Virus record (IMG/VR): IMGVR_UViG_3300023103_000001
Span: 1 to 41,543 of that record
Direction: 5' to 3' (one strand)
DNA from: a virus
Length of the DNA: 41,543 bases
A program made the translations under genes and the position numbers. The notes beneath the pieces were generated by a model that was not told the DNA's origin, searched no databases, and was given only the letters and a program-made list of their open reading frames with translations. Shown here piece after piece: positions 1 through 41,543 of the stretch (position 1 is the stretch's first letter; every line of letters begins with the position of its first letter).

Positions 1-127
1 CTAACTGAAGCTCGATCCTGTGGGCTTCATTCGTCAACGCGGCTTGCTCTGCGTACAGGTTCTTGCGGGCCTTCTTCTGATTCCGGGCGATCTCAATCCG
101 TCCAAGCAGTTCAGAGCGTTGGAGGTC
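1..127. repeat. Terminal direct repeat, left copy
   Basis: These 127 bases are identical to 41417-41543. An exact overlap of this length at both contig ends is what an assembler leaves when it walks round a circular or circularly permuted molecule, so the real genome is about 41,416 bp. It is not evidence of a biological 127-bp terminal repeat, because 127 is also a common assembly word size. Confidence 0.95.
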
Positions 128-232
128 GATAGTCAGAAGCCGACGACGAAGCTGATCCTCGCCGAGCGACTTCTCTTTCCTCCCCATCCAAGGGAGATTG
201 AGGATGGAGCAGAGTTTGTGAAAGAGGGTCAT
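1..232 (-). CDS. Small coiled-coil protein, N-terminal part (gene crosses the circular join)
   Basis: Joined with 41379-41416 this leftward gene encodes 89 residues. Residues 17-78 are rich in Arg, Lys, Glu, Gln and Leu with heptad-like spacing (LRRRLLTIDLQ, ELLGRIEIA), so a long coiled coil is likely. The ATG at 230-232 overlaps the stop of the upstream membrane protein in an ATGA arrangement, which points to translational coupling. The family is not recognised. It belongs to the leftward early operon. Confidence 0.7.
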   Translation of the reverse strand, partial: MTLFHKLCSILNLPWMGRKEKSLGEDQLRRRLLTIDLQRSELLGRIEIARNQKKARKNLYAEQAALTNEAHRIELQL

Positions 233-357
233 TTCGAGATAACCCACTGAACGATCGTCCAGATGACCCAGATTCCAAATCCCGTCATCGCAATGGATGC
301 AACGGCGCAAATGAGAAACCAGATACCGGCCAGTTTGAAAATCGAGCGGTCTTTCAT
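229..357 (-). CDS. 42-residue single-pass membrane protein
   Basis: This short leftward ORF starts MKDRSIFKLAG and has a hydrophobic stretch from about residue 8 to 38 (WFLICAVASIAM, then IWVIWTIVQWVI), which is one long or two short membrane helices. An AAAGGA ribosome site lies about 7 bases before the ATG, and its stop overlaps the next start by four bases. Function is unknown; small membrane proteins like this are frequent in phage early operons. An AGCGG/CCGCT hairpin lies upstream at about 375-392. Confidence 0.65.
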   Translation of the reverse strand: MKDRSIFKLAGIWFLICAVASIAMTGFGIWVIWTIVQWVISK

Positions 358-442
358 CTTACAGTCCTTTCAGGTGAGCGGAAACATATCCGCTTGTAGG
401 GTGGGGATGGATGCCTGCTAAGGCCAGAATGAACCCAAAGCA

Positions 443-748
443 TCAGCCACGGTCGGCTCCTTTGGGGGTGGTTTGAGGAGACTGCGCCTTCGGCTCCGTA
501 CCGCAGGTGCTTGTAGAAATGTCCATGGTCTCCGCCTCATTCTGTCGCGCCCTAGCCGCCGCGTACTCAGCGAAAAATGTAGAGGTCCAGAGGTAGAACC
601 TGAGGCGCGGATTGATGGTTTGCGCCCACTCGATGTATTCGAGGGCCTGCGGCTCCCAGAAGAAAAATGACTGAGGCTCCCATCGGTCATCACGGCCCTC
701 GACGTTCATGCAGACGAGGTAGCCGTGGAGTTCGTCCCTGACGCTCAT
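443..748 (-). CDS. Uncharacterised phage protein, 101 aa
   Basis: The protein has an aromatic-rich N-terminal half (DDRWEPQSFFFWEP, RLRFYLWTS) and a polar, low-complexity tail rich in Ser, Thr, Gln and Pro. The ATG at 746-748 overlaps the upstream stop as ATGA, so it is probably coupled to the 745-1149 gene. I do not recognise the family. It is chosen over other frames here because of its start overlap and its position in the leftward gene train. Confidence 0.65.
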   Translation of the reverse strand: MSVRDELHGYLVCMNVEGRDDRWEPQSFFFWEPQALEYIEWAQTINPRLRFYLWTSTFFAEYAAARARQNEAETMDISTSTCGTEPKAQSPQTTPKGADRG

Positions 749-1149
749 TGGAACCTCACCTTGCCATCGTCACCGAGGGTGACGATCAGGGGCGGGAAGC
801 CGCGACCGACAAGCACGTTGTGCTGGCGGCCACTCCAGAAGACGCCGCCGTCAACCCGGTCTGGATTGCGGTCAGTGTAAACCTCAGACTGACGCTCACA
901 ATCCGCGATGACCCGCGCGAGAGTTTCCGGGGCGAGGTGACGGAAGCCGACCTGCATGTGTCCTGCGTCGCAGTTTCCCGGCTCAACATCGAGGTATCCC
1001 GGATGTTCTGCGCTAGAGAACAAGGCCTCGACATAGCCCTGAGCGAAGGGCGTGAGGTCGGACCAGAACCAGCAACCGGTGCTTTCGTTGGGCTTCTGGT
1101 CCGGTGCGGGGCACTGGACATAGCCACTCGTATCGAGCTGAAAGCCCAT
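745..1149 (-). CDS. Uncharacterised phage protein, 134 aa
   Basis: The protein begins MGFQLDTSGYVQCPAP and contains WFWSDLTPFAQGYVEALF and FRHLAPETLARVIADCE, a pattern seen in small phage early proteins of unknown role. It looks like a soluble alpha/beta protein, with no membrane segment. It lies 3 bp downstream of the Cys-rich gene 1153-1383 and overlaps the next gene by 4 bp, so the three are very likely cotranscribed from the leftward promoter. The opposite-strand ORF at 748-1407 is its shadow. Confidence 0.75.
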   Translation of the reverse strand: MGFQLDTSGYVQCPAPDQKPNESTGCWFWSDLTPFAQGYVEALFSSAEHPGYLDVEPGNCDAGHMQVGFRHLAPETLARVIADCERQSEVYTDRNPDRVDGGVFWSGRQHNVLVGRGFPPLIVTLGDDGKVRFQ

Positions 1150-1152
1150 ATC

Positions 1153-1383
1153 TCAGGCTCCTTTAGTCAGAGAACGGGGAATAACGATGTCCTTGACGAT
1201 CTCCCGCCAATCAGGACGAAGAGTGATGATGGAGTCCTCGGAAAGCTCTTCCTCTTCCATCTCGTCAGAGCAGGTATAGCAGACGCCAGAGGGAGCCATG
1301 TCCAGCTCGTTGTCCTCGACCCACCTGAGGCAGCGGGGGCAGTCGGTTCCGTGAATCTCTTGCGGGTCAGCGTACCGGTACAT
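1153..1383 (-). CDS. Small putative zinc-ribbon protein, 76 aa
   Basis: This is the first gene of the leftward early operon. I chose the ATG at 1381-1383 (MYRYADPQ) over a longer upstream start because an AGGAG ribosome site lies just before it. Residues 14-40 hold two Cys pairs, CPRC and CYTC, about 20 apart, as in a treble-clef or zinc ribbon, followed by an acidic run (DEMEEEELSED). The C-terminal part is basic and hydrophobic. The exact role is unknown; a DNA-binding or protein-binding adaptor is plausible. Confidence 0.7.
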   Translation of the reverse strand: MYRYADPQEIHGTDCPRCLRWVEDNELDMAPSGVCYTCSDEMEEEELSEDSIITLRPDWREIVKDIVIPRSLTKGA

Positions 1384-1431
1384 CTCTATCTCCTGTCCAT
1401 CTGTTAGAGCGAAGGCTCTAGAAATCTTTGC

Positions 1432-1510
1432 CGAGACGGCCACCACGCACGGGTGGGGTTTTTAGGACCCTTCCGACTTTCCTCCGGGCTTCACCGGGCG
1501 GGCCGTCTCG
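1432..1510. repeat. Inverted repeat in the divergent early control region
   Basis: CGAGACGGCC at 1432-1441 and its exact complement at 1501-1510 form a perfect 10-bp inverted repeat with a 59-base interval. Inside it, CCACC (1440-1444) and GGTGG (1452-1456) are followed by TTTTT at 1459-1463, which resembles a weak rightward terminator. The whole element lies in the leader of the leftward transcript, so it could fold as an RNA control structure. Confidence 0.45.
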
Positions 1511-1518
1511 ACAACCCG

Positions 1519-1548
1519 AACATACGACCCAACCGAACGACAGGTCAA
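1519..1548 (-). promoter_or_regulatory. Putative leftward early promoter
   Basis: On the minus strand TTGACC (1543-1548) and TATGTT (1519-1524) are separated by 18 bp, a sigma70-like pair. It faces the leftward operon that starts at 1383, leaving a leader of about 130 bases. It is back to back with the rightward promoter at 1562-1589. Confidence 0.5.
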
Positions 1549-1561
1549 GAAGTATTTTCGC

Positions 1562-1589
1562 TTGATCTAACGATGCCGTTCGATATATG
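1562..1589 (+). promoter_or_regulatory. Putative rightward early promoter
   Basis: TTGATC (1562-1567) and TATATG (1584-1589) are 16 bp apart. The expected start of transcription, about 1596, falls one or two bases before the ATG at 1598, which would make the regulator mRNA leaderless. No Shine-Dalgarno sequence is present in that gap. Confidence 0.5.
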
Positions 1590-1597
1590 GTGTCAGT

Positions 1598-1852
1598 ATG
1601 GAAAAACAGCTATCGCCATTTTCGTCGCTGCTGCGGAGCCTCCGGGCAAAGAGTGGCATGTCTCTTTCGCAAGCCTCTAGGGTGATGAAGATTTCAAAGG
1701 CGCATCTGCACGACCTTGAGTCGGGAAAATCAGACAACCCAACTCTTGCGACTGTGAGCGTTCTATCTCTGGCTTATGGGGTGTCTCCGTCCACCATCAT
1801 CAGGGTTGGGATAGAGAAGTTTATCGCGCCTCAATCAGAGAGGGCGAAGTGA
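1598..1852 (+). CDS. XRE-family HTH regulator (Cro/CI-like), 84 aa
   Basis: Residues 10-65 form a classic HTH_3 domain: LRAKSGMSLSQASRVMKISKAH with recognition helix around KAHLHDLESGK, then NPTLATVSVLSLAYGV. There is no C-terminal dimerisation or self-cleavage domain, so it is closer in size to Cro or a small controller protein than to a lambda CI. It is the first gene of the rightward operon and sits beside two divergent promoters, which it probably controls. The start is ATG 1598, with no ribosome site but right at a predicted transcript start. Confidence 0.85.
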   Translation: MEKQLSPFSSLLRSLRAKSGMSLSQASRVMKISKAHLHDLESGKSDNPTLATVSVLSLAYGVSPSTIIRVGIEKFIAPQSERAK

Positions 1853-2049
1853 TGGACGAACAGATTTTTGTTTCCGTTCCTCTGTACGATTCACACTCTG
1901 AAAAGCCCACGGGACGTCTGCGCTGGGTGACAAATTGGGGAGATAGAACCCAAGAGCTTGAGCAGGAGTGGCAGATTATCACCCTCGGTTCTGGTTACGC
2001 AGAACAGACGTTTGAGTGGCGCAAGATTCCTCGTGAGCCGAACCCATGA
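1852..2049 (+). CDS. Uncharacterised small protein, 65 aa
   Basis: The start is ATG 1852 (MDEQIFVSVPLYD), sharing bases with the regulator's TGA stop; AGAGGG just upstream can act as ribosome site. The sequence is Trp- and Glu-rich (LRWVTNWGDRTQELEQEWQI) with no membrane segment. The family is not recognised. The end overlaps the next gene by four bases, so the regulator, this gene and the nuclease are probably translated as a coupled unit. Confidence 0.7.
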   Translation: MDEQIFVSVPLYDSHSEKPTGRLRWVTNWGDRTQELEQEWQIITLGSGYAEQTFEWRKIPREPNP

Positions 2050-2414
2050 CCCGCAAAAGCCCAGAGGCCGACCTTCAGTGCGCCGTGGTTGAAGAGCTTC
2101 GGCTACGCACGATCAAGCCCGCCCGGTTTTGGTTTGTACCAAATGGAGGCAATCTCTCCAAGGCTCAGGCTGCGAAGTTTCAGAAGATGGGGCTTACGTC
2201 TGGCGTTCCGGACCTTCATTTCGTCTGGCGTGATCGAGACGATGCTATGCCGATGTACGGCGTGATCGAGATGAAGGCGGGACGCGGAAAGACCTCTGAG
2301 GCTCAGGCCGAATTCCTGACTGACATGGCTATTCTAGGCCATCGGTACGCGGTCTGCAATCGAGCTGATGACTTCTTCCAGACGCTTCGGAGATGGGGAT
2401 TCCCGCTCAGGTGA
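2046..2414 (+). CDS. VRR-NUC domain nuclease
   Basis: This 122-residue protein matches the short phage form of the VRR-NUC (PD-(D/E)xK) nuclease fold. Asp56 sits in SGVPDLHF (residues 52-59), Glu75 and Lys77 in VIEMKAG, and Gln87 follows in the SEAQAEF helix, which together form the metal-dependent catalytic set. Members are structure-specific nucleases, some acting on Holliday junctions. The gene overlaps its neighbours at both ends. Beside SSB in the same operon, and with Rad52 and NinB elsewhere in this phage, a role in resolving recombination or replication intermediates is likely. Confidence 0.85.
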   Translation: MTRKSPEADLQCAVVEELRLRTIKPARFWFVPNGGNLSKAQAAKFQKMGLTSGVPDLHFVWRDRDDAMPMYGVIEMKAGRGKTSEAQAEFLTDMAILGHRYAVCNRADDFFQTLRRWGFPLR

Positions 2415-2701
2415 AGGGGTTTCATAGCCTACCCCTCTGCGATTGCGGAGCCGATGCGCCCTTCTCGCTCTGGCGATGGGGCAAAGACCAAGACGGACTG
2501 AAGGATCATCATTATTGCCGCCGACACCTACCGGCGGATTTCATGCCAAGGAGAGAACCTGATGGCAAAGCTGACGGAAGAGGAAAAGAAAGCCCGGCGT
2601 ATCGAGAGGGCGAATGTAAAGCTGCTGGAACGAGTCCAGAAAGCCGGAAGTCTGACCAAAACCATGAGTCCGAACGGGGGCAACAGCGGGAGCTATTTTA
2701 G
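2411..2701 (+). CDS. Small Cys/His protein overlapping the next gene, 96 aa
   Basis: The GTG at 2411 overlaps the nuclease stop as GTGA; an ATG at 2393 would add six residues. The first half has CDCGADAPFSLWRWG and HHYCRRHLP, which together look like a zinc-binding Cys/His cluster. From 2562 onward the frame overlaps the next gene by 140 bp and the product becomes charged and low in complexity (DGKADGRGKES). The N-terminal part is convincing; the tail may simply be unconstrained read-out to the first stop. Confidence 0.55.
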   Translation: MKGFHSLPLCDCGADAPFSLWRWGKDQDGLKDHHYCRRHLPADFMPRREPDGKADGRGKESPAYREGECKAAGTSPESRKSDQNHESERGQQRELF

Positions 2702-2819
2702 TTTCCCTGACGGCAAAAGGGCTATGGACTCTGTCGTGTTCCGCTTGCTCTCTGATGGCCGCCTTAAGGCGACTGGAGACGGTCTGTTCGGTGATAGCCA
2801 GACATATGTCGTCGCGTGA
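2562..2819 (+). CDS. Uncharacterised basic protein, 85 aa
   Basis: The ATG follows a GGAGAG ribosome site. The N-terminus is a Lys/Arg-rich helix (LTEEEKKARRIERANVKLLERVQ) and the C-terminal half looks beta-rich (GSYFSFPDGKRAMDSVVF, RLKATGDGL). The family is not recognised. It overlaps the preceding frame by 140 bp and ends in a GTGA overlap with the HNH gene, which supports it as a genuine translated gene of the operon. Confidence 0.65.
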   Translation: MAKLTEEEKKARRIERANVKLLERVQKAGSLTKTMSPNGGNSGSYFSFPDGKRAMDSVVFRLLSDGRLKATGDGLFGDSQTYVVA

Positions 2820-3229
2820 AACCTGACCTATCGATCATACCGGAGCCTGACCGATCTGTAGAGGTCCGAAAGCCCCTCACGAAGAAGCAGCGCGCTCAGA
2901 TGGCCCTAGACCAAAATGGCCTGTGCGGATGCGGGTGTGGTGAAAAGTTGGATCATGCCAGAGAAGGGACGATTGACGAGCATTTACGCGCTCTAGGCCT
3001 TCAGGGGACTAACGCGCTGGAGAACCGCTCTATCTGGCGAAAGCCATGCTCTGACGCCAAGACCTACAAGCAAGACCTACCGGCCATAGCCAAGGCGAAG
3101 CGTATCGAGAAGAAGCAAGACCCTCTTTTACGAAAACCCTCAAGGCTTCAAGGCCGGGGATTCCAGAAACCAAAGGACGGCTACAAATGGCCGAGCCGAA
3201 AGTTCCCCGGCAAGCGGGAGACGCCCTGA
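2816..3229 (+). CDS. HNH-type endonuclease, 137 aa
   Basis: The start is GTG 2816, overlapping the upstream stop. Residues 35-80 show CGCGCGEKLDHAREGTIDEH, then LQGTNALENRSIWRKPCSDAKT, an arrangement of Cys pairs, the IDEH histidine, an Asn and a late Cys seen in small phage HNH nucleases. A basic tail follows (AKAKRIEKKQD). It is within the early operon rather than next to the terminase, so it may be a replication or recombination nuclease or a free-standing homing enzyme. Confidence 0.7.
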   Translation: MKPDLSIIPEPDRSVEVRKPLTKKQRAQMALDQNGLCGCGCGEKLDHAREGTIDEHLRALGLQGTNALENRSIWRKPCSDAKTYKQDLPAIAKAKRIEKKQDPLLRKPSRLQGRGFQKPKDGYKWPSRKFPGKRETP

Positions 3230-3483
3230 TGTGTGCCGAGTGTGACGGCGCTGGATATACACCCTGTACTCGTCGGGGCGGAGTGACGAGAGACCAGATT
3301 AAGAAATGTCGCAGATGCGGCGGTGAAGGATTGGAGCCTAAAAATGATCAAGCGCGTATTTCACGTCTGGGGCCGTCGTCAGTCGGTGACGGAGCCTCTG
3401 GGAACTCCCGGAGAGACCGACAAGATTCGTCAGATGGACACGGCATTCGTGGAGCATCTTCGCCGAGCCTATCTCCGGGGTGA
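3229..3483 (+). CDS. DnaJ-type zinc-finger protein
   Basis: ATG 3229 overlaps the previous TGA (TGATG) and follows GGGAG at 3216-3220; I prefer it to ATG 3187, which lies inside the HNH gene. Residues 2-40 hold CAECDGAGYTPC and CRRCGGEGLEP, the CxxCxGxG repeats of a DnaJ zinc-binding module. The remaining 45 residues are Ser/Gly/Arg-rich and share DNA with the next gene (3344-3502) in another frame, so only the zinc module is likely to be under selection. Confidence 0.6.
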   Translation: MCAECDGAGYTPCTRRGGVTRDQIKKCRRCGGEGLEPKNDQARISRLGPSSVGDGASGNSRRDRQDSSDGHGIRGASSPSLSPG

Positions 3484-3502
3484 TTTTCCAAGTGTCCAGT
3501 AG
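3344..3502 (+). CDS. Short basic protein, 52 aa
   Basis: This ORF starts MIKRVFHVWGRRQS and ends LRGDFPSVQ. GGAG lies 7 bases before the ATG. Its middle reads as a plausible amphipathic helix (TDKIRQMDTAFVEHLRRAYLRG). It overlaps the zinc-finger frame by 140 bp, and in that stretch its composition is more protein-like than the competing frame. Function is unknown. Confidence 0.5.
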   Translation: MIKRVFHVWGRRQSVTEPLGTPGETDKIRQMDTAFVEHLRRAYLRGDFPSVQ

Positions 3503-3506
3503 CCTC

Positions 3507-3722
3507 ATGCTTCAACCCATTCGAAAGCCTCTTGTGTCGGGTGAATATCCTGTCCGACCATGGGCGGATTCCGACGACAAGAACCTTGTCAGAGTGACCT
3601 ACAAGAACGCTACCATGCCCCAGATGATGAAGGCCCTGAAACGGTCCGAGAACAGCATCAGGCGGCGTTGTGTGGCCCTCAAAATCAACCTCGACTATCT
3701 CAACCCGAAAGACCCAGAATGA
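3507..3722 (+). CDS. Small putative DNA-binding protein, 71 aa
   Basis: I place the start at ATG 3507, just after the preceding TAG; a GTG at 3480 would add nine residues. The core WADSDDKNLVRVTYKNAT, then MMKALKRSENSIRRRCVALKI, has the spacing of a Myb/SANT-like or resolvase-type helix-turn-helix, in which the last helix (SENSIRRRCVAL) would contact DNA. The stop overlaps the SSB start. The call rests on pattern only. Confidence 0.6.
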   Translation: MLQPIRKPLVSGEYPVRPWADSDDKNLVRVTYKNATMPQMMKALKRSENSIRRRCVALKINLDYLNPKDPE

Positions 3723-4099
3723 AAAACATCACCATCGCCGGTCGCCTGACCAAAGACGCCGAAACCCGCCAAGCCGGATCGGACAACGTCACCAGCTTTT
3801 CCGTTGCCGTGGATGATCGTCAGGGCAAGGAAAAGACCACCATCTTCTTTGACTGCTCGATCTGGGGCAAGCGGGGAGATTCCCTCCGCGAGTACCTGAC
3901 CAAAGGAACCTCCGTCACGGCCTCTGGTGACCTCTCCAAACGCGAACACGACGGTAAGACCTACCTGACTATCCGGGTGAACGAAGTGACCCTACAGGGC
4001 GGTAAATCGCAGGGTGACCGTGAGGCCGTCAAAAGCGATGGTCGCGGACGTTCTGAGAGTGTTTCCGGGAACGACCGTTTTGACGACGTTCCGTGGTGA
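3719..4099 (+). CDS. ssb: Single-stranded DNA-binding protein
   Basis: This 126-residue protein begins MKNITIAGRLTKDAETR and shows the OB-fold pattern of bacterial SSB (TSFSVAVDDRQ, FFDCSIWGKRGDSLREYL, GTSVTASGDLSKR). The C-terminus ends in the acidic tip FDDVPW, equivalent to the DDDIPF tip that recruits replication and repair partners. It coats single-stranded DNA during replication and recombination. The ATG overlaps the upstream stop; a longer in-frame extension to 3560 is a shadow of the previous gene. Confidence 0.93.
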   Translation: MKNITIAGRLTKDAETRQAGSDNVTSFSVAVDDRQGKEKTTIFFDCSIWGKRGDSLREYLTKGTSVTASGDLSKREHDGKTYLTIRVNEVTLQGGKSQGDREAVKSDGRGRSESVSGNDRFDDVPW

Positions 4100-4106
4100 T
4101 TGACAG

Positions 4107-4631
4107 ATGGGAGCCCTGATAGCGTTCCCTACGGCGGCTGTAACCTCCACGTTCGTTGATGCGTGGGGGTTACTCCCGACCTCTATGAAAACCCGGTCTC
4201 TGAGCCGCGCCAAGCTCAAACCGATATGGGATGCCGCTGCAAAACGTGTTGGTGGTCAGGACGTTCTTCTAGGGGCTCTGAAGGCCTATCTGAAGGGCGA
4301 TAAGGACTTGCCGAAGTCTGGCGGCCCGGCGCTGGATAGGTGGCTGAAGAACGAGAAATACGACCACTGGCTAGAGGGGGACAATAGCATTGTAAGCGAT
4401 GTTACCTCCGAAACGGATAAACTCGCCTTCCCCGACAAGGCCATCAGAGACGCCGTTCTAGCCGCTCTGGGGCTCCCCTTTGTCGTTAGCTACTTGGACC
4501 CTTGCAGCCTCATAGAAGGCCCTCACGGCCCCCTTCTCCAGCCTAAGACAGACTATGCCAGAAGGAAGCTGGAAGAGCATAAGGGATTGCTGAAGTCGCT
4601 AGGGCTTTACGGGCTGAGGATGAAAGTTTAG
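4107..4631 (+). CDS. Possible phage replication protein, 174 aa
   Basis: This is the last gene of the rightward early operon, seven bases after SSB. It contains LKPIWDAAAKRVGGQDVLL, then GALKAYLKGDKDLPKSGGPA and LDRWLKNEKYDHWLE, resembling the helical C-terminal module of phage replication proteins, in which a short Pro-containing linker precedes a WL..W helix. No helicase or primase motif is present. If the phage has its own initiator or helicase loader, this is the best candidate, but the assignment is inference from position and loose similarity. Confidence 0.45.
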   Translation: MGALIAFPTAAVTSTFVDAWGLLPTSMKTRSLSRAKLKPIWDAAAKRVGGQDVLLGALKAYLKGDKDLPKSGGPALDRWLKNEKYDHWLEGDNSIVSDVTSETDKLAFPDKAIRDAVLAALGLPFVVSYLDPCSLIEGPHGPLLQPKTDYARRKLEEHKGLLKSLGLYGLRMKV

Positions 4632-4714
4632 CTTCTATCCGCGCCGCTCAGTTTACCGGACCGCCGCCATCCTGCCTCGGGCATAGCACAAAGCACCTGA
4701 GACTATCTGTAGAG

Positions 4715-4744
4715 CGCCCGCTGGATTCGTCTGGCGGGCGTTTT
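4715..4744 (+). terminator. Intrinsic terminator of the rightward early operon
   Basis: CGCCCGC (4715-4721) pairs with GCGGGCG (4734-4740), followed by TTTT. It lies 84 bp after the 4107-4631 gene and just before the two leftward tRNA genes, insulating the operons. Confidence 0.75.
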
Positions 4745-4747
4745 GCT

Positions 4748-4822
4748 TGGTTCAGGGACTTGGGTTCGAACCAAGCTCTCCGCAGTCAAAGTGCGGCATC
4801 CTACCAGATAGACGATCCCTGA
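4748..4822 (-). tRNA. tRNA-Gln (anticodon UUG)
   Basis: The minus strand folds into a full cloverleaf: acceptor TCAGGGA/TCCCTGA, anticodon stem CCGCA/TGCGG around loop CTTTGAC (anticodon TTG), and T arm CTTGG-TTCGAAC-CCAAG. The discriminator A and an encoded CCA end are present, which suits a mobile tRNA that may not rely on host end-processing. It reads CAA codons. It is second in the leftward tRNA pair. Confidence 0.93.
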
Positions 4823-4825
4823 AAA

Positions 4826-4902
4826 TGGTCTGCGTGGCAGGATTTGAACCTACGACCCCCTGATTCCAAATCAGGTATTCTACCAAACTGAACTACACGC
4901 AG
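4826..4902 (-). tRNA. tRNA-Pro (anticodon UGG)
   Basis: The minus strand gives acceptor CTGCGTG/CACGCAG, D stem GTTC/GAAT, anticodon stem CCTGA/TCAGG with loop TTTGGAA (anticodon TGG), T arm GTAGG-TTCAAAT-CCTGC, discriminator A and an encoded CCA. It lies between the rtcB terminator and tRNA-Gln, with only three bases between the two tRNA genes. Confidence 0.93.
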
Positions 4903-4928
4903 AAAAACCCCGCGTGGTGAGCGCGGGG
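4903..4928 (-). terminator. Intrinsic terminator after rtcB, abutting tRNA-Pro
   Basis: On the minus strand CCCCGCG (4922-4928 read leftward) and CGCGGGG (4908-4914) form a 7-bp stem with a 7-base loop, followed by TTTTT (4903-4907). The U-tract ends exactly at the 5' base of tRNA-Pro, so the tRNAs depend on read-through or on an unseen promoter. Confidence 0.8.
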
Positions 4929-4976
4929 CCTAGTTCTGTCGCGGTCGAGGTCGGAAAGTCATTCCGCCTTATGGCA

Positions 4977-6203
4977 TCAACCTTTCACGCACACAACCTG
5001 TCTCAGCGTGTGAACGATTTCGACGTGATCGGCCTGAGCCGACATGACGGCGTCAATGTCCTTGTAGGCTCCAGGGGTCTCATCAATGACCTCCTCGTCC
5101 TTCCGGCATTCCACGCCTTCGGTCGCTTTTATATGGTCTTCTACCGTAAAGCGGCGCTTGGCTTCCGTTCTGGACATGGCGCGACCAGCCCCGTGAGAGC
5201 ACGAGTTCATCGACATGGCCAGAGGAGCCCCGGGCTTGGCCTTCACAATGAAGGATTTCGCCCCCATCGATCCGGGGATGATGCCAAGCTCCGTCTCAGT
5301 AATGCGAACCGCACCCTTTCGCGTCACCATGACCTCGGCCCCAAAGTGGGATTCCTGAGACACATAGTTGTGGTGGCAGTTCACGGCCTCGCAGTCGGTC
5401 ACGAACGGCTTTTCGATGGTCGCCCGCATAGCGTCTAAGGCGGCCTCCATCATCAAGGACCGATTGAGCTTGGCGAAGCCTTGAGCCCACGAAAGCGCCT
5501 TCATGTAGTCAGGATAAAGTGGCGAGCCCTGAGCGATATAGGCGAGGTCTTGATCAGGCAGATTTATGAACCACCGCTTCATTTCCTCCTTCGCCTTTTC
5601 GATGAAGTAGGAGCCGATACGGTTCCCGATACCGCGAGAGCCAGAGTGAAGCATGATCCAGACGCGGTCTTGTTCGTCCAGGCACACCTCAACAAAGTGA
5701 TTCCCCGTCCCCAGAGTACCGAGATGCGACGGAGCGCGTTCCGCAGCCTGACCGATTTTGGGGTGCTTCTCCACGATTTCGGAAAGCCCATGACGCAGAC
5801 GATCAAACTCGGCAGCGTATCTCTCAGGAACATCGCCCCAAGCACCACGATCTCCCGGAGCGCCGTTGTTGGTCCTGCCGTGAGGAATACGGGACTCAAT
5901 TGCGGTGCGAAGTCCGAAGAGATTATCGGGAAGGTCAGAAGCAGTCAGAGACGTTCTCTGAGCGATCATCCCGCAACCGATGTCCACGCCCACGGCCGCA
6001 GGGATAATAGCGCCACGCGTAGGGATAACAGAGCCTACAGTAGCGCCCATACCCCAATGAACGTCAGGCATGACGGCAATGTGCTTATGCACGAATGGCA
6101 TGGCGGCCAGATTATCAATCTGCTTGCGGGCTGCATCCTCTAGCTGGACACCGTCAATCCATGCCTTGACCAAACCTCCTTGAGCGCCCTCAAAAACCTT
6201 CAT
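4977..6203 (-). CDS. rtcB: RtcB-type RNA ligase (3'-phosphate)
   Basis: This 408-residue protein has every RtcB signature: PDVHWG (46-51), GVDIGCGM (72-79, metal-binding Cys77), GTGNHF (165-170), HSGSRG (186-191), NCHHN (275-279), GSMG (311-314) and HGAGR (337-341), where His337 is the expected guanylylated residue. RtcB joins 2',3'-cyclic-phosphate or 3'-phosphate RNA ends to 5'-OH ends using GTP and Mn2+. I chose ATG 6203 over ATG 6230 because GGAG lies 8 bases upstream. It overlaps the 6190-6612 gene, and two tRNA genes follow it, which suggests repair of cleaved tRNA. Confidence 0.95.
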   Translation of the reverse strand: MKVFEGAQGGLVKAWIDGVQLEDAARKQIDNLAAMPFVHKHIAVMPDVHWGMGATVGSVIPTRGAIIPAAVGVDIGCGMIAQRTSLTASDLPDNLFGLRTAIESRIPHGRTNNGAPGDRGAWGDVPERYAAEFDRLRHGLSEIVEKHPKIGQAAERAPSHLGTLGTGNHFVEVCLDEQDRVWIMLHSGSRGIGNRIGSYFIEKAKEEMKRWFINLPDQDLAYIAQGSPLYPDYMKALSWAQGFAKLNRSLMMEAALDAMRATIEKPFVTDCEAVNCHHNYVSQESHFGAEVMVTRKGAVRITETELGIIPGSMGAKSFIVKAKPGAPLAMSMNSCSHGAGRAMSRTEAKRRFTVEDHIKATEGVECRKDEEVIDETPGAYKDIDAVMSAQADHVEIVHTLRQVVCVKG

Positions 6204-6612
6204 TGAAGTTCTCCGTATCCGTCTCTTCACGGATCGTCAGGCCGAAGCCGCCGTAATAGCCGTTGTGTTCGTTGTGGTTGACGATGGAGATGAAGCCCTG
6301 ATCCGTGCCGATCTCGACAAAGACGGTTTCATGCACGTCGTAGTCGCCTTCGACATCAGCCGCCGGTTTGGTTTCGATACGGACCAGCTTTTGTCCCACC
6401 AGAGACGAAGGATCGTCGTCCGTGGTCATATAGCGATGCTCGCAGCACGACTGCCCGTCATCCAGAATGCGGATGCGGGTCCCATCGGAAAACGCGATTT
6501 TCAGCTCGTCGTCTTCGATTTTTGCTGAGCGGATTTCTCGACCGTAGTATTTTTCAGCCGAGTTCTCGGAACCGCCGCCGAGAATGTGCAGCATTGCGCC
6601 GACACCAATCAT
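6190..6612 (-). CDS. DUF7448-like protein, 140 aa
   Basis: The start at 6612 (MIGVGAMLHILGGG) has an excellent AAAGGAGG ribosome site; a longer frame upstream is rejected. The core pattern of short beta strands (KIEDDELKIAFSDGTRIRI), DGQSCCEHRYM, DPSSLVGQKLVRIE and HNEHNGYYGGFGLTI matches the DUF7448 family of phage and bacterial proteins, whose function is not known. It overlaps rtcB by 14 bp and is the first gene of that leftward block, so it may contribute to the same RNA-repair or stress role. Confidence 0.75.
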   Translation of the reverse strand: MIGVGAMLHILGGGSENSAEKYYGREIRSAKIEDDELKIAFSDGTRIRILDDGQSCCEHRYMTTDDDPSSLVGQKLVRIETKPAADVEGDYDVHETVFVEIGTDQGFISIVNHNEHNGYYGGFGLTIREETDTENFNEGF

Positions 6613-7239
6613 AAAAGCCTCCTTTAGTCGTCCAGCCGCAAATGCGAGGCCGGTCGGGTTGAAGATTGCGGGATTTACCGCAAGGCCACTGTAGGCCCTG
6701 ACTAGAAAAAGTCTATGCCACGATTGGAAACTATGGAGCGTTGTCGTTTCGTTTCCTGTGACTTGACGAGATTGCTGCGATAGCGCATCCATAACGGCGA
6801 AGGGCGTCCCCCGCAAAAAGGACGCCCTCCTAAAATCCGTGTTGAAGCCACGGAGAGCTAAGCTCTTAGGTTAAATAGAGCCAAACCCTCCCAACCGCAA
6901 CACAGTTTTAGGCGAAGACGTAAAACCGGGGCTTCCGGTGCGGTCCGCCAGCGCACGTCCTTGTAGTCGGCCTCACTGGGGGAGACTGTGCATGAGGCAA
7001 GCCTAGTCCGTATGACCAAAGGGCGCACAGCGGGGTTTGAGACAGCCTCGAAAAGTAGTGGTCTGGTTTGGCTCGCTCATGAGACCAAACTGTCTGTAGG
7101 CGGGGGCTGGCTCCAAAGGGTCTGGCAACATCGCAAGCAGTCACGGGACGCCTCCCTTTGCTTTTAGCGAGGGAGCGTCGTCCTTTGTCTGAAAACGAAG
7201 GCTTCACCAAAGGGTCTGATAGGTAGGAGATATAGATAG
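6613..7239. promoter_or_regulatory. Gene-free divergent region with many inverted repeats
   Basis: I find no convincing gene in these 627 bases, between the leftward rtcB block and the rightward methyltransferase. They hold TTGCGG-N6-CCGCAA (6666-6683), an 8-bp hairpin GGGCGTCC/GGACGCCC (6802-6827), the 13-base palindrome AGAGCTAAGCTCT (6854-6866), nested stems AGACAG/CTGTCT (7040-7045/7090-7095) and TGGTCT/AGACCA (7059-7064/7082-7087), and a stem of GACG+CTCCCT with AGGGAG+CGTC (7147-7179). CCAAAGGG occurs at 7016, 7113 and 7207. It must contain both outward promoters and could include an origin or a structured RNA. Confidence 0.5.
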
Positions 7240-7956
7240 ATGCAAGATCAAGTCTTTGAGAATGGCACGTTCCTTTTTGGAGATTGCCTTGAGCGAATGA
7301 GCGACCTCGCGCCAAACTCTGTCGATATGATTCTGTGTGATCTTCCCTACGGAGAAGTGTCTCAAAAAAGTTCAGGGCTTCGGCTTCTGGACCGAGGAAT
7401 TGCCGATAGATGCGACATAGACCTGTCTGATCTCGTGGGTCAGTGGCGCAGGATTTGTACCGGTTCGGTTTACGCTTTTTGCGGAACAGAACAGATAAGC
7501 GCTTTGGTCGAGCTGATGCGATCAGCTGGATTTACAACTCGTGTTGGCGCGTGGAACAAGACCAACCCATCGCCTATGAATGGGTCTCGTCTTTGGGTTT
7601 CTGGATTAGAGTTTTGCGTTTTCGGGCGTCTGCCTAAGGCGACCTTCAACGAGCATTGCAAAAAGGCGCTTTGGGACGCGCCGTCCGGACGGGCAAAAAT
7701 CCACCCAACAGAGAAACCGGTCGCTTTATTCCGTCGCCTTATTGAGGCGAGTACGGATGAAGGAATGGTAGTCTTGGATAACTGCGCCGGTAGCGGAACA
7801 ACAGCTATCGCTTGCGAGCAGGCCGGGAGAAAATGGATATGCGTTGAGCGTGATCCTGAATATTTTCAAATGTCAGTTGATAGGATCAGGAAGTACGTAG
7901 TCCCCGATGACCATCGCGATTTGTTGCCCGGCCCGCCCATAAGCAGGCTGCTGTGA
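7240..7956 (+). CDS. Orphan DNA methyltransferase (amino-MTase, beta-class order)
   Basis: The 238-residue protein carries the catalytic motif IV as DLPYG (34-38), then HPTEKP (155-160), and the AdoMet-binding motif I as LDNCAGSGTT (179-188) near the C-terminus, followed by ERDPEYF. This order is that of beta-class N6-adenine or N4-cytosine methyltransferases. No restriction enzyme gene lies beside it, so it probably protects phage DNA from host restriction or alters regulation. GGAG lies about 9 bases upstream of the ATG. It is the first gene of the long rightward stretch. Confidence 0.9.
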   Translation: MQDQVFENGTFLFGDCLERMSDLAPNSVDMILCDLPYGEVSQKSSGLRLLDRGIADRCDIDLSDLVGQWRRICTGSVYAFCGTEQISALVELMRSAGFTTRVGAWNKTNPSPMNGSRLWVSGLEFCVFGRLPKATFNEHCKKALWDAPSGRAKIHPTEKPVALFRRLIEASTDEGMVVLDNCAGSGTTAIACEQAGRKWICVERDPEYFQMSVDRIRKYVVPDDHRDLLPGPPISRLL

Positions 7957-8014
7957 TAGTAAAATGAAACCCTAATACCACCACTACAACGTAACAAGGA
8001 AGAGGAGGACTGAG

Positions 8015-8479
8015 ATGAGGTATTACATCGACTGTGAGTTTGACGGTCACAACGGCCCGCTGCTGAGTTTCGCCATTGTCCGGGAAGACGACCCTTGGAC
8101 GAAAAGCCTGCACGTGACGGTCCGTGCCTTAGCCTACGATGATTGGGTTCTGCACAACGTAGTCTCGGTTATGGACGAGCATGAATCTGCAACAGATGTC
8201 AGCAATGTTCATCCAAATCACGTCGGAGGCTTTTTGCGCAGGTTCATTTCTGACGACGATTCGCCAGTCATCATTGCGGACAGCCCGGTGGATATTGGGC
8301 GATTCTGTCAAGCGTTGATGACGAACGATAGCGGCGACTACTGCCCTAACGACATCGACCTGATAGAGTTTGAGGTTCACGACATCAGTGCATATCCAAC
8401 CGATTTGCCGAGAGCCGTCCAGCACAACGCTTGGTGGGACGCCATGGCGCTGCGCGAGAAGCTGATCCCGAGCGACTGA
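8015..8479 (+). CDS. DEDD-type 3'-5' exonuclease
   Basis: This 154-residue protein has the RNase H-like exonuclease pattern: Asp6 and Glu8 in YIDCEFDG, a second acidic site in IIADSPVDIGRF, and His137 with Asp142 in HNAWWDAMALREKL, which fits the DEDDh group (DnaQ/oligoribonuclease-like). GAGGAGG lies before the ATG. The substrate could be short RNA or DNA ends. Neighbours do not settle the role; it may recycle nucleotides or process host nucleic acid. Confidence 0.8.
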   Translation: MRYYIDCEFDGHNGPLLSFAIVREDDPWTKSLHVTVRALAYDDWVLHNVVSVMDEHESATDVSNVHPNHVGGFLRRFISDDDSPVIIADSPVDIGRFCQALMTNDSGDYCPNDIDLIEFEVHDISAYPTDLPRAVQHNAWWDAMALREKLIPSD

Positions 8480-8480
8480 T

Positions 8481-8527
8481 CCACAACACCCGTGGTACGA
8501 AGCCGAAGGCGTAGTGAACTAAAAACC
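8481..8527 (+). repeat. Dispersed hairpin element, copy G
   Basis: Intergenic copy just after the exonuclease stop. CAACAC.CG.GGTACGAA precedes GCC-GAA-GGC (8502-8510), followed by GTAGTGAA and AAACC, matching copy B on the left and copy D on the right. Confidence 0.5.
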
Positions 8528-8550
8528 TACACCAAGGATGAGATAGGGGG

Positions 8551-8580
8551 TTGACCGATCGTGACCGGTCACGGTATGGA
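8551..8580 (+). promoter_or_regulatory. Promoter-like site with a 14-bp palindrome in its spacer
   Basis: TTGACC (8551-8556) is followed 18 bp later by TATGGA (8575-8580). Between them lies the perfect palindrome CGTGACCGGTCACG (8560-8573), an obvious operator candidate. Downstream a CCGGC-AATGAA-GCCGG hairpin lies before the 8619 gene. The -10 match is poor, so activation or a phage factor may be needed. Confidence 0.5.
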
Positions 8581-8618
8581 TTGGGCACCGGCAATGAAGC
8601 CGGGGTGGAGAGCGAGAG

Positions 8619-8819
8619 ATGTATAGACTGGTGGTTACTCCTGACAATTTCAGCGACACGCCCGATGAATATGAAATCATGTGCGCCGACGTTTATTCCC
8701 TGCGGGCTACGTTCGATCATCATTTCGCTATGGCGGTTCAACACGCCGAATACGAGCGGATCGAAGCTTACACCGGCGACAAAATGATCGCTCTTTATAA
8801 TCGTAAGGGCATCAAATGA
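8619..8819 (+). CDS. Uncharacterised protein, 66 aa
   Basis: A GAGAGCGAGAG purine run lies before the ATG. The sequence (MYRLVVTPDNFSDTPDEYE, then YSLRATFDHHFAMAVQHAEYERIEAY) looks like a small alpha/beta fold with no membrane segment. It is the first gene after the palindromic promoter and overlaps the next gene as ATGA. Family not recognised. Confidence 0.7.
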   Translation: MYRLVVTPDNFSDTPDEYEIMCADVYSLRATFDHHFAMAVQHAEYERIEAYTGDKMIALYNRKGIK

Positions 8820-9004
8820 ACTCATCCTCCCGAAAATCTGCCGAACGTCAGCGCAGGAAGGATTCGGGAGAGAAGCGGATAGACCTCTGGCTTCCGCTAG
8901 CCTCTCAGTTTCACCTCTCCCTTCTAATGGCCAGACATAAAACAAACGCTCCGGAAACAATTCGGATTGTTCTCAAAGAAGCAGTGGAGAAGGATAATGG
9001 CTAA
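8816..9004 (+). CDS. Ribbon-helix-helix-like protein, 62 aa
   Basis: After a basic N-terminus (SSRKSAERQRRKDSGEK), residues 22-58 read RIDLWLPLASQFHLSLLMA then TNAPETIRIVLKEAVEK, which fits one beta strand followed by two helices as in CopG/Arc-type repressors. It overlaps both neighbours. A role in regulating the accessory operon, possibly at the palindrome at 8560-8573, is an inference. Confidence 0.6.
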   Translation: MNSSSRKSAERQRRKDSGEKRIDLWLPLASQFHLSLLMARHKTNAPETIRIVLKEAVEKDNG

Positions 9005-9278
9005 GCGATGGACCGTTGATGAATTGATCGAGCAGGCTTTGATTTTTGCCATTCAGGATCGAGAGGGGTTTGCGGACAGCAACCACTTTGACGATCCGCA
9101 CGGGCGCGAGGCCGCTGATCTGGCGAAGGCGCTTAGGGCCTATCACGCCAAGCGATACAAGAAAGTCCATCTGACTGCCATTGAGAGAGATATGGCTTCG
9201 GCTCAGACGGTGTCGATTTACGACATGATGAAGGGTCCGGCTCTCAAGTTTCCGGGATCGGAGAAGGATAATGGATAG
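8997..9278 (+). CDS. Uncharacterised protein, 93 aa
   Basis: ATG 8997 is preceded by GAGAAGGATA, the same initiation module used by the next gene. The protein begins MAKRWTVDELIEQALIFA and is mainly helical and charged (HGREAADLAKALRAYHAKRYKK). Family not recognised. It overlaps the genes on both sides by eight bases. Confidence 0.7.
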   Translation: MAKRWTVDELIEQALIFAIQDREGFADSNHFDDPHGREAADLAKALRAYHAKRYKKVHLTAIERDMASAQTVSIYDMMKGPALKFPGSEKDNG

Positions 9279-9537
9279 GGTTCCAAAACTACGATATGTC
9301 GTCGTGCCGCTTTCGATGGCTCCTTTCCCGTCGTCGTTTTTGGACGCGATCAACGGATACGCGACCGGCGGCTCTACTCGCTGCTTGGATGCGATCCATG
9401 AAGAGGGGGCGTGGCTGCTCTCCAAAGCACCGTACAGTGATAGGCTGAGCGGAAACGTCTCACCACGCTCGGTAGGTATTTCCGAAGGAAATGAACCAAA
9501 CCCTATTCCCCTTAGAGAAGCGAGTGAGGGACAATGA
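9271..9537 (+). CDS. Uncharacterised protein carrying hairpin element A, 88 aa
   Basis: The N-terminus (MDRVPKLRYVVVPLSMAPF, then LDAINGYATGGSTRCLDAI) looks like a small domain; the last third, from about residue 60, is encoded by dispersed hairpin element A and reads SGNVSPRSVGIS then EGNEPNP. Such a tail is shared with unrelated genes in this region. GAGAAGGATA precedes the ATG. Function unknown. Confidence 0.7.
   Translation: MDRVPKLRYVVVPLSMAPFPSSFLDAINGYATGGSTRCLDAIHEEGAWLLSKAPYSDRLSGNVSPRSVGISEGNEPNPIPLREASEGQ
9451..9497 (+). repeat. Dispersed hairpin element, copy A
   Basis: GGAAACGTCTC, then GGT and a perfect stem ATTTCC (9478-9483), loop GAA, GGAAAT (9487-9492), then GAACC. It lies in frame inside the 9271-9537 gene. 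Confidence 0.75.
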
Positions 9538-9818
9538 CCGACTTTGATGCTCGTTTGAACGAGATTATCAGCGACGAGAAGGTGGCTCAGGTTCACCGGG
9601 GTGATTTCGGAGCGTGGTCGCCACGGGAGATTATAAACGAAGGTGTCAGGAAATCCTCAGTCGGGTTCCATTGCGGGCACACTCAGTTCTCCATCCTCCG
9701 AGAGCATGGCCTCATCACGAAGCCCCGAGGCATGAGCGAAGACGTAAATCTTACCAAGAAGGGCAAGAAGTACGCGCGCGTTTTGTGGCATCTAGACCGG
9801 AAGGAAGCCGACCAATGA
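9534..9818 (+). CDS. Putative winged-helix-like protein, 94 aa
   Basis: The product has FGAWSPREIINEGVRKSSVG, then QFSILREHGLITKPRG and VNLTKKGKKYARVL, which has the helix, helix and wing order of a winged helix, with the LTKKGKKYA end typical of such domains. It could be a small DNA-binding regulator. The ATG overlaps the previous stop and the gene ends in an ATGA overlap. No exact family is recognised. Confidence 0.6.
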   Translation: MTDFDARLNEIISDEKVAQVHRGDFGAWSPREIINEGVRKSSVGFHCGHTQFSILREHGLITKPRGMSEDVNLTKKGKKYARVLWHLDRKEADQ

Positions 9819-10027
9819 CCGAAAGGGAGTTTGGCACTTGTCCTAGCGGCTCATGGGGAGCCTGCCCGAATGCCTTTAACACGCACGACAAGGGCTGGCC
9901 GACGATGCGCTGTAAGCTTTCCGGCCAGCACCCTGACCTGTGCCACAACTACAGCAAGCCAATCCGCACAATCCAGAAGCCAGAGTCCTCCCAAAATAAT
10001 CCCAAAGGGGAGAGAAAGAGGGGTTGA
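9815..10027 (+). CDS. Small Cys-rich protein, 70 aa
   Basis: Starting at ATG 9815 (MTEREFGTCPSGSWGAC), it contains Cys residues in CPSG, ACPN and RCKLSG plus HPDLCHN, a set able to bind zinc. The C-terminal third is polar (RTIQKPESSQNNPKGERKRG). It overlaps the preceding gene by four bases. A longer upstream reading in this frame is a shadow. Function unknown. Confidence 0.65.
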   Translation: MTEREFGTCPSGSWGACPNAFNTHDKGWPTMRCKLSGQHPDLCHNYSKPIRTIQKPESSQNNPKGERKRG

Positions 10028-10047
10028 CGGGTGCACTAACTGGGTGC
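10024..10047 (+). promoter_or_regulatory. Possible operator/promoter element
   Basis: TTGACG (10024-10029) is followed by two GGTGCAC copies, each containing the palindrome GTGCAC, six bases apart. The context GGGGTTGAC resembles the start of the palindromic promoter at 8551, but no good -10 box follows. Confidence 0.3.
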
Positions 10048-10076
10048 ACAAAGGGTCATCAAGACGGAGAAGACAG

Positions 10077-10295
10077 ATGGCCAACCCTACCAAGTTCAGC
10101 CGCCCCTCGGTCGCACCTGCTATCGAATCCCGCGCGTTCTGCAACGGCACCGAAGGCATGGCGGCCTTTATCGCCGAGAAGGAAGCCGCTGGTTTCCGGG
10201 TTCAGGTGACCCAGCGCTTCAATGGGCGCAACATGAAGACCCACCAGCCCATCAAGGTTCCTGTCGTCCACGTCTTCAAGCGCGGTGCTGCGTGA
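10077..10295 (+). CDS. Uncharacterised protein, 72 aa
   Basis: ATG 10077 follows GGAGA at about 9 bases. The protein (MANPTKFSRPSVAPAIESRAF, GTEGMAAFIAEKEAAGFRVQVTQRF, PIKVPVVHVFKRG) looks like a small alpha/beta fold. Family not recognised. The stop overlaps the next GTG start. Confidence 0.7.
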   Translation: MANPTKFSRPSVAPAIESRAFCNGTEGMAAFIAEKEAAGFRVQVTQRFNGRNMKTHQPIKVPVVHVFKRGAA

Positions 10296-10447
10296 AGCCA
10301 AATCCTATTGTTGTCCGGCCTCGCCAAGCCTCTGCGCTTGAAAAGGTCTGGATCGAAAACGACAGAAGCGCCGCGATCATGCGGGAAAAGATTCACGCGT
10401 GGGCTGAAGAAGAGTCCGAGCGTCTAGCCAAAGGAAAAGTAACATGA
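10292..10447 (+). CDS. Short helical protein, 51 aa
   Basis: GTG 10292 overlaps the upstream TGA (GTGA) and the end overlaps the next ATG. The protein (KPNPIVVRPRQASALEKVW, IMREKIHAWAEEESERLAKG) is mostly a charged helix. Overlapping at both ends in a tightly packed operon is the main support. Function unknown. Confidence 0.55.
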   Translation: MKPNPIVVRPRQASALEKVWIENDRSAAIMREKIHAWAEEESERLAKGKVT

Positions 10448-10632
10448 GCCTTTTCTGGAAAATCCGTTGGTGGATTTACAACAATATCAGTTGGAAACAT
10501 GCGTGGGCGGTTGAAGTCGGCCCCGGTGAGTATCAAACCTTTTTTGCCCTGAATCAGTCAGACGCCGAAAAGAGGGCTACGGACCGTTTCGGTAGCGATG
10601 CATACCTGTGTAACCGGGAGTGGATGGCATGA
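10444..10632 (+). CDS. Uncharacterised Trp-rich protein, 62 aa
   Basis: The protein starts MSLFWKIRWWIYNNISWKHAW and continues with a more ordinary alpha/beta stretch (GEYQTFFALNQSDAEKRATDRFG). The aromatic N-terminus could associate with the membrane surface. It overlaps its neighbours by four bases on both sides. Family not recognised. Confidence 0.65.
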   Translation: MSLFWKIRWWIYNNISWKHAWAVEVGPGEYQTFFALNQSDAEKRATDRFGSDAYLCNREWMA

Positions 10633-10802
10633 TCGACGCTCGCTATACCGAAGCCCACAGAGGCAACGACGGCGCTGGCAAGGGATGGGACTTGTTCCCC
10701 GAGCCTGACACCCGTCCTCTCCCCATAGCCAAGATCATAATGGCGGTAGCTGTTGTTGGTCTGGTGTTTGGAACGATCATTGTCGGCGCTTTGACCCAAT
10801 AA
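10629..10802 (+). CDS. Single-pass membrane protein, 57 aa
   Basis: ATG 10629 overlaps the previous stop. A polar N-terminal half (IDARYTEAHRGNDGAGKGW) is followed by a membrane helix near the C-terminus (IAKIIMAVAVVGLVFGTIIVG), so it is tail-anchored in layout. It may be a small early membrane effector such as an exclusion protein, but the sequence does not show which. Confidence 0.65.
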   Translation: MIDARYTEAHRGNDGAGKGWDLFPEPDTRPLPIAKIIMAVAVVGLVFGTIIVGALTQ

Positions 10803-10803
10803 C

Positions 10804-10866
10804 ATGCGCAGAGCCCTTGAGGCTGAGAGCGCTAACCCTTCCGAACTGATGGAGCTATTCGCATGA
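10804..10866 (+). CDS. Possible 20-residue leader peptide
   Basis: A tiny ORF (MRRALEAESANPSELMELFA) fills the gap between two genes and overlaps the next ATG as ATGA. It has no clear ribosome site. It may act only in translational coupling. Confidence 0.3.
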   Translation: MRRALEAESANPSELMELFA

Positions 10867-11036
10867 GCGACCTGAACGCAGCCGCAATGCTGGCTCTGGC
10901 GATGGCCGGGAGCATGGACTCCTTCACGACCGAGCGACGTGAATACCGCCCGCCATCCAAGCCCACTAGCAACCGGAAAGCGCGTCTCGCCGAGAAAGCT
11001 GAGGCTCGCCGCCAACGTAACGAGGTCTCGCAATGA
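10863..11036 (+). CDS. Short basic protein, 57 aa
   Basis: GGAG lies eight bases before ATG 10863. The N-terminus is Ala/Met-rich (SDLNAAAMLALAMAGSMD) and the C-terminal half is basic (NRKARLAEKAEARRQRNE), suggesting nucleic-acid or protein contact. It overlaps the next gene by four bases. Family not recognised. Confidence 0.6.
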   Translation: MSDLNAAAMLALAMAGSMDSFTTERREYRPPSKPTSNRKARLAEKAEARRQRNEVSQ

Positions 11037-11839
11037 TCACCCCAGAACAAGGGTCTGTCCTCACTGGAGAGAGCGTGAAGCTGCTGGTGAAGGGGGATGT
11101 GCTGCGGTGGAAAGGTACAGCCATCAGTCTAGTTCATTTCCATTACGCGAACCTGATGGGCATTCAGGTTGTTGATCCTCGTGATGCTCGGCGCTGGACT
11201 GCTAGCTCCGACGCCCTGACCTTCGTCGGTCGCCCTGATCCTGATGGATGGATCGTCTGGTTGGGAGGGGAGAACCCGGTTCCGGGGCAGAGGGTGGACG
11301 TGCAAACGCGGAACGGCAAGCACGGGAACGGTCAGCTATCAGAAGATTGGGGTCTGTCATGGATAGATGACGACCGGCCCACCGACATCATAGCCTTCCG
11401 TCTCTCCAGTAAGAAATCTGAGGATCAGGGTTCATCGACTTCGTCGATCCCCGTAGCGGCAGAAGGCGAGAGCGCCGGTCAGCGTCAAACGCCCGTTTGG
11501 GTCCGCCCGATGATGGAAGCCCTGCACGGCTATGAGGCCGACTACGGCGGGCCGCTGGACGACATGCATGAGCTGGGTCGTATCGATGAAAGCCGAGAGT
11601 CGCCGTCGTTCCGCATCCGAGCGGGCCACATCCGAGACATCGCAGCAGCCCTCTCCCACCCCGTAGCGGCAGAAGGACAGGTTTCCGGTCTGTCGGTTGA
11701 AGAGCGTCGGCGCATCGAAGCCGCACACTACATGGTCGGCAATCCGAGCGCGTGGGACGACTACGACGAGGGGGCATCGGAGACCATCCGTGATCTCTGC
11801 GCCTTGATCGAGCGTCTGGACCGGAGGCCATCAAAATGA
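11033..11839 (+). CDS. Modular phage accessory protein, 268 aa
   Basis: Residues 70-125 contain GWIVWLGGENPVPGQRVDV then WGLSWIDDDRPTDIIAFRL, a small domain found in many phage early proteins that ends in a DII-x-(F/Y)-R strand. Two PVAAEG segments (DNA repeat CCGTAGCGGCAGAAGG at 11451 and 11661) bracket a helical middle part with IRAGHIRDIAAALSHP. An inverted hairpin element (copy F) lies at about 11428-11452. The C-terminus resembles the GNPSAWDDYDEGASETIRDL pattern of small phage domains. The gene looks assembled from exchangeable modules; function unknown. Confidence 0.7.
   Translation: MITPEQGSVLTGESVKLLVKGDVLRWKGTAISLVHFHYANLMGIQVVDPRDARRWTASSDALTFVGRPDPDGWIVWLGGENPVPGQRVDVQTRNGKHGNGQLSEDWGLSWIDDDRPTDIIAFRLSSKKSEDQGSSTSSIPVAAEGESAGQRQTPVWVRPMMEALHGYEADYGGPLDDMHELGRIDESRESPSFRIRAGHIRDIAAALSHPVAAEGQVSGLSVEERRRIEAAHYMVGNPSAWDDYDEGASETIRDLCALIERLDRRPSK
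11428..11452 (-). repeat. Dispersed hairpin element, copy F (inverted)
   Basis: GGTTC, stem ATCGAC (11434-11439), loop TTC, GTCGAT (11443-11448), then CCCC. The complement matches the GGG-stem-GAA-stem-TGAACC layout of copies A and D. Confidence 0.55.
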
Positions 11840-12681
11840 TCGGGCCTTACTGTCAGGGATGTGGCGGCAGCGTCCAAGGCTGGATGTGTCAGGGTTGTGG
11901 ATTGCCATTCAGAGAGAGGTCGGATGGCGCACTAGTTGTCGATCTCGAAACGCTGGCTGGAAACGCGTCCACGAACGCGGAGGGTACGAAAGCGCGCAGC
12001 GCTGTAGTCTCCCCAACTCCATCAGAAGGAGGAGTAGAGCCTCAGCGGGAGATCAGCGACGAGCAAATCCTCGCAGCCGCCACGGCGATCCGTGAAAGCT
12101 CGGTTGCATGGGCTGATGAGCCGGAGGAGTTCGCGCATCTGATCGAACTGACGCCCGCCGAAGTTCGCAAGCTTTTCGCCGTCCTGGCACACCCCAACCA
12201 TCAGGCGTCTGGCGGTCTAGTGGAGGCGCTGAACTTGCTCTCTATCCGTCTGCCTCTTGGGGAAGAGCAGTACCCCATCAGCGCCCGATCCGAGCACCAA
12301 ATGTTGACGCGCGTTGTTCCTCAAAGAGACTTGGAGCTTTTCATGAGAGCCCTCGCATCCCCCACCCATCAGGCGTCTGACGTTTCCGGTCTGGTGGAGG
12401 ATTGGAAAGAAGGCCGCGAGGAGGGTCGGCTGGCGGCACGGCCTTGGCGCGAAGGCGATCCGCTACCTGCCGTGGGGCAAATGACGCTCGTCTCTGGCAT
12501 CCATGGTGACATCGAAAGCGACCAACATCGCGCGTTTCTGTGGCGTCGTGTCGTCGGCTACGGCGAGGACCGCAAGTTCATTTGCCTTCAGGCCAAGGGC
12601 TGCTGGCCGACTGTAGAGCGAACTGAAAACTGCTGGTTCGCCCGCAAAGCCCTCGCCCAAGCCCAGCAGGTGAAGCCGTGA
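11836..12681 (+). CDS. Zinc-ribbon modular accessory protein, 281 aa
   Basis: The N-terminus has CQGCGGSVQGWMCQGCG (residues 6-22), a clear four-Cys zinc ribbon. Residues 41-60 are encoded by hairpin element B (GNASTNAEGT, KARSAVVSPT). Two diverged repeats follow, RKLFAVLAHPNHQASGGLVE and LELFMRALASPTHQASD then SGLVE, from a DNA duplication sharing CATCAGGCGTCTG. The end (DPLPAVGQMTLVSG, AFLWRRVVGYG) is a separate small domain. Function unknown; it appears to be a mosaic protein. Confidence 0.7.
   Translation: MIGPYCQGCGGSVQGWMCQGCGLPFRERSDGALVVDLETLAGNASTNAEGTKARSAVVSPTPSEGGVEPQREISDEQILAAATAIRESSVAWADEPEEFAHLIELTPAEVRKLFAVLAHPNHQASGGLVEALNLLSIRLPLGEEQYPISARSEHQMLTRVVPQRDLELFMRALASPTHQASDVSGLVEDWKEGREEGRLAARPWREGDPLPAVGQMTLVSGIHGDIESDQHRAFLWRRVVGYGEDRKFICLQAKGCWPTVERTENCWFARKALAQAQQVKP
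11959..12014 (+). repeat. Dispersed hairpin element, copy B
   Basis: GGAAACGCGTC, then GGGTACGAA and stem AGCGC (11991-11995), loop GCA, GCGCT (11999-12003), then GTAGTCTCCCC. In frame within the 11836-12681 gene. Confidence 0.7.
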
Positions 12682-13481
12682 GCCGTCCCAATCCGTCAGG
12701 TGATGCTGACGTGCGGGAGGCTGTCGTGACTGTTCGCTGGTCCGATGCGGCGGAAGAGTGGTCCGTCGATCTGAACGGTCTCAGTGTCGAATGCTACCCC
12801 GACAAGGCCGATGCAGACGATCTCGCCCGAATGCTTCGTAAAGCACTCGCCCTGACAGGAAACGCCTCAACGGACAGAGCGGGTACGGAGCGAAGCGAAG
12901 TCTCCCCAAATCTCCAGACCCCCGCACCACAAGGTGGCGGGAAGGTCGAGCTAACGTCCGCATCCGAAGTCCTGTCGTTGATGCCGCGAGACCCGGTCAT
13001 CTGCACCATGCGAAAGGCTGGGCTGTCCGACAGCGCCCTTATCACCCTCGGGTACGCGCTGGTGGCAGATCGGAAAGACCGTCTCGCCGCCCTCAAGCCC
13101 CAGACCCCCGACGCGCTGGGGGAGAAGCCGGACCGCGTGTGTTTGGCTACAGGCTGGCAGGCCAAGAAGATCGACGGCGCATGGCGTGTCGGCATGACGG
13201 GAAACCTCGACACCGTCCATGACGCGCGCCTCACGGTTCACCGGCATGAGGAGACGGACGAAGTCGCTCGCGAGGTCGCAGAGTGGGTTGCTCGGGCTTA
13301 CAACGCCACCCCTCCCGGAGGCGTGCTGGGCGGGGAGGGGCGCGAGCAGGAACTAATCCGGGTGCTCCGAAAGACCCGCGCGTGGATGTCTCCCCTGACG
13401 CCTGCGAACCTGCATCAGGAAATCCTCAAAGCTCTCGCCGTCCGCCCCTCTCAATCGGATGAAGGAGAGAGACGTGAATAG
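12678..13481 (+). CDS. Modular accessory protein, 267 aa
   Basis: GTG 12678 overlaps the upstream stop. The N-terminal domain (REAVVTVRWSDAAEEWSVDL, DDLARMLRKALALTG) is followed by hairpin element C (GNASTDRAGT, ERSEVSPN), a middle part (RDPVICTMRKAGLSDSALIT) and a region with LATGWQAKKIDGAWRVG. The end (LIRVLRKTRAWMSPLTPANL) is helical. Like its neighbours it seems built from reusable pieces joined at the element. No known function. Confidence 0.7.
   Translation: MSRPNPSGDADVREAVVTVRWSDAAEEWSVDLNGLSVECYPDKADADDLARMLRKALALTGNASTDRAGTERSEVSPNLQTPAPQGGGKVELTSASEVLSLMPRDPVICTMRKAGLSDSALITLGYALVADRKDRLAALKPQTPDALGEKPDRVCLATGWQAKKIDGAWRVGMTGNLDTVHDARLTVHRHEETDEVAREVAEWVARAYNATPPGGVLGGEGREQELIRVLRKTRAWMSPLTPANLHQEILKALAVRPSQSDEGERRE
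12858..12907 (+). repeat. Dispersed hairpin element, copy C
   Basis: GGAAACGCCTCAACG, GGGTACGGAGC-GAA-GC, then GAAGTCTCCCC. GGAG and CTCC can pair, but the inner stem is weaker than in other copies. In frame within the 12678-13481 gene. Confidence 0.7.
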
Positions 13482-13484
13482 CTT

Positions 13485-13525
13485 GGTTCATTCCGCCCTG
13501 ACGGGCTCCATACCCACCGCACAGG
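13485..13525 (-). repeat. Dispersed hairpin element, copy H (inverted)
   Basis: GGTTCATT, stem GCCC (13495-13498), loop TGAC, GGGC (13503-13506), then CCATACCCACCGC. The flanks match the complement of copy D closely (GGTTCATT...ATACCCACCGC). It ends next to the AGGAGG ribosome site of the following gene. Confidence 0.6.
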
Positions 13526-13533
13526 AGGACGCT

Positions 13534-14022
13534 ATGTCCAGTCTGATCGAACGTCTGGAGGCGGCTGAGACCGGATCGAGGGTTCTGGATGGGGAAATCT
13601 GGTGTGCGACGAACGGGTATGAGTTTGTCCAGTGGGACGGCGCGGGTTGCGTATATCGGACTCAACCGAACGGCAAAATCAGCCATGATCCGAACAACAA
13701 CTTCCGTGCGTACTCGGCCTCCCTAGACGCCGCTTTGGGTCTGGCGAACAGGATACTGCCGGGCTGGGACTGGAGCGTGACCACGATCACCACCAGCTTC
13801 GGCGGGATCAAGAGGGTCAACGCTCTGATCGTTCATCCCGATCACCCGGCGGACAGTGACATCCTGACTTTCGGCGAGGGAGAAACGCCTGCCCTCGCCC
13901 TCTGCATTGCGATCCTGAGAGCAGCTCAGGAAGAAGCGCCAAGCACCTGCGGTATGACGGCTGAAAGCCGGAATGAAACCAAAACTCCCAACATCAAAGG
14001 AGATACAGACCATGCCGAGTGA
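13534..14022 (+). CDS. Phage accessory protein with N-terminal LIERLEAA domain, 162 aa
   Basis: I choose ATG 13534 because AGGAGG lies five bases upstream and the resulting start (MSSLIERLEAAETGSRVLDG) matches the common N-terminus of a widespread phage early protein family of unknown function. GTG 13474 and ATG 13459 would extend it into the inverted hairpin element. The middle has YSASLDAALGLANRILPG and ETPALALCIAILRAAQEE, also typical of that family. The last 25 residues come from hairpin element E. Confidence 0.75.
   Translation: MSSLIERLEAAETGSRVLDGEIWCATNGYEFVQWDGAGCVYRTQPNGKISHDPNNNFRAYSASLDAALGLANRILPGWDWSVTTITTSFGGIKRVNALIVHPDHPADSDILTFGEGETPALALCIAILRAAQEEAPSTCGMTAESRNETKTPNIKGDTDHAE
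13935..13980 (+). repeat. Dispersed hairpin element, copy E
   Basis: GCGGTATGA, perfect stem CGGCT (13958-13962), loop GAA, AGCCG (13966-13970), then GAATGAAACC. In frame near the 3' end of the 13534-14022 gene, read as APSTCGMTAESRNETK. Confidence 0.65.
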
Positions 14023-14197
14023 AGGATTTACGGTCGTGGCTGTTTTCAGACCGGTCAAGTACCGAGTCGAGAAGCTGCTGAACGGGAGGTGGCAGCACGT
14101 CGGCGACTACGACTCTGCGACCGACGCGACAGCGAGGGCGGCTGACATTCCAAGGGCCTACAGCATCAGCGCGCGTGTTCTGGAGGTAGACAAATGA
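14012..14197 (+). CDS. Uncharacterised protein, 61 aa
   Basis: AAAGGAG lies before ATG 14012, which is inside the end of the previous gene (11-bp overlap). The sequence (GFTVVAVFRPVKYRVEKLLN, GRWQHVGDYDSATDATARAAD) looks like a small beta-alpha fold. Its stop overlaps the next start. Family not recognised. Confidence 0.65.
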   Translation: MPSEGFTVVAVFRPVKYRVEKLLNGRWQHVGDYDSATDATARAADIPRAYSISARVLEVDK

Positions 14198-14733
14198 CCG
14201 CCCCTACCATCCCCACCCATTCAGAACTGAGGGCGAAAGCCTTGGCTGCGACGCAGGGCAGGTGGAGAAGTGGTCCCTACGGTTCCGTTCATCCCGACGC
14301 AGATGGCTCCGGTGCGATTTGCGTAATGTCGAGCAAGAGCGGGTTCTACGACAACTGGAACGCCAACGCTGTCTTCATCGCAGCCGCCAACCCTGAAACC
14401 GTCCTCTCCCTCATCTCCACCATAGAGCGCCAAGCCGAAGAGATTGCGGCTCTGCGGGAGGTTCTAGAGGAATGCGAAGTCGTTCTGGCCTTGTCGGAAC
14501 AGCCTGCGTTCCCAGACCCTCTTTACCACGAGGGCGTGAAGGCTCTGGGCGAACGGATCGGCTTCGGCGCGCTGATGTCCACAGCTTCTGCTGGCTGGCG
14601 CGAGACCTTGTCGGAGAAGGACTATCCGCTCGGAGGAGAGTTCGTCGCCGGTCCTTGCTACGCGACCGTCATCAAAACCCTCGGGTTGGTCCGTTCAGCC
14701 CTCTCCCATGCAAAGACCAAGGAGGGGACGTGA
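14194..14733 (+). CDS. Ead/Ea22-like protein, 179 aa
   Basis: The core LRAKALAATQGRWRSGPYG, then NANAVFIAAANPETVLSLIS and ERQAEEIAALREVLEECE, is the hallmark of Ead/Ea22-like early proteins of lambdoid and related phages: a small beta domain followed by a coiled coil. Their role is poorly known. The C-terminal half (ERIGFGALMSTASAGWRETL) is another exchangeable domain. The ATG overlaps the upstream stop; GTG of the next gene overlaps its stop. Confidence 0.8.
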   Translation: MTAPTIPTHSELRAKALAATQGRWRSGPYGSVHPDADGSGAICVMSSKSGFYDNWNANAVFIAAANPETVLSLISTIERQAEEIAALREVLEECEVVLALSEQPAFPDPLYHEGVKALGERIGFGALMSTASAGWRETLSEKDYPLGGEFVAGPCYATVIKTLGLVRSALSHAKTKEGT

Positions 14734-15005
14734 GCTGGCAACCGATTGATACCGCGCCGAAGGATGGATCGGAGATCCAGGCGCGCATCCCCGACAACGG
14801 CGATGACAACGTGATCGCATGGCTGTCCGATACCATCGAGGGCACGCACGGCCCGTGCGGATGCTGGGTGTTCACGCGCGAGCAAGAGCCGCCAGCGGAT
14901 TGGTCTGATGGCTACTGCTGGGCGATAAACGAGGACGGGGAGCGCTCGACGTGGCCGACGCATTGGAAGCCTCTGAGCCCACCCCAACCCCCCAAGGAGG
15001 ACTGA
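14730..15005 (+). CDS. WQPIDTAPKDG-type phage protein, 91 aa
   Basis: GTG 14730 follows GGAGGGG and overlaps the previous stop. The start SWQPIDTAPKDG and the end THWKPLSPPQP are the two conserved edges of a short beta-rich domain found in many phage early proteins, between which lies a Trp/Cys-containing stretch. A second, shorter member is at 41201-41386 on the other strand, so the genome holds two copies. Function unknown. Confidence 0.75.
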   Translation: MSWQPIDTAPKDGSEIQARIPDNGDDNVIAWLSDTIEGTHGPCGCWVFTREQEPPADWSDGYCWAINEDGERSTWPTHWKPLSPPQPPKED

Positions 15006-15009
15006 GACC

Positions 15010-15411
15010 ATGTCGATGCTGGAGTGTCTCAGGCTTTCGGCGCGAGCGAGAGGATTTCCAATCCAGACGCTAGAGAGCGATGAGCGAACGGCACTGAGGT
15101 TCGAAGCCAGTGAGGTTCATGAAATGCCCAAGGCGCTAAGTTTCGGGACATTCCCCATGCCGTTTTACCCCGTTCTTCTGAGGTGGGTGAATGATGACGG
15201 AACGCGCTGCGCGATGCGGGTTGATCCGGTCGTCAAGCGAGAGGGTGGTCGGCCTAGACTTGATTGGGCGGCTATGGGTGAGCGGTTTCTGGCAGGACTT
15301 TACCTCCCGACCATAGAAGTAAGCGGCAACCCCTCAACACACGCGGTGGGTATTTCACGCAGTGAAATGAACCATAATCCAGCCATCCTCAATCCGGGGA
15401 CGGAGACATAA
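15010..15411 (+). CDS. Uncharacterised protein carrying hairpin element D, 133 aa
   Basis: AAGGAGG lies upstream of ATG 15010. The body (MSMLECLRLSARARGFPIQT, YPVLLRWVNDDGTRCAMRVD, WAAMGERFLAG) looks like a single alpha/beta domain. The last 27 residues come from hairpin element D (SGNPSTHAVGISRSEMNHN). Family not recognised. Confidence 0.7.
   Translation: MSMLECLRLSARARGFPIQTLESDERTALRFEASEVHEMPKALSFGTFPMPFYPVLLRWVNDDGTRCAMRVDPVVKREGGRPRLDWAAMGERFLAGLYLPTIEVSGNPSTHAVGISRSEMNHNPAILNPGTET
15325..15373 (+). repeat. Dispersed hairpin element, copy D
   Basis: GGCAACCCCTCAACAC, GGTGGGT, perfect stem ATTTCAC (15352-15358), loop GCA, GTGAAAT (15362-15368), then GAACC. In frame near the 3' end of the 15010-15411 gene. 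Confidence 0.75.
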
Positions 15412-15449
15412 GACCGAGAAAATAAATCAGCCAGATCGAAAATAGGCTA

Positions 15450-15477
15450 TTGCGCTATCCATAACCCATGCTATGTT
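15450..15477 (+). promoter_or_regulatory. Putative promoter
   Basis: TTGCGC (15450-15455) and TATGTT (15472-15477) are 16 bp apart in a short AT-rich gap. The -10 box equals that of the leftward early promoter. It would drive the 15503 gene and perhaps the terminase genes. Confidence 0.45.
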
Positions 15478-15502
15478 CACTTTAACAGCAAGGAGCAAGC
15501 CA

Positions 15503-15670
15503 ATGACCACGGAAACCGGCGCTTTCTTTATCGAGCATAAGCCGACGAAGCGCGTTCGCGGCTGGCCTACAAAGTCGCAAAAGCCGTACAGCGTGTACCA
15601 AGGCGACAAGTATTGCGCTTCGTTCGTTACCCGCGCTAAGGCAGCGGAATACGTCGCCAAGCAAATCTAA
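15503..15670 (+). CDS. Small basic protein, 55 aa
   Basis: ATG 15503 follows AAGGAG. The product (MTTETGAFFIEHKPTKRVRG, then KPYSVYQGDKYCASFVTRAK) is basic and looks like a short beta-hairpin plus helix. It is the first gene after the putative promoter. Family not recognised. Confidence 0.65.
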   Translation: MTTETGAFFIEHKPTKRVRGWPTKSQKPYSVYQGDKYCASFVTRAKAAEYVAKQI

Positions 15671-15705
15671 GCCAATCGCGATCAACCGCCAACCGGAGTG
15701 TGGGC

Positions 15706-16113
15706 ATGAATTACGCCCCTCAAACTGCATACAAAGCCCGTAGAGCCGCTTCTGGCACAAAGCGTACAGAGGTCGTCTTGAGCCCATCAGAGGCGCTTAA
15801 ACTGGACCTCTTGGCCTCAATGTGGGGCCTGTCCAAGAACCAGACGATCCTTAAAGCTATCGATCTATCGTCTAGCGAAGGTAATCGGCGAGAGGATGAA
15901 ATAGACATGATTGTGGCGGCGTTGATCGAGGCTGATAGCGAGCTTGTGGCTTGTTCAGAATATCTTGATCCGATGGTTGACGCAGACGGAGATAGTGAAG
16001 GCTTTCATGGAAATCGTGAAATGACGCTTCAATCAGGCGTTAACAGTGCCCTTCGCCACATCGAAATTGTTTTGCGCCAACTCAATCGCCTGACCGCAAC
16101 CCATCATCAATAA
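15706..16113 (+). CDS. Putative ribbon-helix-helix protein, 135 aa
   Basis: ATG 15706 follows GGAG. Residues 20-55 (GTKRTEVVLSPSEALKLDLL, WGLSKNQTILKAID) fit a strand-helix-helix DNA-binding fold. The rest is helical (DMIVAALIEADSELVACSEY, SALRHIEIVLRQLNRL). It lies upstream of the late genes and might regulate them, which is inference from position. Confidence 0.6.
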   Translation: MNYAPQTAYKARRAASGTKRTEVVLSPSEALKLDLLASMWGLSKNQTILKAIDLSSSEGNRREDEIDMIVAALIEADSELVACSEYLDPMVDADGDSEGFHGNREMTLQSGVNSALRHIEIVLRQLNRLTATHHQ

Positions 16114-16131
16114 GAGCGTTAGAGCCGAGCC

Positions 16132-16272
16132 ATGATCTTCGCACTCGCAGTACTCATCAGTTTCGGCCTTTGGCTTGCAGCCGCAATTCCCGGCTCACGC
16201 GTGCCTGAATGGTCCGCCCGTCTGGGCTTTCTGATCTGCGCCCTGCTCTGGTTCTTGCCTCGCTTGTCTTGA
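16132..16272 (+). CDS. Small two-helix membrane protein, 46 aa
   Basis: The product has two hydrophobic stretches (FALAVLISFGLWLAAAIP and LGFLICALLWFLP) joined by a short loop with SRVPEWSA. The start has only a weak ribosome site. It is too short for a standard annotation cut-off, but the clean topology supports it. Function unknown. Confidence 0.5.
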   Translation: MIFALAVLISFGLWLAAAIPGSRVPEWSARLGFLICALLWFLPRLS

Positions 16273-16334
16273 TGGGCTAGATTGCCTCCGTCCTGACGCC
16301 GAGCCAAGGCAACAAGCGCAAGACAGAGAACCAA

Positions 16335-16463
16335 ATGCCTAAATCAATCCAAGACCTTGAACGCCTTCTGAGTAACATCGAAGGCCAAGAGAACCAGACA
16401 GACCGACGCGAGGCCATCAAGGCTGAGATTGAGCGGTTGAAGGCGGAAGAACCGGAGTCTTAA
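16335..16463 (+). CDS. Short coiled-coil protein, 42 aa
   Basis: The product is almost entirely a charged helix (SIQDLERLLSNIEGQENQ, RREAIKAEIERLKAEE). Its TAA overlaps the terminase small subunit ATG (TAATG), so it is probably coupled to packaging gene translation. Confidence 0.6.
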   Translation: MPKSIQDLERLLSNIEGQENQTDRREAIKAEIERLKAEEPES

Positions 16464-16870
16464 TGGTCGGAAGGCCGACAGACTACAGTGAAGAACTAGC
16501 GGCAGAGATTTGCTCGCTCATGGCCTCAGGCAAAAGCCTCAGGTCTATTTGTGCTTCTGACGACAAGCCTTGTATGTCGAGCGTGTTCCTTTGGCTGACC
16601 AAGCATGAAGGTTTCTCGGACAACTACGCGAAGGCCCAGAAGGAACGCTCTGAGGCTATGTTCGAAGAGATGCTTGAGATTGGCGATGACGTGGAGGCTG
16701 AGCCTGCTGCGGTCTCGAAAGCCAAGCTCAGGGTCGATACCCGTAAGTGGGCTCTCGCGCGCATGAATCCCAAGAAGTACGGAGACAAGGTCACTCAGGA
16801 AGTTGTCGGAGCTGACGGCGGTCCGGTTCAAATCCAGAAGATTGAACGCGTCATCGTCGATCCGAAGTGA
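16463..16870 (+). CDS. terS: Terminase small subunit
   Basis: The N-terminal HTH (YSEELAAEICSLMASGKSLR, CMSSVFLWLTKH), the helical oligomerisation part (FSDNYAKAQKERSEAMFEE) and the C-terminal segment RVDTRKWALARMNPKKYGDK are characteristic of this common terminase small-subunit family. It recognises the packaging site and activates the large subunit. The start overlaps the preceding stop and the end overlaps the large-subunit GTG. In headful phages the pac site is often inside or near this gene. Confidence 0.92.
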   Translation: MVGRPTDYSEELAAEICSLMASGKSLRSICASDDKPCMSSVFLWLTKHEGFSDNYAKAQKERSEAMFEEMLEIGDDVEAEPAAVSKAKLRVDTRKWALARMNPKKYGDKVTQEVVGADGGPVQIQKIERVIVDPK

Positions 16871-18165
16871 CCGTCCTCCAGATACAGACGCCACGCGTAT
16901 TCCTGCCGCTCCTGAAGCCAGCGAGATACAAAGGGGCTCGGGGAGGTCGAGGTTCAGGCAAGAGCCACTTCTTCGCTGAGCAACTGGTCGAGGAAGCTCT
17001 ATACGAGCATATCCGCTGCGCCTGTGTCCGTGAGGTTCAGAACTCCATCAAGGACTCCGTCAAGCAGCTTCTGGAAGACAAGATCAGAAAGCTGGGCGTC
17101 GAGAGCCTCTTCAAGATCACCGAGAACGAGATCGTAGGGCCGAACGATAGCCTGTTCGTGTTCCGGGGCCTGAGGAACCACACGGTTAGCTCTATCAAGT
17201 CGCTGGAGGGTTTCAATCGCATGTTCGGCGAGGAGGCTCAGACCTTCAGCCAGAAGTCGCTTGATATTGCCATCCCTACCTTTCGCGCACCGGGCGCTGA
17301 GTGTCGGTTCGCATGGAACCCTGACAAGCGCGATGCTCCGATTGAGAAGCTGTTCGAGGATTGCGAGGACGATCCCGACTTCATCCTTGTGCATGCTAAT
17401 TACACCGATAACCCGTGGTTCGCTGGCTCTCCGCTTCAAACAGATATGGAGCGTGACAGGCTAAGAGACCCTGAGAAGTATGCTTGGGTCTGGCTGGGGG
17501 CTTATCAAGGCCGTTCGGAGGCCAAGGTCTTTACCAACTACCGAGTGCAGGAGTTTGTCTCTCCGCCTGATGCTGTGTTCCGCTTTGGCGCTGACTGGGG
17601 CTTCGCGATTGACCCGACCGTCCTTGTCCGTGGCTTCATCGGCAAGATGGTGGATGGCAAGGCGATTGCAGATCAGAACGGCAAGACGCTCTTCATTGAC
17701 TACGAGGCGTACCAAGTCGGCTGCGAGGTTGATCAGACGCCTAGGTTCTTCGATACTGTTCCAAGGTCCAGAGACTTCAGGATCACGGCTGACAGCGCTA
17801 GGCCCGAGGTGGTCAGCTACATGCGTAGGAATGGCTTTCCGAAGATCATCCCTGCTGTAAAAGGTCCGGGATCGATTGAGGACGGGATTACATTCCTTCA
17901 GACGTTTGAGATCGTCATTCATCCTCGCTGTGTGAACGCGGCAAGAGAAATCGCTGAGTTCAGCTACAAGATCGACAAGCAGACCGATGAAATCCTGCCG
18001 ATGCTGGACGACAAGGACAATCACGTCATCGATGCAATGCGATATGCTCTGGAAGGCCTGAGACGCGCCGGAAAGCCATCTTCTGAAGCACTAGAACAAA
18101 AGCCCATAGATCGATACACTAGGCTCCGTGAGCGCTCTGCTACGGGCGAAGACGGAATGTACTAG
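16867..18165 (+). CDS. terL: Terminase large subunit (Terminase_3 / PBSX type)
   Basis: The 432-residue protein has the Walker A GGRGSGKS (26-33), a FGEEAQ segment that supplies the catalytic acid of the ATPase, and a C-terminal RNase H-like nuclease with FGADWGFAIDPT, TADSARPEVVSY and NHVIDAMRYALE acidic clusters. It powers DNA packaging and cuts concatemers. GTG 16867 overlaps the terS stop. The HNH gene follows directly after its TAG. Confidence 0.95.
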   Translation: MTVLQIQTPRVFLPLLKPARYKGARGGRGSGKSHFFAEQLVEEALYEHIRCACVREVQNSIKDSVKQLLEDKIRKLGVESLFKITENEIVGPNDSLFVFRGLRNHTVSSIKSLEGFNRMFGEEAQTFSQKSLDIAIPTFRAPGAECRFAWNPDKRDAPIEKLFEDCEDDPDFILVHANYTDNPWFAGSPLQTDMERDRLRDPEKYAWVWLGAYQGRSEAKVFTNYRVQEFVSPPDAVFRFGADWGFAIDPTVLVRGFIGKMVDGKAIADQNGKTLFIDYEAYQVGCEVDQTPRFFDTVPRSRDFRITADSARPEVVSYMRRNGFPKIIPAVKGPGSIEDGITFLQTFEIVIHPRCVNAAREIAEFSYKIDKQTDEILPMLDDKDNHVIDAMRYALEGLRRAGKPSSEALEQKPIDRYTRLRERSATGEDGMY

Positions 18166-18633
18166 ATGAACGATTTCATTGAGATTCCCCTTAAGGGGCA
18201 CACAGCGATTATCGACGCATCTGATGCCCACGTCTTGAAAGAGAACTGGTACGCCATTGTCAGGAAGTCTGGATATGTTCACGTACTGAACAGTAAGCAG
18301 AGTCTAGCTAGGCGGATCATGCAGGCCCCAAAAGGCATGGTTGTGGACCACATAAACCGAGACACTTTGGATAACAGGCGCTCTAATCTTCGTCTGTGTA
18401 CTGTCGCAGAGAACAGCCGCAACAGAAAAGGCTATGGAAAGTTTCCTCACAAAGGGCTCGCCCTCACGGAGAGCGGTCGCTGGGTCGCCCAAATAATTGT
18501 AAACCGAAAGTATTACAGGTTGGGAACGTACGATTCTATGGAGAAGGCAGCGCTGATGTATGACGTGGCTGCTAAGGCCTATCATGGGGCGTTCGCCCGT
18601 ATAAACTTTCCTAATGCGTGCACGAGTGGATAG
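18166..18633 (+). CDS. HNH homing-type endonuclease with AP2-like domain
   Basis: This 155-residue protein contains VVDHINRDTLDNRRSNLRLC, the HNH catalytic core of HNH_3 homing enzymes, and then a C-terminal AP2-like DNA-binding domain (SGRWVAQIIVNRKYYRLGTY, EKAALMYDVAAKAYHGAFA, INFP). It begins at the base after the terL stop and is free-standing. Such genes insert between conserved genes and copy themselves by cutting phages that lack them. Confidence 0.92.
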   Translation: MNDFIEIPLKGHTAIIDASDAHVLKENWYAIVRKSGYVHVLNSKQSLARRIMQAPKGMVVDHINRDTLDNRRSNLRLCTVAENSRNRKGYGKFPHKGLALTESGRWVAQIIVNRKYYRLGTYDSMEKAALMYDVAAKAYHGAFARINFPNACTSG

Positions 18634-18635
18634 CC

Positions 18636-18794
18636 ATGGATGATGAAGTCCAGATCGATCCCGGATACATCCTCTATCTTCTGGAGCGTGTGTCTCGCTG
18701 GCCTTATCCCATCACTCTGACCGAGTGGTGTAACCGTCGTCTGTCTAATGGGCTGGCGGCTTTCCCTGACGGGCAATGGTGGGTTCATGATTAG
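18636..18794 (+). CDS. Uncharacterised small protein, 52 aa
   Basis: The product (MDDEVQIDPGYILYLLERVS, LTEWCNRRLSNGLAAF) is short and acidic at its start. It lies in the small gap between the HNH gene and the portal, and overlaps the next start by eight bases. Function unknown; it may be a head-assembly accessory because it precedes the portal. Confidence 0.5.
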   Translation: MDDEVQIDPGYILYLLERVSRWPYPITLTEWCNRRLSNGLAAFPDGQWWVHD

Positions 18795-19035
18795 TCATCT
18801 TTCGTGGAATGGGATTCCTGTTCGTTACGTAGATACATTCCCGTCTGATGATGAGATCAGGGAATCGAACGAACGTGCCATTGCTGCGGTTCGTGCATCC
18901 ATTGCTGCGCTTGAGCAGGAGAAGGCAGAGGTCATTGCGTTGCTCTCGGCCCTTCTTCCGCCGTTGGCCCTGTCTGAGGATCGCGAGACCATCGCTCGCG
19001 CAATCGCCCTGATCGAAGAAGTTAACTATGACTGA
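18787..19035 (+). CDS. Small coiled-coil protein upstream of portal, 82 aa
   Basis: ATG 18787 is chosen over an upstream in-frame ATG (18748) that lies inside the previous gene. Residues 28-60 form a helix (RESNERAIAAVRASIAALEQ, EKAEVIALLSALL). It overlaps the portal gene by eight bases and is probably cotranslated. Family not recognised. Confidence 0.6.
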   Translation: MISHLSWNGIPVRYVDTFPSDDEIRESNERAIAAVRASIAALEQEKAEVIALLSALLPPLALSEDRETIARAIALIEEVNYD

Positions 19036-21031
19036 TCTCGCCATCTGGGACGAAACCTTCGCCCTTGAGAAAACGCCTGAGCAGGTAGAGCTTGAGCGTC
19101 TTCGCGCTATCGACCCGTTGCCATTGAAGAAGATGGTTGATGACTTCCGGGATGGAACGGAAGAGTCACGCGGTGTGGGTGAGAAGGCTCGGCGCTATTA
19201 CGACAATGACCAGATTTTCGGGGAGACTGAACGGGCTTGGAGGCGGTCTCGACAGCCCAAAGTGATCCGTAACGAGATTGCCCCAGCGATCAACGGGATG
19301 CTCGGGGTTATCCAGCAGGCCAAGGTTGATCCGCGTGCATGGCCTCGTAACCCCGACAATGAGGAACAGGCCGACGTAGCATCGAAGGCCCTCAGGTACG
19401 TTGCAGACAGCCAGCGCTGGCACAAGAAGAAGGTGGACGCCGCCGAGACCTTCCTTATCGAAGGAATCGCGGCTGTTGCGGTCGAGGCGTCAGAGGATGG
19501 TGATGCGGTCATTACGCAGCTTCCCTATGACGAGTTGATCTATGATCCTCACTCTCGCCGGGCCGACTTCTCGGATGCGTCTTACAAGGGCGTAGGCAAG
19601 TGGATGTATGAGGGGGACGTACAGAAGATGTACCCCCTGTTCGTCGAGGATTTGCAGCAGGCCTTCAGTTCGTCCTCGTGGGGTTCAGCGATGGGCCTTG
19701 ATCGCCCGGACAAGCCCGAGAACCTGATCAATACGAATTGGGTCGATGCCAAGCGCCGTCGCATCTTCATCGTAGAGCTTTACCACAAGGAGAACGGCGA
19801 ATGGATGCGTTCGGTCTTCTATGTCGGGGGCGTGCTGGAGCAAGGCGTCTCGCCGTATAAGGATGATCGCGGAGAGACCCTTTGCGTGTTCGTCTTCCAA
19901 TCGTGTCTGGTCACGCGGGATAACCAGCGCGCGGGCTTGGTGAAGGCCATGCTTTCCCCTCAGGACGAGCTTAACGCCTATGGGTCCAGAGCTCTTCACC
20001 TAGCGCGTTCGAGACAGATCAAGGTCAGCGATCCGAGCTTCCCTCCTGACGTAGATGCGGCCACGGCCAAGAAGGAAGCTGCATCTCCTGACGGAGCTAT
20101 TCCATCGGGCTGGGAGCCGGTGCAGACCACTGATCTCATGGCTGGTATGCAGATCATGATGGGCGAGGCTAGGCAGGCTCTTGTTCGCCAAGCTCCTACG
20201 CCTGCGGTTCTGGCGGATGCTTCGGCGGCCAATCAATCGGGGCGCTCTCGTCTGGTCCTTCAACAAGCCGGGATGACGGAGATTGCCCGCGCGCTGGGTC
20301 GTTTCGAGGACTTTGAGAACGACATGTACCGCATGGCGTGGAATGTCCTGAAGCAGTTCAAGACCGAGCCGTGGTGGATTCGGGTGACTGGGGACGATTC
20401 CAAGAAGCCTGAGTTTATGGGGCTGAACCAGCCTGTTATGCCCGGTCAGGTGGGCGAGGATGGCAAGCCGGGGAAAGACGTGCCTATTCCTCCTGAGAAG
20501 GTGCAGGAAATGGCTGCATATGGAATCGAACCGAAGATCGCCAACCGCCTCGCGGAGATGGACGTAGACATTGAGGTGGAGACCGTTCCTGACACGGCGA
20601 ACCTTCAGGCTGAACAGTTTGAGGCCATTGCTCCGATGCTTCCTCTGTTGGCCGAGGCTGTGGGGCCGAAGAAGGCGTTTGAGATTGGCGTGGCCCTATC
20701 CTCGATTCCCGAGAAGCAGCGCATCAAGGAGCTTGTCGAGAAGCCGGATGAGATTCCGCCTGAACAGCAAGCCCAGATGCAGCAACAGCAGCAAATGCAG
20801 GAGCAGATGCAGCAGCAGGCTATCCAGCTCCAGATGATGGCCGCCCAGCTCGCCAACATGGAAACACAGGCCAAGATCGCCAAGACGCAATCGGATACGC
20901 GTTTGAATGAAGCCAAGATCGAACAGATCGACGCTGATGTCAGTCTGGATGCGATCAAGACCCATGCTGATCTTGTACGGCCTCAACCTCAAGCAAACGG
21001 ACCAGTTGCGCAAGACGAGCAACGCGGATAA
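19028..21031 (+). CDS. P22-like portal protein
   Basis: This 667-residue protein resembles the P22 gp1 portal family: an early RRYYDNDQIFGE segment, RSRQPKVIRNEIAPAINGML, LPYDELIYDPHSRRADFSDA, and YGSRALHLARSRQI lines typical of the dodecameric portal core. Residues about 575-610 form a Gln/Met-rich run (QQAQMQQQQQMQEQMQQQ), which fits the long helical barrel of P22 portals. It forms the DNA channel at the single portal vertex and binds terminase and the gp4-like protein. Confidence 0.9.
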   Translation: MTDLAIWDETFALEKTPEQVELERLRAIDPLPLKKMVDDFRDGTEESRGVGEKARRYYDNDQIFGETERAWRRSRQPKVIRNEIAPAINGMLGVIQQAKVDPRAWPRNPDNEEQADVASKALRYVADSQRWHKKKVDAAETFLIEGIAAVAVEASEDGDAVITQLPYDELIYDPHSRRADFSDASYKGVGKWMYEGDVQKMYPLFVEDLQQAFSSSSWGSAMGLDRPDKPENLINTNWVDAKRRRIFIVELYHKENGEWMRSVFYVGGVLEQGVSPYKDDRGETLCVFVFQSCLVTRDNQRAGLVKAMLSPQDELNAYGSRALHLARSRQIKVSDPSFPPDVDAATAKKEAASPDGAIPSGWEPVQTTDLMAGMQIMMGEARQALVRQAPTPAVLADASAANQSGRSRLVLQQAGMTEIARALGRFEDFENDMYRMAWNVLKQFKTEPWWIRVTGDDSKKPEFMGLNQPVMPGQVGEDGKPGKDVPIPPEKVQEMAAYGIEPKIANRLAEMDVDIEVETVPDTANLQAEQFEAIAPMLPLLAEAVGPKKAFEIGVALSSIPEKQRIKELVEKPDEIPPEQQAQMQQQQQMQEQMQQQAIQLQMMAAQLANMETQAKIAKTQSDTRLNEAKIEQIDADVSLDAIKTHADLVRPQPQANGPVAQDEQRG

Positions 21032-21039
21032 AAAGTCTT

Positions 21040-21191
21040 AGGGGTTGAGCGAAAGCTCTGGACCGGAAGGAAGCCTTAACGGCACCCCAAGATTATGCCG
21101 GACCTCTGGAGAGACTGCGAAGCGTGGGGGAGGGGATCGTATGCCCTGAAGTCTGCTAGCGGTGCTGAGTTCGATCCTCGGCCTCTCGGCA
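21040..21191 (+). other. Structured intergenic region with a tRNA-like T arm
   Basis: Between portal and scaffold lie GAGC-GAAA-GCTC (21047-21058) enclosed by GGGGT/ACCCC, then TGCCG (21096-21100) pairing with CGGCA (21187-21191). Inside the second is CTGAG-TTCGATC-CTCGG (21165-21181), a perfect T arm, and AGGG/CCCT around a nine-base loop in anticodon-arm position. The acceptor does not pair fully and no CCA follows, so it is at best a degenerate class II tRNA or another structured RNA. Confidence 0.35.
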
Positions 21192-21197
21192 CAACTA

Positions 21198-21226
21198 TTG
21201 CAACCGAGTAAGAACGGCTGTATTTA
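21198..21226 (+). promoter_or_regulatory. Weak promoter-like site before scaffold gene
   Basis: TTGCAA (21198-21203) and TATTTA (21221-21226) are 17 bp apart, about 70 bp before the scaffold ATG. Matches to consensus are only partial. Confidence 0.3.
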
Positions 21227-21296
21227 GCGATTAGGGTAAGTGCGCCGATCATCTGCACTGTAGGGATGCCGCCGAAGACCGGGCAGAGGAAACTAA

Positions 21297-22049
21297 ATGG
21301 CTTTTCTGGACAATGACGACGACGTTTGGGGCGATGATCCCACTCCTGAAATCGTTGAAGGCGAAGTAGCAGACACAATCGTAGAGACCCCTGAGGTCGA
21401 AGCGAAAGAGGAAGCTACGGAAGGCGAAGTCCAGCAAGAGCAGACTGCCGAAGAGAAGTTCAGCCCGACTCTCTACCGTGAGATGAAGGAAGAGCGAGCC
21501 AAGCGGCAGGCTGCCGAGCGAGAGTTGAACGAGTTGCGGGCTAAGGTCCCTGCTCCTACGCCTCAAGCTCCCGAGAAGATTCCGGACGCATATGAAGACC
21601 CGGAAGGTTTCAACCGGTATCAGGAACAGAAGTTCGCTCAAACTGAGTGGAATCTTCGTGCTTCGATCTCGGAACGCTTCGCCAAGCAACAGCACGGCGA
21701 GGAAGCGGTCAAGGAGGCGACTGAGTGGGGTCTGGAGCGCGCTAAAGGCGATCCGGGCTTTGGTCAGAAGGTCATGGCCCACCCTGATCCTGTCGGGTTT
21801 ACGCTGCAAGAATTCAAACGGTCACGGACCCTAGAGGCCCTTGGCGACAAGTCCCCTGAGGACTTCGCTCGGGAATACGCCGTATCGCAGGGCTGGATTG
21901 TTTCTCAACCGGGGACGGAAGTTCCCATTCAGAAACCATCTCCTGCCGCTCGTGCACCACGCGGCTTGTCGAATGCTCCCGGCTCCGGTGGCGTCAAGCA
22001 AGCTCCCAATGCGGATTGGTCGGAGGTAAAATTCGCACTGGACAGGTAA
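21297..22049 (+). CDS. Scaffolding protein
   Basis: This 250-residue, strongly acidic protein starts MAFLDNDDDVWGDDP and has a long charged helix (LYREMKEERAKRQAAEREL) with Pro-rich linkers and a basic C-terminal region. Position between portal and coat and the composition fit a P22 gp8-type scaffold that guides coat assembly and then leaves. AGAGGA lies upstream of the ATG. It ends with TAA directly followed by the coat gene in the same frame. Confidence 0.85.
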   Translation: MAFLDNDDDVWGDDPTPEIVEGEVADTIVETPEVEAKEEATEGEVQQEQTAEEKFSPTLYREMKEERAKRQAAERELNELRAKVPAPTPQAPEKIPDAYEDPEGFNRYQEQKFAQTEWNLRASISERFAKQQHGEEAVKEATEWGLERAKGDPGFGQKVMAHPDPVGFTLQEFKRSRTLEALGDKSPEDFAREYAVSQGWIVSQPGTEVPIQKPSPAARAPRGLSNAPGSGGVKQAPNADWSEVKFALDR

Positions 22050-23180
22050 TTGGCCGAAGTCGTCATTAACAGCAATCTTAACGAGACCCGTTGGCTCGTT
22101 GACAAGTACTACAAGCCCTACATCCGCGCTTCCGGCCTTGACCGGTTCATGGGTGAAGGTTCCGACGCGATCATTCGCGTGTTCCGTGAGCGTGATACCG
22201 ATGGCGGCAAGGACATCATTGTCCCGCTGCTGGGCGTGATCAAGAACGGCGGCGTTTCGGACTCTCAGGTTCTTGAGGGTAACGAAGTCGATCTGGCTCA
22301 ATTCGTGGACAAGGTGACCACCCGCTGGCGTCGTAATGCCGTCAAGGTGCCGAAGTCCTCGTCCTACCGCTCCAACATGGACATCCTCAAGCTGGCCGGT
22401 CCGTCGCTGCGGGATTGGGCGGCTCGTTTCGTCCTGAAGCTTCAGGTCATCGACAACCTGAACGGCATCGTCATTCCGGGCGCTGTCGGTACGGATGGCT
22501 ACAACGCCCCCGATACGGTTGTGACCTACGCGGCTGCTACGGCGGCTCAGCGTAACGCCTTCCTCGTGAATAACGCGGATCGCGTCCAGTTCGGCGTTCT
22601 GGTCTCGAATGGTTCGTCCAACGTCATGGCGACCGCTCTGGCTACGCTGGACAACACCGACGACAAGATGAGCACTCTGGTGCTTGATCTGGCTCGTCAA
22701 CGCGCCGCCGACACTGCGGACATCCTCTCGACCGGCCCTGCCATCAACCCGTATATGACGGAAGATGGCGAGGAGTGGTACGTTGTGTTCGTCCATCCGC
22801 GTCAGATGCGCGATCTGCGCCGTGACCCGACCATGTTCCAAGCCAACCGGGACGCCATGAAGCGTGGGGAGGATAACCCTCTCTTCCGCAATGGCGATCT
22901 GCTGTGGAATGGCATGATCATCAAGGAACTGCGTGACCTCCCGATTATCGCTGGCGCTGGCGCTGCCGGTATCGACGTTGCTCAGGCCTCGCTTCTGGGT
23001 CAGTCGGCCATCGCTATCGCTTGGGGTCAGGCTCCGCGCCTGATTACTGATAATGACCAAGATTATCAGTTCCGCCCGGCCAAGGCGATTGAAGAGTGCA
23101 TCGGCATCAAAAAGACTTCGTTCCAGGGCGTGTCGTACGGGGTGTATGCAATCTGGACGGCAGCCGCTTCGAACCCGTGA
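22050..23180 (+). CDS. Major capsid protein (N4-gp56 type)
   Basis: The 376-residue protein has the N4-gp56/Capsid_3-type pattern: TRWLVDKYYKPYIRASGLDR, MGEGSDAIIRVF, GKDIIVPLLGVIKNGG, SDSQVLEGNEVDL and TRWRRNAVKV, then EEWYVVFVHPRQMRDLR. The start is an unusual TTG placed immediately after the scaffold TAA; AGG is only three bases upstream and no ATG occurs in the first 30 codons. A large ORF on the opposite strand (21831-23060) is a shadow. Confidence 0.9.
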   Translation: MAEVVINSNLNETRWLVDKYYKPYIRASGLDRFMGEGSDAIIRVFRERDTDGGKDIIVPLLGVIKNGGVSDSQVLEGNEVDLAQFVDKVTTRWRRNAVKVPKSSSYRSNMDILKLAGPSLRDWAARFVLKLQVIDNLNGIVIPGAVGTDGYNAPDTVVTYAAATAAQRNAFLVNNADRVQFGVLVSNGSSNVMATALATLDNTDDKMSTLVLDLARQRAADTADILSTGPAINPYMTEDGEEWYVVFVHPRQMRDLRRDPTMFQANRDAMKRGEDNPLFRNGDLLWNGMIIKELRDLPIIAGAGAAGIDVAQASLLGQSAIAIAWGQAPRLITDNDQDYQFRPAKAIEECIGIKKTSFQGVSYGVYAIWTAAASNP

Positions 23181-23204
23181 TTACTCTAAATAACTAAGCA
23201 TTCC

Positions 23205-23232
23205 CCCCGAGTAGCAATCCCGTTGCTCGGGG
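23205..23232. other. Stable mRNA hairpin after the coat gene
   Basis: CCCCGAG (23205-23211) pairs with CTCGGGG (23226-23232), extended by CAA/TTG after a small bulge. No U-tract follows, so it is more likely an mRNA stability or processing element, or a weak attenuator, than a full terminator. Confidence 0.55.
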
Positions 23233-23253
23233 AAACGCTAGGAGACTACTCTA

Positions 23254-23709
23254 ATGGCTATCTTTAACTCTAACGCTATCGCTACCGGCGCTCCGGTCCC
23301 CGGCTTCGGCGCGGGCGGTGGTCAGGTTCGTACTCAGTACACCACTGTTGCGATCCCGGTTGGCGCGACCACGACCGACACCATCAACTTTTTCCGCGTT
23401 CCTCAGAACGTCCGCATCCTGCGTGTCCTCGGCAAAAACGATGCTCTGGGCGCTGGTACGCTGAATGTTGGCGACGGTGGCTATACGGCTCAGGACGGCA
23501 CTGCCGTTGTGGCTGACCCTGACCGTTACGTTGCCGCTCAGGCGGTCACCACGGCGGGCCAATGGTCCACGCTGGCTCTGACTGGTCTGTTCGTCAAGAC
23601 CGGTCGCGTTCCTCTGATGATCACCGGCGCTTTCCAAGCCGGTACGACCACGACCGCCGGTAACGTTGAACTGGCTATCGAATACACTGCCGAGGAGCCT
23701 CAAGCATGA
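23254..23709 (+). CDS. Putative capsid decoration protein, 151 aa
   Basis: AGGAG lies upstream of ATG 23254. The protein is rich in Gly, Thr, Ala and Val (TTVAIPVGATTTDTINFFRV, LRVLGKNDALGAGTLNVGDG) with an even beta-strand pattern, as in small head-surface proteins, and directly follows the coat gene. The hairpin at 23205-23232 could set its level relative to coat. The precise family is not certain. Confidence 0.65.
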   Translation: MAIFNSNAIATGAPVPGFGAGGGQVRTQYTTVAIPVGATTTDTINFFRVPQNVRILRVLGKNDALGAGTLNVGDGGYTAQDGTAVVADPDRYVAAQAVTTAGQWSTLALTGLFVKTGRVPLMITGAFQAGTTTTAGNVELAIEYTAEEPQA

Positions 23710-24053
23710 GTGTGGTGACTTACTTTGGTGAGTTTCCGGAAGGTCAGGTTGATGCTGAAGGCAAGCCCTTCATCGTTCAACAGGGCTATACTTTCCATCC
23801 GGGAGAGGGCGTCAAGGTCACCGACAAGAACGATCTGCTTGAGCTGACCAAGAACCGTTTCTTCAAAGCGCCTGACAGCGACAAGGAAGAAATCGAACAA
23901 GCCAAGGCCGAAGCCGAAGCTGCGGAGGAGCAAACCCTTCGTGGCTGGTTGCAAGAGCATCAGGTTCCGGTTCACCATCGGGCAGGCCTGAAGGCTCTCC
24001 GCGACGCCAAGAACGAATACCTCTTGGCTCAAGCTGCGGCGGCTGAAGGCTGA
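23706..24053 (+). CDS. Head-associated protein, 115 aa
   Basis: The N-terminal half is a beta-rich stretch (SVVTYFGEFPEGQVDAEGKP, FHPGEGVKVTDKNDLLEL) and the C-terminal half is a charged helix (KEEIEQAKAEAEAAEEQTL). It overlaps both neighbours. Its position before the gp4-like gene suggests a head-completion or head-fibre role, but no family is recognised. Confidence 0.6.
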   Translation: MSVVTYFGEFPEGQVDAEGKPFIVQQGYTFHPGEGVKVTDKNDLLELTKNRFFKAPDSDKEEIEQAKAEAEAAEEQTLRGWLQEHQVPVHHRAGLKALRDAKNEYLLAQAAAAEG

Positions 24054-24691
24054 TGGCGACTACCGCGCGTGATACTATCACTTCGGCCCTTAAGAAGTTG
24101 GGGGTATTGCGCGCGGGCGGTTCCGCGAAGGGCGGGGATGCTGGTGATGCACTGGCGTCCCTGTCCTCGTGGTATCAGGAATTGATCACGAACGGGACGT
24201 GCGGGGTTGTTCGTAATGTTCCGATCAGTTCAAGTCTTGACGCCACGACGGGGTTTAATCAGCACATCAATGTTCTGACCGACGATGAGGTTGATCTTAA
24301 GCTCCCCTCCACGGTTCAATATGAGTATTGGGATACCTATGAGCCTTGCCGGGATTACGGCTGGGGGCTCAATGTCCCTCTTGGCGGAACCTCCGGAATG
24401 AATGTCCCTCCTGATAAATCCGTAGTCAGGATTACGGATCAGTTCGGGCCGGGGCGAGCAACCTATATCTATGATGGGACTGTGCAGCGCTGGATGCGCA
24501 TAGACGCCCTTACGCTGGATGATGAGGCTCCGCTAAGCGCTAGAGGCCCTGATGGGCTGGCGTCGGTTCTGGCGGTTCGTCTGGTTGACGAATACGGGGA
24601 TGCGCTTCTCTCTCCCGCTACCATTCAATCCGCCAACAAATATCGCTTGGCCCTTGTCCAGAACTATAACGGCGGCGATTGCGGATGGTAA
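24053..24691 (+). CDS. P22 gp4-like head-tail adaptor
   Basis: The 212-residue protein shows TARDTITSALKKLGVL, then GDALASLSSWYQELITNG and a later LVDEYGDALLSPATIQSANK, the layout of P22 gp4-type packaged-DNA stabilisation proteins that attach below the portal and close the head after packaging. ATG 24053 overlaps the upstream TGA. The gp10-like partner lies further downstream, separated by a block of fibre-like genes. Confidence 0.8.
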   Translation: MATTARDTITSALKKLGVLRAGGSAKGGDAGDALASLSSWYQELITNGTCGVVRNVPISSSLDATTGFNQHINVLTDDEVDLKLPSTVQYEYWDTYEPCRDYGWGLNVPLGGTSGMNVPPDKSVVRITDQFGPGRATYIYDGTVQRWMRIDALTLDDEAPLSARGPDGLASVLAVRLVDEYGDALLSPATIQSANKYRLALVQNYNGGDCGW

Positions 24692-25896
24692 CGATTACGC
24701 TTCCTGATGAGGGCGACTCGCAAGTTGATGTGACGCTGCCGCGCGCGGTGGGCTCGGCCGGGCCTGCTGGCCCTGCGGGTCCTGCGGGCGTTGGTGTTCC
24801 GGCGGGAGGAACTACGGGGCAGGTTCTCGCGAAGTCTAGCGGGGTTGACTACGCTACCTCGTGGGTTACGGGCGGGGGTGGCGGATCAACGGCATGGGCT
24901 GACATCACGGGCAAGCCGACCTTTGCCACAGTCGCGACCTCAGGTGCATATGCCGATCTGAGCGGGAATCCCACGCTTGGAACCTTGGCGTCTCAGAACG
25001 CGTCTTCGGTCTCAATCACCGGGGGTTCGGTGACGGGTATTGTTGACCTTGCTGTGGCTGATGGTGGGACAGGCGCAAGCACTGCAAGCGTAGCGCGAAC
25101 CAATCTGGGGTTGGCTATCGGCGTAGATGTTCAGGCCTATAGCGCCGCTCTGTCCACGGTAGTGAAGAACAACTTTACGGCCACTGTAGCGCCCTCTCCA
25201 ACGGACGACAGCAGCGCGGGTTATGCGGTTGGCTCTACGTGGATGCGTACGGACACCGGCACCATGTGGCGGGCGCGTTCTGTCGCGGTCGGTGCGGCGC
25301 GCTGGGTTCGTATCGATGCCGCCGACTTCTTTGGCTACGTGGCGGGGAACTTTTACGACCCTCTGCCCGGCCTGACGGTAGCTGCTGGCTCTGCGCTAGC
25401 CCTGGATACAATCAGGCTGCACCCTACCATCATCAAAGAGCGGTGCACGATTTCGGACCTTGGCGCTCGCCTGACAACGGCCTCAGCATCACAGAGCGTC
25501 CAGTTTGCCATTTACGCCAACAACCCAGCGAATAATCGCCCTACGGGGACGGCACTTGGCATGACAGGCAACATCAGCACGACAACGACGGGTCCCGTTC
25601 AGGGGCCTCTATCAGTCTCGGCGCAACTAGAGGCTGGCATCTATTGGATGGCTGCTAATAGCAGCTCGAACACCCCGGCGTTCAGCTCTATCGCCAACAC
25701 CAATACAACCATTTCTTCCTTGATTGGCTCTGCTACGCTCTCGACCATCATGTCGGGCAATACGGCGGCGTTATTCACCCTGTCAGTTGCGGCCCAGACG
25801 TTCGGCACATGGCCTGACTTAACGTCTGCGACTATCACAGAAAGCACCGCCACATCATTTCCCATGATTGTCTTTAAAGTTTCCTCCATCCCTTAA
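24685..25896 (+). CDS. Fibre-like virion protein with collagen-type stretch, 403 aa
   Basis: ATG 24685 lies inside the end of the gp4-like gene; the frame also opens at TTG 24679. Residues 27-36 are GPAGPAGPAG, a collagen-like triplet run. Typical phage fibre modules follow (TTGQVLAKSSGVDYATSW, VADGGTGASTASVARTNLGL) and the C-terminal 180 residues form a Ser/Thr-rich beta domain. It is likely a head or tail fibre. P22 has no fibre gene at this point. Confidence 0.75.
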   Translation: MVTITLPDEGDSQVDVTLPRAVGSAGPAGPAGPAGVGVPAGGTTGQVLAKSSGVDYATSWVTGGGGGSTAWADITGKPTFATVATSGAYADLSGNPTLGTLASQNASSVSITGGSVTGIVDLAVADGGTGASTASVARTNLGLAIGVDVQAYSAALSTVVKNNFTATVAPSPTDDSSAGYAVGSTWMRTDTGTMWRARSVAVGAARWVRIDAADFFGYVAGNFYDPLPGLTVAAGSALALDTIRLHPTIIKERCTISDLGARLTTASASQSVQFAIYANNPANNRPTGTALGMTGNISTTTTGPVQGPLSVSAQLEAGIYWMAANSSSNTPAFSSIANTNTTISSLIGSATLSTIMSGNTAALFTLSVAAQTFGTWPDLTSATITESTATSFPMIVFKVSSIP

Positions 25897-25907
25897 GGAA
25901 CAGGCTA

Positions 25908-26135
25908 ATGACCCAAGTTGTCGTTGAAATCCCCACCATCGGTCTCATCTCCGTTTTTGGAAAGTGGGGTCAGGAAGATGCGATCTTCTCTGGCCTGCTG
26001 GACGTGCAGGATCGGATTGATTTCTTCTCCGCCCCGACGATCATGTCGGATGATCCGCGTATTGTGGCAATCTGCGCTCAGTCGAGTTTCACTGTAAACG
26101 ACATCATCGGCCATTTTGGCGCGCACGAAGACTAA
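25908..26135 (+). CDS. Uncharacterised virion-region protein, 75 aa
   Basis: AAGGAAC precedes the ATG. The sequence (TQVVVEIPTIGLISVFGKW, DVQDRIDFFSAPTIM, NDIIGHFGAHED) looks like a small beta-rich domain. It sits within the inserted fibre-gene block, so it could be a fibre accessory or chaperone. Family not recognised. Confidence 0.6.
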   Translation: MTQVVVEIPTIGLISVFGKWGQEDAIFSGLLDVQDRIDFFSAPTIMSDDPRIVAICAQSSFTVNDIIGHFGAHED

Positions 26136-26167
26136 ATGAAGCTTCCTCATCAAGGGATGATTAACAA

Positions 26168-26548
26168 ATGAGCGCCGCAAACATGGGGGCATTTCCAGCC
26201 CTCGTCGTCAACGTTGATCCGAACGGCGTTTACACAACGCCTCCGACGACTAACCCCAACGGCTCCCGTTCTGTTCAACAGATCGGAACACCGTCCTTCG
26301 CAGTCGGGCAGATTGCAGTCGGGACATCTGGAACGCTGGTTGTGGCCGCGCGTACAGGGCGGCAGGCCGTTACCCTGACTTCTCTGACTGCTGTGGCTTA
26401 CAGCGTGGGAAACACTGTCGGCGTAACAACCGCGTCCGGATTCCCCATTCAGGCCGTAGCGGGGGCTGGTGTCACCATCCAGACGAGCGCCGCCGTGTAT
26501 GCCGTAGGCGCTTCCGCCGTCACTATCGGTTATGTGGAGACATTCTAA
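26168..26548 (+). CDS. Beta-rich virion protein, 126 aa
   Basis: The product is low in charge and rich in Ala, Val, Thr and Gly (SAANMGAFPALVVNVDPNGV, GTSGTLVVAARTGRQAVTLT) with alternating strands, as in capsid-surface or fibre-base proteins. It overlaps the next ATG (TAATG). Function inferred from composition and position only. Confidence 0.6.
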   Translation: MSAANMGAFPALVVNVDPNGVYTTPPTTNPNGSRSVQQIGTPSFAVGQIAVGTSGTLVVAARTGRQAVTLTSLTAVAYSVGNTVGVTTASGFPIQAVAGAGVTIQTSAAVYAVGASAVTIGYVETF

Positions 26549-26988
26549 TGTCTGACGGCCTGTTTTTCCCTCCTCCAGACCTTTCAGGCGTTTACGCGGC
26601 GATTCCGGTTGCATCATCGACCGATCCTGCGCCTATTGCTGTCATGCCTGCGCCGGGGGCGACATCGCCTTATGCGCGCGCCGATCATGTTCATGCCTCC
26701 AAGTCACGCCGTAGCAGACTCCAGACGGCTTCTGATGGCACTCTGACGTGGACATACCCGACCGCTTTTGATGTTGGCGTTATTCCTCAGATTCAGGCCA
26801 TCGCCGAGACTGCCGTTGGTGTAACAGACGTAATCAATGTTCAGATTGAAGGGACGCCAACCAATGTCTCTTGCAAGCTTAGGGTGACGCGGACTCAGCA
26901 ATCAGTGGTTTCCTTGATTGGTCTCACCGTTCTTTCTATTCCGTCGAGCGTTGGTGTACAGTGGCTTCACCTCACGGCTAATGGATAA
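26548..26988 (+). CDS. Fibre-like protein, 146 aa
   Basis: The N-terminus has a Pro-rich linker and then PAPGATSPYARADHVHAS, a recurrent module in phage fibre and baseplate proteins, followed by a beta domain (GTLTWTYPTAFDVGVIPQIQ, VINVQIEGTPTNVSCKL, GVQWLHLTANG). It is probably a short head or tail fibre working with the 24685 protein. Confidence 0.7.
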   Translation: MSDGLFFPPPDLSGVYAAIPVASSTDPAPIAVMPAPGATSPYARADHVHASKSRRSRLQTASDGTLTWTYPTAFDVGVIPQIQAIAETAVGVTDVINVQIEGTPTNVSCKLRVTRTQQSVVSLIGLTVLSIPSSVGVQWLHLTANG

Positions 26989-26990
26989 AC

Positions 26991-28361
26991 ATGACTGAAA
27001 TCCCCCTTGGCCTTTCCGCGATCAAGAGGAAGACCGTTTTTGCTCCGCAAATCCGCGTCGTGAACCTGCTTGCCGAAGAAGCCAAGACCAATCAGTTCAA
27101 CGGTATCGACCACATCCAGCGCCCCGGTCTGGTTCAGTTTTCCGCCGTGGGGACGGGACCTATCCGGGGCGTTTACCGACAAGCCGGAACGTTCAACGGG
27201 GATTTCCTGACTGTCTCGGGGGATCAGTGGTTCAGGGTCGATTTTAACGGCGTAGAGACGCTGCTGGACGACGTTCCCGGCTCATTGCGCACCGTGACCG
27301 CCGCGACCTCTAATCGGGCTATCGTGGTCTCTGACGGGCTGGCTTATTCCACTAACGGAACCACGGTTGTTCAGGTGAGCATGCCTGATGGACGCTTGGT
27401 CGGTTCGGTGGCTCAGCTCAATGGATATTTCATCCTGTCGGAGCTTAACTCGGCGCGTTTCTACTGGATCGAGCCGGGTCAGGTTGATCCTGATGGACTG
27501 TCTTTCGCTACGACGGAATCCACGCCCGGATTTATCGAAAAGATCGAACGGGTGGGCGATGAGCTGTGGTTCCTGAAGCAGGAGGGAATCGAGGTCTGGG
27601 CTCCTACTGGCGATGCCGATCTGCCCTTCCAGCGCGTTCCGGGCCGGAATTATGACAAGGGCTGCAAGAACGGCGATGCCGTATGCCGGTTTGACAACTC
27701 TCTGGCTTGGCCGGGAAATGACAACATCGTCTATAAGGGCGATAACTCTCCGCTGAGAATTTCTGATCACTCGGTCGAAGAGTTCCTTCGCAAAAGCGAC
27801 CCTGCCTCTCTCAGGGCTTGGGCTTTCGCCATTGATGGACATTCCTTGTATTGCCTGACCTCCGATCTCGGTACGCGCGCCTACGACGCCTCCTCTCAGC
27901 AATGGAGCGAATTCCAATCCTACGAACGGCCGTTCTGGAGAGCCCATATTGGTGACATGGGGGATGACTTCACCGTGGCGGGGGATGACGAACTAGGCCT
28001 GCTGTATCGTCTCGATAGCGAGGTTTCCAACGACAACGGCGAACCAATGACGCGCATTCTCGGCGGCGGCGTGGCGGCAAAGGTCCCTATGCGTTGCGAC
28101 TCGCTGAGCCTCTATGCGGTCTCTGGAACCGCGACCGATCCGAACCTGTATCCCCGCGCGCGTATCTCATGGTCGGATAACCTCCAGACCTATGACGATT
28201 GGGTAGATGTTGCCTTGCAGCCTCAGGGGCGATACGGAGAGCCGATCAGGATCAACCGGCTTGGTTCCATCCGCTTTCCCGGCAGGCTCTTTGAGATTCA
28301 GGTAACCGATGATGTGAATATCAACATCTCCGGTCTGGTCATGAACGAGCCGTCGCGCTGA
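26991..28361 (+). CDS. P22 gp10-like tail hub / DNA stabilisation protein
   Basis: The 456-residue protein starts TEIPLGLSAIKRKTVFAPQI and contains repeated beta-propeller-like strands (GTGPIRGVYRQAGTFNGDF, YFILSELNSARFYWIEPG, ERVGDELWFLKQEGIEVW, LAWPGNDNIVYKGDNSPLRI) matching the P22 gp10 family. It forms the hexameric tail ring between the gp4-like adaptor, the needle and the tailspikes. Its end shares an ATG with the next gene. Confidence 0.88.
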   Translation: MTEIPLGLSAIKRKTVFAPQIRVVNLLAEEAKTNQFNGIDHIQRPGLVQFSAVGTGPIRGVYRQAGTFNGDFLTVSGDQWFRVDFNGVETLLDDVPGSLRTVTAATSNRAIVVSDGLAYSTNGTTVVQVSMPDGRLVGSVAQLNGYFILSELNSARFYWIEPGQVDPDGLSFATTESTPGFIEKIERVGDELWFLKQEGIEVWAPTGDADLPFQRVPGRNYDKGCKNGDAVCRFDNSLAWPGNDNIVYKGDNSPLRISDHSVEEFLRKSDPASLRAWAFAIDGHSLYCLTSDLGTRAYDASSQQWSEFQSYERPFWRAHIGDMGDDFTVAGDDELGLLYRLDSEVSNDNGEPMTRILGGGVAAKVPMRCDSLSLYAVSGTATDPNLYPRARISWSDNLQTYDDWVDVALQPQGRYGEPIRINRLGSIRFPGRLFEIQVTDDVNINISGLVMNEPSR

Positions 28362-29092
28362 TGTTCAAGCTTCCTCGCCTTAAGTCCAATCTGGCGATTG
28401 TAAACGCTGCTGGACAAGCGAAAGACTACTTCCTCCGGTTCTGGAACAGCGAAGTCGCGCCCGCTATCGAGAATCAAGAAAAGCGGCAAGACCAGACTGA
28501 TCAGGATTTGGCTGACGCCATCATCATGATCCAAGATACGAATGAGACCATTGAAGGCGTCTTGAACGGGACGATTCCCTTCACAGAGCTTAATGTCCAG
28601 AACAATCAGGTTCGAGCATTCCTCGACAAGACATTTGCTGGCGTTCTTACCGATTATACCGGGCTTGGTACTGGCATTGTCAGAACAAACACAATTCAGA
28701 CTCAGGCTGTAACGAACTACGCATCAGCCTACACGTCAGGTACGATTACGCTAACCGGAACAACGACCTCTACTGTTCAAACGCTGACGTACACCAGTAC
28801 GGGGACGCGTCTGAATGTTCGGATCAACTTCTATCTGACGGTATGGCATCCGGCGGCGGGTGGCATTCAGGCGATTGTGACTATCACCCGGACCGGGGTA
28901 GCGAATATCTTCACTCAGACCTTTGACGCAGTGAACGGTGATTTGCTTCAGGGGTGGCAAACTATCGAGATCGAAGATAATCCGCCCGCAGGAACCTGCA
29001 CCTATGCAGCAGAGGTTACGCTGACGAACAACGGGGCTGCGACACAAACCGCTCAATCAAGATTCATGGGTGTGACGGAGCTTAAGCGATGA
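28361..29092 (+). CDS. Tail needle-like protein (P22 gp26 position), 243 aa
   Basis: The N-terminal 90 residues are helical (SNLAIVNAAGQAKDYFLRFW, KRQDQTDQDLADAIIMIQDT, NETIEGVLN), as needed for a trimeric coiled coil docking into gp10; the rest is a Thr-rich beta domain (TITLTGTTTSTVQTLTYTST). Its length is close to P22 gp26 (233 aa) and it lies directly after the gp10-like gene. Direct sequence identity to gp26 is not evident, so this is a positional and structural call. Confidence 0.6.
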   Translation: MFKLPRLKSNLAIVNAAGQAKDYFLRFWNSEVAPAIENQEKRQDQTDQDLADAIIMIQDTNETIEGVLNGTIPFTELNVQNNQVRAFLDKTFAGVLTDYTGLGTGIVRTNTIQTQAVTNYASAYTSGTITLTGTTTSTVQTLTYTSTGTRLNVRINFYLTVWHPAAGGIQAIVTITRTGVANIFTQTFDAVNGDLLQGWQTIEIEDNPPAGTCTYAAEVTLTNNGAATQTAQSRFMGVTELKR

Positions 29093-29328
29093 GAGCTGTT
29101 ATTATCGACTCTGGGGGGGTTATCCTTCGCACCATCTCTTCCCCTCCTGAGTTGTTCGGTATTCAGGCCGCAATGGGCGAGAGCGTGTTTGCTCTCACGA
29201 ATGATGATGGAGCGTCTATTGATGACGCGAACGTTGTCGTTTCGGAGGAAGGTTCTTTTGAAGCTGCTCCGGGGGCTCCTATGGATACCTCTATCCCGTC
29301 GAGTCCTTTGGAGCTTGTAGCGGTATGA
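29089..29328 (+). CDS. Uncharacterised small protein, 79 aa
   Basis: The sequence (MRAVIIDSGGVILRTISSPP, FGIQAAMGESVFALTNDDGA) is acidic at the C-terminus and has no membrane segment. It overlaps the genes on both sides by four bases. It may be a tail-fibre assembly or small virion protein. Family not recognised. Confidence 0.6.
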   Translation: MRAVIIDSGGVILRTISSPPELFGIQAAMGESVFALTNDDGASIDDANVVVSEEGSFEAAPGAPMDTSIPSSPLELVAV

Positions 29329-29777
29329 TCTGTCGTGACGTTACATGGTGGGATCACATCGCTTCTCATCCAGAGGTTTCGCCTCACATCTTTATGGATC
29401 GGGACCCAACGTCTCTTGGGGTTCTGATAGACAATCCAGCTAACCTTCCGCTCAGGTCTGAGCATGGAGGGGTTATCCTCATTGCGATGGATGCTTTCGG
29501 CTTGGTCAGGGAGATGCACACTCTGTATTCCCCCGAGGGCTGGGGACGTGAAGTGGCCATGAATGGGAAGCTTTTCATGAGGGAGGCTTTCCTGACCACA
29601 CAAGTTCTCTTCACGCATGAGCAAGAAGGAAATTGGAGGTCGAAGCCGCCTCGCTCTCATGGGTGGAAAGAGTGTAGCGAATACTGCTATGTTGATCTGC
29701 CAAAACGGCTTAAGCTTTGGATGCTCACTCGCGAGGCCTTCTTCGCATCGCCCGTAGGACGTAAACTATGCCAGTAG
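29325..29777 (+). CDS. P22 gp14-like (DUF2824-type) protein, 150 aa
   Basis: The product resembles the DUF2824/gp14 group with a GNAT-like layout: WWDHIASHPEVSPHIFMD at the start, GGVILIAMDAFGLVREMHTL, then GWGREVAMNGKLFMREAFL and PPRSHGWKECSEY near the end. P22 gp14 lies at the same place, before gp7, gp20 and gp16, and is needed for full infectivity. No acetyltransferase activity is shown for the phage proteins. Confidence 0.65.
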   Translation: MICRDVTWWDHIASHPEVSPHIFMDRDPTSLGVLIDNPANLPLRSEHGGVILIAMDAFGLVREMHTLYSPEGWGREVAMNGKLFMREAFLTTQVLFTHEQEGNWRSKPPRSHGWKECSEYCYVDLPKRLKLWMLTREAFFASPVGRKLCQ

Positions 29778-30400
29778 TCGCAGCAGCAGCAATCGGAGCC
29801 GTAGGTGCTGGCGTCGCCGCAAACTCTGCTTCCAAAGCCCAGAAATCAGCCGCTAACGCCGTACAGCAGTCCACGGATGCGGCAACTGCTGAACAGGCGC
29901 GTCAGTATAACCTTTCCCGTCAAGACAATGCTCCGTGGCTTCAGGCGGGTCAGGGCGCGCTTGCTGATCTGGGCAAGCTGAACAGCGGAGACCTTTCGGG
30001 GTTCAACGCGTCGCCTGATTATAACTTCCGGCAAAACGAACAGGCGCGGGCTCTGACGGCACGGAATGCGGCTCTGGGTATTCAGGACTCGGGTGCTGCT
30101 CAAAGGTCTGCGCTGAAATACAGCGGAAATCTGGCCTCCGGTGAGTTCAGCAACTACGCCAATCGTCTCTCTGCTCTGGCTGGAGTAGGTCAGACGGCGG
30201 CGGGTCAGAACCAAGCGCTGGGGACCAACTATGCGAACGCCATCACGGGCATTCAGCAAAACAACGGTCAATCCCTTGCATCGAGCTATCAGAACCAAGG
30301 CGCGATCAACGGCGGCCTTGCGCAGAACATTGCGGGCATCGGCGCGGGGCTAGCGAATGGCTACGGTACGCAGTGGAACCTTAACGGTCTGATCCGGTAA
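29768..30400 (+). CDS. P22 gp7-like ejection protein, 210 aa
   Basis: An Ala-rich hydrophobic N-terminus (PVVAAAAIGAVGAGVAANSA) leads into Gln/Asn/Ala-rich repeats (QYNLSRQDNAPWLQAGQGAL, PDYNFRQNEQARALTARNAA, NLASGEFSNYANRLSALAG), the style of internal virion proteins that leave the head with the DNA. P22 gp7 has 229 residues and the same position. It would help build the channel across the cell envelope. Confidence 0.8.
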   Translation: MPVVAAAAIGAVGAGVAANSASKAQKSAANAVQQSTDAATAEQARQYNLSRQDNAPWLQAGQGALADLGKLNSGDLSGFNASPDYNFRQNEQARALTARNAALGIQDSGAAQRSALKYSGNLASGEFSNYANRLSALAGVGQTAAGQNQALGTNYANAITGIQQNNGQSLASSYQNQGAINGGLAQNIAGIGAGLANGYGTQWNLNGLIR

Positions 30401-32157
30401 TGGCGCAACAGTACGATTTCCTCGGGGGAGTGCAGTCCGGCCAAAACTGGATTGATGGTCTGTTTGCACAGCAGGCTCAGCGTCAGGCTGGGTCTCAGCT
30501 TGCGGCGGGTAACACCCAAGGCGCGTCTCAATCACTTTACCGGGCTGGAGACCTTAACGGTGGCCGTCAGGTCCAGCAGAACGCTATTGCCGATCAGACA
30601 GCGGCTCAAGCGCGCACTTTGGCGCAGCAGCAACAAGACATCGGCGTCTATCGGAATGCCATTCGAGCCGTAAAGACCGGCGCTCAGCAAGACGGTACGC
30701 GCGGGGCTGTTGAGGTCTTCGATTCTCTGGTTCCCGGACTGCGCCTTACGGGAATGACCACTGAACAGGAAGGCCAGCTTCGCACGGCACTCGCGGCTGA
30801 TCCTGAGGGTGCTATCACTGCTCTAGACAATGCGATCAACCAGCATGAACTAAGTTTCCAGAAGACCGGCGACACGCTCCGGGTATTTGAGGAAGGCAAT
30901 CCTAATCAGATTGCGCAATACGACGCTCCTGCGCCTGACTACACGTTGGGAACGACGCGCTTCAACGGACGGAATCAACCTGTCGCCCAAGGGTATGTTG
31001 CGCCTCAGATTATTCAACAAGACCCAACAAAAAACGTTCTTCAGGTCACTCCAGGCGCTGCGGCGGGTCCCGTAGGCGGGGCTGTAGATGTCGCTGGCGT
31101 AATCACTCAGTCTGTTCCCGGGGCGCGTCTCACAAGCGGACTGAGGACCACCGAACAAAACCGTGGCGCGGGAGGGCAGCCCAATAGTTACCATCTGACG
31201 GGCCACGCCGTAGACTTTGTCCCCCCCGTAGGAACCACCGTCGCTCAGGTTCGTCAGCAGCTTGAACAGGCTGGTGTGGATGTTGCCGAACTTCTGGACG
31301 AAGGCGACCATTTCCATGTCGCGTGGCGTGGCGGAAACGCAGCCCCTAATATCGGTCGCGGCGAAGGGACGCAGGTTTTGGCTGCTGCGAGCCAAGGATC
31401 GACCGGGGGAAATATCTTGTCTCCCGAAGAAGTCTCTGCGGCAGGACTCGCGCCGGGGACGGTAGCTCAGCGCTCCACTACCGGACAGATTAGCATCCTT
31501 CAGGCCGCTCCCGGTCAGGGCCGTCAAGGGAATCCGACAGAGGCTCAGAACAAGGACTCGTTCAACGCAAACCGTATGTCGCGCGCAGGCGCGATTATTA
31601 ACGGTCTGGAGAACAATAACTACGACTTTGGGCGTGCGAGACTTGGCGGACAACTGACGGAAAACTATCGTCGGTATGACGCTGCTGCTCAAGAGTGGAC
31701 GGATTCCATCCTGCGTCTGACGACTGGAGCAGCAGCTACCGCCGACGAAGTCGCCAGCAACAGGCGCTCATATTTCCCTGAGCCGGGAGATTCTCGTGCC
31801 GTTCGCGAGCAGAAGCGCCGTCAGCGAGAAGCTGTAGAGCGTGACGCTTTGGCTCGCGGTCAGGGCGGCCGTTCTGATACGTCTCAAGCGCAGACTTCTC
31901 CTGTTTCTCAACCCAATCAGAGAACCCGCCAGACCAATGCACCGGGAATTCCATTCAATCTTGCGCAGCCTCAGCTTCAGGCGCGTCAGAGGTTGCTTCA
32001 AAGCGGGGCTAATCCACGTTCTCCTGTGGGCTCAGCGCTGAACCCTCGTTATATAAATCCGTCTGATGAGCGCGGCTCGTGGGCCAATGTTCGTGAGGGC
32101 GAGTTCTACGTCAATCCGCAAGGCGAGATTCTTCGTCGCGGTCCCCGGAGGCGCTAA
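30400..32157 (+). CDS. gp20-position ejection protein with embedded M15 peptidase
   Basis: The 585-residue protein starts with a Gln/Ala-rich helical region and has, at residues 240-312, an M15 (D-Ala-D-Ala carboxypeptidase type) zinc peptidase signature: SGLRTTEQNR, SYHLTGHAVDF (His265, Asp272) and EGDHFHVAW (Glu301, His304, His306). The rest, including the Gln/Arg-rich C-terminus, fits an internal ejection protein in the P22 gp20 slot. It probably cuts peptidoglycan cross-links as the DNA enters. P22 gp20 has no such domain. Confidence 0.85.
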   Translation: MAQQYDFLGGVQSGQNWIDGLFAQQAQRQAGSQLAAGNTQGASQSLYRAGDLNGGRQVQQNAIADQTAAQARTLAQQQQDIGVYRNAIRAVKTGAQQDGTRGAVEVFDSLVPGLRLTGMTTEQEGQLRTALAADPEGAITALDNAINQHELSFQKTGDTLRVFEEGNPNQIAQYDAPAPDYTLGTTRFNGRNQPVAQGYVAPQIIQQDPTKNVLQVTPGAAAGPVGGAVDVAGVITQSVPGARLTSGLRTTEQNRGAGGQPNSYHLTGHAVDFVPPVGTTVAQVRQQLEQAGVDVAELLDEGDHFHVAWRGGNAAPNIGRGEGTQVLAAASQGSTGGNILSPEEVSAAGLAPGTVAQRSTTGQISILQAAPGQGRQGNPTEAQNKDSFNANRMSRAGAIINGLENNNYDFGRARLGGQLTENYRRYDAAAQEWTDSILRLTTGAAATADEVASNRRSYFPEPGDSRAVREQKRRQREAVERDALARGQGGRSDTSQAQTSPVSQPNQRTRQTNAPGIPFNLAQPQLQARQRLLQSGANPRSPVGSALNPRYINPSDERGSWANVREGEFYVNPQGEILRRGPRRR

Positions 32158-34142
32158 TGGCACAAGACCTTTACGCCGCTGATCGGAACTACACGAAACA
32201 GCTTCCTCCGGACCAAACCCCTGAGGCGGTTCTTGCGCGTTATCGCGCTGCGCACCCGGAAGACCCGAACGCTACGGTCGCCCTTCCCGGTGATGCCGAA
32301 TACCAAGGCCAAGCGCAGTTCGATCCTCGGGCTCAGGCCTATGTGAAGGACCGCCCTCTAACAGAGTCGCAAATCCGCGCTCAGGCTGAGGCTGACCGTC
32401 GCCTGACGACAAACGGAGACAACGCGGCTCGGGAAAATGCTCTAATGCAGGGCGTTCTTCTGGGCGGCGCGGATGAGCTTGGAGGCCGCGCCGCACAAGC
32501 AGGCCAGATGATTACCAATCTCAGCCGCCAGCTTCAGGGCTTGCCGATTGAGGTTAACTCGTCTGATCTGAATGACGCGTATGTCACCACCTTCCGCCAA
32601 CAGCAGGGGGATTTCGCTCAAGCCCACCCGGTGCAGTCGATTGGCCTGAACATCGCGGGAGGCGCTCTGACGGGCGGTGCGTCACTAGGCGCTGGCCTTC
32701 CGGCGGCTATTGGTACGGGAGCAGCTTATGGGGGCGTATCGGGCCTCAATAACGGAACAGGTTCGTTTGCCGACCGGCTGCCGGGGGCCGTAGCTGGCGC
32801 GGTAGTTGGGGGCGCTACAGGCGGCGCGGTGCAGGGCATTGCGCAAGCTGCTCAACGAGGTTCGCAAGGCTTCGCACAACGACTCTCGGGTATTTCCGGA
32901 GGAACGCCTACGGGGCGCGCGGGAGATGTTCGAACGCTGCTGGACAGCGGGGTCTCGCTCACGCCGGGGCAACGTATGGGTGGGGTGGTTCAGAACGTGG
33001 AGAACCTCGCTCAGCGCGCTCCTATTCTTGGCCCTGCAATCCGTGGGGCTCGCCAGAGGGGGTCGGAAAGCCTTAATCGTGCTGTGGGCTTGAGGGCTCT
33101 GGACAATATCGACCAAGGGATTCCTGCATCTGTGTCGCCCGGATCAGATATGGTTGGGTATGTTCAACGGCAACTTGGGAGTGAGTTTGAGCGAGGATAT
33201 TCGATGGTGCCTGATTTCGTTCCTGACGAGTCCCTTACCAACGGCCTGAGAGAAATTGCAGCAGCGAAGGCAGACCTTCCGCCTGAGATCGGTCGGCAGT
33301 TCGATAATATCATCAACTCTCGTCTTGAGCGCCTGACGGGAAGTGCTGTCAGTGGGCGCAGTGTAGGCGCTATTCGCAGCGAGCTTAATACGCTGGCTTC
33401 CGGATACTTGAAATCTCAAGACCCCGCTCAACAAGGTCTGGGCCGTATGATTTCTGGGGTTGCGGACGAGCTTGATAACGCCATTGCGCGTCAAAGCCCT
33501 GAGGCCGGGGCCGTTCTGGATAAAGCCCGTCAGGGCTATGCCGATTATATCCGTCTGGAGCGAGCCTCTACTGCAGCGAATGGAAACAGCTTCTCTCCGG
33601 GGCAGCTTTCTTCAGCGGTTCGCACATCTGACGGATCGGTACGCCGTGGCGCAGTAGCGCGTGGTGAGGCTCGTCTTCAAGACTTGTCGCGAGCCGCGTC
33701 AAACATCATGCCCGATGCGTTCGGGAACCCCGGCACGGCAGACGCAATCGGTCTTGGCGCTCTGGGAACAGGTCTGGTCACGGAGCCGGTTACTACGGCT
33801 GCGGTAGCTACGGGGCTGGGCGGAGCGGCGGTCCCTTATCTCATGATGGGCCGAAAGATTGTCGAACGCCTTCCTTCTAGCGCAACCGCTCGTGAAGTCG
33901 GTGCGGCGATTGACGGCGTCGAGGGCGCTGCTGAAGCTCTAGGCGTTGAGTCCGGCTTGGCTATTGAGCAGATCGCTCAGGCCGCCAACGACGCAACTGC
34001 GATGGGGCAGCCCGTACCTCGTGCCGCAAGGCAACTGCTAGACCGCGCCCGGAATACGTTGAGCGCAAACGACCCGCTTGTTCCCTACCTTGAGCGCCTT
34101 CTTTTGCCATCTCGCGCCGCAGCAGAAGAAGACCAACAATGA
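32157..34142 (+). CDS. P22 gp16-like ejection protein, 661 aa
   Basis: The N-terminus is polar (DPRAQAYVKDRPLTESQIRA); residues about 100-220 include Gly/Ala-rich membrane-active stretches (ALMQGVLLGGADELGGRAAQ, PAAIGTGAAYGGVSGL, AVAGAVVGGATGGAVQGIAQ), followed by a long helical part. Position after gp7- and gp20-like genes and before the tailspike fits gp16, the last ejected protein. Sequence identity to P22 gp16 is not evident. Confidence 0.7.
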   Translation: MAQDLYAADRNYTKQLPPDQTPEAVLARYRAAHPEDPNATVALPGDAEYQGQAQFDPRAQAYVKDRPLTESQIRAQAEADRRLTTNGDNAARENALMQGVLLGGADELGGRAAQAGQMITNLSRQLQGLPIEVNSSDLNDAYVTTFRQQQGDFAQAHPVQSIGLNIAGGALTGGASLGAGLPAAIGTGAAYGGVSGLNNGTGSFADRLPGAVAGAVVGGATGGAVQGIAQAAQRGSQGFAQRLSGISGGTPTGRAGDVRTLLDSGVSLTPGQRMGGVVQNVENLAQRAPILGPAIRGARQRGSESLNRAVGLRALDNIDQGIPASVSPGSDMVGYVQRQLGSEFERGYSMVPDFVPDESLTNGLREIAAAKADLPPEIGRQFDNIINSRLERLTGSAVSGRSVGAIRSELNTLASGYLKSQDPAQQGLGRMISGVADELDNAIARQSPEAGAVLDKARQGYADYIRLERASTAANGNSFSPGQLSSAVRTSDGSVRRGAVARGEARLQDLSRAASNIMPDAFGNPGTADAIGLGALGTGLVTEPVTTAAVATGLGGAAVPYLMMGRKIVERLPSSATAREVGAAIDGVEGAAEALGVESGLAIEQIAQAANDATAMGQPVPRAARQLLDRARNTLSANDPLVPYLERLLLPSRAAAEEDQQ

Positions 34143-34210
34143 CTATGGACAAGGTGACAGAATGCGCGCTTTGCCATAAAGCAAACATCAGAAAGAATCG
34201 GGGCAAATAG
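34139..34210 (+). CDS. 23-residue CxxC peptide
   Basis: This tiny ORF (MTMDKVTECALCHKANIRKN) overlaps the previous stop as ATGA, and its TAG overlaps the tailspike GTG (TAGTG). The CALCH motif could bind metal. It may also serve mainly to couple tailspike translation to the upstream gene. Confidence 0.45.
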   Translation: MTMDKVTECALCHKANIRKNRGK

Positions 34211-36375
34211 TGGCTGCTGGACGTATCGTTCTCCCACCGTACTTTCCGACCAGAGACACGGATGGTTATCCGGTTTCTGGCGCGAAGCTGTATGTCTATC
34301 AGAATAACACGACTACGCTGGTTCCTGTATATTCTGGAGACGACCTTTACACGCCTATCGCCAATCCGGTTCTGGCAAATGCCTCGGGCCAGTTTCCTGC
34401 AATCTGGGCGGAAGCGGGAACGGAAGAAGACCCGGTTCTGTATTCTATCGCAGTTACGGATGCTGACGGGGCCGCACCCGGTCGTCCTTCAGTGTTCGAT
34501 GACTACAGACCGTCCGTAGATTTTGAGACTGCTACGCTCGCGCTGGTGGAGTCCTACGCGGACCAAGTCGCTATTGATGCGGCGGAATCTGCGGTCAATG
34601 CCGGTCTTGCAGAAGACGCCTATCAAGACATTGTGGACTTTGCATCTGGCTCTCCAGAAGCCGCCTCAATCGCCAACAAGGCGAACTTGACGGGTAACAA
34701 TCTCGGCGCTCAGACACAGGCGTTCGTGCAGGCTTTGGGGAGCTTCCCCTCCCGGACCGTGGCCGCGAGTTCGCTTGTTGCTGCGGTTCTCACGACTATC
34801 ACGCTCTATGGGTATGCCGCCGCCGGGGATTGGGGTGATCCGGTTGATTATGTCCGCAACGGGTCAAATCCGGGCAACAACGCCGGGTTTCAGACCCTGG
34901 ACGGCCAGTGGTGGAGGCCGTCGGTCAATGAGCTTAAGCCAGAGATTCACGGCGCTGTAGGCAACGGCTCCACAGACGACAGCACCGCATGGCAGAACTG
35001 TGTCAACTACGCCTCTGTTGTCCGGAAGCAAGTTAGGCCTCTTTCGCGCTCTTATGCTATCGGCACGACGGTTTCTATTCCTGCTGGCGTCGTGGTTGAC
35101 GGTCAGGGTCGGTATGACACCGGGACCGTTTTCATCTCTACTTCTGCATCAGGGACGGTGTTCTCGGCTGGTGGGGATTTTGTTCGCCTAACCAACTTCC
35201 AGCTTCGCTCTGCGACTGCCAAAACCGGCGGGGCGTATGTCGAGCTGAACGGTCGGTCTAACTGCTATATTGCAGATTTCGATATGTACAACGGCTTTAC
35301 AGGCGTTGACATCAAAGGAACTGGCGCAAGTTTCAACCACGTCTCTAACGGCAAGTTCAACACCTTCAAGTCAGCGACCGGGATTTGTATCCGTCTGGAT
35401 ACGAATGGCGTCGGTAATCTGGCGACGTTCTGTAACTCAGAACACAACCCTGCTGGAAAGCCTCTCGCAAACATCGCTATTTACTCTTGCGGTGACTTCA
35501 CTTCGGTAGAGTGCAATTGGCTTCAGGCCTTGAAGTGCGCCTATCTCTCTGCGGCGACCGGCAAGAACATTTCCTCCGTCAAGTTCCTTGGCGGGTATCT
35601 CGATAGCTCGGTCTGCGCTCTGTACGCCGAGGGCCTCGGAGGCAATATCGTTCGTTGCTCTGTTACTCAGGGCTGGAACGGTGGTGGATCGATTGTCGGC
35701 GGTGGCGATGGGGTTATCCTGCGCAATACCGGGGGCGGGGTTTGCGATGGCTTCGATTTCGTCCGCTGTGAATTTCCTCTGGTCACCAATGGCGTTGATT
35801 TCGATGCCGGATGGAAGAACGTCCACGTCTCGGAAAGTTCGCTAACTCAGGCGTCCGGATCGGCCTTTGTGGCCGGTAATGGCGCTACCGACTTCTCTAT
35901 CTGCGATTCCATCATCGGCCCAGCTGACGGGCTTCTAGGGAACCTGATCGGGGTCAACATTGGAACTGGCTGTAATCGCTACAAGGTCAACGATAATACC
36001 ATTATTGGTAACACGACCGAGTTCGTAAACGGCTCGCCGAATGCGACCATCAGAAGCGTTCTCGGGAACATCGGAATTCGCGATGAACTGCGGCTAGGTT
36101 CCGGGGTTGCAGGGGAGACCTACACCAAAGCGCGCCGGGCTGCTGACGGCTTCCTGACGACCACGCCTGAGCAAAACGGCAACAACGGCTATGACCGGGA
36201 AATCCGTTTTGGAGGCACGACCTACACCGGGGATCGCGTCTCTGAACCTGCTGCGAACGAAACGGCTCACTGGGCTCTGCTGAACCTCGCTGGCGTCTAT
36301 ACGCTCAAGCGTATTACTGTAGGCGCTGCTGATAGTGGCGGTGCTGGATTCCGGATGTTGAGGGTGACCAACTGA
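34210..36375 (+). CDS. Tailspike protein with P22-type head-binding domain
   Basis: The 721-residue protein starts at GTG 34210. Residues 1-105 form the P22 tailspike N-terminal domain (AGRIVLPPYFPTRDTDGYPV, SGAKLYVYQNNTTTLVPVYS, VFDDYRPS) that docks onto the gp10 hub. From about residue 240 comes a right-handed beta-helix of pectate-lyase type (HGAVGNGSTDDSTAWQNCVN, PAGVVVDGQGRYDTG, FLGGYLDSSVCALYAEGLGG), which normally binds and cuts or modifies surface polysaccharide. This protein is the likely main host-range determinant. Confidence 0.9.
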   Translation: MAAGRIVLPPYFPTRDTDGYPVSGAKLYVYQNNTTTLVPVYSGDDLYTPIANPVLANASGQFPAIWAEAGTEEDPVLYSIAVTDADGAAPGRPSVFDDYRPSVDFETATLALVESYADQVAIDAAESAVNAGLAEDAYQDIVDFASGSPEAASIANKANLTGNNLGAQTQAFVQALGSFPSRTVAASSLVAAVLTTITLYGYAAAGDWGDPVDYVRNGSNPGNNAGFQTLDGQWWRPSVNELKPEIHGAVGNGSTDDSTAWQNCVNYASVVRKQVRPLSRSYAIGTTVSIPAGVVVDGQGRYDTGTVFISTSASGTVFSAGGDFVRLTNFQLRSATAKTGGAYVELNGRSNCYIADFDMYNGFTGVDIKGTGASFNHVSNGKFNTFKSATGICIRLDTNGVGNLATFCNSEHNPAGKPLANIAIYSCGDFTSVECNWLQALKCAYLSAATGKNISSVKFLGGYLDSSVCALYAEGLGGNIVRCSVTQGWNGGGSIVGGGDGVILRNTGGGVCDGFDFVRCEFPLVTNGVDFDAGWKNVHVSESSLTQASGSAFVAGNGATDFSICDSIIGPADGLLGNLIGVNIGTGCNRYKVNDNTIIGNTTEFVNGSPNATIRSVLGNIGIRDELRLGSGVAGETYTKARRAADGFLTTTPEQNGNNGYDREIRFGGTTYTGDRVSEPAANETAHWALLNLAGVYTLKRITVGAADSGGAGFRMLRVTN

Positions 36376-36476
36376 TGAAAAAACCTGCTAAAATGGCTCC
36401 GGTCCGCATGACTACAGGTCGCGGGCCGATTGATAAGCCTCCCCCCAAGCCCACCAAACCTAAAAAGGGTTACTAA
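36375..36476 (+). CDS. 33-residue basic Pro-rich protein
   Basis: The product (MKKPAKMAPVRMTTGRGPID then KPPPKPTKPKKGY) shares GPID-x-PPP-x-P with the next gene. TGATG overlap with the tailspike stop suggests coupling. Function unknown. Confidence 0.5.
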   Translation: MKKPAKMAPVRMTTGRGPIDKPPPKPTKPKKGY

Positions 36477-36477
36477 A

Positions 36478-36591
36478 ATGCCTGACGAAGGCCCGATTGA
36501 CGAACCTCCCCCGCCGCCCAAATGCCCGATCTGCGGGAAGCCTCTGTCTCAGGGGAATCATGATCACCAGTCCGGTCCTGAAGGTCCGTAG
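36478..36591 (+). CDS. 37-residue CxxC zinc-knuckle protein
   Basis: The product (MPDEGPIDEPPPPPKCPICG) has one CPIC motif and an NHDHQ tail. It shares the GPID-x-PPP module with the preceding mini-gene but is acidic where that one is basic, so the pair may interact. Function unknown. Confidence 0.5.
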   Translation: MPDEGPIDEPPPPPKCPICGKPLSQGNHDHQSGPEGP

Positions 36592-37242
36592 GTGATTTAC
36601 TACACTGTCCTGATTCTGGTGACGGTGGGAGCGCTCTGTAACAAGAGCGCTCTTCCGTATGCACTTGTCTTGTGCACGGTCTGGGCAGTGTTCTGTGTTC
36701 TGGGTCGCTTCGACCTCTACGGCGTTTATCCGTGGGTTGACGCCGTCTCTATCTATCCGCTTGCGATCCTTGCTTGGCTCAGGCCGAGATGGTGGAATGT
36801 GACCTTGGTATGCATTTGTTTTGTAACGGTTACGACGCACCTAGTGTTCTGGACAGCCTACTATTCCGACGTGTATCTAGGTGAGGAGTACAAGACTGCG
36901 TTGAGGTCGCTTTTTCTTTTGTCCATGGCTGTCGCTCTTGTGGGGGATATTGATGTCAAACGACTCGTGGGCCTTGCTGTCGAACGCATGCTGGGCCTTT
37001 TCTCTGGCGCTCCTTCCGCTGGCTTTGCTCGTGGTCTTTCTGGTCAGACTTCCCGGAAAGAAGAAGTAGGTGACCGTCCTTGGTCTGGCGCTGTTCGCCG
37101 TATTCAGCATCGCAAGCATCGGATGGGCGATAGGGAAGTTAACATCTCCTGTAGGGGTGGTGGCAACCAAGCGCCCCTCTGCAATCGACGCTCTGATGTC
37201 GGCTCCAATAGCCGCGTACACATATCCACCAAAGAGGCCTGA
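36592..37242 (+). CDS. Multi-pass membrane protein (lysis region)
   Basis: GTG 36592 directly follows the previous TAG. The first 120 residues hold about four membrane helices (YYTVLILVTVGALCNKSALP, YALVLCTVWAVFCVLG, VTLVCICFVTVTTHLVFW, LRSLFLLSMAVALVG). The last third is basic and Cys-containing and overlaps two other genes in another frame, so it may not be under strong selection. It may be a membrane partner in lysis or exclusion; no family recognised. Confidence 0.6.
   Translation: MIYYTVLILVTVGALCNKSALPYALVLCTVWAVFCVLGRFDLYGVYPWVDAVSIYPLAILAWLRPRWWNVTLVCICFVTVTTHLVFWTAYYSDVYLGEEYKTALRSLFLLSMAVALVGDIDVKRLVGLAVERMLGLFSGAPSAGFARGLSGQTSRKEEVGDRPWSGAVRRIQHRKHRMGDREVNISCRGGGNQAPLCNRRSDVGSNSRVHISTKEA
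36953..37069 (+). CDS. 38-residue membrane protein nested in the previous gene
   Basis: GGGGGA lies before ATG 36953. The product (SNDSWALLSNACWAFSLALL, then VVFLVRLPGKKK) is one membrane helix with a positive C-terminus, a layout common in small holin or antiholin-like proteins. Its TAG is followed at once by the GTG of the next gene in the same frame. Confidence 0.5.
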   Translation: MSNDSWALLSNACWAFSLALLPLALLVVFLVRLPGKKK

Positions 37243-37561
37243 AGAAGTGTCTGAGGAAAACCACGTGGGTCCGGGTGACGTTGACATTCGCATTGAGCTG
37301 GCAAAGCAGGGCCAGAAGGTCGAAGGCCTGACCAATACGGTTGAGCGTGAATTCGCCCGTATGGCTGAGGCTCTTGGCAAGCACGCGGATGCCGTTAACA
37401 ACGCCTTTGCCGCCATGAAAGCCGACTTCACCAGCAAGGCCGATACGGCGGCGCTGGCTGATAAGGTCGCCAAGGTAGAGCGGGTGGTCTATGGGGCTTG
37501 CGGGGTGATCCTGCTGGCCGTTCTCGGGGCTCTTGTGGCCCTTGTGGTGGTCAAGCCATGA
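37070..37561 (+). CDS. Membrane coiled-coil protein (XhlA-like C-terminal part), 163 aa
   Basis: The N-terminal helix LGLALFAVFSIASIGWAIG is followed by a linker, then a coiled coil (IRIELAKQGQKVEGLTNTVE, LADKVAKVERVV) and a C-terminal membrane helix (GVILLAVLGALVALVVV). The coiled coil plus terminal helix resembles hemolysin XhlA-type lysis accessory proteins. GTG 37070 is used; GTG 37246 would leave only the XhlA-like part. It overlaps the 36592 frame by 173 bp and the next gene by 4 bp. Confidence 0.6.
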   Translation: MTVLGLALFAVFSIASIGWAIGKLTSPVGVVATKRPSAIDALMSAPIAAYTYPPKRPEEVSEENHVGPGDVDIRIELAKQGQKVEGLTNTVEREFARMAEALGKHADAVNNAFAAMKADFTSKADTAALADKVAKVERVVYGACGVILLAVLGALVALVVVKP

Positions 37562-37971
37562 AACGCGTCAAGTTCGCCTTTGCCGAAGTCCTCCTGAGTC
37601 TGGCCGTGGCGGGCATGATCATTCTAGGCGTGTTTCTGATCATGGAGCGTCTGAAGCCAGCAGCGGTTGAGTTCTCATCCTTCCTCGTGATTGATTATCC
37701 TCCGGTCCTGATCGCGGAGGCAAAGCGGCGCAACATTGACGGCTGCTCCAATGGCATTCAGGCAGACATCCGGGACAACAGCGGTTCGATCACTCGTCTT
37801 CCAGTTCCGGCGCGGACGATAGCCGGTAACTTCTCACGCTATCCTCTGGTGATTCCTGATGGTGTTCCAGCGGGCCGGTATCAGGTCCATATTCGGGAGA
37901 TCGTCGTGTGCCCCGGAGAGACGCTTCAAACCATCGACACCCCGTGGCTTCCTCTGGAGATCGGACAGTGA
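37558..37971 (+). CDS. Membrane-anchored periplasmic protein, 137 aa
   Basis: The N-terminus has one signal-anchor helix (FAEVLLSLAVAGMIILGVFL) and the remainder is a beta-rich domain with two Cys residues that could form a disulfide (DGCSNGIQADIRDNSGS, YQVHIREIVVCPGETLQ). It lies in the lysis region, so a spanin-like or envelope role is possible, although it lacks the coiled coil of classic i-spanins. Confidence 0.6.
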   Translation: MKRVKFAFAEVLLSLAVAGMIILGVFLIMERLKPAAVEFSSFLVIDYPPVLIAEAKRRNIDGCSNGIQADIRDNSGSITRLPVPARTIAGNFSRYPLVIPDGVPAGRYQVHIREIVVCPGETLQTIDTPWLPLEIGQ

Positions 37972-38231
37972 AGAACGTCAAAGGTCCCGGCTGGCCCGAC
38001 GCTAGAGGTTGGGTCTCCGTAGCGATGATCGCCATGATGGGGTGGGCTCTCTGGGCTCTCCTGTTTGCCAAGATTCCCGATGAGAACCGAGACCTGTTCA
38101 TTGCCCTTTGCTCTGGCGTGGTTGGCGCAGCAGTGAAGGACATCGTGTCTTTCTATGTGGGTTCGTCCAAGGGTGCCGCCGATGCGAATGCGCGGGTTGA
38201 TGCCGTTATCGAGGCTACGAAAGACAAATGA
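37968..38231 (+). CDS. Putative holin, 87 aa
   Basis: GTG 37968 follows GGAG and overlaps the previous stop. Two membrane helices (WVSVAMIAMMGWALWALLFA and LFIALCSGVVGAAVKDIVSF) end in FYVGSSKGAADANARVD, a tail typical of a phage holin group. It lies directly before the endolysin and overlaps it by four bases. It would make the membrane holes that release or activate the endolysin. Confidence 0.75.
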   Translation: MKNVKGPGWPDARGWVSVAMIAMMGWALWALLFAKIPDENRDLFIALCSGVVGAAVKDIVSFYVGSSKGAADANARVDAVIEATKDK

Positions 38232-38788
38232 CTAATACGGCCCTCTTTGACGCGATCAGGAAGGTCAAGGGGTCGCCCCTGACGCAATCCGACGTGGACA
38301 CCATCAACGCCGCTCTAGGAGGCTCTGTAGGGCCTGCAACGGCGTCTGGCGCGAAGTCTATCGGTGCAGCGGGCCTTTCGCTCATCAAGGAGTTTGAAGG
38401 GCTCCGATTGAAGGCCTATCCGGACCCTGCAACCGGCGGCGAACCGATTACGATAGGCTGGGGCCACACGGGCGGCGTTCCGCTGGGCCTAACCATCTCA
38501 GAGGCTCAGGCCGAGGGGTTCCTGAGGTCTGATCTGGTCCGGTTCGAAAAGGCCGTGAACCGTCTGGCCCCGAAGACTACCAAGAACCAGTTTGATGCTC
38601 TGGTCAGTTTTGCCTTCAATCTGGGCGAAGGCAACCTTGAGAAGTCCACGCTTCTCCGCGCCCACAATGCCGGAAACTATGAAGGCGCTCGCTCTGAGTT
38701 CCTGAGATGGAACCGCGCCAATGGAAAGGTGATGGCGGGTCTGACACGCCGCCGGGAAGCTGAAGCGGCTTTATACGCCAAACCCTAA
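38228..38788 (+). CDS. Endolysin, GH24 lysozyme (T4/P22 gp19 type)
   Basis: The 186-residue protein carries the GH24 active-site stretch with Glu57 (IKEFEGLRLKAY), Asp66 and Thr75 (ITIGWGHTGG), corresponding to T4 lysozyme Glu11, Asp20 and Thr26, then FDALVSFAFNLGEG and the RRREAEAALY end. It cuts the glycan chains of peptidoglycan. The first 45 residues are an extra helical segment, not a signal peptide, so export should depend on the holin. A bidirectional terminator follows. Confidence 0.94.
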   Translation: MTNTALFDAIRKVKGSPLTQSDVDTINAALGGSVGPATASGAKSIGAAGLSLIKEFEGLRLKAYPDPATGGEPITIGWGHTGGVPLGLTISEAQAEGFLRSDLVRFEKAVNRLAPKTTKNQFDALVSFAFNLGEGNLEKSTLLRAHNAGNYEGARSEFLRWNRANGKVMAGLTRRREAEAALYAKP

Positions 38789-38805
38789 AACCAATAAGGG
38801 CAGAG

Positions 38806-38835
38806 ACGGAGGTCTAACGCTCTATCTCTGCCCTT
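38806..38835. terminator. Bidirectional terminator between lysis and leftward operons
   Basis: AAGGGCAGAGA (38806-38816) pairs exactly with TCTCTGCCCTT (38825-38835) around a short loop. It lies between the convergent endolysin and 38857-39210 genes and, having A and T edges, can act in both directions. Confidence 0.75.
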
Positions 38836-38856
38836 TGTACGCTACTGGTTTTGAGT

Positions 38857-39210
38857 TTATGCCTGAGAAAGCCGTTCGCGCAATGCGTAACCTTCTAGGG
38901 GCCAAAGCTGCTTGATGGCGTCTTCGTAGGCGAAACGTTTACCCTTTTCAGGGTCAAAGTTTTCCGGGCTCGCCGGGGCGGACTTACCTATGACGGTAAA
39001 ACCGTTCTGCATCACGAGAATGCAGATCGTAAGCAGCTTCAGAGGATCGCCGGGATAGGTAGCCACGTTCTGCGCCGAGGTGACGGCTTGGTCGGCGGTA
39101 AAGTAGTGCTCCCGGTTGATTTTGCCTTCCATATCCGCGAGCGAAACGCGTGGGTGGGTGGCTTTCGACGCCGAATATTCTTCGGTGGCTTTCAGAGTAT
39201 CGCTGTCCAT
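38857..39210 (-). CDS. Gp49-like phage protein, 117 aa
   Basis: The middle part LTICILVMQNGFTVIGKSAP, ASPENFDPEKGKRFAYEDAI and KQLWPLEGYALRERL matches the phage Gp49/66 family, whose role is not known. GGAG lies upstream of the ATG. It is the last gene of the leftward operon, ending at the bidirectional terminator. Confidence 0.8.
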   Translation of the reverse strand: MDSDTLKATEEYSASKATHPRVSLADMEGKINREHYFTADQAVTSAQNVATYPGDPLKLLTICILVMQNGFTVIGKSAPASPENFDPEKGKRFAYEDAIKQLWPLEGYALRERLSQA

Positions 39211-39246
39211 GTCAGGACTCCAGCTAATGCGTCAGGTTCAACGCAG

Positions 39247-39275
39247 ATGACAGCCTAATCCAAAACCGATACAAT
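39247..39275 (+). promoter_or_regulatory. Near-consensus rightward promoter
   Basis: ATGACA (39247-39252) and TACAAT (39270-39275) match sigma70 boxes at five of six bases each with an ideal 17-bp spacer. The expected transcript starts near 39282, just before an AAGGAG ribosome site. It drives only the small gene 39296-39391 against the direction of the surrounding operon. Confidence 0.7.
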
Positions 39276-39295
39276 CGGCAAGAAGGAGAAAGACG

Positions 39296-39391
39296 ATGGA
39301 AGACGGAAAGATGGTCCGCCTATTGGCTTTGAGTGTCGTCGCCTTTCTCTGCGTTCTGGCTGTTGTCGTGACCTTCGGCTGGCGTCCTTAG
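39296..39391 (+). CDS. 31-residue single-pass membrane protein (moron-like)
   Basis: The product (MEDGKMVRLLALSVVAFLCV, then VVVTFGWRP) is one membrane helix. AAGGAG lies eight bases before the ATG and a near-consensus promoter lies just upstream, so it should be well expressed by the host alone. An independently transcribed small membrane protein inside an opposing operon is typical of a moron, for instance a superinfection-exclusion factor, but the function is not shown. Confidence 0.65.
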   Translation: MEDGKMVRLLALSVVAFLCVLAVVVTFGWRP

Positions 39392-39589
39392 CAGACCCAG
39401 AGCCTGAAGCTGGCCAAGTTTCCTATCGTACGTTTCTATAGCCAGAAACAGCGCTTCGATAGGCGTGCGGACAACCGGTGGGACAAGCATCCACATGGGT
39501 TGTGGCAGAGCATCCCGGACTTGTCGAAGGCGATTGGCCGCGATGGCTACCGGGCCAAGGACTTTGTCGATTTCAGCGATGGGGTTCAT
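39320..39589 (-). CDS. Uncharacterised helical protein, 89 aa
   Basis: AGGAG lies before ATG 39589. The product (MNPIAEIDKVLGPVAIAANR, PIEALFLAIETYDRKLGQLQ) is helical with a polar tail. The last 23 codons overlap, in antisense, the small membrane-protein gene 39296-39391. Family not recognised. Confidence 0.65.
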   Translation of the reverse strand: MNPIAEIDKVLGPVAIAANRLRQVRDALPQPMWMLVPPVVRTPIEALFLAIETYDRKLGQLQALGLLRTPAEGHDNSQNAEKGDDTQSQ

Positions 39590-39597
39590 GTCGGCTC

Positions 39598-39792
39598 CTA
39601 GAGGGCGGCGGTTGATGGATTGTACGGACGAACAGCCGGAGTCGTTCGCTTGTCGCGTTCGGCCTTCAGCCTTGCCATTAGATCAAGGTCTTGTTCAGCG
39701 GTGAACCCGCATCCGGGTCTGATCAGGGAAACATCCGGAGAGCCGCCACCCCAAGCGATGATGAGGTCTAGGTCTCTGTCGGAGAGGGTCAT
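39598..39792 (-). CDS. Uncharacterised protein, 64 aa
   Basis: The product starts MTLSDRDLDLIIAWGGGSPD and contains GFTAEQDLDLMARLKAERDK; it is a small helical protein with a basic tail. Its ATG overlaps the upstream stop. It belongs to the leftward recombination operon. Family not recognised. Confidence 0.65.
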   Translation of the reverse strand: MTLSDRDLDLIIAWGGGSPDVSLIRPGCGFTAEQDLDLMARLKAERDKRTTPAVRPYNPSTAAL

Positions 39793-39992
39793 TTATGTTT
39801 GTCCGCGTAGTTTTGAGCAGACTGAATGATTCCGTTCTTGATGGATTCTGTGCCGTTAGCAGACAAGATTTGGCTCACGGTTTCCAGCGCTCCCGCGTAA
39901 AAGGCGGCGCGTAAAGCCCCTTCTCTCTGCTTTTCATCCAAGCTTATGCAAAGCTCATTGTGCACGCGATCTAGCTCCAATGTTTGGCTCAT
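39789..39992 (-). CDS. Uncharacterised helical protein, 67 aa
   Basis: The product (LDRVHNELCISLDEKQREGA, LRAAFYAGALETVSQILS) is mostly helical and overlaps its neighbours by four bases on each side. It directly follows ninB. Family not recognised. Confidence 0.65.
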   Translation of the reverse strand: MSQTLELDRVHNELCISLDEKQREGALRAAFYAGALETVSQILSANGTESIKNGIIQSAQNYADKHK

Positions 39993-40384
39993 TCTTTCTC
40001 TCCTACAGTGAATACGACGCCATGAGCAGCGCCCCAGCCGTACACGATCTCCAAAAGCCCGCTGGCTTCTTCCTTGGATAGTTTGCTGGACGAAGTTCCG
40101 AGATTGACGAAACCTGTCCCTTCGGTGTTCGGCACAATCCGAACTTCCCGGTTCAGGGCATCCATGAAGATCAGTTTGAAGTCCTCCGGAGAGAGCTTCT
40201 GGCCGTGATACGCGACCTGTGTCGCAATGTCCGTCAAAGCGCTCCAGAGGGCATCGTTTTGAGCCAGAGTCCTCTTAGGCCCGCTGAAGGTAAACCTAGT
40301 GCCCTCCGGAAGCCCGTCAATCCATCGCTTTGCTCTTGCGCGGACTTGGTCGTTAGCGAGGATCAGGAGGGCACGTCCGGTCAC
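39989..40384 (-). CDS. ninB: NinB-family recombination protein
   Basis: The 131-residue protein has the NinB (Orf) pattern: GPKRTLAQNDALWSALTDIA, SPEDFKLIFMDALN, VNLGTSSSKLSKEEASGLLE and YGWGAAHGVVF. NinB binds single-stranded and junction DNA and helps load annealing or strand-exchange proteins. GTG 40384 overlaps the stop of the Rad52-type gene, so the two act as a unit. Confidence 0.9.
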   Translation of the reverse strand: MTGRALLILANDQVRARAKRWIDGLPEGTRFTFSGPKRTLAQNDALWSALTDIATQVAYHGQKLSPEDFKLIFMDALNREVRIVPNTEGTGFVNLGTSSSKLSKEEASGLLEIVYGWGAAHGVVFTVGEKE

Positions 40385-41028
40385 GCAACCGCTCCAGAGG
40401 CCTCTACGATGCGCTCTAGGGTCTCTTCTACCTTCTCCCGCGCCTTGACCCGCATCTGGGCCAGAACACCCTTGTTGGCGTCCCTCCAGAGACGAACGTC
40501 ATCCGCCGTATGAACGCACGTCGTGATGGTCCCAAGAAGAACCCGGAGCGTAGCGCGGCTTTCCGGAGAGCCCCACTCAAACTCTGTCGTGAAGCGTTCC
40601 AACAGAGCCTCAAGCTTGGCGTGTTCGCTTTCCTCGATCTGCTTCCATTGATTCACAGCGACCCACGGAGAGGGAATGTCGTACAGGTAGCGACCAATAC
40701 CCCAGCGGACTGCGGCACGCTTGAAAGCATCCGACAAAGCGCCTTTCTCGGCTTCAATGTCGGAATCGCCTGCGCCATCAGCTTTCCAAACCCAATCTTG
40801 ATCTCCTACATCAATGCCAATGTCGCAGACCGTCTTGTTGCCTGCATGGCTGTATTTGCACTGCCATCCAGAAGGACCGCAGACCTCATCCAGACGGCCC
40901 ATAACGTCACGGGCATCCAGATATGCGAGAGCCATGCCTGACGGCTTGTCCTTCGCCATCTTGCCGATTCGCCATGAGACCTTGTCTGGCGGAAAGGGGG
41001 CGGCGAGAGCGTCAAAGTCGATTGTCAT
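40381..41028 (-). CDS. Rad52/22-type single-strand annealing protein
   Basis: The 215-residue protein contains VSWRIGKM, MALAYLDARDVMGRLDEVCG, DWVWKADGAGDSDIEAEKGA, LSDAFKRAAVRWGIGRYLYD, the core of the phage Rad52/Rad22 family. It anneals complementary single strands for phage recombination and concatemer formation, working with SSB and NinB. The C-terminal third is helical and charged. It overlaps the genes on both sides. Confidence 0.93.
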   Translation of the reverse strand: MTIDFDALAAPFPPDKVSWRIGKMAKDKPSGMALAYLDARDVMGRLDEVCGPSGWQCKYSHAGNKTVCDIGIDVGDQDWVWKADGAGDSDIEAEKGALSDAFKRAAVRWGIGRYLYDIPSPWVAVNQWKQIEESEHAKLEALLERFTTEFEWGSPESRATLRVLLGTITTCVHTADDVRLWRDANKGVLAQMRVKAREKVEETLERIVEASGAVA

Positions 41029-41219
41029 TCTGTCTCCCGAAGAGCCTCTTTCAGCTCCTCAATCTGTTGTTTGTGATAGTTCCAGCTAGACGCCTTCAAG
41101 ACCTCAAGGTCACAGAGAGCGGAAAGCCGGGAGTGAGGGGTCCAGCCGTGTGGCCCATTGATTTCAATCTGGCCGTTAGAGCGGCGGGCGTATTCGTGGG
41201 TCATTTGATAGGCATCCAT
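41025..41219 (-). CDS. Uncharacterised protein, 64 aa
   Basis: The product (MDAYQMTHEYARRSNGQIEI, SRLSALCDLEVLKASSWNYH) has a helical C-terminus with QIEELKEAL. It overlaps the Rad52-type gene by four bases and the upstream gene by nineteen. Family not recognised. Confidence 0.65.
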   Translation of the reverse strand: MDAYQMTHEYARRSNGQIEINGPHGWTPHSRLSALCDLEVLKASSWNYHKQQIEELKEALRETE

Positions 41220-41386
41220 GCGTCTGACCCGTAGACGACGCGTTCACCGCCCCACATTACAGTCCATGTCCTGACACCAAATCCAATCATGGTGTACGAT
41301 GCGCGGACCTTTCCCCCCTTGGGACCGCGCAGATATACTGTTTGCCCGTCCTTTGGCGCGGTCTCAATCGGTTGCCACTCAGCCAT
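41201..41386 (-). CDS. WQPIETAPKDG-type phage protein, 61 aa
   Basis: The product starts MAEWQPIETAPKDGQTVYLR and ends VVYGSDAWMPIK, the conserved edges of a short beta-rich domain common in phage early genes; the longer relative in this genome is at 14730-15005. Its ATG overlaps the 3' end of the junction-spanning gene. Function unknown. Confidence 0.75.
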   Translation of the reverse strand: MAEWQPIETAPKDGQTVYLRGPKGGKVRASYTMIGFGVRTWTVMWGGERVVYGSDAWMPIK

Positions 41387-41543
41387 GCATAAATTCCTTG
41401 TTCGGACCCATCGACGCTAACTGAAGCTCGATCCTGTGGGCTTCATTCGTCAACGCGGCTTGCTCTGCGTACAGGTTCTTGCGGGCCTTCTTCTGATTCC
41501 GGGCGATCTCAATCCGTCCAAGCAGTTCAGAGCGTTGGAGGTC
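41379..41543 (-). CDS. Small coiled-coil protein, C-terminal part (gene crosses the circular join)
   Basis: The gene that starts at 232 on the minus strand continues here after removing the 127-bp overlap. The new part encodes the final residues SMGPNKEFMHG, and the stop at 41379-41381 overlaps the next start by eight bases. The reading frame is intact across the join, which supports circularity. Confidence 0.7.
   Translation of the reverse strand, partial: DLQRSELLGRIEIARNQKKARKNLYAEQAALTNEAHRIELQLASMGPNKEFMHG
41417..41543. repeat. Terminal direct repeat, right copy
   Basis: These 127 bases are identical to positions 1-127 and should be collapsed to give the circular genome. Confidence 0.95.

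Follow-up and report, generated by a model that had tools for sequence, protein, structure and literature searches.

Results

Organisation of the divergent intergenic region

The window, by which we mean the whole stretch of DNA analysed, is a virus record of 41,543 bases that carries genes for a P22-type portal, terminase and capsid, together with an HTH-repressor-like gene at 1598-1852. Within it, a gene-free region of 627 bp (6613-7239, hereafter the gap) lies between two divergent gene groups, in agreement with an earlier reading made from the sequence alone (the sequence-only reading). Counting from the gap, the minus-strand unit comprises a DUF7448 protein of unknown function (6190-6612; PF24240, E 2.3e-17), an RtcB RNA ligase (4977-6203; PF01139, E 6.5e-124), tRNA-Pro(UGG) (4826-4902) and tRNA-Gln(UUG) (4748-4822), while the plus-strand unit begins with an N6/N4 DNA methyltransferase (7240-7956; PF01555, E 1.7e-21). 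The listed RtcB ORF extends to 6230, with homology starting at the ATG at 6203. DUF7448 starts at the minus-strand ATG at 6612, with the Shine-Dalgarno sequence AAAGGAGG, and in its best relatives the family homology runs from residue 2-3 of this start. The methyltransferase starts at the ATG at 7240, with an in-frame TAG ahead of it.

The gap proved to be noncoding as far as tested, with none of five ORFs inside it matching Pfam and a PHROGs search of the same five giving one chance-level match only (E = 0.27). ARAGORN, run with introns allowed, detected no tRNA, intron-containing tRNA or tmRNA in the gap, and a scan of it for sigma-70-like promoters found none. Searching the 4227 families of Rfam yielded no match at the gathering score or at E values up to 5, and the gap therefore holds no GOLLD, ROOL or Y RNA and no intron of a described family. 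Group I and group II introns were likewise ruled out by the lack of a match to the Rfam intron models.

Near relatives share few of their non-structural genes with the window, which marks this part of the genome as a mosaic segment. In the RtcB locus L039, RtcB and both tRNAs share 82% DNA identity with the window and the capsid is only 22% alike, so that RtcB and its tRNAs behave as a mobile accessory module. On the other side of the gap, the stretch 7240-9500 has a lower G+C content (about 0.52), and the genome's own codon model fails to detect the methyltransferase; it is therefore likely that this stretch, methyltransferase included, was recently acquired. No comparable gap precedes the two methyltransferase homologues that were found (63-69% identity), which have genes immediately before them, and the methyltransferase of G005 (26% identity), taken with its upstream stretch, showed no similarity to the gap above that of shuffles. 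A search for the host via the capsid protein in genome contigs found none. The gap is best read as a control region between divergent genes, set within a mosaic segment of accessory genes.

Folding of the gap

Dense inverted repeats had been described in the gap. This holds in part, since on either strand the whole gap shows a modest folding excess over shuffles (z of -3.27 on the plus and -4.12 on the minus strand with 20 shuffles; -1.95 and -2.97 with 24), but few hairpins stand out. Among 66 control tiles of equal length, a single independent tile, 23827-24453 on the plus strand, fell below the minus strand of the gap (pooled-sd z -7.1 versus -3.7), and two more tiles that did so start at 6271 and overlap the gap. 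This plus-strand tile, which has the strongest folding excess of the 66, is a coding stretch around the gene start at 24053.

When 120-nt windows of both strands were ranked, the lowest of the 1036 was 6801-6920 on the minus strand, and the strongest hairpins of the gap are found on the same strand at 6797-6912. Hairpin A (6829-6912, 84 nt, minus strand) has a predicted stem of 33 bp, including 7 G.U pairs, and a 10-nt apical loop, with an energy of -41.5 kcal/mol versus -24.3 kcal/mol on the plus strand. Its z was -7.35 on the minus and -4.49 on the plus strand (200 shuffles each), and on the minus strand none of the 200 shuffles was as low. A 13-base palindrome that had been noted earlier, AGAGCTAAGCTCT, can be read directly at 6854-6866, within hairpin A. 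Hairpin B (6800-6829, minus strand) is a GC-rich stem that directly abuts A (window 6797-6831, z -5.00 on the minus and -3.84 on the plus strand). Hairpin C (6732-6793) folds better as plus-strand RNA (window 6730-6796, z -3.51 on the plus and -0.44 on the minus strand). Hairpin D (7138-7191; window 7136-7196, z -4.21 on the plus and -3.26 on the minus strand) lies upstream of the methyltransferase start and is strong on both strands; neither it nor hairpin E (7065-7091) is assigned to a single strand. One arm of E, GGTTTGGCTC (7065-7074), is perfectly complementary to GAGCCAAACC at 6878-6887 in hairpin A, and these could possibly form an attenuator-like alternative pairing, although a single 10-nt match may be due to chance.

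The large folding advantage of hairpins A and B on the minus strand comes from their mismatches, which are G.U pairs there and A.C on the plus strand. The minus folds contain 11 G.U pairs and the plus folds 1, a count biased toward the minus strand since the choice of hairpin was itself based on low minus-strand energy. This asymmetry in the predicted folds hints at selection on a minus-strand RNA. The base of hairpin A is flanked by A- and U-tracts (CCTAAAA / ATTTTAGG), and a consensus scan of the gap for intrinsic terminators found none, hairpin A having ATTTTAGG at its base but a stem of 33 bp. When the minus-strand leader is folded in full, the Shine-Dalgarno sequence of DUF7448 is predicted to be mostly paired (unpaired probability at most 0.08 at 6618-6622), a long-range prediction of low reliability.

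Eight other intergenic stretches gave z values between -1.52 and +0.80, with the exception of a terminator-like one near 38789-38856. Since this apparent bidirectional terminator reaches z -6.87, the z of hairpin A alone does not place it beyond a terminator. The A/T-flanked hairpin there (38783-38850) lies between convergent genes, an endolysin at 38228-38788 and a gene at 38857-39210. Another strong hairpin, present on both strands, is found at 36600-36658 (GAGCGCTCTGTAACAAGAGCGCTC), where an ORF region begins.

The RtcB-type leader and searches for relatives

The part of the gap next to DUF7448 contains a leader with a Shine-Dalgarno sequence (6608-6689, minus strand) that shares homology with those preceding RtcB in L039 and L004 and, weakly, in L005. 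By blastn, the 80 nt next to DUF7448 were 77-78% identical over 46-52 nt to the L039 and L004 leaders. A profile built from the window, L039 and L004 scored the window row at E 4.8e-21, these three being high by construction, and elsewhere it matched L005, before RtcB, at E 2.8e-5 and L006 and L008 marginally (E 0.063). The conserved RtcB leader consists of a small hairpin and GACTAAAGGAG (5934-6023 in both L039 and L004, 5950-5998 in L005). In the window the leader stands before DUF7448, which thus sits between it and RtcB. A 16-mer of the leader occurred in six IMG/VR stretches, of which L179, L180 and L182 come from the contigs of L039, L004 and L005; the others (L178, L181 and L183) matched none of the window proteins, not even RtcB. 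One part of the L004 RtcB gene lies at each end of its contig, G002 (38693-39748 and 1-312), which makes this contig circular or circularly permuted.

For the remainder of the gap (6690-7239), no relative was found in phages or plasmids by blastn, in virus records, in IMG/VR or in GTDB species genomes, searches that may have missed records very near the window. Whole-record comparison with 18 and then 7 virus records showed only the RtcB-leader stretch above chance, in 2 of the 18. Two sets of six 8-residue patterns matched 18 and 3 IMG/VR stretches and GTDB genomes gave 48 matching stretches, none of them confirmed as relatives of the gap. With a single-sequence covariance model of A+B, 74 sources (952,793 bases) yielded weak matches only beyond the sequence itself, the best being an overlapping plus-strand place (E 0.1), followed by E values of at least 1.7. 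The same model found nothing in 10 whole virus records, a search that had no positive control and is hence uninformative.

The noncoding gap before RtcB measures 275 nt in L039 and, between divergent genes, 248 nt in Mesorhizobium phage Cp1R7A-A1; the L039 counterpart has no excess structure (z 0.00 and -0.27). Of 80 RtcB loci, 50 were examined upstream on a coarse grid, and only L020 (-4.8) was about as strong as the window (-4.9). The structure is therefore not general among RtcB leaders, and we rejected a structured leader as a general trait of phage RtcB.

Association of tRNA-Pro(UGG) with rtcB

Among the 80 RtcB loci, 21 have a tRNA within 300 nt of rtcB, and in 15 this is tRNA-Pro(UGG) (L005-L009, L039, L040, L044, L048, L051, L052, L056, L060, L067 and L072). 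After RtcB genes were collapsed at 90% DNA identity, leaving 70 loci, 13 of 14 tRNA-Pro(UGG) genes lay this near to rtcB versus 19 of 64 other tRNAs (Fisher p = 1.6e-5). The tRNA-Pro(UGG) may be on either side of rtcB, 4-271 nt away, and the window has the same pair. None of ten named RtcB phages has a tRNA-Pro annotated within 700-900 nt (one has a tRNA-Arg), which restricts the link to a subset. The association of tRNA-Pro(UGG) with rtcB is strong in environmental phages, and it points to this tRNA as a concrete candidate substrate for phage RtcB. A limited literature search found no paper on the pairing.

Repeats and base composition

Three copies of CCAAAGGG had been noted at 7016, 7113 and 7207, and both their spacings (97 and 94 bp) and the extension of the last two to CCAAAGGGTCTG were confirmed (7016-7023, 7113-7124 and 7207-7218, all plus strand). 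With a fourth copy at 10002, the whole window contains 4 versus 1.47 expected, and four or more occurred in 5 of 100 shuffles. Clusters in which one 8-mer occurs three times within 240 nt arose in 0.4% of 500 shuffles of the gap alone, while the real window has 2 such clusters versus 0.375 per shuffled window (40 shuffles); the triple is therefore unusual locally and weak genome-wide. It could possibly be an operator repeat or chance. The other cluster of the window is CATCCAGA, three times within 57 nt at 40865-40921, in the Erf gene.

The suggestion that the gap is a replication origin was not supported, as the gap lacks both iterons and an AT-rich stretch and its skew changes only with the switch in gene strand. 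The cumulative skew that had been proposed as a check has its minimum near 6500-7000, where it coincides with that switch. The A+T fraction in 60-nt windows ranges from 0.32 to 0.62, the highest being over the methyltransferase start; the repeats are about 95 bp apart, unlike iterons at about helical-turn multiples; and no replication initiator next to the gap was recognised among the proteins scanned.

Discussion

Structured 5' leader RNAs of phage operons include ones that are cut by RNase III and ones that act in antitermination, HK022 putL/putR being the best described of those with two hairpins. The sequence-only reading had offered a long structured RNA or a leader for the methyltransferase operon. 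A structured leader does agree with our results but the strand does not, since the double hairpin A+B that stands out fits the minus-strand DUF7448-RtcB-tRNA unit. We therefore tentatively put forward, as a reading that has a reasonable though less than even chance of being right, that the gap encodes a minus-strand leader RNA whose double hairpin lies before the RNA-repair unit and acts by processing or termination control. A+B would belong to the 5' leader of a DUF7448-RtcB-tRNA-Pro-tRNA-Gln transcript, and most likely the leader would fold during transcription and set the expression of the RNA-repair genes after initiation. One route would be cutting at an RNase III-type processing site, by which the messenger is trimmed and stabilised; alternatively, transcription might pass or stop at hairpin A, with the upstream complementary arm at 7065-7074 providing the alternative pairing. 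The transcription of the gap, its start sites, the processing or termination and the effect on RtcB are what we infer from the arrangement of genes and predicted hairpins. Such a leader RNA would probably be ordinary phage regulation.

This proposal draws on the minus-strand window that ranked lowest of all those scanned, on the z values of both A and B, on the G.U asymmetry and on the adjoining 80-nt RtcB leader, with DUF7448, RtcB and the tRNAs downstream on the same strand and the other intergenic stretches tested, apart from the apparent terminator, unremarkable. Against it, the searches found no relative of 6690-7239 and hence no covariation support, the L039 counterpart is unstructured, only one of the 50 RtcB loci is similar, and a plain terminator reaches almost the z of hairpin A. 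Furthermore, the promoter scan gave no sigma-70-like candidate, C and D fold better on the plus strand, and the hairpin used to compare G.U pairs had been chosen for its low minus-strand energy. If the leader is real, it would be a site where the phage could regulate RNA-repair genes that it carries as an accessory module, and the RNA signal would move from the methyltransferase side of the gap to the RtcB side.

The hairpins could instead be relics or products of chance in a spacer left by module exchange, accompanied by unremarkable promoters and having no RNA function. The mosaic nature of the segment is consistent with this, as are the RtcB-type leader that now stands before DUF7448, the methyltransferase missed by the codon model and the modest structure of the full gap (z about -2 to -4). 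However, hairpin A lies 7 SD below shuffles and is strand-asymmetric, and 627 bp is long for a spacer in so densely coded a genome; we consider this explanation rather unlikely, though it deserves weight. Somewhat less probable again is that the gap encodes one or more stand-alone small RNAs acting in trans, for example with RtcB, and that hairpin A is a bidirectional-type terminator. The RNA would then be either a short minus-strand transcript from near 7200 ended by A, or a plus-strand RNA holding C and B. The A/T tracts that either strand has at the base of A, a layout shared by the apparent terminator at 38789-38856, would suit this, as would the presence of hairpins on both strands, and diverse bacteria encode Y RNAs beside rtcB (PMC7790460). 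On the other hand, the U-tract is only 4 long, the stem is far longer than those of usual terminators, neither Rfam (up to E 5) nor ARAGORN with introns allowed gave a match or a tRNA-like gene, and there is one weak T-loop-like match only, without a stem.

An element acting at the DNA level, either an operator array of CCAAAGGG/CCAAANNGTCTG repeats or a replication origin with cruciform-forming inverted repeats, seems to us improbable. The three regularly spaced copies of CCAAAGGG are rare in shuffles of the gap and the cumulative skew minimum is near, but the repeat is weak genome-wide, the skew follows gene strand, the gap has no A+T-rich stretch, the spacing is not iteron-like and no initiator gene was recognised nearby. 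The boldest reading would make A+B, as leader or free RNA, a member of an undescribed phage RNA class tied to the RtcB/tRNA-Pro repair module. In the logic of anticodon nucleases, the nuclease cuts leave ends that RtcB joins. Cutting of A+B by a host nuclease would then leave such ends and switch on the RNA-repair genes, a joint claim to which we attach only a very slight probability.

Returning to the leader RNA that we favour, several known systems offer comparison. GOLLD and ROOL RNAs are encoded in phages near tRNA genes (PMC12286853). The gap resembles them as a noncoding structured sequence of several hundred nt near phage tRNA genes, here tRNA-Pro and tRNA-Gln at 1.7-1.9 kb, but it matched no Rfam covariance model at E up to 5 and no relatives of it were found. 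With the bacterial Y RNAs that accompany rsr-rtcBA it shares the position of a noncoding structured sequence beside rtcB; unlike the YrlA type, however, it has no tRNA-like domain, no T-arm and no Rfam match, and no gene for an Rsr/Ro60 partner was seen among the window proteins scanned, which were part of the ORFs.

The put RNA of phage HK022 suppresses termination by binding RNA polymerase. It is described as an element of ~70 nt with two stem-loops downstream of an early promoter, one copy being in each of the divergent leaders, putL and putR (PMC9378689). The likeness lies in a pair of adjoining hairpins in a putative leader next to divergent genes, a comparison that depends on the predicted folds of A+B. 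In contrast to put, A+B span about 116 nt, the genes here are accessory (the RtcB module) and not early operons, and the other arm of the gap has no similar element, only two 10-nt inverted matches being present between the arms. Lastly, the L039 gap lacks excess structure and homology of the L039 and L004 gaps to that of the window is limited to the last ~80 nt, but in these loci, as in Mesorhizobium phage Cp1R7A-A1 and in the window, RtcB is transcribed away from a noncoding gap.
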